Assembly (NCBI RefSeq): GCF_011207455.1
Contig: NZ_CP048877.1
Span: 1,232,576 to 1,296,575, forward strand
Length of the DNA stretch: 64,000 nucleotides
Source: Thermosulfuriphilus ammonigenes
Lineage (GTDB): Bacteria > Desulfobacterota > Thermodesulfobacteria > Thermodesulfobacteriales > ST65
Direction of reading: 5' to 3'
Position numbers and translations under genes: made by a program. Shown in pieces: positions 1-64,000 of the stretch; position 1 is the first letter of the stretch, and every line of letters begins with the position of its first letter. The notes under the pieces are model-generated. The model was given only the letters and a program-made list of their open reading frames with translations, had not been told where the DNA came from and searched no databases.

Positions 1-431
1 AGCTGCTGGACGGGAATAAGAGGCAGGTCGTTGATCTCCGTGGCCATCTTGATGGCCTCCTTAAGCTCCTGGGTCTGGTCAATGGGATGGGTGGTCCCCG
101 GATAATGAATGAGATAGACGTTTTTCAGGTGATCAAAATAAATAATCCTGGTGACCTCCTGAATGAGAAGCTTACGATCAGGACGCAGACGGCGAAGCTC
201 AAAAAGCTCCACCTGGAAGCGAAAACGCACCGGAATACCGTGTCTTAAGGCCTCTTCTACCTTTTGATAGGGAATATCATTAAGAGAAAAGTAGGCCAGG
301 ACATAGTTCCTAGAATTGGCTACCGTAAGATCGGAAATTATTAAGGCATTAACAGGTGTAGCCAGCAGGAAAAGCAGAAGTGAAAAAAAGAGCCACCTAT
401 AGCCTCTTTTTAGAGGAAAACCCGACTTCAC
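1..431 (-). CDS. DUF4390 family protein, C-terminal part cut by window edge
   Basis: This reading frame is open from a GTG at 431 to the window edge, so the C-terminus is missing. The N-terminus is a signal peptide or membrane anchor: basic residues (KSGFPLKRGYR), then a hydrophobic run of about 15 residues, then TPVNA. The following region (NYVLAYFSLNDIP, then a V-R-F-R-F strand and RIIYFDHLKNVYLI) resembles DUF4390 proteins, small exported proteins of unknown function in Desulfobacterota and relatives. The start is uncertain. GGGGG lies 8 bases upstream of the GTG, while a better AGGAGG at 455-460 precedes only a four-codon frame. It is the last visible gene of a minus-strand run that begins at the J-domain gene near 6.1 kb. 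Confidence 0.6.
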   Translation of the reverse strand, partial: MKSGFPLKRGYRWLFFSLLLFLLATPVNALIISDLTVANSRNYVLAYFSLNDIPYQKVEEALRHGIPVRFRFQVELFELRRLRPDRKLLIQEVTRIIYFDHLKNVYLIHYPGTTHPIDQTQELKEAIKMATEINDLPLIPVQQ

Positions 432-462
432 GGTTACGCCCCCACGGCCAGATAACCTCCTG

Positions 463-480
463 ACCGCTAAAAAAAGCGGT
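463..480 (-). promoter_or_regulatory. short hairpin between lpxC and the DUF4390 gene
   Basis: ACCGCT and AGCGGT are perfect inverted arms of 6 bases separated by a run of A on the plus strand (T on the minus transcript). No T-tract follows, so it is not a classical terminator. It may be a weak attenuator or a processing hairpin. Confidence 0.3.
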
Positions 481-518
481 TAATCAACCGGGCATTCTAC
501 TTGGGGGGCGAACCTTAT

Positions 519-1430
519 TCAAGCCTGGGCTGCAGCCAGAGAGGAAACTCGAGAACAGGAGAAGGACTCTCCAAGCTCAGGAACAAGGCGCCAGGCCGAC
601 TCCTGAGCCCTTAAGGCCCTGATCGCCTTGAGATGAAGACCATGGCCCGTCTTCTCGGCCACCACCCGACCCATCAGAGGGAAACCAAGAAGGTAAAGGT
701 CTCCCAGTAGATCCAGGGCCTTGTGGCGAACAAATTCGTCATCAAAGCGCAAGCCTCCCTGATTAAGGACACCCTCTCGGGTGAGGACTATGGCGTTGTC
801 CAGAGACCCTCCCCGAGCATAGCCATTGCGGCGGAGATATTCGATCTCATGGAGGAAGCCAAAAGTCCGGGCCGGGGCGAGCTCTTCTATAAAGCGTTGC
901 CGGGAAAGCCGGCGCACATAAGACTGCTGGCCAATGGCCTGGTGGGGAAAATCTATAAGAACCTCAAGCTCTAAATCTGAGGCCGGCAGAAAGGCCACCT
1001 TCTTACCATCTTCCTCCAAGCTAAAAGGACGGCTGACCTTGATGAAGCGACGCCGAAAGCGCTGTCGTCTTAGACCGGCCTGGCGGATCAGATGAACAAA
1101 GGCCTTGGCACTACCGTCCATGGCCGGAACCTCCGGCCCATCGATCTCCACGATAACATTATCCACCCCCATACCGGCCAGGGCGGCCATGAGATGCTCA
1201 ATGGTGGCCACCGTAGCCTCTCCCACACCAATGACCGTGCTAAGCTCGGTGTGGACAACGTAATCCACTCTGGCCGGAATCACCCTGGGGGGATCAACAT
1301 CTACCCGAACAAAGACCACGCCCTGATTCGGCTCTGCCGGACGCAACCTTAGACGGACAAGCTCTCCGGTATGAAGACCAACCCCCGCAGCCGAAACCTC
1401 TCTTTTTAGAGTGTGTTGAAAATGCCACAT
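519..1430 (-). CDS. lpxC: UDP-3-O-acyl-N-acetylglucosamine deacetylase LpxC
   Basis: This zinc enzyme makes the committed step of lipid A synthesis, removing acetate from UDP-3-O-acyl-GlcNAc in the cytoplasm. The 303-residue length is normal for the family. Visible signatures are IEHLMAAL near residues 77-84 (zinc histidine), DEFVRHKALDLLGDLYLLG near the C-terminal half (HKALD, with zinc His and Asp) and GHGLHLKA (catalytic His). The start has GGAGG just upstream (CGGAGGCGCTTT before ATG). It implies a Gram-negative envelope with lipopolysaccharide. The gene lies 161 bases downstream of era, separated by a long inverted repeat, so expression may be partly uncoupled from the upstream genes. 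Confidence 0.96.
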   Translation of the reverse strand: MWHFQHTLKREVSAAGVGLHTGELVRLRLRPAEPNQGVVFVRVDVDPPRVIPARVDYVVHTELSTVIGVGEATVATIEHLMAALAGMGVDNVIVEIDGPEVPAMDGSAKAFVHLIRQAGLRRQRFRRRFIKVSRPFSLEEDGKKVAFLPASDLELEVLIDFPHQAIGQQSYVRRLSRQRFIEELAPARTFGFLHEIEYLRRNGYARGGSLDNAIVLTREGVLNQGGLRFDDEFVRHKALDLLGDLYLLGFPLMGRVVAEKTGHGLHLKAIRALRAQESAWRLVPELGESFSCSRVSSLAAAQA

Positions 1431-1551
1431 AAAGCGCCTCCGGCAAAATCTCTCCCTTAAAAAAGCAGATATTATGCCAAGACATCCAGGAGGCGTAAGT
1501 TGTTAATTTAACGACATTTATTAGGCAGGCCGGACCAGAGGTCGCAGAGAG

Positions 1552-1592
1552 GGTGTGTCTTTTTGCCACGGGCGTGGTAAAAAAGACACACC
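1552..1592 (-). promoter_or_regulatory. long inverted repeat overlapping the era stop codon
   Basis: The plus strand carries GGTGTGTCTTTTTGCCAC, then GGGC, then GTGGTAAAAAAGACACACC. The arms pair over about 17 bases with one wobble and one bulge. The repeat starts at the first base of the era stop codon (read on the minus strand), and lpxC begins 122 bases after its far end. There is no U-tract after the stem, although the stem itself contains a run of U. Possible roles are a 3' end-protecting hairpin, an attenuator, or a processing site between era and lpxC. Confidence 0.5.
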
Positions 1593-2521
1593 TAGCTGAG
1601 CCCCAGACGCTTCAGGGCCTTAGGGTCGCGTCGCCAATCACGAAGCACCTTGACCCAGAGATCGAGATAGACCTTCCGCCCTAGAAGAAATTCCAGCTCC
1701 TCCCGGGCCAGTTGGCCTATCTTTTTGAGCATCTGTCCTCCTTTGCCGATGATGATTCCCTTCTGGGAATCTCGCTCCACAAAGACCGTGGCCCTTATCC
1801 GAACGAGGTTTTTTTCGGGAACCTCCTCCCAGTCTTCGATGGTTACCGCGGTGGCGTAGGGGATTTCCTGACCGGTAAGCAGAAAAATCTTTTCCCTCAC
1901 AATCTCTGCCGCCAGCTGGCGCTCTGTCTGATCGGTAAAGGTCTCGGCATCGTAGAATGGGGGCCCTTCTGGAAGTAGTTTAACAATCTCCTGAAGAAGC
2001 TCCGAAAGGCCATCTCCCTTAAGGGCAGAGATAGGCACGATGGCCGAGAAGGCATAGGCCTTGGAGAAGGCCTCTATCATCGGAAGGAGCTCGCTTTTTT
2101 TGATTTGGTCTATCTTGTTGAGGGCCAAAACGGCGGGCTTCTTGGTCCGGTAAAGTAACTTGATGATCTGGTCCTCCAGCCTGGGCTCCCGCTTGGCTAC
2201 ATCAACCACCATGAGGACAACATCGACCTCCTCAATGGCCCTTACCGCCGCCTCAACCATGGCCTGATTAGCCAAGATTTTGGATTCATGGATACCTGGA
2301 GTATCCACAAAGACAATCTGGAAGTCAGGACCACTTAAAACTCCCCGGATTTGATGTCGGGTGGTCTGGGGCTTGGGGGTACAGATGGCTACTTTTTGAC
2401 CAAGATACTGGTTGAGTAATGTAGATTTGCCCACGTTAGGGGCTCCAATAATGGCCACGTATCCCGAACGGAAACCTTCAGGAAACTCCGAGATGGAAAA
2501 GGATTGAGGGGATTCGGTCAT
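1592..2521 (-). CDS. era: GTPase Era
   Basis: Era is an essential GTPase that binds 16S rRNA and helps mature the 30S subunit. The 309-residue protein shows G1 (GAPNVGKST, about residues 26-34), G3 (VFVDTPGIHE) and G4 (LNKID). A C-terminal KH domain contains GKGGQMLKKIG, the RNA-binding GxxG loop. AAGGAG lies 10 bases before the ATG. It follows the comEA-like gene by 44 bases on the same strand and is separated from lpxC by the inverted repeat overlapping its stop codon. Nothing in the sequence looks abnormal. Confidence 0.97.
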   Translation of the reverse strand: MTESPQSFSISEFPEGFRSGYVAIIGAPNVGKSTLLNQYLGQKVAICTPKPQTTRHQIRGVLSGPDFQIVFVDTPGIHESKILANQAMVEAAVRAIEEVDVVLMVVDVAKREPRLEDQIIKLLYRTKKPAVLALNKIDQIKKSELLPMIEAFSKAYAFSAIVPISALKGDGLSELLQEIVKLLPEGPPFYDAETFTDQTERQLAAEIVREKIFLLTGQEIPYATAVTIEDWEEVPEKNLVRIRATVFVERDSQKGIIIGKGGQMLKKIGQLAREELEFLLGRKVYLDLWVKVLRDWRRDPKALKRLGLS

Positions 2522-2565
2522 GGGAATTAAACTCCTTAAAAGCTTCTTTAGCAGGCGGCCAAAAA

Positions 2566-2955
2566 TTAAGGCACCTTAAGATAGGATTCAAGGCGAGCCA
2601 GCTTTTTAGGGCCAATTCCCTTTATGTCTTTGAGGCGAGAGAGGGAATCTATTCGCCCCTCCTTTTGCCTCAAAGAGACGATGGCCCGAGCTAAAGAGGG
2701 GCCGATTCCCGGCACAAGAACCAGCTCCTCCTCCCGGGCCCGATTCAGGGAAAGAGGCTGAAAACATAAAAGGCGTTGGGCCTCGGTCTGGGGAACAAAG
2801 AGCGGAAGCTGGTGGTAGTAAAATGGCCGCCCCAGAGGTCTCAAGGCTCCTAGGCCGAGAACAAGCAAGCCCAGGATCAAGGCCAGATAAAAGCATTTCC
2901 TAGGCGGCCTCAAGGCGCTTTCTCCGGCTCTTAAGAAGCTTATAGATGATGGCAT
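2566..2955 (-). CDS. ComEA-like helix-hairpin-helix protein, membrane anchored
   Basis: The 129-residue protein has one hydrophobic segment (about residues 21-40) followed by a short linker and two helix-hairpin-helix motifs: ELVLVPGIGPSLARAI and RLKDIKGIGPKKLARL. This is the DNA-binding module of ComEA, the periplasmic DNA receptor of competence systems, although many bacteria keep isolated ComEA-like proteins with no proven uptake role. No other competence genes are in the window. The best ATG lies inside the end of cimA (56-base overlap) with GGTGG upstream; a later start would destroy the membrane anchor, which supports the overlap. Confidence 0.75.
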   Translation of the reverse strand: MPSSISFLRAGESALRPPRKCFYLALILGLLVLGLGALRPLGRPFYYHQLPLFVPQTEAQRLLCFQPLSLNRAREEELVLVPGIGPSLARAIVSLRQKEGRIDSLSRLKDIKGIGPKKLARLESYLKVP

Positions 2956-4522
2956 CCACCAGGGCCTGCCAAGAGGCTTCTATAATATCGTGGGAGACTC
3001 CCACGGTACCCCAGCGATCTTCGCCGTCTTTGGACTGGATAAGCACCCGTACCTTGGCGGCCGTCCCCGGCTCGCCAGCCAGGACCCGAACCTTGTAATC
3101 TTCAAGCTCCATATCCGCAAGCTCAGGATAAAAGGCCAAGAGAGCCTTGCGCACGGCGTTATCCAGGGCATTCACCGGACCATTACCCACGGCGGCGGTG
3201 TGCTCCTCTTCTCCGCGGACTTTAAGCCTAACCGTAGCCTCTACCAGACTCCTTTCATCCTCCAGACGCTTTACATCCAGGACTCGAAAGCTGATAAGAT
3301 CAAAAAAGCCAAAAGTCTCTTTGCGCCCCTCGACGATCCGACGCATGAGGAGCTCAAAACTGGCCTCAGCCGCCTCATATTGGTAGCCTTCGTTCTCCCT
3401 CTCCTTGAGGCGAACAACTATCTCCTTGACCACCGGATCCTCAGCCGAAAGGGAGATACCAAACTGCCTGGCCTTATAGAGAACATTGCTCTTTCCGGCC
3501 AGATCGGAAATAAGAATCCGTTGGCTGTTGCCTACCAGTTCTGGACGTATGTGCTCGTAAGTCTCCGGATTGCGGGAGACAGCACTTACGTGGACTCCGC
3601 CTTTATGGGCAAAGGCACTCCGCCCTACGTAGGGCAGATACTTGTTATGGGGAAGATTGGCGATTTCAAAGACAAATCGGGAGACCTCGGTCAGCCGACG
3701 CAACCTCTCCGGCTCTCCGGCCTTACACTTAAATCCCATTTTAAGGACCAGCCCGGGAATAATGGAGCAAAGATTGGCGTTTCCACAACGCTCCCCAAAG
3801 CCGTTTATGGTCCCCTGGACATGGCGGGCCCCTACAGAGACAGCCATAAGAGAGTTGGCCACCGCCGTGTCAGAGTCGTTGTGGGCATGAATGCCCAGGG
3901 AGATATCTTTTCCTAGACGGGAGCGGACTTCTTTGATGATCTCCGCAATCTCCTGGGGCAGAGTGCCACCATTGGTATCGCAGAGGACCAGACAGTCAGC
4001 CCCGCCCTCTATGGCCTTCTTCAGGGTGGCCAGGGCATAGTCCGAATTAGCCTTAAAGCCATCAAAGAAGTGTTCGGCGTCATAGAAAAGCCTCTCTGCA
4101 TGGGGGCGAAGATAGGCCAGGGAGTCTCGAATAAGCTCCAGGTTTCTCTCCAGGGTAATCCTCAAGGCATCCCGAACGTGAACATCCCAGGTCTTACCAA
4201 AGATGGTGATCACCGGAGTCTGGGCCTCAATGAGGGCCCGCAGGTTGGGATCCTCCTCGGCCCGGTACTTGGCCATGTGGGTGGAACCGAAGGCCGCTAT
4301 CTTGGCCCAACCCAGATGATAATTGCGAATCTCCCGGAAAAACTGGACATCTTTGGGATTAGACCCCGGCCAGCCACCTTCAATGTAGTCAATCCCCAGC
4401 TCATCAAGCTTGAGAGCTACCTGAATTTTATCCTCTACCGAAAGATTGACGTCTTCGGCCTGCGTCCCATCCCGAAGGGTGGTGTCATAGATCTCAACGT
4501 AAGCTTTGTCTTTCTCTCCCAT
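2900..4522 (-). CDS. cimA: (R)-citramalate synthase
   Basis: CimA condenses pyruvate and acetyl-CoA to (R)-citramalate, the threonine-independent entry to isoleucine. The protein (540 residues from the preferred start) has the DRE-TIM signature DTTLRDGTQ, the metal-binding IHAHNDSDTAVANS segment, and a C-terminal regulatory dimer domain like that of LeuA. Length and the early YVEIYDTTLRDG fit the CimA branch rather than LeuA. A longer frame reaches back to 4588 inside lysC, but the ATG at 4522 has GGGAGGAAGGG directly upstream and lies 16 bases after the lysC stop, so it is chosen. LeuB-type and IlvD enzymes elsewhere in the window could process its product. Activity is probably feedback-controlled through the C-terminal domain. 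Confidence 0.92.
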   Translation of the reverse strand: MGEKDKAYVEIYDTTLRDGTQAEDVNLSVEDKIQVALKLDELGIDYIEGGWPGSNPKDVQFFREIRNYHLGWAKIAAFGSTHMAKYRAEEDPNLRALIEAQTPVITIFGKTWDVHVRDALRITLERNLELIRDSLAYLRPHAERLFYDAEHFFDGFKANSDYALATLKKAIEGGADCLVLCDTNGGTLPQEIAEIIKEVRSRLGKDISLGIHAHNDSDTAVANSLMAVSVGARHVQGTINGFGERCGNANLCSIIPGLVLKMGFKCKAGEPERLRRLTEVSRFVFEIANLPHNKYLPYVGRSAFAHKGGVHVSAVSRNPETYEHIRPELVGNSQRILISDLAGKSNVLYKARQFGISLSAEDPVVKEIVVRLKERENEGYQYEAAEASFELLMRRIVEGRKETFGFFDLISFRVLDVKRLEDERSLVEATVRLKVRGEEEHTAAVGNGPVNALDNAVRKALLAFYPELADMELEDYKVRVLAGEPGTAAKVRVLIQSKDGEDRWGTVGVSHDIIEASWQALVDAIIYKLLKSRRKRLEAA

Positions 4523-4538
4523 ATCCCTTCCTCCCGGC

Positions 4539-5780
4539 CTAAAGACCCTCCTCTCGAGGGTGGCTATCCTCTCCGAGCCCAAAGGCATCGTGGAGGGCCC
4601 TTACGGCCAGCTCGGTAAATTTCTCTTCTATCACGCAAGATATTTTAATCTCGGAGGTGGAAATCATCATGATGTTTATTCCATAACGGGCCAGGGTCTC
4701 AAACATCTTGCTGGCCACCCCGGGCTGGGTGCGCATCCCTACCCCCACGATGGACACCTTGGCGATCTCCGTCTCACCCGAAACCCCTTCGGCCCCAATC
4801 TCTTCGGCCACCTGTCTTACGATCTCCATGGCCCGGGAGTAATCTGTCCGGGGCACAGTAAAGGTAAGGTCCGTATAAGCACCATCTCTCTTGACGTTCT
4901 GAAGGATCATGTCCACCACTATTCCGGACTCCGAAAGGGCGCCAAAGAGTTTGGCCGCTATCCCCGGCCGATCAGGGACACGGTAGAGGGTAATTCGAGC
5001 CTCATTGCGGTTGTAAGTCACTCCAGAAACCAGAACCTTTTCCATCTCTTCATCCTCCTCCACGACCATGGTCCCCGGCTCTTCAGAAAAACTGGAACGA
5101 ACATGCAAGGGGACCCCATAGCGCATGGCGAATCCCACCGAACGAATCTCTAAGACCTTAGCCCCCAAACTGGCCAGCTCCAGCATCTCTTCGTATGAGA
5201 CCCGGGGAATTTTCCGGGCGTTGGAGACAATGTGAGGATCGGCGGTAAAAACCCCTTCGACATCTGTGAATATCTCGCAAAGATCAGCCTTAAGGGCCGC
5301 TGCCAAGGCTACAGCCGTGGTGTCTGAACCCCCTCGCCCCAAGGTGGTGATATCCCCCGCCTCGGTAACTCCCTGGAATCCAGCCACGATGACTACCTCT
5401 CCCCGGGCCAGATCAGCCTGGAGCCGCTGGGTATCAATGCCGACAATCCGGGCCCGACCGAAGAGAGAATCGGTGTGGATTTGAACCTGATGGCCCAGAT
5501 AGGACTTGGCCGGATAACCCATGGCCTTTAAGGCCATGGCCAAAAGGGCTACCGAAACCTGTTCTCCGGTAGAGACCAGGACATCAAGCTCCCGGGGATC
5601 GGGATCCGGAGTCAGGGCCTGGGCCAGGGAAAGAAGACGATCCGTCTCCCCGGCCATGGCCGAAACCACAACGACCAGATCGTGGCCTTTATCTTTGTAG
5701 CCGGCCACCCTTCGGGCCACATTCCGAATTCGCTCTATGTCCCCTACGGATGTTCCCCCAAACTTCTGGACAATGAGCAT
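4539..5780 (-). CDS. lysC: aspartate kinase
   Basis: LysC phosphorylates aspartate, the first step to lysine, threonine and methionine. The 413-residue chain starts with the KFGGTSVG motif (residues 6-13), has the kinase-fold [16 protein letters not shown] segment, and ends in two ACT domains (around [16 protein letters not shown] and [19 protein letters not shown]) that normally bind lysine or threonine for feedback control. It is a single-function enzyme without a homoserine dehydrogenase part. It lies 2 bases after the J-domain gene and 16 bases before cimA, so the three are almost certainly cotranscribed. The partner enzyme Asd is encoded near 29 kb. Confidence 0.96.
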
Positions 5781-5782
5781 GG

Positions 5783-6085
5783 TTACTCCTTTCCCTTATC
5801 TCCGCTCCAGATAGGATCCTGACCAAAGTGCAGGAACCACCAATCCTCAGGGTCCGCCCCGTCTTCGTTAGGGGTCAGAGTGATCCGGTATCGTTCACAA
5901 TAATCCATCAGGAGGCGATAGGCCTGATTGAGACGCTGTTGGCGAACAGCATCGCCCTGATGATCTGGATGGGTCTCCAGGCTCAGACGACGATACTGCT
6001 CCTTAATCTCTAAAATGGTCGCCTTCTCTGGAAGCCCCAGCACTCTTCGGGCCTCCTCCAGGCGCTGCCACTTGTCCCTGGCCAT
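5783..6085 (-). CDS. small J-domain protein
   Basis: A 100-residue protein made of little more than one J domain: helix I ([20 protein letters not shown]), helix II ([14 protein letters not shown]) with the essential HPD motif, then helix III ([14 protein letters not shown]). After the domain comes a short acidic tail with [12 protein letters not shown] domains stimulate the ATPase of DnaK-type Hsp70. There is no zinc or client-binding domain, so client choice is unknown. It is first in the minus-strand operon, 2 bases before lysC. A second J protein lies at 36.6 kb. Confidence 0.85.
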
Positions 6086-6141
6086 TCCTCTCTCCTATGA
6101 AATAGATGAGTGTAACAATGCCCGAGAAAGGAGGCAACCGA

Positions 6142-6155
6142 GCTCTTTAAAGAGC
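6142..6155. promoter_or_regulatory. 14-base palindrome in divergent intergenic region
   Basis: GCTCTTTAAAGAGC is a perfect palindrome in the 111-base gap between the divergent J-domain gene and the NUDIX gene. It may be an operator for either or both directions. No clear -35/-10 pair was recognised beside it. Confidence 0.35.
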
Positions 6156-6196
6156 CCCTTGATTTTGGCCCCCTCCTCGGCCACAATGGCAGGACC

Positions 6197-6607
6197 ATGA
6201 AGGCCATGGTTGAGGTGGTAGCCGCTATTATTAAAGACCCGGAACGGGGCCTGCTCCTGTGCCGCCGTCCGCCAGAGAAAATCCGTGGTGGTCTCTGGGA
6301 GTTTCCTGGAGGCAAGGTAGAATCAGGCGAAGATCTCAAAGAGGCCCTTTCCCGAGAGATCCGCGAGGAGCTGGGGGTGGAAATCAATGTGGGCCATCTC
6401 CTGGGAGTAGTTGATCACGACTACCCGGAGGGGCGGATTCGCCTCTTTGGGTTTCTATCCGAGATTCGCCAGGGAACCCCCCGCTCCCTAGAGGGGCAAA
6501 AGCTCTCCTGGGTCGAGCCGGAAGAGATCTCCTCCTTGGATTTGGCCCCGGCTGACCGGCGTCTATGGCAGGCTATTGTAGAAAATGGAGGACTTTATGG
6601 ACCTTAG
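6197..6607 (+). CDS. NUDIX hydrolase, MutT/8-oxo-dGTPase type
   Basis: A compact 136-residue NUDIX protein. The NUDIX box GGKVESGEDLKEALSREI followed by REELGV fits GX5EX7REUXEEXGU exactly. The N-terminus (EVVAAIIKDPERGLLLCRRP) and the C-terminal SWVEPEEISSLDLAPADRRL resemble MutT and CTP-pyrophosphohydrolase proteins that remove oxidised nucleotides. Substrate cannot be fixed from sequence alone. Two close ATGs exist (6197 and 6206) and the first is used. Its last codons overlap the next gene, which points to a plus-strand operon running into ahbB. Confidence 0.85.
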   Translation: MKAMVEVVAAIIKDPERGLLLCRRPPEKIRGGLWEFPGGKVESGEDLKEALSREIREELGVEINVGHLLGVVDHDYPEGRIRLFGFLSEIRQGTPRSLEGQKLSWVEPEEISSLDLAPADRRLWQAIVENGGLYGP

Positions 6608-6869
6608 GCTCTTTATTTCTGTCTTTGTGGCTATATTTTTGGCCGAATTGGGAGATAAAACCCAACTGGCCACCATGAGCCTAAGCGCCGCCGACCACCG
6701 CCGCTGGACCATCTTTTTAGCTGCCTCCTCAGCCCTTGTTCTCTCCAGCCTTTTAGGGGTTCTGCTGGGAGGCCTAATCGGCCAGGTAATCCCTTTTAAC
6801 ATGGTTAAGATAGGCGCCGGAATCTTGTTTATCCTCATAGGAATAGCTATGATCCTCGGCAAGCTATGA
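6597..6869 (+). CDS. UPF0016/GDT1 family membrane protein, single-repeat form
   Basis: A 90-residue membrane protein with three predicted helices and the family motif ELGDKTQLA near residue 17. Members (yeast Gdt1, human TMEM165, bacterial MneA) move Mn2+ or Ca2+ by cation exchange. Many bacterial versions are two-repeat proteins of about 190 residues; this one has a single repeat and would need to form a homo- or heterodimer. The ATG at 6597 is preferred over that at 6585 because GGAGG lies 5 bases upstream. It overlaps the NUDIX gene by 11 bases and ahbB by 4 bases. A second half-size copy is not visible here. Confidence 0.8.
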   Translation: MDLRLFISVFVAIFLAELGDKTQLATMSLSAADHRRWTIFLAASSALVLSSLLGVLLGGLIGQVIPFNMVKIGAGILFILIGIAMILGKL

Positions 6870-7357
6870 CTACAGAGAAAAAAACGCCAAACCTTGATCC
6901 TTCAGACATCCGGATCCTCTCTGTCCTCCAGGATGATATTCCCTTAGTTGAACGCCCCTTCGCCGCCCTGGCGGAGAAGATTGGACTCTCGGAAGAAGAA
7001 TTCCTCAAGAAGATTAAGGGCCTCCTTGAGCGAGGACTCATCCGACGTTTTGGGGCTACCATCCGCCATGATCGCTCGGGCTACAAGGCCAACGCCATGG
7101 TGGCCTGGCAGGTTCCCGAAGAGCGCCTAGAAGAGGTCGGGCAGCTTATGGCTGAAACCCCCGGCGTGACCCATTGCTATGCCCGGCGGGCCCCAGACTT
7201 CTGGCCTTACACCCTCTACACCATGGTTCATGGGCCAGATGAGGAGAGTTGTCTGGCCTTAATCCAGGAAATGTCCCTGAAGACCGGGGTCAAAACCTAT
7301 GAGATTCTCTTTACGGAACGAGAGTTTAAAAGAAGCACCAGACGTTACTTCTTCTAA
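6866..7357 (+). CDS. ahbB: siroheme decarboxylase subunit, AhbB-like (Lrp/AsnC fold)
   Basis: AhbA and AhbB together remove two carboxyl groups from siroheme to give 12,18-didecarboxysiroheme in the alternative heme pathway. The 163-residue protein has the Lrp/AsnC fold: an N-terminal winged helix ([20 protein letters not shown]) and a C-terminal ferredoxin-like domain with [19 protein letters not shown] and the [21 protein letters not shown] stretch, where the aromatic/His pattern is typical of AhbB. It could be a fused or homodimeric form, since no AhbA is visible next to it. It overlaps UPF0016 by ATGA and precedes hemL by 29 bases, fitting a tetrapyrrole operon. AhbC and AhbD lie elsewhere in the window. 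Confidence 0.85.
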
Positions 7358-7386
7358 GCAAGAAGAAATATCGAGGAGGGAAGACC

Positions 7387-8673
7387 ATGGAGAACAAGCT
7401 CTCCCAGGCCTTTTATAGCAAAGCCCTAGAGTATATTCCTGGTGGAGTCAACAGCCCGGTGCGAGCCTGCAAATCTGTAGGGGCAGATCCTGTCTTCATC
7501 GCCCAGGGTGCCGGGGCCCGGATTTGGGATGTCGATGGCCGGGAGTATATCGATTATGTGGCCTCGTGGGGGCCTCTCATCTTAGGTCATGCCCATCCTG
7601 AGGTGATCGCTGCCGTCACCGAGGCCGCTCAGGAGGGCACCAGCTTTGGAGCCCCCACCTGGAGAGAGGTAGAGCTGGCCCAGCTTATCTGCCAGCTGGT
7701 GCCCTCCATAGAGATGGTCCGCCTAGTGAACTCCGGGACCGAGGCCACCATGAGTGCCATCCGGCTGGCCAGGGGCTATACTGGCCGGAAAAAGATTGTC
7801 AAGTTTGATGGCTGTTATCATGGCCATGCCGACTCCTTCCTGGTGAAGGCCGGAAGTGGTGTGGCTACCCTAGGGATTCCCGGAAGCCCTGGTGTCCCGG
7901 AGGAAATCGTCGCCAATACCATCTCCATCCCTTACAATGATCTAAAGACCCTCAAAGAAGTCCTCGACACCCAGGGAGATGAGATTGCCTGCGTCATCGT
8001 TGAGCCTGTGGCTGGAAACATGGGAGTGGTTCCACCGAGGGAGGATTTTCTTCCCCGATTGCGGGAATGGACCGAGCAGAGGGGAATTGTCCTCATCTTC
8101 GATGAAGTCATCACCGGCTTTCGGGTGGCCCTGGGCGGGGCTCAGGAACTTTATCAGGTAAAGCCAGATCTTACCTGTCTGGGGAAGATCATCGGGGGCG
8201 GGCTACCGGTGGGAGCTTATGGAGGCAAAAAGGAGATCATGAACCAGGTGGCCCCGGAGGGGCCTGTTTATCAGGCCGGCACCTTATCCGGCAACCCGCT
8301 GGCCACTGCCGCTGGCTTGGCCACCCTTAAAGTCCTCTCCCGACCGGGCACTTACGAGGCCCTGGAGGCCCGAGCGGAGGCCCTGGCTCAGGGGCTGGCC
8401 GAAATCCTGAAGGGGCTGTCGTTGCCGGTAAAGATGAATCGGGTGGGCTCCATGATGACCCTTTTCTTCACCAATCAGGAGGTAGTAGATTTTAACACCG
8501 CCGCCAGCTCTGATACCAAACTCTATGGACGCTACTGGCGAGCTATGCTGGCCGAGGGAATCTACCTGGCTCCATCTCAGTTTGAGGCGGCCTTTATCTC
8601 TCTGGCCCATGGCCGGGAAGAGATAGACGAGACATTAAACGCCGCGGCTAAGGTCCTTAAGGGGCTGATATAA
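7387..8673 (+). CDS. hemL: glutamate-1-semialdehyde 2,1-aminomutase
   Basis: HemL converts glutamate-1-semialdehyde to 5-aminolevulinate, completing the C5 route to tetrapyrroles. The 428-residue length is standard. Visible class III aminotransferase features are GVNSPVRA near the N-terminus, [26 protein letters not shown] and the PLP lysine in [31 protein letters not shown] precedes the ATG. It is the last gene of the run NUDIX-UPF0016-ahbB-hemL, and a separate promoter appears to drive the ATP synthase genes that follow. Confidence 0.97.
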
Positions 8674-8729
8674 TCCAGACAAATGAAAATTTTCCAAAAC
8701 TCAGCCGTCAATGATTGTCAAAATGAATA

Positions 8730-8759
8730 TTGACTCAGTAAGTTTGCCTGTGCTATGGG
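8730..8759 (+). promoter_or_regulatory. candidate sigma-70 promoter for the atpZIBE operon
   Basis: TTGACT (8730-8735) and TATGGG (8754-8759) are separated by 18 bases, with TG two bases before the -10, giving an extended -10 element. It lies in the 96-base gap after hemL, just upstream of atpZ. Confidence 0.5.
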
Positions 8760-8769
8760 TGGTTGAGTT

Positions 8770-9042
8770 TTGGGAGAAGTAATATGGGAGGAGGAAGTCA
8801 TCTCCAAGAAGAAGGAGCCCGGGACATTTCGCTGGATGTTCGGGCTTCTGGGAGAGGCCCTGGGCATAGGGATAGCTGTCATTGGTTCTATCCTTGCTGG
8901 CTTGGCCTTTGGCTACTTTCTGGATAACAAGGTCTTTGACGGACGAACATATCCATGGTTAACGACCATATTTCTCATACTGGGAGCCATTGGCGGGTTC
9001 AAAAATCTTTTTGTAATGACCAAAAGGAGGTTTAAAGAGTGA
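8770..9042 (+). CDS. atpZ: AtpZ/AtpI-family F0 accessory protein
   Basis: A 90-residue protein with two membrane helices joined by a short polar turn (GYFLDNKVFDGRTYPW) and ending in GAIGGFKNLFVMTKRRFKE. This matches AtpZ, which accompanies AtpI at the head of many F-type ATPase loci and is linked to c-ring assembly or Mg2+/Ca2+ handling. The frame has no early ATG; TTG at 8770 is the first conventional start and has only GGTGG upstream. A stronger AGGAGG lies 5 bases before an in-frame ATC at about 8800, so a shorter product from a rare start is possible. It overlaps atpI by 4 bases (GTGA). Confidence 0.8.
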   Translation: MGEVIWEEEVISKKKEPGTFRWMFGLLGEALGIGIAVIGSILAGLAFGYFLDNKVFDGRTYPWLTTIFLILGAIGGFKNLFVMTKRRFKE

Positions 9043-9446
9043 TCTTCCGTCTGGAGATGAATGAGCGTTTTATCCGCCGGCTCCATATAGCTAACTGGAC
9101 GTTAACCCTTTCCCTGGCCTTGGCCGGGGTTCTTCTCTCCTATCCTCGGTCGATTGTCTTGGGGCTCCTCTTTGGAGGAATAATCAGCAATCTTAATTTT
9201 CACTCCCTCCACCGGGATATCCGCCATTTTGTCATAAAGCTTCGGGCCCAAAGGCCCGGCTCTTACTATCTGAAGTATGGGCTCCGGCTGATGGCTACCG
9301 CCGTCATTCTTTACTTTCTCGTCTCCCGAAAGATTGCCCATCCCGTAGCCCTGCTTTTGGGGCTTTCAGTAGTGGTCATCAATATCCTCATTGTGGCCCT
9401 TTCAGAGGCCACCAGAGGATTAGTTCTAAAAACTAAGGAGGGGTAA
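9039..9446 (+). CDS. atpI: ATP synthase subunit I
   Basis: A 135-residue protein with four predicted membrane helices and a basic loop (HSLHRDIRHFVIKLRAQRPG) between the second and third, as in AtpI. AtpI helps assemble the c-ring of F-type ATP synthase. AAAGGAGG lies 8 bases before the GTG start, which overlaps the atpZ stop codon; an internal ATG at 9057 is an alternative. It sits 6 bases before atpB, as in the split atp loci of Desulfobacterota. Confidence 0.85.
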   Translation: MIFRLEMNERFIRRLHIANWTLTLSLALAGVLLSYPRSIVLGLLFGGIISNLNFHSLHRDIRHFVIKLRAQRPGSYYLKYGLRLMATAVILYFLVSRKIAHPVALLLGLSVVVINILIVALSEATRGLVLKTKEG

Positions 9447-9452
9447 CCAATC

Positions 9453-10169
9453 ATGGAACATCCGATACTGTTTCTCTCGCTCATCCTGGACAAGCTTGGT
9501 CTGCCAGCCTATGGCGGTAATACCGTTTTGGCCAAGCTGTTAGCCCCTTACATGGTTTATAGCTACTTTACCTGTCTTTTTTTGATCATCATTGGCAAGT
9601 GGGGTACGGCCAAGCTGGAGCTTATCCCCAGAGGCAAGCAGAATTTCTTCGAATTTATTGTTGAGGCCCTCCGAGACTTCTCCCGGGATAACCTCCCTAA
9701 CGAAGAAGTCTTTCGGATGACCTTTCCCCTTATTGCCACTTTCTTTCTTTATATACTTACAGCCAACCTTATCGGCCTGATTCCCGGTTTTATGTCTCCC
9801 ACGGCCAACCTTAATGTCACCCTGGGCTGCACTCTGATTACCATTGTTTACTATCACTTTTTGGGTTTCAGATTTCATGGCCTGGGATATCTCAAGAGTT
9901 TTATGGGGCCCATTATCTGGATTGCCCCCATGATGATCCCCATAGAGATCTTCAGCCATATTGGTCGAATCCTCTCTCTCTCCTTCCGACTCTTTGGTAA
10001 CCTGGTCTCCAAGGAGATTCTCCTGGGGATCTTGGTTATGTTGGCCGGGCCCTTTCTGGCCCCGCTACCGGTGATGGTCCTGGGAGTTTTGGTCTGCTTT
10101 ATTCAGGCTCTGGTCTTCATCGTCCTTTCTCTGGCTTATTTTGCCGGGGCGGTGGAGGAACACCATTAA
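9453..10169 (+). CDS. atpB: ATP synthase F0 subunit a
   Basis: Subunit a forms the two half-channels that carry ions to and from the c-ring. The 238-residue protein has five or six membrane helices. The key arginine is in SLSFRLFGNLVSKEILLG near residue 180, and the C-terminal helix LVCFIQALVFIVLSLAYFAGA contains the conserved Q-A-x-V-F pattern. A weak GGAGGGG is present upstream. The catalytic F1 genes and the b and delta genes are not in the window, so this is a separate F0 locus. A strong hairpin lies between atpB and atpE. Confidence 0.96.
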   Translation: MEHPILFLSLILDKLGLPAYGGNTVLAKLLAPYMVYSYFTCLFLIIIGKWGTAKLELIPRGKQNFFEFIVEALRDFSRDNLPNEEVFRMTFPLIATFFLYILTANLIGLIPGFMSPTANLNVTLGCTLITIVYYHFLGFRFHGLGYLKSFMGPIIWIAPMMIPIEIFSHIGRILSLSFRLFGNLVSKEILLGILVMLAGPFLAPLPVMVLGVLVCFIQALVFIVLSLAYFAGAVEEHH

Positions 10170-10181
10170 ACCTTTTGATGA

Positions 10182-10218
10182 TATCCGATGCTGGGAGCGC
10201 CCCTTTCAGTATCGGATA
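10182..10218 (+). promoter_or_regulatory. hairpin in atpB-atpE spacer
   Basis: TATCCGATGCTG (10182-10193) and CAGTATCGGATA (10207-10218) pair over 12 bases, with one G-U, around a 13-base loop. The element ends 30 bases before the atpE ATG, which has GGGAGG upstream. Such an element could stabilise the downstream message or raise translation of subunit c, which is needed in many copies. Confidence 0.6.
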
Positions 10219-10242
10219 GAGATAAAAAATTCTGGGAGGTAG

Positions 10243-10617
<375 letters not shown>

Positions 10618-10641
10618 AGAAGATTAGCCCGTCTAAAATAA

Positions 10642-10678
10642 AGAGCTGCAGGGCTGAGAAAGTTCTGCAGCTCTTTTT
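10642..10678 (+). terminator. intrinsic terminator of the atp operon
   Basis: AGAGCTGCAG and CTGCAGCTCT form a perfect 10-base stem around a 13-base loop, followed by a T-rich tail (TTTTATTTAT). The tail ends immediately before the rex ATG at 10685. Confidence 0.85.
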
Positions 10679-10684
10679 ATTTAT

Positions 10685-11317
10685 ATGACTCCAAGACGTC
10701 TACATATCTCCAAAATAGCCCTCTATCGTCTCTGCCTCTATGTTCGGGAGCTCCGGCGACTGCAAGGAGAGCGAAAAAGGCTTGTTTCCTCAGAGGAATT
10801 GGCCAAAGCCTGCGGGGTCTCACCGGCTCAGATTCGAAAAGATCTGGCCTACTTTGGCCATTTCGGAATCAAAGGTTTGGGTTATCAGGTTGAGGATCTT
10901 CTGGTGGCCCTGGAAAGGATCCTCCGACTGAATAAGGAAAGGCGGGTGGTTTTGGCCGGAGTCGGGAAGCTGGGAACAGCCCTCTTGCGTTTCTGGGGAG
11001 CTAACCACAGCCACTACCGTTTTGTGGCCGCCTTTGATGTTCGGCCAGACAGAATCGGCCGGATGATAAATCGGGTGATGATCTACCCCTTAGAGCAGAT
11101 GGATTATGTTGTCGATCAACACCAGGCCGAAATGGCCATCATTACCACCCCTCCAGAGGTGGCTCAGCAGGTAGCCGAAGACCTTGTCCGGGCGGGGATC
11201 AGAGCTATTCTCAACTTTGCTCCGGTCACCCTTCACCTTCCGGCAAAAATCCAGGTGGAAAACGTAGATCTGACCCTCTTTCTAGATATGCTGGCCACTC
11301 AAATAGAAGAGGACTGA
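10685..11317 (+). CDS. rex: redox-sensing transcriptional repressor Rex
   Basis: Rex binds DNA when NAD+ is high and releases it when NADH rises, controlling fermentation and respiration genes. The 210-residue protein has the winged-helix recognition segment SPAQIRKDLAYFGHFGIKG, a Rossmann nucleotide site VVLAGVGKLGTALL, and the C-terminal swapped helix near VENVDLTLFLDMLATQIEED. The ATG follows the T-tail of the atp terminator by only a few bases and has no Shine-Dalgarno sequence, so translation may be leaderless or weak. Its 3' end overlaps the convergent uvrA-like gene by 19 bases. The neighbouring atp operon and the anaerobic setting fit its role. Confidence 0.95.
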   Translation: MTPRRLHISKIALYRLCLYVRELRRLQGERKRLVSSEELAKACGVSPAQIRKDLAYFGHFGIKGLGYQVEDLLVALERILRLNKERRVVLAGVGKLGTALLRFWGANHSHYRFVAAFDVRPDRIGRMINRVMIYPLEQMDYVVDQHQAEMAIITTPPEVAQQVAEDLVRAGIRAILNFAPVTLHLPAKIQVENVDLTLFLDMLATQIEED

Positions 11318-13668
11318 ACCTTAAGCAGCTTACCCCCCTGTTCACCTGCTCCGGGGCCAAGCTCTATAATATAGTGGGCCTGATCAATGAGGAATTGATC
11401 ATGCTCAGCTAAAACGAGGGTGGTTCCGGCCTCCAGGAGTTCGCCAAAGACTTTAAGGAGTGGAATCAGGTCCTGGGGATGGAGACCTGCACTAGGTTCA
11501 TCCAGAAGGAGGACCTGTTCTGGCTTGGCTTCTTTTAGATAACGGGCCAGCTTAAGGCGCTGCCTTTCTCCTCCAGAGAGGGTGTTAAGCGGCTGCCCGA
11601 GCCTTAGGTAACCAAGACCAACTCTCTCCAACAGACGGACCTTTTCGCAGATAGCTGGCACCCGGGCAAAGAAGGAGACGGCCTGAGTGGCCGAAAGATC
11701 CAGGACCTCAGCGATAGAGAGCCCCCGATAACGAACCTCAAGGATTTCCCCACTAAAACGCCGTCCTTGGCAGACACTGCAAACTAAACGCACCGGAGGC
11801 ATAAAGGCCAAAGCCACCTCCTGATAGCCCAACCCTTTACAGGCCTCACAACGCCCACCTTTAACCGAAAGACTGAAATGCCCCGGCCGGTAGCCCCTCA
11901 TCCTGGCCTCCGGCAGATGAGCAAAAAGACGTCGAATCTCATCAAAGGCCCCGATATAGGTCACCGGCAAAGAACTGCGGGAGACATCCTTAAGGGCTTG
12001 ATCAACCAGAATTCCCTTAAGGCCTGGTGGGCCCAGATAGTTTCCGGTCTTAAGGGATTCAGCAATGGCCTCAAGAAGGGCCGTCTTCCCGGCCCCTGAT
12101 GGTCCCACCACCGCCGTCAGGGCTCCCATAGGAAGTTCTACAGAAAGCCTCTTGAGATTGCGATGGATGACTCCCGAAAAAGAGAGGCTTTGTTTGGAGG
12201 CCGACCTGGGAAGTGGTGGCAAGAGAAGACCGTCCCGAAGGATTTTACCCGTAGGGGAGCCGGGGTGATCCTTAAGGCCCTGAGGGGGGCCACTGTATAA
12301 AAGCTCTCCTCCCTGATCTCCGGCCCCGGGGCCCAGCTCGATAACCCAGTCTGCAGCCTCTATGAAAGATGGCTCATGCTCCACCACTACTATGGTGTTT
12401 CCTGAGGCCTTAAGACTTTTGATAAGCTCGAGGAGAGTCGCCTGCTCTTTGGACGAAAGGCCTACGGTGGGTTCATCCAGAATAAAAAGAGCTCCCGCCA
12501 GCTGTTCCCCCAGGGCTGAGGCCAGCTTAAGGCGTCCAAGCTCACCCCGAGAGAGCTGGTCAAGGGGTCTCAGGAGAGAGAGATAGCCCAGGCCTACAGC
12601 AACAAAAGGGGCCAGCCGTCTGTCCAGGACCTGGATCAACCGCCTGGTGACCTCTCGGCGCACTTCCCCTTTTATTTCTGGAAGGGTCTTGGAGAGAGAT
12701 TCAACCAAAGTTGAAAGGGGGAGGCTGGTCCATTGAATGATATTTTTGGATCCCAGATAGACTGAAAGGGCCGCTGGTGAAAGACGTCTTCCCTGACAAA
12801 GAGGGCAGACATCCTGGCCCTCCAGCCCCAAACCCTTACATCTGGGGCAGGCCCCGTAGGCTTGGTTAAAGGAGAAAAGGGCCGGAAGCACCTCTGGAAA
12901 GGGGCTCAGACAGCGGGGACAGGTCCAACGACTGCTCAGATATAAAGGCCGCTTATTCAGAGGCAAAATTTCTACAAATCCTTGTGAAATTTCTAGGGAC
13001 AGACGCAAAGATTCTGCCAGTCTGGTCTTTACTCCCTCCTTGATGACCAGGCGATCAATGATCACCCGGAACTCCCGGGTCTTAAGATCAGAGGGAAGCT
13101 CTTCAGAGAGATCATAAAGCTCCTCCCCCACCCGAATCCGCGGATAACCTTCCCTCAAAAGCCCTCGGGCCAAAGTCTTCAGATCTCCCTGCACCTTTAG
13201 GGGGGCCAGAATCTCTAGCTTCGTCCCCGAAGGCAACCGCAGAACCTCGGCCACCATTTCGTCGATAGTCATTCGGAGAAGGTCCTGACCACAGGTAAGA
13301 CAGCGGGCGGTTCCCGCCCAGACAAAAATATGTCGCAAGAGATCATAGAGTCCGCTAATTGTTCCTACGGTGGAGCGCCGCCCCCCGGAGGGGACTCCCT
13401 GGGTCACAACCACCGGGGCCGGAATTCCCTCTGCAGACTCCATATCCGGAGGCTCAAGTTCTCGGAATTCCGCCTCCCGAGAAAGGCCGAGGGCCTCAAG
13501 GTAGCGCCGTCTTCCTTCGGCATAGAGAACATCCACGGCCAGGGAAGACTTCCCGCTGCCAGAAGGGCCACAGATAACCACCACGGCCTCCCGGGGGATT
13601 TCCAGGTCAAAGCCCTTGAGATTGTGCTGTCTAACCTTGAAAAGACGTATCTTGGCCATAAACATCAC
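11299..13668 (-). CDS. UvrA-like ABC ATPase, short form lacking the insertion domain
   Basis: A double ABC ATPase of the UvrA family, which in normal form finds bulky DNA lesions with UvrB. It has Walker A1 GPSGSGKSSLA (near residue 35), a UvrB-binding-like region after RSTVGTISGLYDLLRHIF, zinc motifs (CPRC, CPRCKGLG, CPLCQGRR; then CEACKGLG, CSVCQGRR), Walker A2 GPSGAGKTALLEAI and C-terminal signature LSGGERQRLKLARYL. At 789 residues it is about 150 short of canonical UvrA. In the first zinc region CPRCKGLGLEGQDVCPLCQG runs straight on, where canonical UvrA inserts a DNA-contacting domain of roughly 100 residues. The first signature is altered to LSRGELGRLKLA. It is probably a paralog rather than the main repair UvrA. 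The ATG choice among codons 1, 2 and 4 is open; it overlaps pdxA. Confidence 0.85.
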   Translation of the reverse strand: MMFMAKIRLFKVRQHNLKGFDLEIPREAVVVICGPSGSGKSSLAVDVLYAEGRRRYLEALGLSREAEFRELEPPDMESAEGIPAPVVVTQGVPSGGRRSTVGTISGLYDLLRHIFVWAGTARCLTCGQDLLRMTIDEMVAEVLRLPSGTKLEILAPLKVQGDLKTLARGLLREGYPRIRVGEELYDLSEELPSDLKTREFRVIIDRLVIKEGVKTRLAESLRLSLEISQGFVEILPLNKRPLYLSSRWTCPRCLSPFPEVLPALFSFNQAYGACPRCKGLGLEGQDVCPLCQGRRLSPAALSVYLGSKNIIQWTSLPLSTLVESLSKTLPEIKGEVRREVTRRLIQVLDRRLAPFVAVGLGYLSLLRPLDQLSRGELGRLKLASALGEQLAGALFILDEPTVGLSSKEQATLLELIKSLKASGNTIVVVEHEPSFIEAADWVIELGPGAGDQGGELLYSGPPQGLKDHPGSPTGKILRDGLLLPPLPRSASKQSLSFSGVIHRNLKRLSVELPMGALTAVVGPSGAGKTALLEAIAESLKTGNYLGPPGLKGILVDQALKDVSRSSLPVTYIGAFDEIRRLFAHLPEARMRGYRPGHFSLSVKGGRCEACKGLGYQEVALAFMPPVRLVCSVCQGRRFSGEILEVRYRGLSIAEVLDLSATQAVSFFARVPAICEKVRLLERVGLGYLRLGQPLNTLSGGERQRLKLARYLKEAKPEQVLLLDEPSAGLHPQDLIPLLKVFGELLEAGTTLVLAEHDQFLIDQAHYIIELGPGAGEQGGKLLKVQSSSI

Positions 13669-14620
13669 GGCCCCGGTTCCTGGCGGCTATTGCCGCCAGC
13701 TTTATGGCCGCCAGAAGGCTTGATTCATCTGCCTGACCGGAGCCAGCCAGGTCATAGGCCGTACCGTGGTCCACGGAGGTACGAATAAGGGGCAGTCCGA
13801 TGGTTATGTTTACCCCGTCACGAAAATGGAGGAGTTTGAAGGGAATGAGCCCCTGATCGTGATACATGGCCACCACCAGATCAAACTCTCCCTGGGCTGC
13901 CCGGTAAAAGAGGCTATCGGCCGGATAAGGGCCCGAGGCCTCAATCCCTTTGGCCCGGGCCAGCTCAATAGCCGGCTGGATAATACGCTTCTCTTCATCG
14001 CCAAAAAGCCCCTCTTCTCCGGCATGGGGATTAAGGGCGGCCACGGCCAAGCGGGGATGATCTATAGCGAAATCCCTCCTAAGGGCTTCATAAGCCAGAC
14101 AAATAGTCTCCCCCAAGCCCTCCAGAGACAAGGTCTGAGGCACCTGAGAGAGGGCCAGATGAATGGTAGCCAGAACCACCCGGAGGCGCTCGCCGGCCAT
14201 CATCATAGCGAAACGGGTGCAACCTGTCAGGCGGGCCAGGATCTCTGTATGCCCCGGCTCCTTAACTCCGGCCAAGCTGAGGGCCCATTTGCTGATAGGA
14301 GCGGTAACCATGGCCTCGGCCTCTCCCTGAAGACAGGCTCTAGCCGCCCAGGTGACGTAAAGATAACTGGCCTGTCCGGTTGCGGCCGAGGGACGACCCG
14401 GACGAACTCCCTTTAGATTGGTCAGAGAATGAATGGGTACCGAAGGCCAGGGAAGACCAAGCCTCTTGGCCGTCTCTTTAAGCAGGAGTTCATCGCCTAC
14501 CACTTCTGGACGACACCAGTCGTAGACCTCCGGATGCCCCAGGGCCTTGAGGACGATCTCCGGACCAATACCGGCCGGACACCCCATAGTAATGAGAATC
14601 TTCGGCCTAGCGGCGGGCAT
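13631..14620 (-). CDS. pdxA: 4-hydroxythreonine-4-phosphate dehydrogenase
   Basis: PdxA oxidises 4-phosphohydroxy-L-threonine in the DXP-dependent route to pyridoxal 5'-phosphate. The 329-residue protein opens with ILITMGCPAGIGPEIVLKAL and has the metal-binding histidines in EPGHTEIL, ALNPHAGEEGLFG and AMYHDQGLIPFK, followed by GVNITIGLPLIRTSVDHGTA. All are hallmarks of PdxA, although some homologs act on other 4-carbon phosphates. It overlaps birA by 14 bases upstream and the uvrA-like gene by 38 bases downstream, so the three are probably translated from one transcript. Confidence 0.93.
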   Translation of the reverse strand: MPAARPKILITMGCPAGIGPEIVLKALGHPEVYDWCRPEVVGDELLLKETAKRLGLPWPSVPIHSLTNLKGVRPGRPSAATGQASYLYVTWAARACLQGEAEAMVTAPISKWALSLAGVKEPGHTEILARLTGCTRFAMMMAGERLRVVLATIHLALSQVPQTLSLEGLGETICLAYEALRRDFAIDHPRLAVAALNPHAGEEGLFGDEEKRIIQPAIELARAKGIEASGPYPADSLFYRAAQGEFDLVVAMYHDQGLIPFKLLHFRDGVNITIGLPLIRTSVDHGTAYDLAGSGQADESSLLAAIKLAAIAARNRGRDVYGQDTSFQG

Positions 14621-15395
14621 AAGCCTCCCAAAGGAGAATCTCTCCTGAATGAAGGCGGCGTAGTTTCCCTAAAGGCTCCTTAAAAACCAAAAACCCCTCC
14701 TCGTCCGGCCCCAGGGCCACTCCCTTATGACGCCGCCCCCCGGAGACCAAGATTACCCGAGCGCCATAAGTTATATCCCGCTGGCGCCACTCGGTAAGGA
14801 TCTCGGACCATCTTTCATGAGGAAGGCCCTCATAAAGGGGCTCTAGGGCCTCCAGGATATGGCGTAGGAGCCGGGCCCGAGAGGGCTTAAGGCCGGTAGC
14901 CTCCAGAATGGAAGTGGCCTTTTTACGAATCTCTTCTGGAAGCTCCTGACGGCGGTGGGAGACATTGATCCCGATGCCGATCACCGCTCCCCCGGCTCCA
15001 GCCTCCACCAGGATACCCACCAGTTTACGCCCCTGAAGGAGAATATCGTTGGGCCACTTGAGGTGAACGGGAACACCCACCAGGGACTCAAGGGCCCGGG
15101 CCACTCCTAAAGCGGTAGCCAGACCATAACGGGGCAGGTCCTCCTCGGGGATGTCCTTCAGAAGAAAGGAGAAATAGAGCCCCCGATGGGGGGGAGAAAA
15201 CCAGGATCGTCCCAGGCGGCCTCGACCGGAGGATTGACGATCAGCCCAAACCACCGTTCCCGAAAGTTCCCCATAACGGAGAAGACGATGGGCAATGTCT
15301 TGGGTAGAGGGTAACTCTTTAAAAAAGAGTATCCTTTTGCCCAACCACCTGGTCCGTAGTTTGCCAACCAAAGATATCTCGGTCAGACGGGACAT
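14607..15395 (-). CDS. birA: biotin--[acetyl-CoA-carboxylase] ligase, no DNA-binding domain
   Basis: BirA activates biotin as biotinyl-AMP and attaches it to biotin carboxyl carrier proteins. The 262-residue chain has the ATP/biotin loop SSGRGRLGRSW, the HLKWPNDIL motif and KLVGILVE, with a small C-terminal SH3-like domain (ITYGARVILVSGGRRHKGV). It lacks the N-terminal winged helix of E. coli BirA, so it should not repress biotin genes. It follows pyrR by 9 bases and overlaps pdxA. Confidence 0.93.
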   Translation of the reverse strand: MSRLTEISLVGKLRTRWLGKRILFFKELPSTQDIAHRLLRYGELSGTVVWADRQSSGRGRLGRSWFSPPHRGLYFSFLLKDIPEEDLPRYGLATALGVARALESLVGVPVHLKWPNDILLQGRKLVGILVEAGAGGAVIGIGINVSHRRQELPEEIRKKATSILEATGLKPSRARLLRHILEALEPLYEGLPHERWSEILTEWRQRDITYGARVILVSGGRRHKGVALGPDEEGFLVFKEPLGKLRRLHSGEILLWEAYARR

Positions 15396-15404
15396 GATCG
15401 GGCA

Positions 15405-15941
15405 TCAAGAAGGCCTCTCCAGGACAACCTCATCCTGGCCGTCTATCTCTCGAAGCCGGACATTGACATGTTCATCGGGTAGGGTGGTTACTGTCAGGCC
15501 AACGTAATCTGGTTGAATGGGCAACTCTCGATGCCCCCTATCCACCAGGACAGCCAGTTCAATTCGGCGAGGGCGGCCAAAGTCGGTAAGGGCATCCAGG
15601 GCTGCCCGGACTGTCCGACCGGTAAAGATGACATCATCTACCAGAATGACGGTTTTATTATCCACCGGAAAGGGGATTTTAGTCTCTCGAACCACTGGTT
15701 GCTGAACAGCCAGACTCCAATCGTCGCGATAAAGGGTGATATCTAAGATGCCCAGGGGAACCTGTCGCCCCTCGATCTCCTGGATCTTCTCCTGAAGCCT
15801 GGAGGCCAAAGGAACCCCTCCGGTACGGATGCCAATGAGTACCAAATCTTGACAACCTTTGTTGCGCTCAATGATCTGATGGGCCATCCGGGACAGAGCC
15901 CGGGACATTTCCTTCTCGGTCATTAAAAGGCTTGTGGGCAT
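15405..15941 (-). CDS. pyrR: bifunctional pyr operon regulator / uracil phosphoribosyltransferase PyrR
   Basis: PyrR binds pyr mRNA in Bacillus-type attenuation and also has uracil phosphoribosyltransferase activity. The 178-residue protein shows the PRPP-binding loop VILVDDVIFTGRTVRAALDA and the flexible-loop region ITLYRDDW, with GIRTGGVPLA near residue 37. No pyr biosynthesis genes are next to it, so any regulatory target is outside the window. It is the first gene of the minus run pyrR-birA-pdxA-uvrA-like and diverges from serS. Confidence 0.92.
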   Translation of the reverse strand: MPTSLLMTEKEMSRALSRMAHQIIERNKGCQDLVLIGIRTGGVPLASRLQEKIQEIEGRQVPLGILDITLYRDDWSLAVQQPVVRETKIPFPVDNKTVILVDDVIFTGRTVRAALDALTDFGRPRRIELAVLVDRGHRELPIQPDYVGLTVTTLPDEHVNVRLREIDGQDEVVLERPS

Positions 15942-15962
15942 CAGGCTCTCAGAGGATCTTCC

Positions 15963-15992
15963 TTGAAGTTTTGTAGAATGAAACTCTATAAT
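15963..15992 (+). promoter_or_regulatory. sigma-70 promoter for serS
   Basis: TTGAAG (15963-15968), an 18-base spacer and a consensus TATAAT (15987-15992). Transcription from about position 16000 would leave an untranslated leader of about 130 bases before serS. The leader contains a short hairpin (GTGGGCT-TGA-AGCCAC, 16024-16039), but I cannot match it to a riboswitch or T-box. Confidence 0.65.
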
Positions 15993-16022
15993 AGTCCCGC
16001 TTTTGCTGTCAAGAAAGCATAA

Positions 16023-17420
<1,398 letters not shown>

Positions 17421-17486
17421 GAGGAAGTAACTTTTTAGAAGGTGGCCCGCCGGCCGATAAGTTTCTATAAGGACTAAGGAGGGGCC

Positions 17487-17957
17487 ATGAGGCGTATTCT
17501 GGTCACCAAAGGTAAAATCGCCGTAAGTAAAGAAAAGGAAGACATCTTGGTGGCTCCTTCAATCGGGGCCGGAGTGGCCGTGGCCGTCTATGATGTTCAG
17601 GCAAAGGTTGGGGGGCTTCTTCACGCCCTTGCTCCTACCGCCTCACTGGCTCCAGGGCCGGAAGGGCTTTTTATAGATACGGGCCTCAAAAAACTTTTCT
17701 CTCTCCTTAAAGAAGCCGGCTCAAGCCTAAAGGAGCTGCGAATAGTTCTGGCTGGAGCCGGACGCTTCTTCTCCGCCCCCAAGGCCCTAGATTTAGGAGC
17801 CATAAACGCCCAGGCCGTAACCACAGCCCTTAAAAAGGCCGGATTTTCTCCTATTGATTCCCACCTTGGCCGCCACCTTAATTCCGAACTTCGCCTTAAG
17901 ATAGACCAGGGGGAAACGGTCATTGTCTTTAAGGGTGAGGGAGAAATAAGGGTATGA
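17487..17957 (+). CDS. CheD-like protein lacking the catalytic cysteine
   Basis: CheD deamidates or demethylates chemoreceptors using a Cys-His pair in a GSCVAV...GGxxH context. This 156-residue protein keeps the fold markers: VAVAVYDVQAKVGGLLHALAP with the His (residue 46), AGAGRFF for the family's GGAxMF, LGAINAQAVTTALKKAGFSP for the IGxRNV segment and DSHLGRHLNSELRLKI near the end. At the Cys position the sequence is PSIGAGVAV, so Gly29 replaces Cys. It is therefore likely inactive as a deamidase and may act as a binding partner. It is translationally coupled (ATGA) to the HDOD gene. Two chemoreceptors are encoded 14-19 kb away. Assignment rests on pattern matching. Confidence 0.7.
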   Translation: MRRILVTKGKIAVSKEKEDILVAPSIGAGVAVAVYDVQAKVGGLLHALAPTASLAPGPEGLFIDTGLKKLFSLLKEAGSSLKELRIVLAGAGRFFSAPKALDLGAINAQAVTTALKKAGFSPIDSHLGRHLNSELRLKIDQGETVIVFKGEGEIRV

Positions 17958-18790
17958 TCCTTGAATTTATCTACGAGAAGCTGGATGTTGTCCCCGTTTT
18001 CCCCAAAATAGCTCATCGAGTACTCCAGATGCTGGATGATCCCAAGACAACCATTCCCGAGTTGGCCAGGGTTATCCGCTACGATCCAGCCATTACCGCT
18101 AATTTCCTCAAGTATTGCAACTCAGCCTATTTCGGGCCTGCCCAGAAGGTCACCTCTTTAGAGGTGGCCCTTTCTCTCCTGGGGCAGGAAGAGATCCGTA
18201 AAATCATCATGCTCTCCTGCAGCGCCCCCTATCTTAATCAGGCCCTAGAAGGCTACGATCTTTCTCCAGAGGAGCTGTGGGATCATTCCATGGGGGCGGC
18301 AGTAGCCAGCCAGATTCTGGCCGAGGCAGTGGGGTTCAGCGATCGAGCCACCCTTTTTACCGCCGCACTCCTTCACGATATCGGCGAGATTGTTCTTAAT
18401 CTGTTTGTCCATGATTTCCGAGAAGAGCTTATCCAGATGAGCCAGGAGGGGCTGTCCTTCACCGAGGCTGAGTGGCAGGTCTTAGGTGGGGATCACGCCA
18501 TCATTGGCTCCGAGCTTTTGCGGCGCTGGGAGTTCCCCGAAGAAATCGTCCGGGCTATCCGCGAACATCATGATCCAGACCTCTTCATCCAATCAGATTT
18601 GTCGGCTTTGGTGGCCCTCTCAGATATCTTTCTTCGAGAGCTGGGGATCGGGATTGGGGCCGACGGCTTCCGTTATCATCTTGATGACCGTTTGGTGAAA
18701 AAATTTGACCTCAGCCCCCAGAAAGTTCTGCAGCTGATAATCAAAGTTTGGCAGGAATTTCAAAAGATAAAAGAGAGTATAGCCATCTAA
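17954..18790 (+). CDS. HDOD domain signalling protein
   Basis: The 278-residue protein has an HDOD domain (residues about 5-200), a degenerate relative of HD phosphohydrolases: VPVFPKIAHRVLQMLDDP, VIRYDPAITANFLKYCNSAYF, and ALLHDIGEIVLNLF with a partial HD motif, then REHHDPDL. HDOD proteins are usually regulatory, in chemotaxis, motility or c-di-GMP pathways, and usually lack enzymatic activity. It overlaps the CheD-like gene by 4 bases, suggesting they form a small signalling unit. Its stop overlaps the convergent trpF stop by 4 bases. Confidence 0.9.
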   Translation: MILEFIYEKLDVVPVFPKIAHRVLQMLDDPKTTIPELARVIRYDPAITANFLKYCNSAYFGPAQKVTSLEVALSLLGQEEIRKIIMLSCSAPYLNQALEGYDLSPEELWDHSMGAAVASQILAEAVGFSDRATLFTAALLHDIGEIVLNLFVHDFREELIQMSQEGLSFTEAEWQVLGGDHAIIGSELLRRWEFPEEIVRAIREHHDPDLFIQSDLSALVALSDIFLRELGIGIGADGFRYHLDDRLVKKFDLSPQKVLQLIIKVWQEFQKIKESIAI

Positions 18791-19398
18791 AGTTGGGCCA
18801 TAAGGGCCTTTATCTTCTGAGGGTCTTTCCTGCCAGGAGAAATCTCCACCCCGGAGCTAACATCAAGACCATAAGGGTCCACGGTTTCTATGGCCCGGCG
18901 GACGTTATTCGGACCAAGCCCTCCGGCTAAAATTAACGGAAGCCCAAAGGGCTTGGCCGATAAGGCCAGATGCCAGTCAAAACACTCCCCAGTGCCGCCA
19001 GGGATACCCGGGCGATAGGTATCCAGAAGAATGGCCCGAACTACCTGACGATAGGCCTCAATCTGAGGCAGATCCTCGGGCCCCTTAAGGCGAAAGGCCT
19101 TGATAACCCTGGGGAAAAGGGCTTTACAGGTTTCAGGTGGCTCCTGACCGTGGAGCTGAACCAGATCAAGACCCACGGCGTCCAGGATCTCCTTTATGTG
19201 ACCCGGAGATTCATCTACAAAAACTCCCACTGTAGTCACAAAAGGCGGAAGACTGGAGACGATCTCTCGGGCCCGATCAGGACTTATGTATCGGGGGCTA
19301 CGAGGGAAAAAGACAAAACCTAAGGCATGAACGCCGGCCTCTACCGCTGCCAGAGCATCGGTTAAGTGTGTAATGCCACAGATCTTTACCCTTACCAA
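18787..19398 (-). CDS. trpF: phosphoribosylanthranilate isomerase
   Basis: TrpF carries out the Amadori rearrangement of phosphoribosylanthranilate in tryptophan synthesis. The 203-residue TIM barrel has VKICGIT at the N-terminus (catalytic Cys), GFVFFPRSPRYI, DLVQLHGQE, ILLDTYRPGIPGGTG with the catalytic Asp, and the phosphate site LAGGLGPNNV followed by GLDVSSGVE. It stands apart from other trp genes, with an ABC transporter upstream on the same strand 11 bases away. Confidence 0.96.
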   Translation of the reverse strand: MVRVKICGITHLTDALAAVEAGVHALGFVFFPRSPRYISPDRAREIVSSLPPFVTTVGVFVDESPGHIKEILDAVGLDLVQLHGQEPPETCKALFPRVIKAFRLKGPEDLPQIEAYRQVVRAILLDTYRPGIPGGTGECFDWHLALSAKPFGLPLILAGGLGPNNVRRAIETVDPYGLDVSSGVEISPGRKDPQKIKALMAQL

Positions 19399-19409
19399 GA
19401 CATCCTCCT

Positions 19410-20144
19410 TTAATCTCTGGCCTTATCCACCGACCAGTAGGCTAAAGCCAGGCTGGCTAGGCAGAGGGCCGTCAGGATGTAGTAACTTTCCAAAAGAGGG
19501 GCTCCTCCTAAGGCCACCTGGCGAATGGCCGCTGAGGCATGGGTAAGCGGCAAAAGTTTGAGAAAAAACTGGACGACATGAGGCATGTTCTCCACCGGAA
19601 AGAAAGTTCCTCCGAGAAAGGCCATGGGGGTGATGATAAAGTTGGTCACCAAGGCCTGATCGGCATGGCTCTTGATCAGCATGGCCGAGGCCACTCCCAA
19701 GGCAGCAAAGATGGTTGAGTTGAGGACCACTGCCAACCAAAAAAAGACTCCCAAGGAAAGACCAACTCCCGCCGGTACAGCAATAAGAAGAATAATGGCC
19801 ACAGACATCAGGGATCGGGTCACACCGGTGGCCACCTCTCCTAAAACGTAGGCCAGAGGGCCAATGGGAGCCGCCTGGAACTCCTCAAAGACCTTGAGAT
19901 AAAAACGGGCCACGTTTATCTCCACATTGATACCAAACCCCTGCACCATAGAACTCATGGCCACCAGGCCGGGAATAAGAAACTCCAGATAGGGCCGTTC
20001 ACCCACCTGGACATCTCGTCCAATGCCTAGACCAAAGGCGATAAGATAAAGGGTCGGCGAGATGGCGAAAGAGAGCAAAAGACGCCAGAGACGATGTTTG
20101 ATGATTAAAAGCTCTCGCAGATAAACAGCCACCCAGCCCCTCAC
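19410..20144 (-). CDS. ABC-2 type transporter permease
   Basis: A 244-residue membrane protein with six predicted helices and the ABC-2 fold: a cytosolic N-terminal helix (YLRELLIIKHRLWRLLLSF), a central pair, and the NFIITPMAFLGGTFFPVENMP segment typical of NodJ/drug-exporter type permeases. It overlaps the ATPase gene by 4 bases, so the two form one exporter, probably as a (permease)2(ATPase)2 complex. The substrate is unknown; relatives export polysaccharides, antibiotics or unknown compounds. There is no accessory periplasmic protein. Confidence 0.88.
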   Translation of the reverse strand: MRGWVAVYLRELLIIKHRLWRLLLSFAISPTLYLIAFGLGIGRDVQVGERPYLEFLIPGLVAMSSMVQGFGINVEINVARFYLKVFEEFQAAPIGPLAYVLGEVATGVTRSLMSVAIILLIAVPAGVGLSLGVFFWLAVVLNSTIFAALGVASAMLIKSHADQALVTNFIITPMAFLGGTFFPVENMPHVVQFFLKLLPLTHASAAIRQVALGGAPLLESYYILTALCLASLALAYWSVDKARD

Positions 20145-21007
20145 GCCGCCTTCCTCCCGGTAAGGCTGACAAAGGCATCCTCCAGGTTGACCCGTCGGAT
20201 AGTGACTGCATAACCCTGCCCCGAAAGGACAAGGGCCTCTTTTTGAGCGGCATCTTGATCTTGAAAATAGCGGGTGTGAAGGCCTCGCTCATCGGTAAAG
20301 TCCACGGCAAACTGGCCCAGACGGGCCATGAGATTGGCCGGGGTATCGCAGACGATTATCTTACCCAAATCAATAAAGGCTACCCTGTCAGCCAAAAACT
20401 CCGCCTCTTCAATGTAGTGAGTGGTCAGGAGAATGGTTGTTCCCTGACGCTGAATGCGTTTAATAAGAGACCAGAGCCGACGCCTGATGTGAGGATCAAG
20501 CCCTACCGTGGGCTCATCCAGAAAGAGGACCTGCGGACGATGAAGTAGGGCCCGAGCAATTAAAAGACGTCGTCTCATCCCCCCGGAGAGGGTCTTTACC
20601 TTGCTACGGGCCCGGGGCCAGAGCTCAATATAGTCTAGGACTTCCCGGGTGCGCTTCTTAATCTCTGGCAGCTTCAGCTGGTAAAGAAGACCGTGGATGA
20701 AAAGATTTTCCGCTACGGTGAGCTCCAAATCAAGATTGGTAGCCTGGGGCACCAGGCCAATGAGACGCTTGAGTTTTAGGGATTGTTCAAAGACCGAAAC
20801 CCCTTCAATAAAGGCCTGACCCGAGGTGGCCCTGGTCAGGCCGGTAAGGATACGAATAGTGGTGGTCTTGCCAGCCCCGTTGGGCCCCAAAAGGGCAAAG
20901 AGCTCCCCGGACTCTACCCTAAAGCTTACGCCTCTTAAGGCCTTTATTCGACCATAGTCCTTACGCAGATCCTCGACTACTATGGCCGCCGAAGACTTAT
21001 CAGACAA
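20141..21007 (-). CDS. ABC transporter ATP-binding protein
   Basis: A 288-residue ATPase with Walker A GPNGAGKTTTIRIL, Q-loop region VPQATNLDLELTV, signature LSGGMRRRLLIARALL, Walker B VLFLDEPTVGLD and the H-loop TTHYIEEAE. The short C-terminal domain is that of the DrrA/CcmA-like subgroup that pairs with ABC-2 permeases. It is coupled to the permease by ATGA. It starts right after the NtrC-type regulator gene (1 base between stop and start), so this exporter could be under the control of the two-component pair upstream. Confidence 0.93.
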   Translation of the reverse strand: MSDKSSAAIVVEDLRKDYGRIKALRGVSFRVESGELFALLGPNGAGKTTTIRILTGLTRATSGQAFIEGVSVFEQSLKLKRLIGLVPQATNLDLELTVAENLFIHGLLYQLKLPEIKKRTREVLDYIELWPRARSKVKTLSGGMRRRLLIARALLHRPQVLFLDEPTVGLDPHIRRRLWSLIKRIQRQGTTILLTTHYIEEAEFLADRVAFIDLGKIIVCDTPANLMARLGQFAVDFTDERGLHTRYFQDQDAAQKEALVLSGQGYAVTIRRVNLEDAFVSLTGRKAA

Positions 21008-21008
21008 A

Positions 21009-22364
21009 TTACACCCCCCAGCGCTTCAGCTTCTCTCGCAGGGTCTTACGATCGATCTTAAGAAGTTGGGCGGCCACAGTTTTGTTACCCTGACAACGCT
21101 TTAAGACCATAAGAACATGTCTTTTTTCGGCTGCCGCCAGAGAAAGGTCATCCTCGTCCACTTCGTGGAGGAGATCACCTCGATCTTCAAAACCGGCAAG
21201 ATAAAGATCTTCCAAACTTATACGAGGCTTGCGGGCAAAAATGACCAAACGTTCAATAGTATTCTCCAGCTCCCGAACATTGCCCGGCCAATCGTAGGCC
21301 GTAAGGGCCTCAAGGGCCTCTGGAGACAGCCCCTCTACCGTCTTGCCATGCTTCTCCGTAAAACGTCTCAAGAAGAAATCCACCAGAAGGGGAATATCCT
21401 CCCGACGATCCCTCAATGGTGGAAGCTCCAGGGCCACAACATTGAGACGATAGAAGAGATCCTCCCGGAAGGTACCCTTTTTTACCGCCTCCCGAAGGTC
21501 TTGATTGGTGGCCGCAATGATCCGGACATCTACTTTGGTCATCCGGTGACTACCCACTCGAGAGATCTCCTTCTCCTCTACCGCCTTGAGCAGTTTGGCC
21601 TGGATGTCCAGGGAAATATTGCCAATCTCATCAAAGAAGAGGGTTCCGCCATTGGCCAATTCAAATTTGCCCACCTTATGGGTGGTAGCGCCAGTAAAGG
21701 CCCCTTTGACATGACCAAAGAGCTCACTTTCAAAAAGGGTGGGCACCAAGGTAGAGCAATCCACGGTGACAAAGGGATGGGCTCGCCGGGGACTCATCTC
21801 GTGGATCTTGCGGGCCAGAAGCCCCTTGCCGGTCCCCGACTCTCCGGTAAGCAGAACCGTAGAATCAGTAGGAGCCAGCATGGCCACCTTTTTCATGATC
21901 TCCTGAATGGCCCGACTCCGGCCCACCAGCTGGGTCTCTCCAGCCCTGGCCTCCAGCTCCTGGCGAAGATAGAGGTTTTCCATGGCCAGACGCTTGGCTT
22001 CCATGGCCCGGCGAACAAGAAGACGGAGCTCCTCTGGTTCGAAGGGTTTGGGCAAAAAGTCAAAGGCCCCCAGCTTCATGGCCTGAACGGCGTTCTCCAC
22101 GGTCCCGAAGGCGGTGATGACAATGACGTGGACCTGAGTGTCCTGCTCCCTTATTTGGCGCAGGAGATCCAGACCATGGATATCAGGCATTTTGAGATCC
22201 AGAAGAATGACGTCAAATTCCCAGCGATCCAGAAGCTCTAAAGCTTCACTGCCCGAGGCAGCCATCTCCGCCTCATAGCCACTGCGGGTTAGGACCTGGA
22301 AACACCCGTCACGGATGGCCGGATCGTCATCAACAATAAGGATTTTGCCCATGGGCTCTACCAT
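21009..22364 (-). CDS. NtrC-family sigma-54 dependent response regulator
   Basis: The 451-residue protein has an N-terminal receiver (ILIVDDDPAIRDG, phospho-acceptor Asp56 in VILLDLKMPD), a central AAA+ domain (GESGTGKGLLARKIH, the sigma-54 contact loop GAFTGAT, FFDEIGN) and a C-terminal Fis-type helix-turn-helix (NKTVAAQLLKIDRKTLREKL). It therefore activates sigma-54 promoters when phosphorylated. Two ATGs (22364 and 22352) are possible. It overlaps the sensor kinase gene by 7 bases and is followed at once by the ABC exporter, a possible target. Confidence 0.94.
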   Translation of the reverse strand: MVEPMGKILIVDDDPAIRDGCFQVLTRSGYEAEMAASGSEALELLDRWEFDVILLDLKMPDIHGLDLLRQIREQDTQVHVIVITAFGTVENAVQAMKLGAFDFLPKPFEPEELRLLVRRAMEAKRLAMENLYLRQELEARAGETQLVGRSRAIQEIMKKVAMLAPTDSTVLLTGESGTGKGLLARKIHEMSPRRAHPFVTVDCSTLVPTLFESELFGHVKGAFTGATTHKVGKFELANGGTLFFDEIGNISLDIQAKLLKAVEEKEISRVGSHRMTKVDVRIIAATNQDLREAVKKGTFREDLFYRLNVVALELPPLRDRREDIPLLVDFFLRRFTEKHGKTVEGLSPEALEALTAYDWPGNVRELENTIERLVIFARKPRISLEDLYLAGFEDRGDLLHEVDEDDLSLAAAEKRHVLMVLKRCQGNKTVAAQLLKIDRKTLREKLKRWGV

Positions 22365-23374
22365 TCCTTGGGCACCCCCCTTACCGGGAGATAGACACGA
22401 AAGGTCGTTCCCTTACCCGGAGAAGTCTCCACATCAATTCGACCACGATGGCCCTTGACGATTCCATGACTTATGGAAAGCCCCAGCCCTGTTCCCTTAC
22501 CACCCTTTTTGGTTGTGAAAAAGGGATCAAATATGCGGGGCAGGATATCATCCGGAATACCCGTTCCGGTATCGGATACAGAGAATTCCACCTCTGAACG
22601 ATCCTGATGGAAGGCTGTCCGCAGGCATAGCTCACCGGGGGCTCCCTCCATGGCCTCTCCGGCATTGATAATAAGATTAAGGACCAGCTGCTCCAGCTGA
22701 CTCCGGTTGGCCAAAATAGAAGGAAGGGCGGGATAAAGATCCTTGGTCACCTTTATTTGGCGAAAAAGCCGATGATCCTCAATAAGGGAGAACATTTCTT
22801 GAATGACCTGGTTGAGATTGACCAGGGTCTCCTCTTGAGACTCTGGCCGGCCGAAGTTAAGGAGCCCTTTGGCAATAATCCGACAGCGGGTAGCTAGTTT
22901 AATGATCTTCTCCACATTTATCAGCAGAGGGCTCTCGGGGCCCAAATCTTCTTTGAGAAGTTTGCTGTAAAGCAAAATGCCCCCCAGAGGATTATTTATC
23001 TCGTGGGCGATCTCACCAGCCAGCTTCCCCATGGCGGCCAGCCGTTCATTCTGAATTAGCTTCTCCTCACAAGAAAGACGGTAGCTAATATCTCGCACCA
23101 GCACCTGCTGGAGGAAACCTTCAGAGCCCAAACATGGCATGACCACCACCTCGGCCTCAAAGGTAGAACCATCGGGTCTCATGGCCGGAATCTCAAAAAT
23201 TCCATAACCCTGGGGGCTGAAGGGAAAGAGCCTGGCCCAGGAAAGATCAAGATCTCCGGAAAGACGGAACAGTTCTCGAAAGGCCTGGTTGGCGTAGATC
23301 AAAATCCATTTTTCAAAAATGGCCGCCGCTTCTGGAATCTGGCCATAGAGGGCCTCAAAATCTCGCTTTTTCAA
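22358..23374 (-). CDS. PAS-type sensor histidine kinase without membrane segments
   Basis: The 338-residue kinase begins with a PAS-like domain ([20 protein letters not shown] to about residue 95), then HisKA with phospho-acceptor His124 in [14 protein letters not shown], then HATPase_c with N box [11 protein letters not shown]1 [18 protein letters not shown] box FDPFFTTK and G2 GTGLGLSI. No transmembrane helix is visible, so it should sense a cytoplasmic signal. It is paired with the NtrC-type regulator by overlapping ends. The signal is unknown. Confidence 0.92.
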
Positions 23375-23443
23375 AACAAATCCCTCCCTGCGCGCATTTT
23401 AAAGAGGTTTACAGGGCCATCAAGGGGGGGTACCAAAAGAAAC

Positions 23444-23788
23444 ATGAATCTACGGGAAAAAGGGAACCTAAGCTCCCTGAAGCCTTGGCTTCAGCGGACT
23501 CTTTCTGACTCTCGACCGGAGAAGGCCCTCCGCAACCGGATAAAACGCTGGCTTAAAGAAAAAGTTCGAGGGCTACCGCCGGGCTTTATCTTCAGGGTCT
23601 CGGCCCGCAAGGAGAAAGGAAAATTTATTATAGACATAGAGGTCCCGGCCTGGGCCGAGGCAAATCCGGTCCGTCTTCATCAGCTCGATCTCCTGATGGC
23701 CCAGCTTGAAGAACTGGGCCTTACAGTGAATGTCTTTTATCGGGAAGACCTTCCAGAGAAAGAGGGCCTCTTTGATGAATTATCCTAA
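23444..23788 (+). CDS. hypothetical protein of 114 residues
   Basis: I do not recognise this protein. It is basic in its first half (RIKRWLKEKVRGLPPG) and acidic at the end (EDLPEKEGLFDEL), with a predicted beta strand stretch (FIFRVSARKEKGKFIIDIEV) followed by a helix (ANPVRLHQLDLLMAQLEELG). No signal peptide, membrane segment or metal motif is present. It overlaps the HAD hydrolase gene by 14 bases, suggesting coexpression. Its upstream gap holds no strong promoter I could identify. Confidence 0.6.
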   Translation: MNLREKGNLSSLKPWLQRTLSDSRPEKALRNRIKRWLKEKVRGLPPGFIFRVSARKEKGKFIIDIEVPAWAEANPVRLHQLDLLMAQLEELGLTVNVFYREDLPEKEGLFDELS

Positions 23789-24467
23789 GGTGCTCACCTT
23801 TGATTGCTACGGCACCCTAATTAACTGGGAGAAGGGAATCCTTCAGGCCCTCTCCCCCTTTCTAAAACCCGGTGCTCCGGAGCCAGAAGAACTTTTGGGT
23901 CTTTATGCCCGAGTAGAGGCCGAGGAAGAACGGATCTTCCGCCCCTATAAGGAGATTCTTCGGGCCGTAGCCCAACGTATGGCCCAAAGTTTAGGCCTTG
24001 ATGGACGGAGACTCGAGTGGGTCTTCGTTGAGTCTCTTCCTCACTGGCCAGTCTTTGCCGATGTAGCCGAGGTCCTTCCGCGCTTAAAGGAAAGGGGATT
24101 TCTCCTGGCCATCATCTCCAATACTGATCGGGATCTTCTGGCCGCCTCTGTCCGGCAGATGGGAGTAGAGTTTGACTGGCTGATTACGGCCGAAGAAGCC
24201 AAAGCCTATAAACCCGCCCCTGAGATTTTCACCCTGGCCCTAAAGAGAATAGGCCTTCCTAAAGAAGAGATTTGGCACGTAGCTCAAAGCCACTATCACG
24301 ACATTGTACCGGTCTCTCGGCTGGGAATAACCACGGTCTGGCTGAATCGCCGGGCCGGTAAAAACCCTTATGGTGCCACCTTACCGGCCCGGGGACAGCC
24401 CGATATCCTCTGCCAAGACCTCAAAGAGCTGGAACGATTTCTTATAGAGCAACCCTCTACTGCTTGA
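23775..24467 (+). CDS. HAD-superfamily hydrolase, 2-haloacid dehalogenase-like
   Basis: The 231-residue protein has the HAD motifs: motif I FDCYGTLINW (nucleophile Asp in the DCYGTL form typical of haloacid dehalogenases), motif II IISNTDRD, motif III lysine in KAYKPAPEIF, and motif IV region HVAQSHYHDIVP. The cap is C1 type. Haloacid dehalogenase-like proteins also include many phosphatases, so substrate is not predictable. A longer frame starts at 23730, but the ATG at 23775 fits the usual N-terminus (MNYPKVLTFDCYGT) and has GAGGG upstream. Confidence 0.88.
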   Translation: MNYPKVLTFDCYGTLINWEKGILQALSPFLKPGAPEPEELLGLYARVEAEEERIFRPYKEILRAVAQRMAQSLGLDGRRLEWVFVESLPHWPVFADVAEVLPRLKERGFLLAIISNTDRDLLAASVRQMGVEFDWLITAEEAKAYKPAPEIFTLALKRIGLPKEEIWHVAQSHYHDIVPVSRLGITTVWLNRRAGKNPYGATLPARGQPDILCQDLKELERFLIEQPSTA

Positions 24468-24491
24468 CGCCTTATTTACCGCTGGTTAAAA
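24464..24491 (+). promoter_or_regulatory. candidate promoter for tRNA-Gln
   Basis: TTGACG (24464-24469) and TTAAAA (24486-24491) are separated by 16 bases, ending 22 bases before the mature tRNA start. The -35 overlaps the HAD stop codon. Confidence 0.4.
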
Positions 24492-24513
24492 TTGACCTCG
24501 TCTGGTTAACTGC

Positions 24514-24588
24514 TGGGGGATCGTCTAATCGGCAGGACGGCAGACTCTGGATCTGCTAGTCGGGGTTCGAATCCCTGTCCCCCAGCCA
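24514..24588 (+). tRNA. tRNA-Gln (anticodon CTG)
   Basis: A complete cloverleaf can be drawn. The acceptor arms are TGGGGGA and TCCCCCA with discriminator G, and CCA is encoded (24586-24588). The anticodon stem is GCAGA/TCTGC with loop CTCTGGA, giving anticodon CTG for CAG codons. The T arm carries GGTTCGAATCC. It stands alone between the HAD gene and the ANTAR regulator. Confidence 0.95.
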
Positions 24589-24618
24589 TCAATTAAAGCT
24601 CTAAAGAGGCTTTTCTGC

Positions 24619-25242
24619 TTGTCTGACCCACCTGCTTTCCAAAAAATAAAGATTCTTCTCGCCGACGATGAAGAAACCATTACCTCTGCCTTTCAGGTTC
24701 TTTTAACCGATGCCGGCTACCAGGTTGTGGGGGTGGCCCACAATGGCCTTGAGGCTGTTGAACTGGCTCGAAAGCTAAAGCCGGACCTTATTATTATGGA
24801 TATTCTCATGCCGGAGATAGACGGCATTGAGGCTGCCCGGCGCATCAATAAAGAGCGCTTCACCCCTATTGTTTTGGTAACCGCTTTTGCAGATCAGGAT
24901 CTCATTCGCCGGGCCAAGGAGGCCAGGGTGCTGGGTTATCTCCTTAAACCGGTAATCATCGATGATCTTATTCCGGCGGTGGAGCTGGCCTACGAGATAG
25001 CCTCCCGCCTCCGAGAGCTTACCGGCGAAGTGGAAAACCTTTCTGAAGAGCTAGCTACCCGCAAACTGGTAGAACGGGCCAAAGGCCTTCTGATGGACAC
25101 TTTAGGGCTAAAAGAGGCCCAAGCGATGAGGCTTCTCCAAAAAGAAAGCCGGCGGCGGCGCATGAAGATCGGCGAACTGGCAAAGACTATCATTGAGGCC
25201 AAAGAGTTACTAGAAAAGGCTCAGACTTCCCAATTACCTTGA
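24619..25242 (+). CDS. response regulator with ANTAR RNA-binding domain
   Basis: The 207-residue protein has a receiver domain (ILLADDEETITSAF, phospho-acceptor Asp61 in LIIMDILMPEIDG, TAFADQ, LLKPVI), a short coiled coil (ELTGEVENLSEELATRK) and an ANTAR domain (KLVERAKGLLMDTLGLKEAQAMRLL...). ANTAR proteins bind dual-hairpin RNA targets and prevent transcription termination when phosphorylated. The start is TTG with AGAGG upstream. It sits 30 bases after tRNA-Gln and 39 bases before the ClpX-like gene. Its RNA targets are not evident in the window. Confidence 0.93.
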   Translation: MSDPPAFQKIKILLADDEETITSAFQVLLTDAGYQVVGVAHNGLEAVELARKLKPDLIIMDILMPEIDGIEAARRINKERFTPIVLVTAFADQDLIRRAKEARVLGYLLKPVIIDDLIPAVELAYEIASRLRELTGEVENLSEELATRKLVERAKGLLMDTLGLKEAQAMRLLQKESRRRRMKIGELAKTIIEAKELLEKAQTSQLP

Positions 25243-25281
25243 AATAGGCCCTTCAACCCAGTAAGATAACCCTTTAAGGTC

Positions 25282-27030
25282 ATGGATGGCGAATTTTCTG
25301 GAAAACCTCCGCGGGCGGATCTGGAAGAGAAAATCCATGACCACTTATCTCAAAAATATGGAGACAAAGTGAGACTAGCATCTCAAGTGGTCTTTCCCCG
25401 AGCCGGTGGTGGGCGAGAAAGCGGGGAGCGGTATCCAGGTCGAGAGCTGATCAACTTCGATCTTAAGCCCCAGGAGCTGGCTGCTTATCTAGACGAACAC
25501 ATTATCCGCCAAGACGAAGCCAAGGCTATCCTGGCCACCAAGATCTGCACCCACTTCAATCGTATCAAATATTTGCTTCGGGAGCGTCGCCGCTACAATC
25601 CCATCGGGGGGATAAAAAACAACATCATTATGATTGGCCCCACCGGAGTGGGCAAAACCTTTATGGTGAAACTCATCGCCCGCAAGATAGGGGTTCCCTT
25701 TGTTAAGGCTGACGCCACCAAGTTCAGCGAGACAGGCTACGTAGGGGGCGATGTGGAGGATCTCATCCGAGATTTAGTTCAAGAGGCCGACGGAGACCTG
25801 GAAAAGGCCCAGTTTGGCATCGTTTACCTGGATGAGATAGACAAGATCGCCGCCAGTCAGGGGCTTATCGGGCCCGATGTCTCTCGCACCGGGGTCCAGA
25901 GGGCCCTCCTTAAACCCATGGAAGAAACAGAGGTGGACCTTCGGGTTCCCCATGATCCCATAAGTCAAATTGAGGCTATTGAACACTATCGACGTACCGG
26001 CAAACGCCAAAAGCGAACCATTAATACCCGACATATCCTCTTTATTGTCAGTGGAGCCTTTAACGGGCTCTCGGATATCATCCGGCGCCGCCTCTGTCGC
26101 CAGGGAATAGGGTTCGGGGCCGAGCTTAAAAGCCAAGAAGAGGAAAATTGGCTCCGGTATGTTCGGGCTGAAGACCTCATTGAATATGGTTTTGAGAGCG
26201 AATTTATTGGCCGGCTACCGGTAATTGCCGTCTTTGATGAACTTAAGGAGACGGATCTTTACGAGATTCTCAAAAATCCCAACAGCACCGTGGTGGTCAA
26301 CAAGAAACAGGACTTTCGGGCCTATGGGATTGACCTGGTTTTTGAAGATCAGGCTCTGGCTGAACTGGCCCGACAGGCGGCGGCGGAGAAGACAGGGGCT
26401 AGGGCCCTTGTCCGGGTAACCGAAAAGGCCCTCCTGCCCTTTGAAAAAACTCTGCCTTCCACGAATATCAGACAGCTAGTGGTCACTCCAGAATTGGTAG
26501 ATGATCCCTGGGGCTGGTTGAAATATGTCCTTGATAACCCCAATTCTCCAGAGCTTAAGTCCAGATTCGAAAGGGCCCTGGAGGAGGAGCTGGCCCGACT
26601 TAAAGAATTTGTCCGGCAAAAGAAGGCGGCCTTCTTTGAGCACCTAGGGCTTTCTCTCTCGGAGAGTCGGTTAGAGTTGATAACCCTCCTCTCACGCCAG
26701 GAGGATCTGGACATCAACACTGCCACCGAAGAATTTGTCCTTCTTCTCAAGCAAATCCGCAACTTTGAGCGCTCGTTTAAGAGACGCTCGGGGCTGGAAA
26801 TCGTCTTCTCTGATGAGGCAGCCAACGAAATCGTCCGTCGAGGCCTTACAGAGGGCCAGGGAACCTATGCCCTCTGCGACCGGCTCCTTAACATCTTGGA
26901 ATATGGGTTGCGGCTTATTCAGGAGCGAACAGGGCGGGATTCCTTTGTTATCGTGGAAGAGGCCGTCCACAACCCGGAGCACTATATAAACCGTCTGATA
27001 AAAGAGGCCTTTCGCCCTATTCAGACATGA
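25282..27030 (+). CDS. ClpX-like AAA+ unfoldase without the zinc domain, with C-terminal extension
   Basis: The 582-residue protein has a ClpX-type AAA+ module: Walker A GPTGVGKT (119-126), pore loop GYVGGDVED (152-160), Walker B IVYLDEIDK (180-188), the ClpP-docking IGF tripeptide (GIGFGAELKS, 276-278), EFIGRLPVIAVFDEL and sensor-2 KTGARAL (370-376). The usual N-terminal zinc-binding domain is absent; the first 55 residues are unrelated. Residues from about 410 to 582 are an added helical region ending in a stretch like a second AAA small domain (SGLEIVFSDEAANEIV). It resembles ClpX-like proteins rather than HslU. It lies between an ANTAR response regulator and a degenerate receiver, and overlaps the latter by 4 bases. 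Confidence 0.88.
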   Translation: MDGEFSGKPPRADLEEKIHDHLSQKYGDKVRLASQVVFPRAGGGRESGERYPGRELINFDLKPQELAAYLDEHIIRQDEAKAILATKICTHFNRIKYLLRERRRYNPIGGIKNNIIMIGPTGVGKTFMVKLIARKIGVPFVKADATKFSETGYVGGDVEDLIRDLVQEADGDLEKAQFGIVYLDEIDKIAASQGLIGPDVSRTGVQRALLKPMEETEVDLRVPHDPISQIEAIEHYRRTGKRQKRTINTRHILFIVSGAFNGLSDIIRRRLCRQGIGFGAELKSQEEENWLRYVRAEDLIEYGFESEFIGRLPVIAVFDELKETDLYEILKNPNSTVVVNKKQDFRAYGIDLVFEDQALAELARQAAAEKTGARALVRVTEKALLPFEKTLPSTNIRQLVVTPELVDDPWGWLKYVLDNPNSPELKSRFERALEEELARLKEFVRQKKAAFFEHLGLSLSESRLELITLLSRQEDLDINTATEEFVLLLKQIRNFERSFKRRSGLEIVFSDEAANEIVRRGLTEGQGTYALCDRLLNILEYGLRLIQERTGRDSFVIVEEAVHNPEHYINRLIKEAFRPIQT

Positions 27031-27407
27031 CCAAGGTATTGGTAGCCACCGAGGCTGACTGGTCTCGGGCCAGACTGAGAGATATCCTGGAAGAACTGGG
27101 CTGTGAGGTAATCGAGGCCGGAGATGGCCAAGAAGCCCTGGATCTAGCTGTAGCCAAAAAGCCAGCCTTAATTGTTCTCTCTCAGAGACTACCTCTTATA
27201 GATGGTCTATCGTTAGCCGTCCTGCTTAAAGGCGCCGCTGAGACCAAAAACATCCCTGTTTTGGCCATCTGTGATTTGGACCTTAAGACCAGAAATCAGG
27301 CCCGAGCAGCCGGATGTGATCAGTGTCTGGCCCTTTCCCTCGACCGGGCGGAGATCCTGGCCCAATTAAGAAAGTTTCTTATTTCTCTAGAACGGAGGCC
27401 AAGATGA
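27027..27407 (+). CDS. degenerate single-domain receiver (pseudo-receiver)
   Basis: The 126-residue protein has the receiver fold pattern (MTKVLVATEADWSRARL, AGDGQEALDLAV, IDGLSLAVLLKG, IPVLAIC, and a final helix) but the phospho-acceptor position reads VLSQRLP, with Ser52 in place of Asp. The usual K-P pair is also missing (CLALSLD). It should not be phosphorylated in the normal way. It overlaps the ClpX-like gene by 4 bases (ATGA) and ahbC by 4 bases. Receiver-domain adaptors such as RssB and CpdR deliver substrates to ClpXP, so an adaptor role is a reasonable but unproven guess. Confidence 0.8.
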   Translation: MTKVLVATEADWSRARLRDILEELGCEVIEAGDGQEALDLAVAKKPALIVLSQRLPLIDGLSLAVLLKGAAETKNIPVLAICDLDLKTRNQARAAGCDQCLALSLDRAEILAQLRKFLISLERRPR

Positions 27408-28618
27408 TCGGCATATCTAAACTTTATTGTGGAACAGTAGAGCCTTCTGATGCCCTGCGGTATGGCCGCAAGGCTAAAAAATTACCTTCACATCTCCTTC
27501 AGTTCTCCGAAGACAAAAAGCCGGTAGTCGTCTGGAATGTTACCAGGCGCTGTAATCTGCGCTGTGTTCACTGTTATGCTCAGGCTACCGAGGCCGGGGC
27601 CCCCAATGAGCTAACAACCGAAGAGGGCAAACGTCTCCTTGATGATCTGGCACAATTTGGCTGTCCGGTGGTTCTCTTCTCTGGAGGAGAGCCCCTTATG
27701 CGGGAGGACATCTTTGACCTTATTGAGTACGCTGTGGGCAAAGGCATGAGGGCTGTTCTCTCCACCAACGGTGTTCTCATCGACAAGAAGGTTGCGGCCC
27801 GGCTAAAAGATTTCGGTCTTTCCTATGTAGGAATCAGCCTTGACGGAATGCGGGAGGTCCATGACCGCTTTCGAGGTGTCAAAGGGGCCTTTGATGCGGC
27901 CATTCAGGCCGTGCGTAACTGCAAGGAAGCGGGAATAAAAGTTGGACTTCGTTTTACCATTAACCGTCTTAACGCCAAAGAAATCCCGGCCGTCTTTGAT
28001 TTGGTCGAAGAAGAAGAAATTCCTCGGATCTGCTTTTATCATCTAGTCTATGCTGGTCGCGGTAGCCGCTTGGTAGAAGAAGATCTTTCTCATGAGGAAA
28101 CCCGTAAGGTGGTAGACTACATCATCGACCGAACCAAACAACTTCACGATAAAGGTCACAAAGTAGAGGTTCTGACGGTAGACAACCATGCCGATGGACC
28201 TTATGTCTACCTTCGCATGCTCCGAGAGGGGCATCCCCGGGCCGCAGAGGTCCTGGAGCTCCTTAAGATGAATGAGGGAAACAATTCCGGTCGAGGCATT
28301 GGCTGTGTCTCCTGGGACGGCGAAGTGCACGCCGATCAGTTCTGGCGCCATTATTCCTTTGGAAATGTTAGAGAGCGGCCATTCTCTGAGATCTGGACGG
28401 ATCTTTCCAACCCCTTGATGGCCAAACTCAAGAACAAAAAGCTCTATGTGAAGGGCCGCTGTGCCCGATGTCGTTGGCTGGACATCTGTGGAGGTAACTT
28501 CCGAGTTCGGGCCGAAGCGGTCACCGGTGATCTTTGGGCCCCAGACCCGGCCTGCTATCTCACTGATGAGGAGATCGGCCTAAGCGGTGGCGAAGAGGCC
28601 GCCGAGGCCGGCGCCTGA
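27404..28618 (+). CDS. ahbC: 12,18-didecarboxysiroheme deacetylase, AhbC-like radical SAM enzyme
   Basis: AhbC removes acetate side chains from 12,18-didecarboxysiroheme to give iron-coproporphyrin III. The 404-residue protein has the N-terminal MIGISKLYCGTVEPSDALRY typical of the family, the radical SAM motif TRRCNLRCVHCYA, SAM-binding FSGGEPLM, and a C-terminal SPASM-type cysteine set (CARCRWLDICGG). A longer frame reaches back to 27323 inside the receiver gene, but the ATG at 27404 has GGAGGCC upstream and overlaps the previous stop by 4 bases. A hairpin terminator follows at 28627. Confidence 0.9.
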   Translation: MIGISKLYCGTVEPSDALRYGRKAKKLPSHLLQFSEDKKPVVVWNVTRRCNLRCVHCYAQATEAGAPNELTTEEGKRLLDDLAQFGCPVVLFSGGEPLMREDIFDLIEYAVGKGMRAVLSTNGVLIDKKVAARLKDFGLSYVGISLDGMREVHDRFRGVKGAFDAAIQAVRNCKEAGIKVGLRFTINRLNAKEIPAVFDLVEEEEIPRICFYHLVYAGRGSRLVEEDLSHEETRKVVDYIIDRTKQLHDKGHKVEVLTVDNHADGPYVYLRMLREGHPRAAEVLELLKMNEGNNSGRGIGCVSWDGEVHADQFWRHYSFGNVRERPFSEIWTDLSNPLMAKLKNKKLYVKGRCARCRWLDICGGNFRVRAEAVTGDLWAPDPACYLTDEEIGLSGGEEAAEAGA

Positions 28619-28626
28619 GGCTAAAA

Positions 28627-28648
28627 GGGGCCCCTCCTTAAGGGCCCC
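28627..28648. terminator. hairpin between convergent ahbC and asd
   Basis: GGGGCCC and GGGCCCC form a 7-base stem with a short loop in the 40-base gap between the two stop codons. It lacks a strong T-tract on either strand but could stop or protect both transcripts. Confidence 0.5.
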
Positions 28649-28658
28649 ACGGCCTCGT

Positions 28659-29681
28659 TTAAAGGTATTCCCTGGCTAAGACCTCGGCGATTTGGACGGC
28701 ATTAGTGGCCGCCCCTTTGCGGAGATTGTCGGCGACAATCCAGAGGTTTAAACCGGCTGGCACTGACTCGTCCTCCCGGATACGCCCCACAAAGACCTCA
28801 TCACGACCCTCGGCCTCTATAGCCAGGGGATAACGCTGGTTATCCGGGTCATCGACAACCACTACTCCAGGAGCCTGAAGAAGAATATCCCTGGCCTCGC
28901 GGGCGGAAAGCTTCTTTTCTAACTCCAGATTTACGGCCTCTGAGTGACCATAAAAGACCGGAATTCTTACCGTCGTAGCCGTAACGGCAATATTTTCATC
29001 TCCCATAATCTTTTTGGTCTCTTTGACCATTTTCATCTCTTCTTTGGTGTAACCGTTTTCTAAAAAGACATCTATGTGGGGTAGGGCATTAAAGAGGATC
29101 TGATGGGCAAAGACCCGGGGCTCAGGAAGAGGTTCTCCCTGACACCAGGCCCTGGTTTGGGCGACCAATTCGTCTATGGCCTTCTGACCAGCTCCAGAGA
29201 CAGCCTGATAGGTAGCAACAACGATTCGTTTTATCCGGGCAACCTCGTGGAGGGGTTTAAGGGGAACCACCATCTGGATAGTGGAACAGTTAGGGTTAGC
29301 AATGATTCCTTTCTTTTTATAATCAGCGATATCTTGAGGGTTAACCTCGGGGACCACCAGGGGGACATCGGGGTCCATCCGCCAGGCGCTAGAGTTGTCC
29401 ACCACTACCGCCCCCGACTCAGCCGCTACAGGAGCAAATTCCAAACTCCGACTGGCCCCGGCTGAAAAGAGGGCGATGTCGATCCCGGAGAAAGAATCCT
29501 TGGTCAGCACCTCTACCGGGATCTCCTCTCCTTTAAAGGGAAGACGCTTTCCCCGAGAGCGTTCTGAGGCCAGGAGCTTAAGGGATCTTACAGGAAAGTT
29601 TCGCTCCTCAAGGACCCGGAGCATCATTCGCCCTACGGCCCCGGTAGCGCCGACGACAGCGACATTAAATTCCTTGGCCAT
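28659..29681 (-). CDS. asd: aspartate-semialdehyde dehydrogenase
   Basis: Asd reduces aspartyl phosphate to aspartate semialdehyde, the step after LysC. The 340-residue protein has the NADP-binding start VAVVGATGAVGRMML, the catalytic cysteine in NPNCSTIQMV, VSGAGQKAIDEL and the substrate-binding VRIPVFYGHSEAVNLE. It is of the Gram-positive/archaeal-like shorter type rather than the E. coli form. GGAGG lies just before the ATG. It is 9 bases after leuB on the same strand, so leuB-asd is an operon. Confidence 0.96.
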   Translation of the reverse strand: MAKEFNVAVVGATGAVGRMMLRVLEERNFPVRSLKLLASERSRGKRLPFKGEEIPVEVLTKDSFSGIDIALFSAGASRSLEFAPVAAESGAVVVDNSSAWRMDPDVPLVVPEVNPQDIADYKKKGIIANPNCSTIQMVVPLKPLHEVARIKRIVVATYQAVSGAGQKAIDELVAQTRAWCQGEPLPEPRVFAHQILFNALPHIDVFLENGYTKEEMKMVKETKKIMGDENIAVTATTVRIPVFYGHSEAVNLELEKKLSAREARDILLQAPGVVVVDDPDNQRYPLAIEAEGRDEVFVGRIREDESVPAGLNLWIVADNLRKGAATNAVQIAEVLAREYL

Positions 29682-29690
29682 GCCTCCTCC

Positions 29691-30767
29691 TTAAAGCTCT
29701 ACGTCCTCCGTAGTATACTTGGCCACCAGATCTCCCACCTCTTGGGTGGTGTAGCCCATCTTACCAGCCGAAAGACTCTTAAGATGGTCTCGACAGACCT
29801 TAATGACTGCCTTCTCGATAGCCAGGGCGGCCTCTTCCTCTCCGAGATGTTCTAACATCATCATGCCAGCACAGATAGCCGCCAAGGGGTTAATCACATT
29901 CTGGCCAGTATATTTAGGAGCAGATCCGCCAATGGGCTCAAACATGGAGACCCCCTCAGGGTTAATGTTCCCACCGGCGGCAATACCCATTCCTCCTTGA
30001 ATCATGGCCCCGAGGTCAGTGATGATGTCTCCGAACATGTTGTCGGTGACGATAACATCAAACCACTCCGGATTCTTGACAAACCACATACAGGTGGCGT
30101 CCACATGGGCGTAATCCGGCTTTATATCCGGGTACTCTTTGGCCACCTCATAAAAAGTCCGCTCCCAGAGATTCCAGGCAAAGGTAAGAACATTGGTCTT
30201 ACCTACCAGGGTAAGCTGCTTCTTTTTATTTCGCTTGCGACAGAGCTCAAAGGCGTAACGAATGCAGCGCTCTACCCCAAAACGGGTGTTGATAGACTCC
30301 TGAACAGCCACTTCCTGTGGGGTGCCCTTGCGCAGGAAGCCTCCACCACCGGCATAAAGGCCCTCGGTATTTTCCCGAACAACGACAAAGTCTATCTCTT
30401 CCGGGCCTTTGTCTTTAATGGGGGTCCAGACCCCAGGGTAAAGTTTGACCGGTCGGAGGTTGATGTACTGATCTAACTCAAACCTAATCCGCAGGAGGAT
30501 ATCCTTCTCCAGGATCCCCGGAGCAACGTCTGGGTGCCCTATAGCCCCGAGATAAATGGCATCGTGCCGTTTTAGCTCCTCAATACCCCCCTCGGGGATG
30601 GTCTCTCCGGTTTTAAGGTAACGATCTCCTCCCCAATCGAAGTAATTAAGGCTAAGAGAAAAACCAAAACGACTTGCGGCCGCCTCAATGACCTTGACCC
30701 CTTCACGAATAACCTCAGGCCCCGTGCCATCTCCAGGGATGACAGCGATCTGATAGCTTTTGCCCAT
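29691..30767 (-). CDS. leuB: 3-isopropylmalate dehydrogenase family enzyme
   Basis: An NAD-dependent beta-decarboxylating dehydrogenase of 358 residues: [14 protein letters not shown] at the N-terminus, [10 protein letters not shown], the substrate/metal residues in [22 protein letters not shown], and [20 protein letters not shown]. It fits LeuB or the related 3-methylmalate dehydrogenase used after citramalate. Isocitrate or tartrate dehydrogenase activity is less likely because the serine-rich phosphorylation loop is absent, but the substrate is not certain. The RBS is GGAGGAGG. A stem of five G-C pairs lies 78 bases upstream of the start. Confidence 0.85.
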
Positions 30768-30844
30768 TTATAGCCTCCTCCATAGAGATCTTTCCACAGT
30801 CACCAGGACCTTCCTTAAATAGCCCAGAAAGAAGAAATGTGAAA

Positions 30845-30870
30845 CCCCCAAAAGAGCCTCTTTAAGGGGG
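30845..30870 (-). promoter_or_regulatory. hairpin in the leuB leader
   Basis: CCCCC (30845-30849) and GGGGG (30866-30870) enclose a further AAAGAG/CTCTTT inverted repeat. On the leuB transcript it is followed by TTTCACATTTC. It may be an attenuator-like hairpin. It lies in the 250-base divergent region before the heme sensor gene. Confidence 0.4.
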
Positions 30871-30956
30871 CAGGCCTCGCAGAAAGGAAAGATCGTTTTT
30901 TTCTTTTCATTGTTTATAGGGGAAACTCCTTATAAGGCAATGGGGGTTTTTATTTA

Positions 30957-30968
30957 AACAAATTTGTT
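30957..30968. promoter_or_regulatory. 12-base palindrome upstream of the DUF3365 gene
   Basis: AACAAATTTGTT is a perfect palindrome 49 bases before the sensor ATG, in an AT-rich stretch. It may be an operator. The rest of the 30768-31017 gap holds the leuB hairpin and no gene. Confidence 0.4.
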
Positions 30969-31017
30969 AGTGAACCGAAAAGGAAAAAGCAGAAACCATA
31001 GCTGTAAGGAGGTCTAT

Positions 31018-31749
31018 ATGAAAGGTCTGCGGCAACTGGTGGTGGTAACGGTCTTTTGTCTGGGATTTTGCATTCCGGCCTTCTCTTCAGTTTGTCAGTC
31101 TATCCCTCGAGAGAAGGCCGAAATGATCGCCCGTTATATCGCCGATATCATCGTCGCCGGTCGAGGCATTGTTGCTCAACACCAAGAGATCATTAACGAT
31201 CCCAACAAAGGAGAAAAGGGGTTTACCCCGGAATATGTAGAAAGCCTCTTAAGAAAAAAATTCAAGGAGATGACCGGACACGACATCTCCCAACTAGATC
31301 CCGAGACCCGGGCCGTTGTGGAGCAGGTAATCGAGGCGGCTAAGATGAGCGTTAAGATGAATCAAAAGCGTATTAACCAGCCGGGCAAGGGATTTAAAGG
31401 CTACATACCAGCGGTCTTTGGGCGCGAAACCGGTCAGATACTAAAGGGGCGCTGTAACATCCTCATAAAACAAACCACCTTCAAATACCGAAACGCTTAT
31501 AACCAACCGGACCCTTTTGAGAAAAAAGTTCTCAAGATGTTTGAGGCCCCCAGTTGGCCCAAAGGCAAAGGATATGGGGAATTTATCAAGGGGCGATATC
31601 GTTATCTAAGGCCTATTTATATCAAGAAGGCCTGTCTGAAGTGTCATGGAGAGCCGGCAGGTAGCAGGGACATCGCCGGCCGAATAAAAGAGGGCTACAA
31701 GGAAGGAGAGCTACGTGGGGCCATTAGTGTAAGTTTTCCGGTGAAATAA
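31018..31749 (+). CDS. DUF3365 periplasmic heme-c sensor protein
   Basis: The 243-residue protein has a signal peptide ([22 protein letters not shown]) and the DUF3365/Tll0287-like fold, ending in [15 protein letters not shown], a CxxCH heme-c site, and [11 protein letters not shown], a PAS-like end strand. Related domains sense redox state or small ligands, often as the periplasmic input of chemoreceptors and kinases. Here it is a separate soluble or membrane-tethered protein. A longer frame starts at 30964, but AAGGAGG lies just before the ATG at 31018. The chemoreceptor starts 35 bases downstream. Confidence 0.85.
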
Positions 31750-31784
31750 TTACAGAAGGAACTGACGGAAAGAAGGAGTTAAAG

Positions 31785-33611
31785 ATGTTCTTTAAGAATC
31801 TTTCCTTGCGCTACAAGCTTATTTTGCCCCTGGTGGGCTTGATGATAGTGGCAAACTTTTTTACCACCATCTGGGTGTATCGATTCATTAGGGAAAATGG
31901 CCTTCGAGAAATAGAAGAAGAGCTGATTAATCTGGAGAAAAAAGTTCTCCAAGAGGGCCGGGAAACCCTGGCCATTGGGGGATTAATTACGGAGAATCTG
32001 GCCAACAATACAGACCTCCAGTTCAGTATGGCCCTTAAAGACACCTCTCTCCTGGGCAAACTGGCCGGCCCTCTCCTTAAGGGGCTCAAGCAACAGCAGA
32101 TTCTTCAGGCCGAGATAGTCTTTTTAGATTCCGAAGGAAGCCTCATCTACAGCACCAACTCCGCCCTTAAAAAGGGGCCGATCCAGGGAAGCCTCATCTC
32201 CCGGGCCCTAACGGGGCATCAAAAGACATCCGGGTTTGACCTTCTGGGGGAAAGGCTGGTTTTAGAAGTCGTTCAGCCGGTAGAATACAATGGCGACTGG
32301 GCCGGAGTGATTGTCCTTCTTATTTCTCCAGAGAGTCTTTTCACCAAGGTGAAAGGAAGTTCCCGGCAGGTTGACTTTGCCTGGGTAGTCCAGAAAAAAG
32401 GAAAGATCCTTCTGGGGGGACAAACCTCTTCTGAGGCCTTTAAGGACCTGCCAGCCAAACTCTCCTCCCTTACCCAAAGAGGGCTTCGGCTTGGATCCCG
32501 GGCGATAAGAATAGTCCCCCTTAACACCCAGGCCGCTCTGGTCATCGGCTATGATGAAAGCCTGAAGTTAGCCACACTGCGGCAGACCATTAGAGGTCTG
32601 GTCACCATTATGGGGCTGGCCTCAGCTATAACCCTTCTTACCCTAGTAGCTATTTCCTGGAGGCTTTCCCGGAGAATACTTTCTGTAGTCAGTGAGATCG
32701 CCCTTCGGGCAAAAGAGCTTGATTTATCCCAAAAATTGGCCGTCTCCAGTGGAGACGAGCTAGGTTCCCTGGCGCGGGCCTTCAACGACTTTTTGGCTAA
32801 AATCCGCCTGCTCCTGCAAGAAAACAAAGAAAACGTCCAGGGGCTGGAAACGGCCTCCACGGAGCTTTCCCAGACAGCTGAACAACTAGCCCAGGGAGCC
32901 TCTCTCCTTAACCAGCAGACGGAAAACCTCTCCGGCCACAGCCAATCCCTGGCCCAGGAGGCCAGTGAGGTAAAACAGATGATGGAAGAGATGAAGCGGG
33001 CCATCGTGGAGATATCTACTCACACCTCCGAGGCGGCCAAAGTCTCTCATCAGGCCCAAGAACGGGTAGAAATGGTCCATCAAATAATCCAGGAGCTGGA
33101 AACTGGCTCGCGAGAAATTGGTGAAGTGCTAAAGTTTATCGGGACTATTGCCGAGCAGACCAATCTTTTGGCCCTAAACGCCACCATTGAGGCGGCCCGG
33201 GCCGGGGAGGCCGGCAAGGGCTTTGCCGTGGTGGCCGGCGAGGTCAAGGAGCTGGCCAGACAAACGGCCAAGGCCACCGAGGAGATTGGTCAGAAGATTT
33301 ATGCCATTCAGGAGGCCATCAAAAGGGTGATTCTCTCCATGGAAGAGACCGCCACCGTAATCGGACAGATAAACGATGCCTCCAGCACCATTGCCGCGGC
33401 CGTGGAGGAACAGACAGCCACCGCAGCAGGAATAAACGAGAACATGACGGCCGTTTCGGAGGCCACTCAGCGACTCTCGCGCTCCATTCCCGTCTTTCAG
33501 GAGGCCGTTGATCTCATTACCAGAGAAATGGACAAAATACAGAAAAGTAGCCAACAGCTCTCAGAGTATTCCCAGAGGATGGGAAGACAGATTTCACAGT
33601 TTAAACTTTAA
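31785..33611 (+). CDS. methyl-accepting chemotaxis protein
   Basis: The 608-residue receptor has a membrane helix at residues about 12-32, a periplasmic sensor of about 230 residues with a single-Cache-like look ([36 protein letters not shown]), a second helix (residues 268-292), a HAMP domain and a coiled-coil signalling tail with [20 protein letters not shown] and [19 protein letters not shown]. The heme-c sensor gene is immediately upstream, so the two may work together. It overlaps the convergent rnc gene by 4 bases. A 119-base part of its tail (33147-33265) is identical, inverted, to the other receptor gene at 35152-35270. Confidence 0.93.
33147..33265 (+). repeat. 119-base perfect inverted repeat, copy 1 (in chemoreceptor gene)
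   Basis: The segment from ATTGCCGAGCAGACC to CTGGCCAGACAAAC is identical at every base to the reverse complement of 35152-35270. It codes for the conserved signalling hairpin. The two copies lie about 1.9 kb apart in opposite orientation and flank rnc. Confidence 0.95.
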
Positions 33612-34357
33612 GGCGCAGAAGAGCCCTCTTTTAAGAGACGAAGGGCCTTTTTGGCCGCCTCCTGTTCGGCCTCCTTCTTGCTGCGGCCCCGCCCCCGGGC
33701 CAGGGGCCGCCCCTTCAGTTTCACCACCACGGTAAAGACCTTGGCGTGATCCGGCCCCTGAGAGGCTTCCACTTCGTAACTGGGGGCGGCCTTCTCAAGG
33801 GCTTGGGTGAGCTCCTGGAGGAGACTTTTGTAGTCTGCCCGCAGGCCCAAGCGAGCAGCCTGACCCACCAGGCGGGAAAACAGGCGCTTAATTAAGCTGT
33901 AGGCCGGCTCATAGCCTCCATCAAGAAAAATGGCGCCAATTACCGCCTCCAATGCCCCAGCAAGGATAGAGGGTTTCTGACGACCACCCGTAAGCTCTTC
34001 TCCCCGCCCCAGGAGAAGGCTCTCCCCCAGGCCCAACTGGGAGGCAACCCGGGAGAGACGCTCCTCATTCACCAGATAGGCCCTCATTCTAGACAGATCT
34101 CCTTCTCGGTAGCTGTCGCCATATCGAATGACCAGCATCTGGCTGATGGCCAGGTCGAGCACGGCATCGCCCAGAAACTCCAGGATCTCGTTATCACGAT
34201 AGGCAAGTCCCTCTGGACGCTCACCCTGGTAAGAGCGGTGAATAAGGGCCGTAAGCAGAAGGGCGGGGTCCCGAAATCGATAGCCTAGCTTCTCCTCCAG
34301 AGAGGCCACTCGCTCAAGCACAGGGACCTTAAAGCAAAAATAGACCCCCTCTGTCAA
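33608..34357 (-). CDS. rnc: ribonuclease III
   Basis: RNase III cleaves double-stranded RNA, including rRNA precursors. The 249-residue frame has the catalytic signature [16 protein letters not shown] and downstream acidic residues, then a C-terminal double-stranded RNA-binding domain ([22 protein letters not shown] to [16 protein letters not shown]). The TTG at 34357 gives an unusual start ([10 protein letters not shown]); a GTG at 34321 ([16 protein letters not shown]) fits family starts better. It sits between two chemoreceptor genes; the identical inverted repeats in them flank this gene. Confidence 0.95.
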
Positions 34358-34409
34358 ATGCTTTAATTGCCTTCAGCCTGACAGAGCAATTTTTAATGAA
34401 GAAGGCCTC

Positions 34410-36398
34410 TCAGCGGTCCGTCTTCTGCCGGGCCAAGTCCATAAGCTCCTTGAGATTACCGAGGACTTCCCTAAAAAGAGGGTTGATCTCCTTCTCCAGA
34501 AAAAGAAGGAGCTTTTGAAGATCACTCTTTTCCCGGATGAGGGCCTCTATCTTCTCTACCGAATGATGAAGACGCTCATGGGCCGGGATAAGCCGCTCCA
34601 GTACCTTCTGCTGGGCCGGAGTAGGATGAAGCTCCCTTAACCACCTTCCCAACCCGCAACGATTTGGATCTCGCTCCACCTCGGGGATCTCTCTTTTGAG
34701 GAGAGCGCCCAAAACCTTTTCCCGCCACTGAAAGTGCTGAAGCACCACGGCCTTGAGGCGAACATAGTCGTCCACCCCTTCTCCGGCAGCCTCAATAGCC
34801 TGAGGATCTATCTCATATTGGGCCGCCAGTGCTCGAATTTCAGAAACCATTTCTGAGACGGCCTCCTGGGAGACCATAACTATCTGGGCCTGCCGGGCAA
34901 AGTCCTCGGCCTGAGACACCAGCCCCTTTATGGCCTCCTCTACCTCTTTCATTCTTTGGGCCGAAAGATTGATACTCTTGTCTATTTCAGAGACTACGGC
35001 GGTTTGCTCTTCGGAAGCCGTGGCCACGGATCCGGCCAAATCGTTCACTTGATCAATGGCTTGAGCAATATGACGAACGGATTCTACGGCCTCCCGGGTC
35101 TCTTCTTGAATGGTCCGGATCATCTGACCAATTTCCTTGGTGGCTTCAGCTGTTTGTCTGGCCAGCTCCTTGACCTCGCCGGCCACCACGGCAAAGCCCT
35201 TGCCGGCCTCCCCGGCCCGGGCCGCCTCAATGGTGGCGTTTAGGGCCAAAAGATTGGTCTGCTCGGCAATCTCATCTATAACCTTAATGATGGATTCGAT
35301 CCGCTCTGAGCCTTGACCCAGCCTGTCGATAAGCTCTCTGGCCTTTTGAGTGGCCGTGGTGGTCTCTTCAATCATCCTGGCCGTTTGGGCGATGTTTTGA
35401 GCAATCTCCTCCGCCGCAGTGGCCATCTCCGTGGTGGCCGAAGCTACGGTAGCCAGATTTTCCGAGGCCTGATCCGTAGCCTGAAAAACCTCTTTGGTAG
35501 TCTCCCTTAGGTTAACTGCCTCCGAAGAGACCTGCTCTCCGGCATCCTTCAGGACTTTGGCCGCCCCTTCAAAGGAGTCCGCCTGAACCTTGAGGGTCAA
35601 AAGGGCCTGACCCAGGCTGTAGGTTACGCTATTGAGGGCCCGGGCTAGTTCTCCCAATTTGTCTCGACCCTTTACGGGAAGGTACCCCGTTAGCCTTCCC
35701 TGAGCCATGGTCGCCGCTAAACTCACCCCCTGACGGAGGCCCTGCGAGAGCTGCCGAGAGAAAAGGAAGGCCGAACCAGTAAAAAAGACCAGTAGAGCCC
35801 CCACAAGCACACCCACCAAGAGCTTTAGTCTGCCTGTGGCCCTCTTGCTGGCCTCAAGACCTTGAAGAAGCCTCTTCTTCTCCGAGTTTAAAAGGAACCT
35901 AAGGGCCGAGGTAAGCCTCTGACTGGCCTCATCAAAACGAATCATCAGGGGATTACCCTTCTCCGGCCCGGCCTGAACGTAAAGTCGGGCCATGAGCCGC
36001 CCGGTCTGGTAGTAAGGAGGGACTTCTTCCTTTAATTCCGCTACCGTCTGCAGACAGGTCTGGTCACCCTGAAGGCGGCACAACCTCTCCAGGGTATCTA
36101 GACGGCGCTGAAGATCGCGATAGTGCCTTTCGGCCATAAGAAAGCCTTTCTGAAGGCCATTCTGTCCTCTAGTGGCCGAAACATCCGTCAAATATTGCTG
36201 GATCTGAATGATGTCCTTCTCCAGAGAGGAGAGAAGACCCAGAACCTCAAGATGCCGGGACTGGATCTCCGAGATCCGGCTGGCCACCTGATGGCTTCCC
36301 CGGTAAACAAGAAAGCAGGCCATAATTAGCCCTACAAACGTTAATAAAGGTATCAAAGAAAACCTGCCCGTCAGAAAAAGACGGTGCCTAAAATTCAT
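34410..36398 (-). CDS. methyl-accepting chemotaxis protein with C-terminal CZB zinc domain
   Basis: The 662-residue receptor has one N-terminal membrane helix (residues about 14-32), a helical-bundle-like periplasmic region, a second helix (about 193-213), HAMP, the signalling tail with [16 protein letters not shown], and a C-terminal CZB domain: [19 protein letters not shown], then CGLGRWL and HERLHH. CZB binds zinc through Cys and His and in other bacteria senses hypochlorous acid or zinc. A sigma-28-like promoter lies upstream. The coding region shares a 119-base block, inverted and identical, with the other receptor. Confidence 0.93.
35152..35270 (-). repeat. 119-base perfect inverted repeat, copy 2 (in CZB chemoreceptor gene)
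   Basis: The reverse complement of this block is identical to 33147-33265 at every base, although the two genes differ in sequence on both sides of it. The flanking codons are GAG before ATTGCC and ACAGCT after CAGACAA, while the other gene has ACT and ACGGCC. Confidence 0.95.
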
Positions 36399-36457
36399 CT
36401 CCGCCTCCGCAGTTTCTCTTGTAGCCCAGGTGCTACCATTTTTCTGGTTGCTTATAA

Positions 36458-36484
36458 TTATCGGTTTATAGACAATAGTAATTA
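36458..36484 (-). promoter_or_regulatory. candidate sigma-28 promoter of the CZB chemoreceptor
   Basis: Read on the minus strand, TAATTACT is followed 11 bases later by ACCGATAA, close to the flagellar/chemotaxis sigma-28 pattern TAAAGTTT-N11-GCCGATAA. The -10 match is 7 of 8, the -35 only about half. The receptor starts about 60 bases downstream. Confidence 0.45.
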
Positions 36485-36592
36485 AAAGCTTCTTCTTAGG
36501 AGAAACTACCTAGATGTAGATTGGTGGGTCTTCCTGTTTGAAGAGAGGGTGATTTCTGATAGAGTTGGCCCCTAGAAAAGGGGAGAGATTTC

Positions 36593-37486
36593 ATGAATGA
36601 GGATCCCTATCGCCTTTTAGGGCTTTCACGGAATGCTACCCTTAGCGACCTCCGCCGGGCCTTTCGGCGTTTGGTTCGTCGTTATCATCCAGATGTCAAT
36701 CCCGACCCCCGGGCCCTTAAGGAGTTTCAGGCTATCCTGGAGGCCTATCAATATCTCAAAAAACATCTCCGAGAACCACCCCCCGGAAGCGAGGCCGTAA
36801 CTGTCCACTTTTTAGAGGTCTCTTTCCGAGAGGCTACCTTAGGAGCCACCAAGGAGGTTTTGGTGCTCGGGGCCGAAATCACTTGCCCCGCCTGCGACGG
36901 AACAGGCGAAGATCTTGGAGGGCGTAGGCTCTCCTGCCCAGAATGTCAGGGCCAAGGGGTTATCAAACACCTCTGGCGGGAGGAAGAGATTGGTCTGGTC
37001 TGTGCTACCTGCCGGGGTCGGGGATTCATTATTCAGACTCCATGCCCTCGGTGCCAGGGACAGGGAAGATTTCGTCCTCGCCAAACCGTAACCATCGCCA
37101 TTCCTCCGGGGACAGAAGATGGAGCGGTAATCAACAAAACTTTAGACAGCGGTGAACGCCTTCAGGTAGAGATCTCTGTCCGCCCAGATCCGGTTTTTAG
37201 TCGCCGGGGGCTGGACATCATCGCCCGGGTGCGACTCCCCCTCTGGAAGGCCCTCTTGGGAGGGAGAATGACGATACCCACCCTCACCGGCCCCCGAGAA
37301 ATAGAACTTCCCTCTCCTCCCCAGTTGACTCAACCCTTGCGCTTTTCGGGGCAGGGGATCCAGGATGGCCAAAAAAGAGGAGATTTTCTTATCTTCTTTG
37401 AGATAATCCTTCCGGGGCCCCCTAATAATCGGGCCCGAAAACTCATCAAAGAGCTGGCCCAACTTCTACCAATAGAAGAATCCTAA
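36593..37486 (+). CDS. DnaJ-like chaperone with zinc domain, no G/F linker
   Basis: The 297-residue protein has an N-terminal J domain with YHPDVNP, four zinc repeats (CPACDGTG, CPECQGQG, CATCRGRG, CPRCQGQG) and a C-terminal client-binding domain ending in FFEIILP. It resembles DnaJ, but the glycine/phenylalanine-rich linker is missing: the J domain passes directly through LREPPPGSEAVTVHFLEV to the C-terminal beta domain. DnaJ is usually about 370 residues. It is probably an accessory Hsp40 rather than the main DnaJ. GGGGAGAG lies before the ATG. Its 3' end overlaps the convergent MFS gene by 4 bases. Confidence 0.87.
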   Translation: MNEDPYRLLGLSRNATLSDLRRAFRRLVRRYHPDVNPDPRALKEFQAILEAYQYLKKHLREPPPGSEAVTVHFLEVSFREATLGATKEVLVLGAEITCPACDGTGEDLGGRRLSCPECQGQGVIKHLWREEEIGLVCATCRGRGFIIQTPCPRCQGQGRFRPRQTVTIAIPPGTEDGAVINKTLDSGERLQVEISVRPDPVFSRRGLDIIARVRLPLWKALLGGRMTIPTLTGPREIELPSPPQLTQPLRFSGQGIQDGQKRGDFLIFFEIILPGPPNNRARKLIKELAQLLPIEES

Positions 37487-38694
37487 CCCCTAAGCAGCCG
37501 AATAGGGTAGAGACAGACCAGAGCAGCCAAAAATACGCCGGCACTTAGGGCCTGAGGCGGAGAAAGCCTCTCGGCCAGCCAGCCAAACAAGAGACTTCCC
37601 AGGGGAAAGAGCCCTAAAAAAGACATAGAAAAAAGGCCCATTACCCGGCCCCGTAATTCGCTAGGAGAGTAAGTCTGAAGAAGACTGATGGCGCTGTTGA
37701 AGGTGAAGACCATACTGAGACCAGAAAGATAGAGAAGAGCGGCCGAAAGGTAAAAGTTTCGAGACCAGGCAAAAAGAAAAAGAAAGACCAGCAGAGAAAA
37801 GGCGCTGCGCAGAATCCAGCGGCGTCGGTCTATGAGGGTAGACACAGAGGCCAAAAAAATGGCTCCAGTAAAAGCCCCAGCCCCATTGGCCGCCATGAGG
37901 AACCCATATCCTCTGGCTCCTACCCCTAAGATATCCCGGCCAAAGACAGGAAGAAGCACGGCATAAGGAAGAAGACAAATACTAAAGGCGGCCACCAAAA
38001 GAAGTACGCTCCGAACAACTCGGTGAGCAAGGACAAACCCTAAACCCTCTCGCAGGTCTCGCAAAAGCCCCCGACTGTCTCGCTCCACCCGGCCCTCAAG
38101 AGGGATAAAAAGCAGGGCAAAAACCACCGCCAGAAACCCTAAGGCGTTAAAGTAGAAACAGGGCCAGGCCCCCCAGCGGACCATAAGCATCCCTGCTGCC
38201 GCCGGCCCCAGAAAGCGGGCCAGGTTAAAGGCTGTGGAGTGAAGGGCCACGGCATTGGTGATATCCTCTGGTTCTACCAGATCATAAAGATAGGCCTGGC
38301 GCACAGGGAGCTCTAAGGCGTTTACCAGGCCTAGAAAACCTGCCAAGACCAGAATATGCCAAGCTGTCACCCAGCCCAGCTGGGTAATGAGCCCCAGAAG
38401 GAAAGCCTGCAATCCGCCCAAAATCTTGGCTAAAAGGAGAAGTCTCCTTTTGGGCAAACGATCAGCCAGCCAGCCAGCTAAAAAAGAAAAGAAAAAGATC
38501 GGTAGAGACCCTACAGCCCCCAAAAGCCCGAGGATAGTGGCTGAGTCGGTAAGCTCCAGGATCAACCAGCGCTGGGCCGTGGTCTGCATCCAGATACCCA
38601 CCAGGCACAGGGCCTGCCCCAAAAAGAAAAGGCGGAAATAAGGATGCCTTAGGGAGGCAAACGTTCCCAGGAAGATGGCCTCATAGACGCCCAT
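37483..38694 (-). CDS. MFS transporter, EntS-like
   Basis: The 403-residue membrane protein has about 12 predicted helices. Visible features are the loop GWLADRLPKRRLLLLAK (a variant of the family's GxLADRxxRRR) and ELRGRVMGLFSMSFLGLFP in the C-terminal half. This matches the MFS-3 group (EntS/enterobactin exporter-like, and many uncharacterised exporters). Substrate unknown. It follows ahbD by 35 bases on the same strand, so it may be co-transcribed with hemB-ahbD, but a heme or porphyrin role is only a guess. Confidence 0.85.
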   Translation of the reverse strand: MGVYEAIFLGTFASLRHPYFRLFFLGQALCLVGIWMQTTAQRWLILELTDSATILGLLGAVGSLPIFFFSFLAGWLADRLPKRRLLLLAKILGGLQAFLLGLITQLGWVTAWHILVLAGFLGLVNALELPVRQAYLYDLVEPEDITNAVALHSTAFNLARFLGPAAAGMLMVRWGAWPCFYFNALGFLAVVFALLFIPLEGRVERDSRGLLRDLREGLGFVLAHRVVRSVLLLVAAFSICLLPYAVLLPVFGRDILGVGARGYGFLMAANGAGAFTGAIFLASVSTLIDRRRWILRSAFSLLVFLFLFAWSRNFYLSAALLYLSGLSMVFTFNSAISLLQTYSPSELRGRVMGLFSMSFLGLFPLGSLLFGWLAERLSPPQALSAGVFLAALVCLYPIRLLRG

Positions 38695-38729
38695 AGGTCC
38701 CCTAGGGTATCCTCGGGCAGAAAAAAATT

Positions 38730-39794
38730 CTAGCCTCTGGCCCCCTTCCTGGGCTGATAGAGACAGAGGGGCTCCTCGGCCAGGTAGTCACCACTCATCT
38801 CATAGGCCCGAGCCCGGCAACCACCACAGACCCGGATATATTCACAGCGACCACATTTGCCTTTGTAGGCTTTAAAATTACGCAGATTAAGAAAAACTTC
38901 TGAATGGCGCCAAATCTCTCCAAAATGGCTTTGACGCACGTTACCGCAGTCAAGCTCCAGATAACCGCAGGGCTGGACCTGACCTCGATGAGATATAAAG
39001 CAGAAGCCAATTCCCCCAAGGCAACCCCTGGTCACGGCATCAAGACCGTGGGTCTCGGGGGTAACCTCCAGGCCCTCCTCCCGGGCTCGCTCCCGGAGAA
39101 TACGATAATAATGGGGGGCACAGGTGGCCTTAATGTGGAGGGGAGCGTTTTTTGATTGCTCGTAAAACCAATTGAGAGTTTCCTCATATTTGGCCGCAGA
39201 TAGGGCTTGATGAGCCAGCTCCTTACCCCGACCGGTTGGCACCAAGAGAAAGATATGGTGGGCCACGGCCCCCAAGGAGACGGCAAGCTCAAAGACTTTG
39301 GGTATCTCGGCTAGATTGATCTCCGTAATGGTGGTATTGATCTGGAAGGGAATCCCGGCCTCTTTAAGGAGCCGAATCCCTCTTAGGGCCCCCTCAAAGG
39401 CCCCTGGCATCTTCCGGAAAGAGTCGTGGGCCTCCGCAGTAGCTCCATCCAGACTAATAGAGACCCGCTGAATACCGGAGGCCTTCATCTTCTCCGTCAC
39501 CTCTTCGGTGATCAAGGTTCCATTGGGAGCCATAACCATGCGCAGACCAAGCTCGGTGCCATAGCTGGCCAGCTCAAAGATATCGGGCCTCAAAAGTGGC
39601 TCACCGCCAGTGAGGATAATCACCGGTTGTCCAAGTTCCCGGATTTCCCTCAAGACCCGCAGACATTCCTCGGTGGAAAGCTCTCCTTCGTAAGGCCCCC
39701 GGGTGGCCGCTGCCCGACAGTGCACGCAGTTAAGGTTACAGTTCCGCGTCACCTCCCAGGCCACCAAACGGGGAACAAACTCCGGTCTCTTCAT
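38730..39794 (-). CDS. ahbD: heme b synthase AhbD-like radical SAM enzyme
   Basis: AhbD decarboxylates iron-coproporphyrin III to heme b, the last step of the alternative pathway. The 354-residue protein has the radical SAM motif TRNCNLNCVHCRAAA, LTGGEPLLRPD, and a C-terminal cysteine cluster: CGYLELDCGN, then CGRCEYIRVCGGCRARAYE. The start has GGGGAG upstream and lies 3 bases after the hemB stop, so hemB-ahbD is an operon. Other radical SAM proteins with a SPASM domain are related, but the adjacency to hemB favours AhbD. Confidence 0.9.
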   Translation of the reverse strand: MKRPEFVPRLVAWEVTRNCNLNCVHCRAAATRGPYEGELSTEECLRVLREIRELGQPVIILTGGEPLLRPDIFELASYGTELGLRMVMAPNGTLITEEVTEKMKASGIQRVSISLDGATAEAHDSFRKMPGAFEGALRGIRLLKEAGIPFQINTTITEINLAEIPKVFELAVSLGAVAHHIFLLVPTGRGKELAHQALSAAKYEETLNWFYEQSKNAPLHIKATCAPHYYRILRERAREEGLEVTPETHGLDAVTRGCLGGIGFCFISHRGQVQPCGYLELDCGNVRQSHFGEIWRHSEVFLNLRNFKAYKGKCGRCEYIRVCGGCRARAYEMSGDYLAEEPLCLYQPRKGARG

Positions 39795-39797
39795 GGA

Positions 39798-40775
39798 TCA
39801 TTCTCCCCTGAGAAGCCTGGCCGCCTGTTTGGCAAAATAGGTGAGAATAAGCACCGCCCCAGCCCGCCGAATGGAAACAAGGGACTCCATCATCACCGCC
39901 TCCTCCGAGAGCCAGCCTCTCTCGGCAGCTGCCTTGATCATGGCATATTCTCCAGAGACCTGGTAGGCCGCCAAGGGATGAGTAAATTCCTCTCTTAAAC
40001 GGCGGATAATATCCAGATACGGCAGGGCCGGCTTAACCATCAGGATATCAGCCCCTTCTTCGACATCCAGAGCGGCTTCCCGGATGGCCTCGTTGCTGTT
40101 GCCAGGATCCATCTGATAGCTCTTGCGATCCCCGAACTGAGGAGCACATTCAGCCGCTTCCCGGAAAGGACCATAGAAGCTGGAAGCATATTTCACGGCA
40201 TAAGACATTATGGAGACCATAGAGAAACCCGCCTCATCCAGGGCCTCTCGGATCCGGCCCACCCGACCGTCCATCATGTCAGAGGGGGCGACTATATCGG
40301 CCCCGGCCTGGGCGTGAGAGACGGCCACCCGAGCCAGCACCTCCAAGGTAGAATCATTATCAACCGCCTCTCCCTTTAAAAGACCACAGTGGCCATGGCT
40401 AGTGTATTCACAGAGACAGACATCAGTAATAATCACCAGCTCGGGGACAGCCTTCTTGATGGCCGCTATAGCTTTCTGAACCACCCCTTTTTTACTCCAG
40501 GCCTCCGAGCCGGTTTTGTCTTTCTTTTCTGGCAGACCAAAGAGGATAATGGCCGGAATCCCCAGCCCGGCCACCTCCTCGGCCTCCTTGACCGCCTCAT
40601 CTACAGAAAGCTGAAAGACTCCCGGCATAGATGAGACCGGATTGCGAACCTTTTTACCCGGACATATAAAAAGGGGATAAATAAGGTTTCTTATGGAGAG
40701 ATCCGTCTCCCGAACCATAGATCTCAGGGTCTCTGTGCGCCTTAGCCGACGGGGACGATATTCGGGAAAGATCAT
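39798..40775 (-). CDS. hemB: delta-aminolevulinic acid dehydratase
   Basis: HemB condenses two 5-aminolevulinate molecules to porphobilinogen. From the ATG at 40775 (AAGGAGGAGAAATAAA upstream) the protein has about 325 residues. Visible are the zinc site in [14 protein letters not shown] (three Cys as in zinc-type HemB), Schiff-base lysines in [15 protein letters not shown] and [12 protein letters not shown] longer frame runs to 40847 but has no good start support. It is the step after HemL and is followed directly by ahbD. Upstream is the TPR gene. Confidence 0.97.
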
Positions 40776-40849
40776 TTTATTTCTCCTCCTTACCTCAAAA
40801 AGGCCTCTTGGCTTAGGATAATCCAGATAAGTAGGCCTGTCATCCAATC

Positions 40850-41467
40850 TTACTTCTTGAGGGCCTCTCTGGCAGCCACATTCTGCGGATCAAGGAGGAG
40901 AACGCGAAGGAATATCTGACGGGCTTCCTTCTTCTTGCCCTGCCACGTGAAGATCCGGCCAAGCTCTACCAAGAAGTCCAAACTGGAGGGATAAAGCTTC
41001 AACATTTTACGGGCCACCTTTTCGGCCAAAGGGGCCTTGTTCTGGAGTCTGAGGGCCACCGCCAGTCGGAGGTTGGCATAGTAATTATAGGGGTCTTTGG
41101 AGATGATCCGGTTCATGAGACGTTCAACCTTACCCCAGTTCCCCCGGGCCATAAGAGGCAGAGAGAGCCCCAAAAGGGGTTCTATGGATTCTGGTCTAAC
41201 CTCGGCCGCCTTTTGATAATAGGCAATGGCATCACCATACTTACCAGAAAGGTAATAAAGCCAGCCCAGACGAAGGTTGAGAAGATAGCGCCGAGGGGCC
41301 TCCTGATAGAGAGGAAGCAGGGCCTTAATGGCCTCTTTGTAGGCCCCCATCTTCTCGTAGCGATACGACTCCACAAAGGCCTTGGATATTTCAGAGGCCG
41401 AAAAGGCCCCGGCCTGGGCGGAGAAAACAACCAAGACCAGGAAAAGCAGAAGACAAAACCTCCTCAT
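40850..41467 (-). CDS. exported TPR protein
   Basis: The 205-residue protein has a signal peptide ([20 protein letters not shown]) and then TPR-like helical pairs: [36 protein letters not shown], followed by repeats with P-x-N-x-x-A spacing ([47 protein letters not shown]). It is a periplasmic protein-interaction module. AGGAGG lies before the ATG. It follows the barrel gene by 69 bases, with a short G-C hairpin between, and precedes hemB. Probably a partner of the upstream barrel or transporter-peptidase, but this is inferred from position only. Confidence 0.82.
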
Positions 41468-41514
41468 TTTGACCTCCTAAGATCTATCGGAATTACCGAA
41501 GGGGAGAAATGGGT

Positions 41515-41528
41515 GGGGGGAAGCCCCC
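41515..41528. promoter_or_regulatory. G-C hairpin between barrel and TPR genes
   Basis: GGGGG and CCCCC arms with a GAAG loop lie just after the barrel-gene stop codon. There is no T-tract. It could partly terminate or separate expression of the barrel and TPR genes. Confidence 0.35.
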
Positions 41529-41536
41529 TTAAAACC

Positions 41537-42391
41537 CTAAAAGCTTCCCCCGAGGCTTACGGTAACAATAGTCTGAGAAGCCTTATCGCCATAGCCGACA
41601 TGCTCCAGCCACTGCTGGTTGAGGTTTAGCGCCAGACGAAGATTATTCTCTAGGCGATAGCCCACTTCGGCCTCAAGGCCCCCAAGATAGCGGTCCGCCA
41701 GGTTATAGACAACAAAACCCTCATTTTTGACGGCAAAGATCTGCTGGCCCACCCAACCGGCCAGCTTATAGTCCATATTGCCTACGGTATAGGTAAAGAC
41801 CTGCTCTAGGGAGTAATAGTTATCCATAGAAATGCCAACATCTTTGTCCTTATGGATGTAGTAGAAACGGGTCTCTGAGTAGAGACGGCGACCGAAGGCC
41901 GAGAAGAAAAAGCCATAATGAGGCCTAATCTGGAAGACATCCAGATCAACATTGCTATCACTATAATCAGAGTAATCAATCTCCAGGCCAGCGTTCCATT
42001 CGGCCGGACGGAAGTAGGTGACCTTGGCAAAATAGATCTTGCCCTGATCAGTAAGGTCATCATCGCTGCTGATGTAATGAAAACCCAGGCGAATGGCGTG
42101 GTTTTTCAGGATTTGGCCGGTATTGGTATAAGCCAGAGTAAAGTCAGTCTGATCCAGATCGGGCAAGGTATCATAGTTAATGCGAGTCTGAGTCAGACCA
42201 AGCTCTAAGGCATGAACCTGCCGATCGGAGAGGTTTAGATAGGCCGTAGCCGCCCAGCCATCATCTTTAACATCAGAGCCGCCAAAGTTCACATAAGAGC
42301 CGTAGAGGCTTCCGTAGGTGGAGATCTCCCCGGCCCAGACAGAAGAGGCCAACATCAAAAAAACCGCCAGAAAACTCCATACCTTCTTCAT
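41537..42391 (-). CDS. outer-membrane beta-barrel protein
   Basis: The 284-residue protein has a signal peptide (KKVWSFLAVFLMLASSVWA, then GE) and alternating hydrophobic/polar strands with many aromatic residues (RFYYIHKDKDVGISMDNYYS, HYGFFFSAFGRRLYSE), ending in VSLGGSF, a C-terminal Phe as required for outer-membrane insertion. This looks like a barrel of about 12-14 strands. I cannot assign a porin family. It overlaps the urea-transporter/M23 gene by 4 bases, so it is translationally coupled to it. It could be the outer-membrane component of that system. Confidence 0.82.
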   Translation of the reverse strand: MKKVWSFLAVFLMLASSVWAGEISTYGSLYGSYVNFGGSDVKDDGWAATAYLNLSDRQVHALELGLTQTRINYDTLPDLDQTDFTLAYTNTGQILKNHAIRLGFHYISSDDDLTDQGKIYFAKVTYFRPAEWNAGLEIDYSDYSDSNVDLDVFQIRPHYGFFFSAFGRRLYSETRFYYIHKDKDVGISMDNYYSLEQVFTYTVGNMDYKLAGWVGQQIFAVKNEGFVVYNLADRYLGGLEAEVGYRLENNLRLALNLNQQWLEHVGYGDKASQTIVTVSLGGSF

Positions 42392-44505
42392 GTAACCCTC
42401 CTTAAAGTTATTTTTTGACCTTCTCTTTCTACCCTCACCAGGGAAAGACCTTTTAAGGGATCAAGGCGGACAAAAGTTTTGACTCTGGTTCGATCCACTC
42501 CGCCCTGAACCTCTCCCTGAATTTCCTCTGAAGAGCTGAAAAAATAAGTCCCTGTTACCCGGGCTAAATCCCGCCGAAAGGAGGCCATAAAGGTAAACAG
42601 AGCCCGCTTTAGGGGGCCAAAATAGGCCTCCAGCGGGAGGTTATCTTTCCAGCAAAGTTCCTTTTGATAGACAAGCGGCACCCGGGGCAAAGCCAGAAAA
42701 AGGGCTTTTAAGGCTTCATCTCCTCCATCGTGGCGCAAAAGATAAAAGGTCCCTTGGTCTTTGCTAAAATAAAGTCTGTCACTGCCAGAATCAAAAAAAT
42801 ATGTTCCATCAGGGGCCATACAAACCTTAAGGCACAAAGTCTCTGGTTCTCCCACCTCCCTATTTACTTCATATATGATTTCTTCATCCAGAACAAAGGA
42901 GAACTTTGACTCCAGGGCCTTATCGGGATAGAGGGCTCTCAGGCACTCTCCCTCTTTAGGAATATCGTTAGCCCGGAAAATAAGCCGCCCTTCTTTGATG
43001 ACCGCATAGTGCAGGAGACTAAAGGGGGCTGTGGGGGCCCCGAGTTCGGCGGAAAACTGTATTTGAAGATGGAGGTGCGGCTGGGGAGAGTAGCCCGAGT
43101 TACCGCAGAGCCCCAAAAGATGCCCCTTTTCCACCCATTGGCCAGGAGAAACCTTGATGGATCCCCGTTTAAAATGGGCCAAAAGGACATAAAATCCCCT
43201 CTCATCGTAGATCAAGACATAGTTGCCCCAGTTATCGATCTCATTAACGGAACCCGGAGGGTTGTCATCGATGTTGTTTACTAAAGAAATCACTCGGCCT
43301 CTTACCGGGGAGAGAACCGGCTTGCCAAAGCAGTAATAGTCTTCCAGAAGCTGCCCCTGACCAGAGAAGGTTTTCCCTTCGGCATCGGTAATGACAAAGT
43401 CTAAGGCGTAACGCCAGATTCCCTTGTGGGTCCAGGGCCCATCAAAGCCCTGCCAGACAGTCCAGTCTCCAGAAAAGGGAAGGGTAAGGGTTCTATTAGT
43501 GCCTCGAAAACGGGCTAAGTAAGAAAGATAATAATCCAGGGTGCGCTCTGGACTGCCCCGATAATAAAGGGTCAGGTAGGGATAACCAGCCAGCCCCAAG
43601 GGGTAGATAAAAGAAAGGGTCACCACATTAAAGGGCAGGGTAAAGGCGGGAATACCGTAATGAGCCCAGAAGAAACCGGCGGCCTCCAGAAGAAAAGGAG
43701 AGACAACCACGGCAATAGCGGCCAGGATATAGCTCCGGGGGCCGGGGATGAGGAAGACTCCCCCGATAGCCATGGCGATGAGACTAAAATTAAAGGTGCT
43801 AAGGTCGGTGAGGGCCTGATAAAAAGACCCCTTCATCAAGGCTAAAGTAGTCACTCCCAAAACGTAACCCGAGACGGCCAGAAAGAAGAGAATTCGGGAG
43901 GCCAAAAAGATTACTACCAGAAAGATAAGACCCCCTAGGAGATGAGGACTAAATAATAAGGCCCCCAGGGCCTTAAGGGGCCCTGTTAGCCAAAGGGGCA
44001 GGCGAAGATCAAGAGAGTTAAAGGCCGGGTGTCGAAGATAGAAGTCATTAACCAGAAGATTGGAATAGCGATAGGCGGCCAAATAGATGGTCGTGCTCAC
44101 CAGAACGAAGGGAACATTGATCACCGGCAGGCGAAAAAAGTAATAAAAGACATGGGCCAGAGAGAAGGTAACCACAAAGGTCATCAACCCGGCAGTAACA
44201 ATAAAAAAGATGGTAAGAGGTGTAATTTTAAAAAGAAAACCGATAGAAAGCCCCACCAAGAGTGGATTGTAGGTGTAATATCCTGAGCCGCGAAAGATCT
44301 CCCGCAACCCCAAAAAACGGGCCAGTTCATAGGCTGAAATCACGCAGAGAAGACCTGCCAGACCAACATTAGGGTTGATAAAGGTGGCCGCCACCAGAAC
44401 CAGCCCCAGAAGATGGTTTTCAAAAAAGAAGATCTCTGTGTAGCTATTAGCTACCGTGCGCAAATAGGAGCCAAGCCACCCCAAGAGGGCCTTTAAGTCC
44501 TTCAT
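42388..44505 (-). CDS. fusion of urea-transporter-like membrane domain and M23 peptidase domain
   Basis: A 705-residue protein. The N-terminal half (about 1-320) has about ten membrane helices with urea-transporter (UT) pattern, including GYYTYNPLLVGLSIGFLF and a second repeat TDLSTFNFSLIAMAIGGVF. From about 350 comes an M23/LytM-like domain: YALDF, SPVRGRVISLVNNIDDN, GNYVLIYD, VLLAHFKRGS and HLHLQIQ. The first zinc-ligand position appears to read RYALD instead of HxxxD, so peptidase activity is uncertain. A further C-terminal part of about 200 residues has no recognised domain. It lies between the PLP decarboxylase and the barrel gene, and probably exports or releases a product. Confidence 0.8.
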   Translation of the reverse strand: MKDLKALLGWLGSYLRTVANSYTEIFFFENHLLGLVLVAATFINPNVGLAGLLCVISAYELARFLGLREIFRGSGYYTYNPLLVGLSIGFLFKITPLTIFFIVTAGLMTFVVTFSLAHVFYYFFRLPVINVPFVLVSTTIYLAAYRYSNLLVNDFYLRHPAFNSLDLRLPLWLTGPLKALGALLFSPHLLGGLIFLVVIFLASRILFFLAVSGYVLGVTTLALMKGSFYQALTDLSTFNFSLIAMAIGGVFLIPGPRSYILAAIAVVVSPFLLEAAGFFWAHYGIPAFTLPFNVVTLSFIYPLGLAGYPYLTLYYRGSPERTLDYYLSYLARFRGTNRTLTLPFSGDWTVWQGFDGPWTHKGIWRYALDFVITDAEGKTFSGQGQLLEDYYCFGKPVLSPVRGRVISLVNNIDDNPPGSVNEIDNWGNYVLIYDERGFYVLLAHFKRGSIKVSPGQWVEKGHLLGLCGNSGYSPQPHLHLQIQFSAELGAPTAPFSLLHYAVIKEGRLIFRANDIPKEGECLRALYPDKALESKFSFVLDEEIIYEVNREVGEPETLCLKVCMAPDGTYFFDSGSDRLYFSKDQGTFYLLRHDGGDEALKALFLALPRVPLVYQKELCWKDNLPLEAYFGPLKRALFTFMASFRRDLARVTGTYFFSSSEEIQGEVQGGVDRTRVKTFVRLDPLKGLSLVRVEREGQKITLRRVT

Positions 44506-44516
44506 GGTCTAGGAGG

Positions 44517-45869
44517 TTACTCTTTCTGGAGACGAAGATGTTCGGGAAGTCTTTCCCGAGCCACAATATCTTCAAGATCTTCGGCCTCGCGGATAAGATG
44601 GGGGTGACCCTCTTTGTCAATGAGAACCACTGCTGGTCGGGGTCTTATAAACTGCATCCACTGGGTGACATTGTAGGCTCCCACCGGGGAGATGATCAGC
44701 CTGGAGCCCCGAGGAAGAGGGGGCAGATGGGCCTGATCAGCAACCACGTCGATATTCATACAAAGGGGTCCGTAAAGAATGCAGGGTTCAAGAGGGCCGG
44801 GGACATCCTCCTCCAGTTCTAGACGAAAATTGTACCAAAAGGCCGTAAAGAGCACATTGACTCCGGCATCAACCACATAAGCCCTGGTGCCGTCGGGAAG
44901 CCTTTTGCTGGCATGAACCGTAGTGATAAGAAAACCGGCCTCATCAACGATGGCCCGTCCGGTCTCCAGGATAAGGGTAGGAAAGTCATTTGGCCGCAGC
45001 CGGGACAGCAGGGTATCACAGATGGCTTCAGCAAAATCCTCAAGAGGGGGAACGGCTACGTCTGGAGAAAGATAGATACCTTTTAGACGATTGAGCGAGG
45101 GAAGACCGCCTCCTATATCAAGATATTCTATCTTCAGATCAAAATCGTCCTCTACCTGATAGGCAAACTCAACCATCTTGGCAATGGCCCGTCCGTAGGC
45201 CCGGGGTTCAAGAATAAAAGTGCCCAGATGGCAGTGGAGACCATGAAGAATAAGATGCCCTCCGGAGACCAAACGCTTTACAGCATCCAGGGCCTGGCCA
45301 GATTCTAGGTTGAACCCAAAGCGGGTCCACTGAGGGCTTATGCCCGTGTCCATATTGAGCCTAAGGCCCACTTTTATCGGCTGGCCCAGCCCTTTAGCCA
45401 CCTCTTCGAGATCATAGATCTCATCAAAGTGGTCTATGTTGATAATGGCTCCCTCCTCGGCGGCTACTTTCAGGGCTGAAAGGGGCTTGTAGGGACCGTT
45501 AAAAATTATCTCTGACCCCGGGACCCCCAGCCGTCTGGCCTTCTGGTACTCGAGCTCGGAGACAACTTCAGCTGTCTCTCCCTCCTGATGAAGGATGGCA
45601 CAGATAGCATCTAAGTAATTGGTCTTATAAGACCAGCTAAAATGGACATTGGGATATCGGGTGGCAAAAGCCTGATGAATAGTTCGATATTTCTCCCGCA
45701 AACGTCGCTCAGAGAAAACAAAAAGTGGCGAACCAAAACGGGCTACCAGATCACTTATCGGAACACCATCAATTTCGGAACGCACGTGACGACCATAGGA
45801 AGGACCAAACTTGTTCATCAGACCTACTTGGACCTTTTTGATAATCGGCTTCTCATAGGGTTCTTTCAC
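44517..45869 (-). CDS. PLP-dependent decarboxylase (DAP/ornithine type) with leader-like N-terminus
   Basis: The 450-residue protein has the alanine-racemase-like barrel of fold-type III decarboxylases: SYKTNYLDA with the PLP lysine, GLHCHLGT, LDIGGGLPS, ETGRAIV, GPLCMNIDVV and SPVGAYNVTQWM with RPRPAVV. DAP decarboxylase has C-E-S-x-D where this has CMNID, so the substrate differs. The first 30 residues (EPYEKPIIKKVQVGLMNKFG) are outside the fold and contain YEKPII, a YxxPxI pattern like RiPP leaders. The GTG start has AAGGAGGA upstream. It follows the ATP-grasp gene by 14 bases. Confidence 0.85.
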   Translation of the reverse strand: MKEPYEKPIIKKVQVGLMNKFGPSYGRHVRSEIDGVPISDLVARFGSPLFVFSERRLREKYRTIHQAFATRYPNVHFSWSYKTNYLDAICAILHQEGETAEVVSELEYQKARRLGVPGSEIIFNGPYKPLSALKVAAEEGAIINIDHFDEIYDLEEVAKGLGQPIKVGLRLNMDTGISPQWTRFGFNLESGQALDAVKRLVSGGHLILHGLHCHLGTFILEPRAYGRAIAKMVEFAYQVEDDFDLKIEYLDIGGGLPSLNRLKGIYLSPDVAVPPLEDFAEAICDTLLSRLRPNDFPTLILETGRAIVDEAGFLITTVHASKRLPDGTRAYVVDAGVNVLFTAFWYNFRLELEEDVPGPLEPCILYGPLCMNIDVVADQAHLPPLPRGSRLIISPVGAYNVTQWMQFIRPRPAVVLIDKEGHPHLIREAEDLEDIVARERLPEHLRLQKE

Positions 45870-45883
45870 GTCTTCCTCCTTGA

Positions 45884-46922
45884 TCAGCTTTCTCCTCGGG
45901 TAATAATCCTCTGGAAGGTTTCCATATCCGTTACCAGATCATAGGTGTAGCGAATATAAAGTCGGCCAGCCTCGTAGTGGGAGTCTCTTTCTACCGGAAG
46001 CCCCACTGCTGCCCGCAATAGTCGGGCCGGTAAATTGAGCCCGGCACCAGTAGCAAAATAGACCCAGGCTGGAAAACGAGGATTAATTTCTATAAGGTAG
46101 ATCTTGTCTTCAGTAGCAATACACTCCAGCTCAAAGGCTCCTCGCCAGCCATAGGCCTTAAGAAAGGCCTCTGCGGCCTTGATAATGGACTCATTCTTAA
46201 TGGTCACTCCGGTCCAGATCTTACCCCAGGCGGTAATCCAGAGCTTCTTGATGGCCATAAGGCCCAGGGAGCTCCCCTGGCCGTCGCCAAGTCCGATAAC
46301 ATTTATCTCCTCCCCCTGAACGACCTTCTGAACCAGGACCGGATAACCCCATTCGGCAACTATTTTCTGAAAGGAAGACTCGGCCTCTTGATTAGGTATG
46401 AACTCGGTAGGCCTTGTAGAAAAGACCTTTGATCATGGCCGGAAAGCCGACCCGATCAAGGGCTCGGTAGAGTTCCGACGGGGAGGTAACCGCCTCTGTC
46501 GGAGGGATAGCCAGCCCTATCCGCTCAGCCACCTCCGGGAGATGCTCTTTGGAGCGAAGCTCAAACTGCTCCCAGGTGGGCAAAAAGGTCTTTATTCCTC
46601 GGGATAAAAGCTTCTCCTTTCCCTTAATATAGAGAGGAAGTTCGGCATCAAGGGTGGGAATGACTACATCCAGACCGGCCACTTCCTGGATATAAAAGAG
46701 CCGGCCCAGATAGTCTGCTTCTTCACTGGAGGGATAAGGCATAATAAAAGAGCGCTCTACCAACCAATCCAGATAGATTCCAGGCTCCATGGCGTCATAG
46801 GCCAGACCAATGGTTCGAAGATTAAGACGCCCATCTTCCTTAAGGCTTCTGATAACGGCGATCCCAGGGCCGGGATTATCCACAGCGTTAATACCTGAGA
46901 CCGCCACACTTAGCTCCTCCAT
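45884..46922 (-). pseudogene. ATP-grasp ligase split by a single frameshift
   Basis: The upstream part (46392-46922) codes for a normal ATP-grasp N-terminal region to KGLFYKAYRVHT, then hits TAA. The downstream frame, shifted by one base, continues with PNQEAESSFQKIVAEWGYP and VQKVVQGEEINVIGLGDGQG and ends after LIEINPRFPAWV, the metal-binding end of ATP-grasp enzymes. The full length would be 346 residues, consistent with one extra base near 46393-46397. It could be a sequencing error, a real inactivation or an unusual +1 frameshift. It lies between the PqqD-like and decarboxylase genes in a tight operon. Confidence 0.85.
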
Positions 46923-46944
46923 AATCGCCTCTCCTCTAAAAGTT

Positions 46945-47181
46945 TTAAATAAGATGATAGACCCTTAATTGAGCCAAAAAATCCATCAGATCTCTCTGGG
47001 CCACCTCGGGTTCGACGACAAATTTGTCGAGAAGAGACTGCAAAATCTGCTCGGTGTCTTTTCCGTCTTTAAGTTGTTGAATAATCCACAGCCCTACCCT
47101 GTTAGTGGTAAAGCTATTACCAGTAGCCGGATCAAAGATGAAACCCTCATCGTTTATGGCCAAACGAGAAAGCTTGTCCAT
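46945..47181 (-). CDS. PqqD-like RiPP recognition element protein
   Basis: From the ATG at 47181 (AAGGAGG upstream) the protein has 78 residues: MDKLSRLAINDEGFIFDP, then TGNSFTTNRVGLWIIQQL, then a helix DGKDTEQILQSLLDKFVV and a final helix RDLMDFLAQLR. This matches the PqqD winged-helix fold, which binds leader peptides in RiPP pathways. A longer frame from 47241 is unlikely. It is the first gene of the cluster ending at the TPR gene, and lies 22 bases before the ATP-grasp gene. Confidence 0.8.
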   Translation of the reverse strand: MDKLSRLAINDEGFIFDPATGNSFTTNRVGLWIIQQLKDGKDTEQILQSLLDKFVVEPEVAQRDLMDFLAQLRVYHLI

Positions 47182-47239
47182 CTCGGCCTCCTTAAAAAGG
47201 GCTTTTGTTGGGCCCATTAAAGCAACTTTCAGGCCAACC

Positions 47240-47245
47240 ATTATA
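47240..47245 (-). promoter_or_regulatory. candidate -10 for the PqqD cluster
   Basis: On the minus strand CTTATAATGG holds a consensus TATAAT, about 60 bases before the PqqD start. No strong -35 is seen (TTGTTT at 14 bases or GGTTGT at 16 bases). Confidence 0.4.
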
Positions 47246-47312
47246 AGAAAGTCGCCCTAAAACAACCTATCGGATCAAAGGCCCAGAGGGTGAGACAATA
47301 GTTAAAGGTTTC

Positions 47313-47341
47313 TTGACGAGGGCCTCTCCCGGGCCTAAGCT
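47313..47341 (+). promoter_or_regulatory. candidate promoter for ilvD
   Basis: TTGACG (47313-47318), a 17-base spacer and TAAGCT (47336-47341). The -10 is weak. The ilvD ATG is 38 bases downstream with AAGGAGG before it. Confidence 0.4.
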
Positions 47342-47379
47342 GGCCTTAAAACGCATCTTCCAGGCAAGGAGGCTTCTTT

Positions 47380-49038
47380 ATGCGAAGCGATCAGATGAAA
47401 AAAGGTCTAGAACGAGCTCCTCATCGTTCCCTTCTTAAGGCCATGGGCTACACCGATGAGGAGATCTCCAGGCCTTTGGTAGGAATTGCCAACTCCTTCA
47501 ATGAAATTATTCCCGGCCACATCCATTTGCGTCAGGTTGTAGAGGCCGTCAAGGCCGGAGTCCGAATGGCCGGGGCCACTCCGATAGAGTTTGGAGTCAT
47601 CGGTGTCTGTGATGGACTAGCCATGAACCACGAGGGTATGCGCTACTCTCTTCCCAGCCGGGAACTCATTGCCGACATGATAGAAACTATGGCCATGGCC
47701 CATCCCTTTGACGCCCTGGTTCTGGTGCCGAACTGTGACAAAATTGTCCCCGGCATGCTCATGGCCATGCTCCGCCTGGACCTTCCATCCATTTTGATCT
47801 CTGGTGGCCCCATGCTGCCTGGGAGGCTATCTGGGCAGGAGGTTAACCTCATCTCGGTCTTTGAGGCCGTGGGCAGACTTAAGTCCGGAGAGATAAAAGA
47901 GGCTGAACTCAAAGAGCTGGAAGACAGTGCTTGCCCCACCTGTGGCTCTTGTGCCGGGATGTTTACCGCCAATTCCATGAATTGTCTCTCTGAGGCTTTA
48001 GGGCTGGCCCTTCCGGGTAATGGAACCATTCCGGCGGTCATGGCAGCCAGGATTCGCCTGGCCAAAAAGGCCGGGGCCCAGGTAGTCGAACTGCTCAAAA
48101 AGCGACTCACTCCCCGAAAGATCGCTACCCGGGCCGCCTTTGAAAACGCTATTGCTGTGGATATGGCCCTTGGTTGTTCTACCAATACCGTTCTCCATGT
48201 TCCAGCTATTGCCCGAGAGGCCGGAATAGACCTCCCGCTGGAGGTGTTCGATGAGATGAGCCGCAAAACACCGAACCTCTGTCGTCTTGTGCCTGCCGGA
48301 CCTCATAGTGTGGCCGCCCTTCATGAAGCCGGAGGTATCCCGGCGGTCATGGCGGAGCTGGCTAAGGCAGGATTAATTCGTAAAAGGGTAAAAACGGTAA
48401 GCGGTAAAACCGTGGGAGAGAACATCAAGGGAGCCCAAAACTTAAACCCCGAAGTCATTAGACCCCTGGAGAATCCGTACTCCTCCGAGGGAGGTATAGC
48501 CATCCTCTGGGGAAACCTGGCCCCAGAAGGCGCCGTCGTCAAGCAGAGTGCCGTGGTTCCGGAAATGATGCACCATCAAGGGCCGGCGCGGGTCTTTGAA
48601 TCCGAAGAGGCGGCTTATAAGGCCATTCTTGGAGGAAAAATTCGTCCGGGAGATGTCGTCGTTATTCGCTATGAGGGGCCTAAAGGGGGGCCAGGAATGA
48701 GAGAGATGCTCTCCCCTACTTCGGCCATTGTCGGCATGGGACTGGACAGCCAAGTAGCCCTGATTACAGATGGTCGCTTCTCTGGTGGTACCAAAGGAGC
48801 CGCCATCGGGCACGTTTCTCCAGAGGCGGCAGAAGGCGGCCCGATTGCTCTGGTTAAGGAAGGAGACCTCATAGAGATCAATATTCCCCAGCGTCGTTTG
48901 GAGCTTTTAGTCCCAGAAGAAGAACTAAAACGTCGCCTCAAAAAGTGGCGGCCTCCAAAGAAAAAACTCCGGGGATGGCTGGCCAGATATTCCCGGATGG
49001 TTAGCTCCGGGGCCCGGGGGGCAGTGCTCAGAGATTGA
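47380..49038 (+). CDS. ilvD: dihydroxy-acid dehydratase
   Basis: IlvD dehydrates dihydroxy-acids in valine, leucine and isoleucine synthesis using an iron-sulfur cluster. The 552-residue chain has [19 protein letters not shown] at the start, [18 protein letters not shown], the cluster cysteine regions [11 protein letters not shown] and [17 protein letters not shown], and [15 protein letters not shown] near the C-terminus. It fits the usual length. It is the first gene of a plus-strand run with a PfkB-like kinase and purB. Confidence 0.97.
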
Positions 49039-49868
49039 TGCCGGTCTATCTTATCGTCGGAGCCCTTACCCGAGATGTCACCGAAGACGGCTTTCGTTAT
49101 GGGGGGTCAGTGCTTTATGCCGGCCTTACGGCTTTAGCCCTGGGTTACAAGCTCAAGGTCGTCACGACCTGCCATCCGGAAGAGCCTCTGGGGAGACTTT
49201 TTCCGGGGGCAGAGATTTATCTTCAAGAGTCTCCAGAGACGACCACCTTTGTTAATCTGGAGACGCGCTCGGGGCGAAGACAACAGATTCTGGCCAATGC
49301 CAGACCCCTTAAAGTTCAGGGGCTTCCACAAGAATTTTTAACGGCAGATATTGTTCATTTGGCGCCGGTGGCTGACGAATGCCCTCTAGAGGCCCTTGGT
49401 CTTTTTTCTGGCCAGTTTGTGGGAGCCAGTATTCAGGGATGGTTGCGAACCTGGGATAAAAAGGGCCTGGTAAGACAGAAAAAGGTCCCCCCAGAGGTTT
49501 TCTCTCCCCTGAAGGCCCTCGTTTTAAGCCAGGAAGATCTCGGTGGAGATCTTGACTACGCCTCGGAGCTGGCCCGGATCGTGCCCCTGGTGGTGGTTAC
49601 TCGAGACCGGCACGGGGCCTGGCTTTATCATGAGGGTCAACGCCACCATCTCCCGGCTCCAGAGGTACCAGTGGTTGATCCCTGTGGAGCTGGTGATATC
49701 TTTGCCGCCGTCTTTTTCTCCGCCCTCTTTGAAGGTCTTGATCCCCTAAAGGCCGTCGCCCTGGCCAACTGTTTGGCGGCCAGGTCCGTAACCAGAAAGG
49801 GACTGGAATCCATCGCCTTGCCAGAAGAGATAAGAGATTGTTATCAGACAATTGCCCAACAGGGCTAA
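49038..49868 (+). CDS. PfkB-family sugar kinase-like protein
   Basis: The 276-residue protein has the ribokinase fold with the C-terminal signature VVDPCGAGDIFAAVFFSAL, in which the usual DTTGAGD reads DPCGAGD, keeping the G-A-G-D catalytic Asp. The N-terminal GGSVLYAGLTALALG resembles the substrate-binding GG of the family. Substrate not predictable. The ATG at 49038 overlaps the ilvD stop (TGATG), so it is coupled to ilvD. An ORF extension to TTG at 49035 is possible. Confidence 0.82.
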   Translation: MPVYLIVGALTRDVTEDGFRYGGSVLYAGLTALALGYKLKVVTTCHPEEPLGRLFPGAEIYLQESPETTTFVNLETRSGRRQQILANARPLKVQGLPQEFLTADIVHLAPVADECPLEALGLFSGQFVGASIQGWLRTWDKKGLVRQKKVPPEVFSPLKALVLSQEDLGGDLDYASELARIVPLVVVTRDRHGAWLYHEGQRHHLPAPEVPVVDPCGAGDIFAAVFFSALFEGLDPLKAVALANCLAARSVTRKGLESIALPEEIRDCYQTIAQQG

Positions 49869-49910
49869 TTCCTGCTATGAATACCCGGATTAACCTGTAG
49901 GAGGAGAAAG

Positions 49911-51218
49911 ATGATACCTCGATATAGTCGTCCGGAGATGGCCGAGATTTGGACAGAAGAGTCCAAGTTCAGAAGTTGGTTAGAGGTAGAGATTGCCGTC
50001 TGTGAAGCCTGGGCCGAACTGGGGGTCATACCGAAAGAGGCGCTAGAGGTCATCAAGAAGAAAGCCCGTTTTGAGGTGGCCCGAATCGAAGAAATTGAAG
50101 CCGAAGTCAAACACGATGTTATAGCCTTTTTAACCAATGTGGCCGAATACGTGGGGCCAGAGGCCCGATATATCCACCTGGGAATGACCTCCTCAGACGT
50201 CCTTGACACGGCTATGGCCCTCCGAATGAAACGGGCCATGGAGATGATTATTGCCGATGTAGAGGAGCTTCTGGAGGTTATCAAACAGCGGGCCTTAGAG
50301 CATCAAGACACTGTTATGATCGGCCGGACTCACGGCATCCATGCCGAACCCATTACCTTCGGATTAAAGTTGGCTATCTGGTACGAGGAGTTCCGGCGTC
50401 ATCGACGCCGTCTGGAGGCCGCCCTGGAAACCATATCTTATGGCAAAATCTCCGGGGCTGTAGGGACATATGCTCATCTTGATCCCCGGGTAGAAGAGTT
50501 GGCCTGTAAGAGGCTAGGTCTTATGCCAGCACCCGTGTCTAGCCAAATCATTCAGCGAGATCGGTACGCCGAATACCTGGCAGCCCTGGCCCTTTTGGCG
50601 GGAACAGTAGAAAAGGTGGCCACAGAAATCCGGCATCTTCAAAGAACCGAGGTCTTGGAGGCCGAAGAATACTTCAGCCCTGGCCAAAAAGGCTCCTCGG
50701 CTATGCCTCACAAGCGTAATCCCATTCTCTCAGAAAATCTGTGTGGTTTGGCCCGGCTGGTAAGGGGTTATCTTACACCGGCCCTAGAGAATATGGTTCT
50801 TTGGCATGAAAGGGACATCTCCCATTCTTCGGTAGAACGAGTCATTGTCCCTGACGCCACCATAGCCACGGATTTTATGCTCCGGCGGCTCACTGGCGTC
50901 TTGCGCCGATTGGTGGTCTATCCGGAACGAATGAAGAAAAATCTTTGGCTTCTGCGCGGTCTGATCTTTAGTCAACAGGTAATGCTAAAGCTTACCGAAA
51001 AGGGCCTCTCCCGAGAGGAGGCCTATGGCATTGTCCAAAAATTGGCTATGGAAGTCTGGCAAAACGAAGACAAAAATTTTAAAGATCTACTTTTGGCCTC
51101 GGAAAAAATCCGAAAATATCTCTCTCCTGAGGAGATCGAATCTCTGTTTGATGTAAACCACTATCTTCGTCACGTAAAAACCATTTTTAACAGGGTATTT
51201 GGCCATGAGACTACCTGA
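49911..51218 (+). CDS. purB: adenylosuccinate lyase
   Basis: PurB cleaves SAICAR and adenylosuccinate in purine synthesis. The 435-residue protein begins with MIPRYSRPEMAEIWTEESKF and has the catalytic regions MTSSDVLDTAMA and GRTHGIHAEPITFG and the signature SSAMPHKRNPILSE. GGAGGAGAAAG lies before the ATG. It follows the PfkB-like gene by 42 bases and its stop overlaps the radical SAM activase gene by 14 bases. Confidence 0.97.
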   Translation: MIPRYSRPEMAEIWTEESKFRSWLEVEIAVCEAWAELGVIPKEALEVIKKKARFEVARIEEIEAEVKHDVIAFLTNVAEYVGPEARYIHLGMTSSDVLDTAMALRMKRAMEMIIADVEELLEVIKQRALEHQDTVMIGRTHGIHAEPITFGLKLAIWYEEFRRHRRRLEAALETISYGKISGAVGTYAHLDPRVEELACKRLGLMPAPVSSQIIQRDRYAEYLAALALLAGTVEKVATEIRHLQRTEVLEAEEYFSPGQKGSSAMPHKRNPILSENLCGLARLVRGYLTPALENMVLWHERDISHSSVERVIVPDATIATDFMLRRLTGVLRRLVVYPERMKKNLWLLRGLIFSQQVMLKLTEKGLSREEAYGIVQKLAMEVWQNEDKNFKDLLLASEKIRKYLSPEEIESLFDVNHYLRHVKTIFNRVFGHETT

Positions 51219-51948
51219 GATAAAGGGTTTTTTAGAGTCATCCTTTATAGATTGGCCAGGTAGATTGACAGCCAGTATTTGGCTGGCCGGCTGCAATCTT
51301 CGTTGTCCTTTCTGTCACAATCGGGATCTAGTCCTTAGCCCAGAAACTCTTCCAAACTGGCCCCTTAAGGAGGTTCTTCGACGCCTTCGAAAAAATCGCC
51401 TCTTTGTAGAATCTGTCTGTATCTCTGGGGGAGAGCCCACCATCCATCCCGGCCTGGCCGATCTCCTTGAAATATTTAAAAATGAAGGACTGGCTGTAAA
51501 GTTAGACACCAATGGCACCCAACCTCAAGTCTTAAGAGAGCTTATCCTGAAAGGTCTGGTGGACTTTGTGGCCATGGATGTAAAAGCTCCCCTAGAATCA
51601 AGACTTTACCGTCGCATAACTGGCAAAAACATAGACATTTCAAAGATAAAGGAAAGTATCTCCATAATTCTTGAAACAGGTGTAGAACACCTGTTCCGAA
51701 TGACTGTCGTCCCTGGATTCCACTCTCCCGAGGTTGTTTTTGCCTGGGTACAAGATCTTCAGGGAGCTCAAAGGCTAACCCTCCAGAACTTCTCACCACA
51801 CCGGTGTTTGGACAAGACTCTAGAATCTCTCAGGCCCTTTGATGAAAAAGAGTTTTCTGCCCTCTGTGCCTTGGTGGAGGAAAATCACCTCATAACGTCG
51901 GAATCAGAACGAGCCCGAAGCTCCACGATAGCGACATCCTTTACATAA
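51205..51948 (+). CDS. radical SAM activating protein, NrdG/PFL-activase-like
   Basis: The 247-residue protein has AGCNLRCPFCHN, the radical SAM CxxxCxxC site, SGGEPTIHPG, and DTNGTQPQVLRE. It matches the NrdG2-type branch of anaerobic ribonucleotide reductase activating proteins, with the start FLESSFIDWPGRLTASIWLAG. The glycyl-radical partner is not in the window. The ATG at 51205 is chosen over the TTG at 51199. The 3' end overlaps the convergent FliL-like gene by 64 bases, which is long, so the last residues may be unconserved. Confidence 0.85.
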   Translation: MRLPEIKGFLESSFIDWPGRLTASIWLAGCNLRCPFCHNRDLVLSPETLPNWPLKEVLRRLRKNRLFVESVCISGGEPTIHPGLADLLEIFKNEGLAVKLDTNGTQPQVLRELILKGLVDFVAMDVKAPLESRLYRRITGKNIDISKIKESISIILETGVEHLFRMTVVPGFHSPEVVFAWVQDLQGAQRLTLQNFSPHRCLDKTLESLRPFDEKEFSALCALVEENHLITSESERARSSTIATSFT

Positions 51949-52436
51949 GGAAAGGGTTCCTTGAGGGCCTGATAAAGTCTTTTCTTTACGGCCTCAGGGG
52001 TAGCCTCTGGAAGATCATGAACCTTCTCGATAGCAATTTCCTGAAGAATAGGAATCCTTTGGCTAAGATTATGGGCCTGGAGGGCATTTTCTGTCTCCAC
52101 CACAAAAGAGAGAATAAGATATTGCCTCTTGGAGGGCGAGCCAAAGATGGTGGCGACATCGCTTACATAAACCTGATTTGGCTTGAGTTTAGAAACCAAA
52201 ATAGAATCTTTAGGCAAAAACCTCTTGGCTTGGCGGGCCCTTAGAGAAATAAGCATTGTTTTCATGCCCGTCTCTAATCTCTGGCGAGACTCGCCAGAGG
52301 TAAAAAATTTGACAACCTGAAGGACAAGTTTATTCTCTTTCGCCACCGAAAAGAGATAAAACAAAACCACTACAACTAAAAATAAAACTAATAACCTGGA
52401 CAAGAGAGGAAGATATTCCTTAATTCGGACACTCAT
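51885..52436 (-). CDS. membrane-anchored protein with FliL-like layout, function unknown
   Basis: The 183-residue protein has one N-terminal membrane helix (about residues 14-32) and a soluble domain with alternating strands and helices (YLILSFVVETENALQAHNL, TPEAVKKRLYQALKEPFP, VKDVAIVELR). This layout, with one helix and an external domain in which a strand precedes paired helices, recalls FliL-like proteins, but sequence support is weak. It sits between a radical SAM gene and pckA, and no flagellar gene is nearby. Its C-terminus overlaps the convergent radical SAM gene. Confidence 0.5.
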   Translation of the reverse strand: MSVRIKEYLPLLSRLLVLFLVVVVLFYLFSVAKENKLVLQVVKFFTSGESRQRLETGMKTMLISLRARQAKRFLPKDSILVSKLKPNQVYVSDVATIFGSPSKRQYLILSFVVETENALQAHNLSQRIPILQEIAIEKVHDLPEATPEAVKKRLYQALKEPFPYVKDVAIVELRARSDSDVMR

Positions 52437-52530
52437 TGGAAAATATCCCCGGATATTTCTCGCCTTGGAAAGAAACCAATAGAGACTCTTCTTTTATTTC
52501 TTCGGAAAGAAAGAATAGAAATTTTAAGAG

Positions 52531-52554
52531 CCCGGCCCCCAACAGAGGGCCGGG
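52531..52554 (-). terminator. terminator of the pckA-like gene
   Basis: CCCGGCCC and GGGCCGGG form an 8-base stem around an 8-base loop, 7 bases after the pckA stop on the minus strand, followed by CTCTTAAAATT. Confidence 0.65.
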
Positions 52555-52561
52555 ATAAGAT

Positions 52562-54229
52562 TTATTCGATGATCTGGGTAGTCTCCGGAGAGGGAAAGCT
52601 AATCATGTCCTCCCGATAGGGAAGAGACTCCCGAATATGTTCGGGTATGCGACCATATTTGGCCTCAAAGGCCTCCAGATAGGCCTGACGGCCTTTAAGG
52701 AAATCCCGAACCTTTTTCTTGAGGAGTTCCTTATCAGGAAAGAGATTATAGGCCACCATGAGATCTAGGTTGGCTCGATCACTTTTAATTGGATAGTGAT
52801 AACCAAGGTGATCTGGTTCAAAACTAAAGCGAAGCTGAACCCGGAGCAAATCGTTATAGGTAGCCAGACTCTGCCGGAGGGTGACTTTTATTTCTTCTTG
52901 ACCAATAGTTCCGGTGTTGGCCAAGTAACACTTAATTCGATTCTTCCGGATAATATCATAGAAAATCATGGCGTGTTCTAGTCGATTACCAGCAATGAAG
53001 GGGTCCAAAAAGAAGACCCTTTTAAACTTACCGGCCTCTTCCGGATTACCTCCTGTGGATTCTATGGATTCTCCATAGATAAATTGCATCGTGGCCTGCT
53101 CTGGAGTGAGTTTAGAAATTACATTCATTAAAGGGTTTCGGGTAAGAATAATGATATAGTCCACCTTATCAGCCCGTAGCCCTTGACTGGCCAGCTCAAG
53201 ATTCGACCGGGTAATAACTGCCCGACCATTCCCTGTCTTGGAGGTGTCGTGAAAATTGGGCATATAAGGATAACGAGAGATAGCCACGTTCTCTAAAAAA
53301 CAATCTGGTGAAAGGGCTGCTCGGAGAATCTCCGGTTGACTTTCATCAAGCCCCTCTGTCTTTACATATAGCCCCCCTTGCTCAAAAGCGGCATAACTAC
53401 CATCAAAACCAAATGTACCGCCGTCATCCCCTATCATCTCTGAGCGTTCTCGAGGCATCTTGGCCAGCTTACGGCAAAGGGTGGTAGTCTTTCCCGTAGC
53501 GGTAAGACCAGCTACTCCCGTAACTATCTCTTTAAGTTCGGGGCGATCTGCTTCTAGATCATAAACCCAAAGATAATCGCGACGAGCTCCACAATGAAGA
53601 AATAGGCCACTTTTATCAATCATCTTGACCCGCCAAGATTCAAACTGGAAAACCCCCTTTTTCGCCTCACCCATATAAATGGTGTTACGGCAGATCTTAA
53701 CCTGATCTCCTCTTTTTTCGCCCATCCAAAGGCGGACGGTTATGTCTTTGTCTATCAATTTCTTTTTCTTGTTGGCCTCAAAGGCCTCGTCAGTAAAATA
53801 AATGATAGTGTAGGTAGGATTTTCTACTACTCGAGGAGCGGGGGTATTTTCAAAAAGCAACTTTAGGGCATAGGCCAACTGAGCATAGGGTTCAGGAATA
53901 ATGAATCGGGCCGTAACCCCATCGCGTCCATCACCGACAATAGTATCTAAAGAGATAATTCTTTCGCGAGAGAGATATTCCACTGCCTGAAGGGCCAGCT
54001 CTTCTTCCTCTTCACCAAAAGGATCATCAATATTGTTCTTTGTGTGGGGGGCGGAACGACTCATGGGTTCAGAATCTGCAGCTACCGAACCCAGCTGTGT
54101 CTGGATAACCCCTTCCTGACGGAGAGCTATCTCTTTGAGTTGGTCCAGGGAAAGACCTTCGAGAAGGCGACCTTCATTTTTGGCCTCATGGTAGATTTTT
54201 TCGGCCGCTTTTTTGAAATAGTTTTCCAT
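52562..54229 (-). CDS. pckA: phosphoenolpyruvate carboxykinase (ATP)-like, divergent
   Basis: The 555-residue protein resembles ATP-dependent PEPCK, which interconverts oxaloacetate and PEP for gluconeogenesis. It has a P-loop reading GLTATGKTTTL (standard GLSGTGKTTL), the kinase-2 region MIGDDGGTFGFDG, KLTPEQATMQFIYGES, and an NTG pattern (YLANTGTIG). The usual TAKVAGTE motif reads ESIESTGGN. These substitutions suggest a divergent clade, so a different phosphoryl-transfer reaction cannot be excluded. A strong promoter with a palindrome at its start site lies upstream, and a terminator follows. Confidence 0.75.
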   Translation of the reverse strand: MENYFKKAAEKIYHEAKNEGRLLEGLSLDQLKEIALRQEGVIQTQLGSVAADSEPMSRSAPHTKNNIDDPFGEEEEELALQAVEYLSRERIISLDTIVGDGRDGVTARFIIPEPYAQLAYALKLLFENTPAPRVVENPTYTIIYFTDEAFEANKKKKLIDKDITVRLWMGEKRGDQVKICRNTIYMGEAKKGVFQFESWRVKMIDKSGLFLHCGARRDYLWVYDLEADRPELKEIVTGVAGLTATGKTTTLCRKLAKMPRERSEMIGDDGGTFGFDGSYAAFEQGGLYVKTEGLDESQPEILRAALSPDCFLENVAISRYPYMPNFHDTSKTGNGRAVITRSNLELASQGLRADKVDYIIILTRNPLMNVISKLTPEQATMQFIYGESIESTGGNPEEAGKFKRVFFLDPFIAGNRLEHAMIFYDIIRKNRIKCYLANTGTIGQEEIKVTLRQSLATYNDLLRVQLRFSFEPDHLGYHYPIKSDRANLDLMVAYNLFPDKELLKKKVRDFLKGRQAYLEAFEAKYGRIPEHIRESLPYREDMISFPSPETTQIIE

Positions 54230-54247
54230 AAATCCCCCCTTTATGAC

Positions 54248-54259
54248 TTTTGATCAAAA
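54248..54259. promoter_or_regulatory. 12-base palindrome at pckA start site
   Basis: TTTTGATCAAAA is a perfect palindrome at or just after the expected transcription start of the pckA promoter, 19 bases before the start codon. It could be an operator that blocks elongation or initiation. Confidence 0.5.
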
Positions 54260-54289
54260 ATCATACCTCTTGGGGGGATTTTTTGTCAA
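54260..54289 (-). promoter_or_regulatory. strong sigma-70 promoter for pckA
   Basis: On the minus strand TTGACA (54284-54289) and TATGAT (54260-54265) are separated by 18 bases. The -35 is a perfect consensus. The promoter overlaps the end of the 67-base gap between pckA and mltD. Confidence 0.8.
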
Positions 54290-54296
54290 AAGAACT

Positions 54297-55625
54297 TTAA
54301 ACTCCAGGCCAGATAGTTAAGAGGGTACCGGGATAAAGGATCTTGGATTCCAATTGGTTCCAAGAGCGGAGATCTTCTAGACTTACACCAAAACGATTCG
54401 CAATTTTCCAAAGAGAATCTCCCTTTTTAACCATATAAATGATCGGCCTCTTAGAACCGTGGGAGGCAAGAGCCTTACCTGGGGCCTTGGCCAGATAAAA
54501 AACCTGGGTCTGGACAGGGATCCGCAGGAGCTGACCAGCTCGGACGCGATATCTCTTGAGCCTGTTAGCCCGAGCTATAGTTCTCATAGAGACTTTATAA
54601 CGACGAGCTATCTTGCGCAGACTTTCTCCCCGAACTACCCGATGTTTTCTGATCTCACGAACTACGTAGAATCTAACCCGAGGCAGATTGGCCAAAACCA
54701 TCTGCCCTCGGCCAACAGGAACTTTTATCGTCCAGTGTCGGGCATATTTGGGAGTCCGTCCGCGACGCAATTCAGCATTCAGAAGGCGGATAGTTTGATA
54801 ATCTACTCCTGCTGCTAAGGCTATCGCTTTAAGAGAGATGTTTCCTGGAACTTCTATCTTTTCATATTCTAGAGGAGGAAGATATTTAACATCGGTAAAG
54901 CCATATTTTTCTGGATTTTTAGCAATAAGAATAGCGGCTATTAAGGCGGGAACATAGTTTTTGGTTTCCCTTTTAAGATAGCGATATTTGGCCAGTTCCC
55001 AAAAATCTTTCGTCTTATAGCGCCTTATAGCCTTACGGATCTTAGTCTCTCCGGCATTGTAACCAGCCGAAGCCAGATGCCAGCACTCAAACTCCTGATA
55101 AAGATCCAGGAGATATCTGGCCGCCGCCTTTGTGGCCTTTTCTGGATCTCGCCTCTCGTCTATCCAGTAGTTGACTTTGAGTCCATAGCGCCTGGCTGTG
55201 CCTTTGATAAACTGCCACATACCTACGGCCCGGGCTCGAGAATAAGCAAAGGGATTAAAACCACTCTCAATCATAGCCAGATAGGCCAAATCTTCTGGTA
55301 AACCATATTCCCGAAAAATGCGCTTGATCATTGGAAGATAACGAGTCGAACGAGAGAGCCAGAGTTTAAAAACCTCTCGTTGGGAAGTCTGATAAAGTTC
55401 TATAAAATATTGAACTTTTTCATTGAGAGTGAGGGGGAGATTTGCTCCCTGAAAGGCACTACTATCAAAGAGCTCCCCTTCTTCGCTTTCATCTTCAGCC
55501 TCTCCGGTCAAAGAAGAATAGTCTGGAGAAACCTCTAAAGAAGTCAATGAAGTTTTAGAACTGGCGAGAATCTCTGCCGTGGAGAGGAAGAGAACGAGCA
55601 AAGCCACTATAATACCTAGACGCAT
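54297..55625 (-). CDS. mltD: membrane-bound lytic murein transglycosylase D-like with LysM domains
   Basis: The protein (442 residues from the ATG at 55625, preceded by GGGAGGAGAG) has a signal peptide, a lytic transglycosylase domain with the catalytic region IESGFNPFAYS and GMWQFIKGTA and the AGYNAG motif, then two LysM modules: HRVVRGESLRKIARRYKVS near 340-375 and YMVKKGDSLWKIANRFGVS near the end. MltD-type enzymes cleave peptidoglycan glycan strands. It has no lipobox, so it may be periplasmic. A longer frame to 55658 is not favoured. Confidence 0.9.
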   Translation of the reverse strand: MRLGIIVALLVLFLSTAEILASSKTSLTSLEVSPDYSSLTGEAEDESEEGELFDSSAFQGANLPLTLNEKVQYFIELYQTSQREVFKLWLSRSTRYLPMIKRIFREYGLPEDLAYLAMIESGFNPFAYSRARAVGMWQFIKGTARRYGLKVNYWIDERRDPEKATKAAARYLLDLYQEFECWHLASAGYNAGETKIRKAIRRYKTKDFWELAKYRYLKRETKNYVPALIAAILIAKNPEKYGFTDVKYLPPLEYEKIEVPGNISLKAIALAAGVDYQTIRLLNAELRRGRTPKYARHWTIKVPVGRGQMVLANLPRVRFYVVREIRKHRVVRGESLRKIARRYKVSMRTIARANRLKRYRVRAGQLLRIPVQTQVFYLAKAPGKALASHGSKRPIIYMVKKGDSLWKIANRFGVSLEDLRSWNQLESKILYPGTLLTIWPGV

Positions 55626-55760
55626 ATCTCTCCTCCCTCGCCACAAAGGGTTCACCATTGTGCATTCCTAGCCTATTTGGCCCTTAGTGTCAAAGATTTT
55701 ATAGGAGCTCAATTCTATCTTGCCTTAAAAAAGAGAATCTGTATTTTTAATGATCGGTTT

Positions 55761-56675
55761 ATGAAAAAGATTCTTTTAGCCCACTTTTGTTTGTTTTTGG
55801 TTTTTCTCTCGCCAGTCCAGGCTCTCCAGGTTTATACGCTAAAGGAGGGAAGCGATCTTGTAGGAGAGATAAAAACCTATATCCTCAAAGAAGAGGACAC
55901 CCTTTTAGATGTCGCGAGGGCCTTTGATTTAGGCTACAATCAGATTGTAGCGGCCAATCCAGATATTGATCCCTGGATTCCCCCCCCCGGAAAAAAAATT
56001 ATTATTCCTTCAGCCTATGTTCTTCCTAATGTTCCCCGGGTTGGGATCATTATCAATCTGGCTGAAATGAGACTATATTATTTCCGTCAAAAAAACGGGG
56101 CACACCTTGTCTATACTTCTCCGGTAGGGGTGGGAAAAGAAGGTTATCTCACCGAATTAGGAATCTATACAATTGTTAATAAAGCCAAAAACCCAACCTG
56201 GTTCGTCCCGGCTTCTATCAGGGCCGTGGAACCCGACTTACCAGAGAGAGTACCTCCCGGTCCAGATAATCCTTTAGGTGATTACATTATGCATCTTTCC
56301 CGAGGAAGCTATGCTATCCATGGTACTAACAAACCCTGGGGCGTAGGAAGACGAGTAAGTCACGGGTGTATTAGGCTTTATCCCGAAGATATAGAAAAGC
56401 TTTTTCCTTTAGTAAACTTAGGAACCCCTGTAAATATTATCTATCAGCCCATCAAGGTAGGACGAAAAGGGTATGATATATATGTTCAGGTCTTTAGAGA
56501 TTTCGAAAAAAAAATCTCTGACCCCTTTTTTTATACCCTTGGTCTTTTAGCCCGATATGGCCTTTCAGGCGAAATAGATTTCTTTCTTCTACGTCGGGCC
56601 TTAAAAGAAAAGACGGGGGTTCCGGTTCTCATATCCCGCCCCCGGAACCCCGAACTGACCGAAAATGATCGCTGA
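55761..56675 (+). CDS. L,D-transpeptidase (YkuD) with LysM-like N-terminal domain
   Basis: The protein (304 residues from the ATG at 55761) has a signal peptide (KKILLAHFCLFLVFLSPVQA), a LysM-like part (ILKEEDTLLDVARAFDLGYN to IIIPSAYVL) and a YkuD domain ending with HGTNKPWGVGRRVSHGCIRLY, with the catalytic Cys and His. These enzymes form 3-3 crosslinks or attach lipoproteins to peptidoglycan. The longer frame from 55677 starts with TTG and lacks a clear RBS. It converges with the lipoprotein gene (3-base gap). Confidence 0.88.
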   Translation: MKKILLAHFCLFLVFLSPVQALQVYTLKEGSDLVGEIKTYILKEEDTLLDVARAFDLGYNQIVAANPDIDPWIPPPGKKIIIPSAYVLPNVPRVGIIINLAEMRLYYFRQKNGAHLVYTSPVGVGKEGYLTELGIYTIVNKAKNPTWFVPASIRAVEPDLPERVPPGPDNPLGDYIMHLSRGSYAIHGTNKPWGVGRRVSHGCIRLYPEDIEKLFPLVNLGTPVNIIYQPIKVGRKGYDIYVQVFRDFEKKISDPFFYTLGLLARYGLSGEIDFFLLRRALKEKTGVPVLISRPRNPELTENDR

Positions 56676-56678
56676 GGC

Positions 56679-57035
56679 CTATTTTTTGAGACCTTTAATA
56701 AAAATCCTTTCTGTCTTTTTAGAGATGGCCTCGGCCCTTTCAGCCGCACTTACGGCCCGGTTTGTGGCTGCATCGGCCCGATCAGCCGCCATCTCGGCCG
56801 CTTTAGCCGCAGCTTCAGCTCTCTGGGCTGCAGCCTCCAATCTGCTTGCCAGTTCTTCTAAACGGGCACTAGCCGCTTCAGCCCGGGCCGCTGCTTCTTT
56901 GGCCTCCCTGGAGGCCTGTATCGCCGATTCTACCAAGGCCCTATCGCTCTTAGACAGACCACAGCCTGCAGGTAAGACCAACAGGGATGCCAAACCTAAA
57001 GACGCTGCAAGATACCGCCAAGACTTTACGTGCAC
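56679..57035 (-). CDS. alanine-rich coiled-coil lipoprotein, Lpp-like
   Basis: The 118-residue protein has a lipoprotein signal with LPAGC (Cys25), then about 80 residues rich in Ala and Glu with heptad spacing (AKEAAARAEAASARLEELAS, AAEMAADRADAATNRAVSAA), and a C-terminal KGLKK. This resembles Braun's lipoprotein: a coiled coil whose terminal lysine can be bound to peptidoglycan. The lipobox is slightly imperfect (Pro at -3). The GTG start has GGAAGGAGGG upstream. It lies between two L,D-transpeptidase genes. The region is richer in GC than its flanks. Confidence 0.8.
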   Translation of the reverse strand: MHVKSWRYLAASLGLASLLVLPAGCGLSKSDRALVESAIQASREAKEAAARAEAASARLEELASRLEAAAQRAEAAAKAAEMAADRADAATNRAVSAAERAEAISKKTERIFIKGLKK

Positions 57036-57060
57036 GTCTATCCCTCCTTCCCTAAAAAGT

Positions 57061-58041
57061 ATGCCTACTTTTTACCAGCCAATAATCAAATATTTCAAGT
57101 TAATTTTGTCTATCCTAGTAGTAATCGGATATGAAACATCAATTTGGGCTTTTAATGATTATCCTCAAAAGTTAATTGTTATTCGAAAAGATACCCGCAC
57201 ATTATCTACATATTTAAATGGAAAATTAAAAGAACAATTTCCTATTTCTTTGGGATTGGATCCGATTTCAGCCAAGACAAAATCTGGAGATGGAGCTACT
57301 CCAGAAGGTTTTTATACTGTAACCTATAAAAAATTTCGGAGTCGTTTCTATCGCTTTTTGGGTCTATCCTATCCTAATCTCCATGACGCCGATCAGGCCT
57401 ATTTGGCAGGGATAATATCCCGAGATGATTATCAGCTCATCTGGGAAAAGACAAAGAAAGGGCTACCTCCTCCGGGAAAAACACCTTTAGGAGGTGGAGT
57501 TGGAATTCATGGAGGCGGGCTTCTTAAAGACACAAAAGATGGAGATAAAATTCGAGACTGGACAGAGGGTTGTATAGCCTTGAAAAATAAAGATATGGAA
57601 AAACTTTTTGCCTGGGCAGAAATAGGAACCCCGGTGCTGATTCTTAACGCTCGAAGAAGTTTTTTTGATCAACTAAAAAGCCTTTCTATTTTAGAAAATC
57701 GTCTGAGTTCGGGATTACCTATCAAAAACTACACCCAAAAATGGAGGGGAGAATTCATTCTTGGCCCTTTTAAAGTAAAAAGCATTCTCCAAGAAACTTT
57801 AGATTATCAGCGCTCCATAGAGCTCCTCATCTATCAAGATGATCGTCTTCTTACCTATATATATGATCACAATGGAGATGGAATTTTAGGATACCGAGAC
57901 TCTCTTATTCATTATCAAAAGGGTTATTCCTTGAATTACAAAAATATAAAAGATCTTTTTCTCCACTATCCCCCTCTACCTAAAAATTTTCTAATGGTTG
58001 ACAGTGAGAAAAAGACCATGAAAATTTCTGCCCAAAAATGA
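57061..58041 (+). CDS. L,D-transpeptidase-like protein (YkuD)
   Basis: The protein (326 residues from the ATG at 57061) has an N-terminal hydrophobic signal or anchor (IIKYFKLILSILVVIGY), a YkuD domain with GIHGGG and WTEGCIALKNKDM (catalytic Cys), and a C-terminal extension of about 140 residues (LIYQDDRLLTYIYDHNGDG). An open frame upstream of 57061 lies on top of the lipoprotein gene and is not used. No Shine-Dalgarno is present. The gap to the divergent lipoprotein gene is only 25 bases. The sequence here begins to be AT-rich. Confidence 0.82.
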   Translation: MPTFYQPIIKYFKLILSILVVIGYETSIWAFNDYPQKLIVIRKDTRTLSTYLNGKLKEQFPISLGLDPISAKTKSGDGATPEGFYTVTYKKFRSRFYRFLGLSYPNLHDADQAYLAGIISRDDYQLIWEKTKKGLPPPGKTPLGGGVGIHGGGLLKDTKDGDKIRDWTEGCIALKNKDMEKLFAWAEIGTPVLILNARRSFFDQLKSLSILENRLSSGLPIKNYTQKWRGEFILGPFKVKSILQETLDYQRSIELLIYQDDRLLTYIYDHNGDGILGYRDSLIHYQKGYSLNYKNIKDLFLHYPPLPKNFLMVDSEKKTMKISAQK

Positions 58042-58056
58042 TTTAGGAGGAAAAAA

Positions 58057-58905
58057 ATAGAGATAGTAACCTCTATCGAAAAAATGACTCAAATAAGCCT
58101 TAAGTGGCGGAAAGAAGGCCAAAAAATAGCCTTCGTTCCCACGATGGGTTATTTCCATGAGGGTCATTTAAGCCTGATGCGCTTGGCTAGAAAAAAGGGA
58201 GATCGTTTGGTAGTCAGTGTTTTTGTTAATCCTACTCAGTTCGGTCCCCAAGAAGATTTTGAAAAATATCCCAGAGATAAAAAAAGAGACATAGAATTAG
58301 CTAAGAAAGAAGGAGTCGATGTCCTTTTTTGTCCCTCTAAAGAAGAAATGTATCCTCCAGAATATCAGACTTATGTTGAGGTAACAGAACTTTCTCGTCC
58401 TCTTTGTGGAGAGAGTCGTCCTGGCCATTTTCGAGGAGTAGCTACTGTTGTTTTAAAATTATTTAATATAATCCGTCCTCATTTGGCGGTCTTCGGGGAA
58501 AAAGATTATCAACAACTTTTAGTAATAAAAAAAGTGGTTCAAGATTTAAATCTTTCGGTAGAAATTGTTTCCCATCCTATAGTAAGAGAGATAGACGGTT
58601 TAGCTATGAGTTCGCGAAATGTCTATCTATCTTCTGAAGAAAGAAAATCTGCTCTTTCTCTATTCAAAAGTCTTAAATTAGCTCAAGAATTAGTTAAAAA
58701 AGGAGAAAGAAATAGTGATAAAATTCGAAAAATAGTTAGAGATTTTATTCTCTCTCATCCATATACTAAAATAGATTACATTGAACTTAGGGATCCCAAA
58801 AATTTAATTGAAAAAAAAGAAATATCCGGACCAACTCTTTTAGCCATAGCTATATTTGTAGGACAAACTAGATTAATAGATAATATTATTTTGGAGATAG
58901 ACTAA
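58057..58905 (+). CDS. panC: pantothenate synthetase, apparent ATA start
   Basis: PanC joins pantoate and beta-alanine to make pantothenate. The chain has VPTMGYFHEGHLSLM, VNPTQFGP, RPGHFRGVATVV and FGEKDYQQ, all conserved in PanC. The first ATG (58084) gives 273 residues, but AGGAGG at 58045-58050 is best placed for an ATA at 58057, from which the protein begins IEIVTSIEKMTQISLKWRKE, matching the usual PanC N-terminus (MEIITSVEEM). Initiation at ATA is rare in bacteria. The gene is followed by panD. Confidence 0.88.
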   Translation: MEIVTSIEKMTQISLKWRKEGQKIAFVPTMGYFHEGHLSLMRLARKKGDRLVVSVFVNPTQFGPQEDFEKYPRDKKRDIELAKKEGVDVLFCPSKEEMYPPEYQTYVEVTELSRPLCGESRPGHFRGVATVVLKLFNIIRPHLAVFGEKDYQQLLVIKKVVQDLNLSVEIVSHPIVREIDGLAMSSRNVYLSSEERKSALSLFKSLKLAQELVKKGERNSDKIRKIVRDFILSHPYTKIDYIELRDPKNLIEKKEISGPTLLAIAIFVGQTRLIDNIILEID

Positions 58906-58907
58906 AA

Positions 58908-59297
58908 ATGTATAGAAAATTTCTAAAAGCCAAAATTCATAGAGTAACTCTTACCGAAGCTAATCTTAATTATGAAGGAAGTTTAACTTTAGACCCTTTA
59001 CTTATTGAAGCCGCTGGAATTGCTCCTTTTGAAGCTGTTCAGGTCTATAATCTGGCTAATGGAGCCAGATTTGAAACTTATGTTATAGAAGGAGAGAGAG
59101 GATCAGGAAAAGTATGTCTAAACGGAGCAGCTGCCAGAATGGGAATTCCGGGAGATCTTTTAATTATCGCGACTTATACCTATTATACTCCTCAAGAACT
59201 AGCAGAAGCTTCAGTAAATCTTGTCTTTGTTGATAATTATAATCGTGTAGTTTCAGTTAAAAAAGAACCTATCTTAACAAAAACATCTCCGATATGA
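58908..59297 (+). CDS. panD: aspartate 1-decarboxylase
   Basis: PanD makes beta-alanine from aspartate; it cleaves itself to form a pyruvoyl group. The 129-residue protein has KAKIHRVTLTEANLNYEGSLTLD, with the Gly-Ser self-cleavage site near residues 24-25, then VYNLANGARFETYVI and GERGSGKVCLNGAAARMG. The ATG follows the panC stop by 2 bases. The sequence is AT-rich, as are its neighbours. Confidence 0.95.
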   Translation: MYRKFLKAKIHRVTLTEANLNYEGSLTLDPLLIEAAGIAPFEAVQVYNLANGARFETYVIEGERGSGKVCLNGAAARMGIPGDLLIIATYTYYTPQELAEASVNLVFVDNYNRVVSVKKEPILTKTSPI

Positions 59298-60610
59298 TGC
59301 GTCGATTCTTTCTGATTAGTCTAGGATGTCCCAAAAATAGAGTTGATAGTGAATATTGTTTAGGATTGTTTTCCGAAATAGGAGGAGAACTAGTTTTAAA
59401 TCCAGAAGATGCCGATTATGTCATTGTTAATACTTGTGCATTCATTCGTCCAGCCGTAGAAGAGTCTATAGAAACTATCCTTGAACTTGCTGAGTTAAAA
59501 AAAGAAAAGCAATTTAAACTTATTGTAAGTGGCTGTCTACCTGGACGATATAAAGAAGAATTAATTAAAGAATTACCAGAAGTAGATGCTTTTTTAGGAC
59601 CAGAGCCTTTTCACGAATTAAAAGAGGCCCTTGAGGCTCTCGAAAATGGTAAGAAGTATATCTCTCTTAATACTAAGAATTATAAAAAGAATAATCAAAT
59701 TCCAACTAGGATATCTAGTATTAGTCCCTTTTACGCCTATTTAAAAATAAGCGAAGGTTGTTCTAATAGTTGTTCATATTGTACCATTCCTTTAATAAGG
59801 GGGCCAAAAAGAAGTAGATCTTTTGATATTCTCGTTTCAGAAGCTCAAAAGTTAGTAGCATCGGGAATAAAAGAGATTATCATAGTAGGTCAAGATATTA
59901 CTGATTATAAATATCAAAATAAAGATCTTATTTCCCTACTTAAAGAATTAGATAAAATAGAAGACCTTAAATGGATAAGATTATTATATCTTCATCCCAA
60001 AAGAATAACTAAAAAACTTCTAGAACATATAAACTACAGTTCTAAAATAGTACCTTATTTTGATATACCTATACAGCATGCTTCAGACAGAATTTTAAAT
60101 CTTATGGGTAGAGGTTATAATCAAAAAGACTTAGAAAGTATATTTCAAAAAATTAGAAAAACAATTCCTAATGCCTCTTTAAGAACTACTGTTATGGTAG
60201 GGTTTCCTGGTGAGACAGATAAAGATTTTGAAGTGCTACTTAAATTTATAGAAAAAATAAAATTTGACCATTTAGGATCATTTATATTTTATCCAGAAGA
60301 GGGAACTCCAGCTGCTTTATATAAAAAACAAATTCCTTTAAAAATAAAGGAAGAAAGATATAAATTAATAATGGAAAAACAACAATTAATTTCATTAGAA
60401 AAAAACAAAGAAAAAGTAGGTAAAATAATAGATGTTTTAATTGAAGGAATATCTGAAGAAAAAGGAGACTTTATAGGAAGAGGTTATCATCAAGCCCCAG
60501 AAATAGACGGTTACACTTATATTAAAGCGAACTCTTTACAACTAGGAAATATTATCCCTATAAAAATAACAAATTTTAAAGAATATGATTTAATAGGAAA
60601 ACCAATTTAA
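59294..60610 (+). CDS. rimO: ribosomal protein S12 methylthiotransferase RimO
   Basis: RimO adds a methylthio group to an aspartate of ribosomal protein S12 using two iron-sulfur clusters. The 438-residue protein has SLGCPKNRVDSEY and CAFIRPAVEES (UPF0004 domain), the radical SAM CSNSCSYCTIP motif, and a C-terminal TRAM domain. Overlap with panD is 4 bases (ATGA). Its end overlaps the convergent DUF6485 gene by 4 bases. GC here is very low: 13 of 60 bases in the line at 60001-60060. Confidence 0.95.
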   Translation: MMRRFFLISLGCPKNRVDSEYCLGLFSEIGGELVLNPEDADYVIVNTCAFIRPAVEESIETILELAELKKEKQFKLIVSGCLPGRYKEELIKELPEVDAFLGPEPFHELKEALEALENGKKYISLNTKNYKKNNQIPTRISSISPFYAYLKISEGCSNSCSYCTIPLIRGPKRSRSFDILVSEAQKLVASGIKEIIIVGQDITDYKYQNKDLISLLKELDKIEDLKWIRLLYLHPKRITKKLLEHINYSSKIVPYFDIPIQHASDRILNLMGRGYNQKDLESIFQKIRKTIPNASLRTTVMVGFPGETDKDFEVLLKFIEKIKFDHLGSFIFYPEEGTPAALYKKQIPLKIKEERYKLIMEKQQLISLEKNKEKVGKIIDVLIEGISEEKGDFIGRGYHQAPEIDGYTYIKANSLQLGNIIPIKITNFKEYDLIGKPI

Positions 60611-60810
60611 ATAACTTTTTCTATAACTAATTTAGCAAAATGCTCAAAACTTCTATCATAAGTTTTTTCAAACTTGGAAGGAAAACAACATCCAGGAAGT
60701 TGTCTCATAGATAAGTGATATTTCAGACACTCACAACAGATACCTTTTTTAGGACAAGGCTCATAAGTACAGTTACAATGTTGAAGATTTTTTTCTTTTT
60801 GACATTCCAT
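60607..60810 (-). CDS. DUF6485 cysteine-rich small protein
   Basis: The 67-residue protein has nine cysteines, including HCNCTYEPCPKKGICCECLKYH and then LPGCCFP. The pattern matches DUF6485, a small family of unknown function in anaerobes, likely a metal-binding or iron-sulfur protein. It has AGGAGG upstream and lies 11 bases after gyrB on the minus strand. Confidence 0.8.
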   Translation of the reverse strand: MECQKEKNLQHCNCTYEPCPKKGICCECLKYHLSMRQLPGCCFPSKFEKTYDRSFEHFAKLVIEKVI

Positions 60811-60821
60811 AATAAAACCTC

Positions 60822-63215
60822 CTAAATATCTAATTCTCTAACTTCTAAAGCATGTGTTTGAATAAATTCACGTCTTGGTTCTACTTTATCTCCCATAAGT
60901 GTTGTAAATAACTCTTCAGCTTTTTCAGCATCACTTATATTTATTCTCAGTAAAGTTCTAGTTTCTGGATTCATTGTTGTTTGCCATAACTGATCAGGAT
61001 TCATCTCACCTAAACCTTTATATCTTTGAATTGTCAAATTTTTGATACCTTCAGTTCTTATCAAAGAAAGAAAGTTTTGCAAATTATCTAAAATAAATTC
61101 ATTATCTCTAATTTTTACCTTTAACTTTTTACCATAAAATGGCTTAATTTTTTGAAAAAGTTTATAGGCTTTATGATATTCTGGAATAAGAGGAATATCA
61201 GCTGATATATTAGCCGTTAAATATGACAAGTCTTTAGAAATAACGTTAAATTCATAGCCTGAAGGATGAGTTTTTGATGGTTTAATTTGACTAACTTTAT
61301 AATTTTTATTTCTCAAATAATTAGATAAAGATTCTACAAATTCTATCTGATTAAATTGATCTGCAGAAGAAACATCCATCTCCAAAAGAGAAATAATTAA
61401 ATCTATCCATAATCCTTTTTTAGAAACATCATTTATTGTTTTTATAAATAAAGAGAGATTTTTAAAAAGATCATTTAACATTTTTGGAGAAACTTCTTTA
61501 TCCTCAGGTAAAAAACTTACAGACATATTTTTTAAAGATCTCTTAAACAAGAATTCATCAAGAGCTTGATCATCTTTCAAATAAAATTCTTTTTTATTCT
61601 CCAAAATTCTATATAAAGGTGGTTGAGCAATAAATAAATAACCTCTCTCTATTAATTCAGGCATTTGTCTATAGAAAAAAGTTAATAAAAGAGTTCTTAT
61701 ATGAGCTCCATCTACATCAGCATCTGTCATTATAATAATTTTATGATAACGACATTTATCAGGATTAAAATCTTTAGGTCCTATACCTGTTCCCAAAGAA
61801 GCTACTAATTGTCTAATTTCTTCACTAGAAATCATCTTATCAAAACGAGCTTTTTCAACATTAAGAATTTTTCCACGAAGAGGAAGAATAGCTTGAAAAC
61901 GTCTATCTCTACCTTGTTTAGCACTTCCTCCAGCTGAATCTCCTTCTACAATAAATAATTCTCTAATCTCTGGATCTTTAGCTTGACATTCTGCTAATTT
62001 TCCTGCAACAAGAACATCAAAAGTTTCTGACTTTTTTCTAACTAATTCTCTAGCTCTTTTAGCTGCTTCACGGGCTCTAGCAGATTCAACCACTTTAGCT
62101 ATTATCTTTCTAGCTACACTAGGATTTTCTTCTAGATAAATTGAAAGACCTTCTGCGACAATAGATTCAACAACAGACTTAATCTCACTATTACCTAACT
62201 TTGTTTTAGTTTGACCCTCAAATTGAGGGTTAGGCATTCTTACAGAAACAACAGCAGAAAGACCTTCTCTTAAATCATCTCCTTCTAAACGAATTTTCAT
62301 AGATTTTGGTAAATTTTTATCATTATTTATATATTTATTGATACATTTTGTTAAAGCAGCCCTAAAACCAGATACATGAGTTCCACCTTCTTTTGTATGA
62401 ATATTATTTACATAAGAATATAGTTTTTCAGAGAAGCTATCATTATATTGAAAAGCGACCTCTACTTGTATAAAATCTCTATTACCAGAAATATATATAG
62501 GTTTAGGATGAATAACATCTTTTTTACGATTTAAATATTGAACAAATTCAACAATACCGCCTTTATAATGAAAAACATCTTCAGCTCCGGTTCTTTCATC
62601 TTTTAAAACAATTTTAATATTTTTATTTAAAAAAGCTAATTCCCTTAATCTAGATTGAAGAATTTCATATTTAAATTCTGTAGTTTCTTTAAAAATTTGA
62701 GGGTCAGGTTTAAAAGTAATAGAAGTACCCGTCTTTTTTGTTTTACCAACTTTTAAAAGAGGAGTAACAGGTTTACCTCTTTTGTATTCTTGTTTCCAAA
62801 TACAACCATCTCTTTTTACTTCAACTATTAACCATTCTGATAAAGCATTTACCACAGAAACACCAACACCATGGAGACCACCAGAAACTTTATAAATCTG
62901 ATTATCAAATTTTCCACCTGCATGTAACTTGGTCATTACAACTTCTAAAGCTGATATACCTTCAGTAGGATGAATATCAACCGGAATTCCACGACCATTA
63001 TCCTCAACAGTAACAGAATTATTTTTATGGATAGTCACCTTTATAAAAGAACAATATCCAGCTAAGGCTTCATCTATACTATTATCAAGAACTTCATAAA
63101 CGAGATGATGAAGTCCATCTTCACCAGTAGATCCTATATACATAGCAGGCCTTTTTCTTACTGCTTCCAAACCTGCTAAAACTTTTATATGAGTAGCATC
63201 ATATTTTTTAATCAT
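60822..63215 (-). CDS. gyrB: DNA gyrase subunit B
   Basis: GyrB supplies the ATPase of DNA gyrase. The 797-residue chain has the GHKL ATPase motifs ([39 protein letters not shown]), the transducer, TOPRIM ([34 protein letters not shown]), a Gram-negative-type insert of roughly 165 residues before the C-terminal end, and [18 protein letters not shown] near the end. The codon use is very AT-rich. The gene follows dnaN by 9 bases with no recF between. Confidence 0.97.
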
Positions 63216-63224
63216 TTTTTCACC

Positions 63225-64000
63225 TTAATCATTTAATTTTATAGGCATAATTATACCTAAATAACCATAATCTTCAGGACCTAAAATAAGAGCAGGAGAA
63301 GAAGGACTATTCATAATTAAATCTATAACATCTGAAACCATAGAAGAACAAATATCAATTAAATATTTAGCATTGAAACCTATCTCAAAATCATCTCCGG
63401 TATAAGAAACATCTATTATTTCTTGAGCTTCACCTATATCTGAATATACAGAAGAGACTACCATTTGATTATTAGTAATACTTAATTTTATTGATTTAAA
63501 TCTATCAGGAGAAAGAATAGAAACTCTCTTTAGAGTATCAAGAAAGATGATCTTATCAACCGAGACGATTCTCTCCTTAGTTTCTGGAATAACAGCTTGA
63601 TAATCTGGATATTGACCTTCAATTAAGCGAACAATTAATATATCTTGATCGTTAGATATAAAAAAGTGATTATCTTTAATTCCAAGCAAAAAAATACCTT
63701 CAGAATCAGCTAATTTTTTTATCTCTTGGGCCGCCTTTTTAGGAAGAATTATTCCTTCATGGAGATCTAAATTATCTAAATTTTCAATATCTCTATCAAT
63801 AAGTGCTAAACGATGGCCATCTGATGCAACAAATCTTAATTTATTATTTATCTTATGAATAAAAATTCCAGACAATGTAAACCTTGTCTCTTCTGTAGAA
63901 ACGCAAAAAATGGTCTTTTCTATCATCTCTTTAAGAATATTTTTTTCAATGCTAACAGTATTTACACCATCTGTTGATGGTATAGAAGGAAAATCCTCAG
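63225..64000 (-). CDS. dnaN: DNA polymerase III sliding clamp beta subunit, N-terminus cut
   Basis: The beta clamp holds DNA polymerase III on DNA. The window holds the C-terminal part; the 5' end lies beyond 64000. Translation of the visible end reads EDFPSIPST and then EKTIFCVSTEETRFTLSG, with FVASDGHRLAL and GYLGIIMPIKLN at the C-terminus, all conserved in DnaN. The frame is open to the right edge. Together with gyrB this suggests proximity to the chromosome origin; no dnaA or oriC element is seen. Confidence 0.95.
   Translation of the reverse strand, partial: EDFPSIPSTDGVNTVSIEKNILKEMIEKTIFCVSTEETRFTLSGIFIHKINNKLRFVASDGHRLALIDRDIENLDNLDLHEGIILPKKAAQEIKKLADSEGIFLLGIKDNHFFISNDQDILIVRLIEGQYPDYQAVIPETKERIVSVDKIIFLDTLKRVSILSPDRFKSIKLSITNNQMVVSSVYSDIGEAQEIIDVSYTGDDFEIGFNAKYLIDICSSMVSDVIDLIMNSPSSPALILGPEDYGYLGIIMPIKLND

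Follow-up and report, generated by a model that had tools for sequence, protein, structure and literature searches.

A recurrent six-gene cassette of Thermosulfuriphilus ammonigenes in which a PqqD-like protein may dock on a peptide tag of a PLP decarboxylase

Six adjacent genes on the minus strand

The window that we analysed is a stretch of 64,000 nucleotides within the 2.29-Mb single-contig genome of Thermosulfuriphilus ammonigenes. On its minus strand, genes for a PqqD-like protein, an ATP-grasp enzyme, a PLP decarboxylase, a UT/M23 membrane protein, a β-barrel and a TPR protein follow one another in that order, with intergenic gaps of 22, 14, 11, −4 and 69 bases, so that the six tightly packed genes and the 4-base overlap of the original prediction were reproduced. 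The features are listed below.

46945..47181, minus strand: PqqD-like RRE, 78 aa (PF05402; nearest solved structures TbiB1/TfuB1; residue conservation)
46392..46922, minus strand: N-terminal part of the ATP-grasp enzyme, ending early in its frame (CPS-like NCBIfam matches; homology to intact relatives)
46391..46400, minus strand: one-base frameshift of the ATP-grasp enzyme, position approximate (aligned DNA of four relatives; 70 of 70 other copies open)
45884..46390, minus strand: C-terminal part of the ATP-grasp enzyme, in the other frame (PF15632, 34 bits on 45884-46258; frame reading)
44517..45869, minus strand: fold-III PLP decarboxylase, 450 aa, GTG start (Pfam, homologues, model)
45804..45869, minus strand: N-terminal tag of the decarboxylase, residues 1-22 (Y5, P8, I10, G16, N19-K20-F21-G22)
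42388..44505, minus strand: UT-fold membrane domain fused to an M23 peptidase domain (Pfam, residue conservation)
41537..42391, minus strand: 14-strand outer-membrane β-barrel with a signal peptide (AlphaFold; fold match)
40850..41467, minus strand: TPR protein whose N-terminus has a hydrophobic, signal-like segment (Pfam TPR; conserved in 56 loci)

Pfam analysis showed that the decarboxylase matched Orn_Arg_deC_N with 107 bits, and that the membrane gene at 42388-44505 matched both UT (PF03253, 213 bits) and Peptidase_M23 (48 bits). An ATP-grasp ligase had been predicted between the PqqD-like protein and the decarboxylase. Its position was as described, but its frame is not intact: the frame stops at TAA 46392 and resumes in another frame to 45884, and the DNA alignment with four relatives revealed one extra base in the window copy. 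All 70 of the other copies that could be scored were open, making the window copy the only broken one of 71. The broken frame suggests that the pathway may be decaying in this genome, or that the extra base is a sequencing error.

The cassette recurs across phyla

A search with one genome per species yielded 80 decarboxylase relatives (54-84% identical), and the six cassette proteins were encoded side by side in most of these 80 loci. When every ORF of 60 aa or more from the relatives' loci was clustered, the decarboxylase family was found in 78 loci, ATP-grasp in 72, UT/M23 in 62, TPR in 56, PqqD in 50 and the barrel in 44; among the same ORFs no seventh gene of comparable frequency recurred beside the cassette, the next family being present in 15 loci. 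The relatives, mostly MAGs, span about 20 phyla according to their record labels, some of which may be binning errors because of this origin. In some relatives, a histidine-kinase-like gene (a family in 15 loci; L003:13185-15010) or a DUF4405 gene (a family in 10 loci) lies near the cassette.

Within the phylum of the window, the decarboxylase was detected in 16 of 395 genomes. The family PqqD (at least 58 bits) was found in the identical 16 genomes and in no others, and the next PqqD matches among the 395 scored at most 50.6 bits. Furthermore, five Aquificota-type genomes with an unlinked decarboxylase each encode a family PqqD elsewhere, and the tag described below is kept in all five. The unlinked PqqD adjoins an ATP-grasp gene in four of them; for the fifth, G002, none was found within the neighbouring 4 kb. 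Split or rearranged cassettes were seen at L018, L019, L020, L022, L037 and L030, either with the decarboxylase unlinked from PqqD/ATP-grasp or with the membrane genes inverted; both tag and PqqD are retained at these loci, and in the L019 genome the PqqD gene has no adjoining ATP-grasp. Apparent natural fusions of PqqD, ATP-grasp and decarboxylase were rejected, as the 800-880 aa frames in high-GC genomes proved to be stop-free out-of-frame extensions.

Collectively, these data indicated that the six-gene set is a real, widespread and conserved cassette. The PqqD/ATP-grasp/decarboxylase trio does occur together elsewhere, across phyla, and the fallback that its gene order is due to chance was not borne out. 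We found no prior description of the gene set in the open-access papers searched, among which the cassette is apparently undescribed.

A conserved N-terminal tag on the decarboxylase

The original prediction had singled out a leader at the decarboxylase N-terminus, outside the fold and with a YxxPxI pattern. The segment, KEPYEKPIIKKVQVGLMNKFG, is indeed present there. Homologues of the LysA/FslC/BtrK type aligned only from residue 26-34 on; since the characterised homologues thus begin at about residue 26, residues 1-25 are the family's own addition. In the AlphaFold model residues 1-30 were predicted to be disordered (pLDDT 44-61), and the rest was largely confident.

The motif of the tag, [Y/W]xxPx[I/L], was present in every complete homologue, in line with the expectation that the leader would be conserved. 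Counted over 80 non-redundant members, Pro occupied position 8 and Tyr or Trp position 5 in 80/80, and Ile or Leu position 10 in 77/80. The mean information content was 3.2 bits for residues 5-10, compared with 1.35 bits for the linker (residues 23-31) and 2.9 bits for the catalytic core. One of the six patterns used in the first search for relatives included the tag, a possible bias in these counts; the genome searches with the whole protein were run without the tag pattern, and the motif was found in every match whose N-terminus lay on the contig.

The PqqD-like protein has a predicted YxxP pocket

The first gene of the cassette had been assigned to the PqqD-like RREs, and this assignment held: the protein matched PF05402 with 50.2 bits (curated cut-off 23.4), and its best matches among solved structures were the lasso RREs TbiB1 (E 9e-11) and TfuB1. 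With the model for PqqD of PQQ biosynthesis (TIGR03859) it scored 16.7 bits, below the cut-off of 46.

In LppB, the Pro kink of the YxxP leader is held by N33 and its Tyr hydroxyl is bonded by D70; the leader Pro lies between V35 and F74, and the pocket for the leader residue two after Pro is lined by F74, M78 and L83, among others (PMC13381572, 2026). PbaB1, an RRE with a Trp leader, has Q79 in place of the Asp and G42 in place of the Asn (PMC13381572). We found that N33-D70-F74-M78-L83 of LppB align without gaps and with identical spacing to N27-D64-F68-L72-L77 of the window protein, residues that are conserved in 41, 41, 42, 42 and 40 of 43 sequences, respectively. The alignment suggests that the pocket is competent for a YxxP ligand; as these residues are common to other YxxP-binding RREs, they speak for competence and not for the actual partner. 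Asp64 was kept in 100/102 members with a Tyr tag and in 1/5 with a Trp tag (Fisher 1.4e-5), an exception being L043, which has a Tyr tag yet Gly at RRE position 64. On the tree the Tyr-to-Trp change occurred three times independently, twice with loss of the Asp, which is not significant; with three independent changes and two of them concordant, the association is suggestive only.

The tag as the probable ligand of the RRE

No short precursor gene had been visible to the original prediction, and a genome-wide search agreed: in 13 cassette genomes a profile of the tag matched the decarboxylase N-terminus only, indicating the absence of a separate precursor carrying the motif in these genomes. 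There was no match in two genomes without the cassette, and what looked like a second copy of the tag in G084 belongs to a partial decarboxylase at the end of a contig. A six-frame scan of the 80 loci for the tag motif gave no other recurrent match, and no short-ORF family besides PqqD recurred at 60 aa or above, a range below which precursors with a different motif may lie. Hence the separate motif-bearing precursor that marks RiPP and lasso systems, and that a graspetide-type ATP-grasp would act on, was found neither at the 80 loci nor in the 13 cassette genomes. In addition, the B2 transglutaminase-like protease and the asparagine-synthetase-like cyclase of lasso pathways were absent from the cassette proteins (Pfam) and from the recurrent neighbours.

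The pocket appears competent for YxxP, a ligand with this motif is strictly co-inherited, and no other came to light; from this well supported but indirect evidence we infer that the RRE probably docks on the decarboxylase tag. The PqqD-like protein would then serve as an RRE adaptor that binds the flexible tag at the decarboxylase N-terminus instead of a precursor peptide, and the tag would insert into the RRE cleft in the manner of lasso leaders.

It is also conceivable, though unlikely, that the tag is itself a substrate or carrier: the RRE would present it, the ATP-grasp would add an amino acid, with Lys20 as the obvious site, and the decarboxylase would act on the tethered residue. The segment that follows the motif is conserved as well (Gly16 in 72/80, Asn19 in 70/80 and Lys20 in 74/80), the homologue BtrK decarboxylates a carrier-bound glutamate (PMC7857480), and discrete RREs as a rule have a substrate that is modified (PMC7470986). 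However, the Lys is shifted or lost in Thermosulfurimonas relatives (REKKS), in L043 (NPLG) and in Campylobacterota (SKAG), whereas the docking motif stays. The decarboxylase would in such a scheme be both enzyme and substrate, its tag a built-in leader plus core (NKFG) whose attached amino acid is processed in cis or trans; we consider this improbable, with a low but real chance of being right. If true, the pathway would use a peptide tether as its carrier in place of an acyl carrier protein, and its product would exit via a UT-fold/M23/barrel exporter. That a RiPP precursor escaped notice and is the true client of the RRE, the decarboxylase tag being a decoy or a relic of that system, we regard as quite improbable. 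Short precursors are the usual targets of RREs, and their genes are easily overlooked, but the tag profile pointed to the decarboxylase only in the 13 genomes, and neither the scan of the 80 loci nor the ORF clustering (at least 60 aa) revealed another candidate.

The decarboxylase and its likely substrate

The closest solved structure to the decarboxylase was FslC/FigC (7kh2), followed by LysA; BtrK was also matched. The decarboxylase thus ranks nearest to enzymes of capped or carrier-bound substrates, and this ranking by score, with FigC first and BtrK among the matches, hints that it may belong with the Clade 2 (non-polyamine) alanine-racemase-fold decarboxylases FigC, SbnH, AcsE, BtrK and MccE. 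Members of this clade other than DAPDC serve specialised metabolism (PMC7857480).

FigC has Met355 in place of the usual acid beside the catalytic Cys (PMC7857480), and the equivalent Met371 of the window enzyme is invariant in the family. With residue roles taken from that study and correspondence from our alignment, T327 and Y331 of FigC are retained as T342 and Y346, T330 is replaced by W345, and the citrate contacts H357, R387 and N389 are replaced by I373, Q403 and M405. Compared with diaminopimelate decarboxylases, the DAP-binding Arg is replaced by Thr342 and the acid after Cys by Met371. The FslC/FigC model NF041039 gave 215 bits against a cut-off of 500. From these residues the pocket appears to suit neither diaminopimelate nor N-citrylornithine, and Met371, Thr342, W345, I373, Q403 and M405 point to a side-chain-amine-capped amino acid as the probable substrate, the cap probably being a neutral, perhaps aromatic, group. 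That the decarboxylase is simply a LysA-like enzyme of ordinary lysine or polyamine metabolism among unrelated neighbours is highly improbable: diaminopimelate decarboxylase (TIGR01048) is its top NCBIfam match, but the 219 bits fall below the cut-off of 297.9, a true LysA (551 bits) lies elsewhere in the genome, other residues stand where DAP or a free distal amine would be bound, and the co-occurrence of the six genes extends across phyla.

The ATP-grasp resembles CPS-type enzymes, the nearest models being CPS-like (PRK12767), and in one relative its N-domain gave a weak PylC-like match. A natural guess is that it forms the amide that caps the side-chain amine of the substrate.

Envelope genes

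The prediction of an outer-membrane barrel and a TPR protein downstream was confirmed by the model of the former and the Pfam TPR matches of the latter. The barrel gene has no Pfam match, and AlphaFold gave a 14-strand barrel behind a signal peptide (pLDDT 94), with OmpG, CymA and FadL as the nearest folds. The window TPR protein showed weak matches to the TPRs of PgaA and Slam. In several relatives the barrel slot is occupied by a protein of 450-540 aa, most of these proteins having detectable N-terminal TPRs. Such longer proteins were seen at L054:11531-12949, L062:9126-10532, L076:11451-12800, L080:11512-12975, L081:11496-12896 and L078:9635-11263, in Delongbacteria, Elusimicrobia and Myxococcota-type relatives, with a C-terminus that looks barrel-like by eye; four of five that were scanned matched Pfam TPR, weakly in L054, with none in L062.

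The predicted fusion of a urea transporter with M23 stood as to its UT fold and M23 domain, but not as to a role in urea transport. The UT domain aligned with dvUT over its length, and the zinc ligands and catalytic His of the M23 domain (H360, D369, H444, H477 and H479) were invariant in 39 sequences. Where dvUT has its filter residues Q24 and E187 (dvUT numbering), the cassette UT domain is variable and Ala, respectively. With this filter lost, urea does not seem a likely cargo and was rejected as a candidate.

A proposed mechanism

By holding the tag, the RRE would bring the decarboxylase and the ATP-grasp ligase together. An amide would be made on an amino acid by the ligase, the decarboxylase would then take off the α-carboxylate to give a capped amine, and passage of this product through the envelope, or its maturation, would fall to the UT/M23 channel together with the TPR protein and the barrel. 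Taken jointly, that docking couples the two enzymes and that a decarboxylated amide is made and exported by the envelope genes seems somewhat favoured, the chemistry and export in full being considerably less likely than the docking. A small-molecule product and its export, as in the original prediction, are a plausible inference. The contact between RRE and ATP-grasp, the order of the chemistry and the export, with its direction and cargo, are likewise proposals; what ties the RRE to the ATP-grasp is adjacency and co-inheritance.

Relation to known systems

The cassette RRE shares with the lasso RREs TbiB1, TfuB1, FusB1 and LppB the PqqD fold, the contact residues with their spacing, and the [Y/W]xxPx[I/L] ligand motif. 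The cassette differs from those systems in that the motif is carried by a metabolic enzyme of 450 aa, the genomes tested yielded no precursor peptide, and genes for a lasso protease or cyclase are not among its recurrent members. Like FslC/FigC (7kh2), the decarboxylase has a Cys-Met motif replacing Cys-acid, suggesting a side-chain-capped substrate, and a presumed amide-forming partner. However, this partner is an ATP-grasp and not an NIS synthetase, the citrate contacts are replaced, and the FigC alignment begins after the tag.

BtrJ of butirosin biosynthesis is an ATP-grasp. The cassette resembles BtrJ/BtrI/BtrK in combining an ATP-grasp ligase with a fold-III PLP decarboxylase, the Btr substrate being tethered (for BtrI and BtrK, see PMC7857480); it differs in that no acyl carrier protein gene recurs, and an RRE and a peptide tag are found instead. 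As for the envelope genes, PgaA, BcsC, PelB and Slam are TPR-barrel outer-membrane exporters, and the longer TPR-bearing protein in the barrel slot of some relatives is reminiscent of them. In the window, by contrast, TPR and 14-strand barrel are encoded by two genes, the cassette has no recurrent polysaccharide synthase gene, and the inner-membrane partner is UT/M23.

RRE-based mining of peptide natural products assumes that the ligand is a precursor peptide. The occurrence of a conserved RRE's motif on a metabolic enzyme across about 20 phyla suggests that RRE-leader pairs may connect enzymes, a role that could explain some of the precursor-less RREs met in genome mining; the cassette would be a case of a peptide-handling module reused for holding metabolic enzymes together. 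With a 78-aa protein and a 22-residue tag it offers a compact natural system with clear point mutants, and it points to a possible metabolite, with a route for its export through the envelope, in numerous chemolithotrophs and anaerobes that are diderm.

Other genes in the window

Two bases past the TPR gene and on the same strand, 38730-40847 encodes a HemB-like protein and the heme b synthase AhbD (593 bits), which belong to the alternative heme pathway; HemB and AhbD were rejected as cassette members because they do not recur beside the cassette in other genomes. Two adjacent L,D-transpeptidase-like genes were recognised by eye at 55677-58041, the second with an Ala-rich N-terminal stretch that may reflect a wrongly extended start. 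From 58000 to 64000 the GC content is 29-38%, compared with about 52% for most of the window, possibly an origin-proximal fall, and gyrB-like (60822-63215) and dnaN-like (63225-63998, open end) genes were named there by eye.
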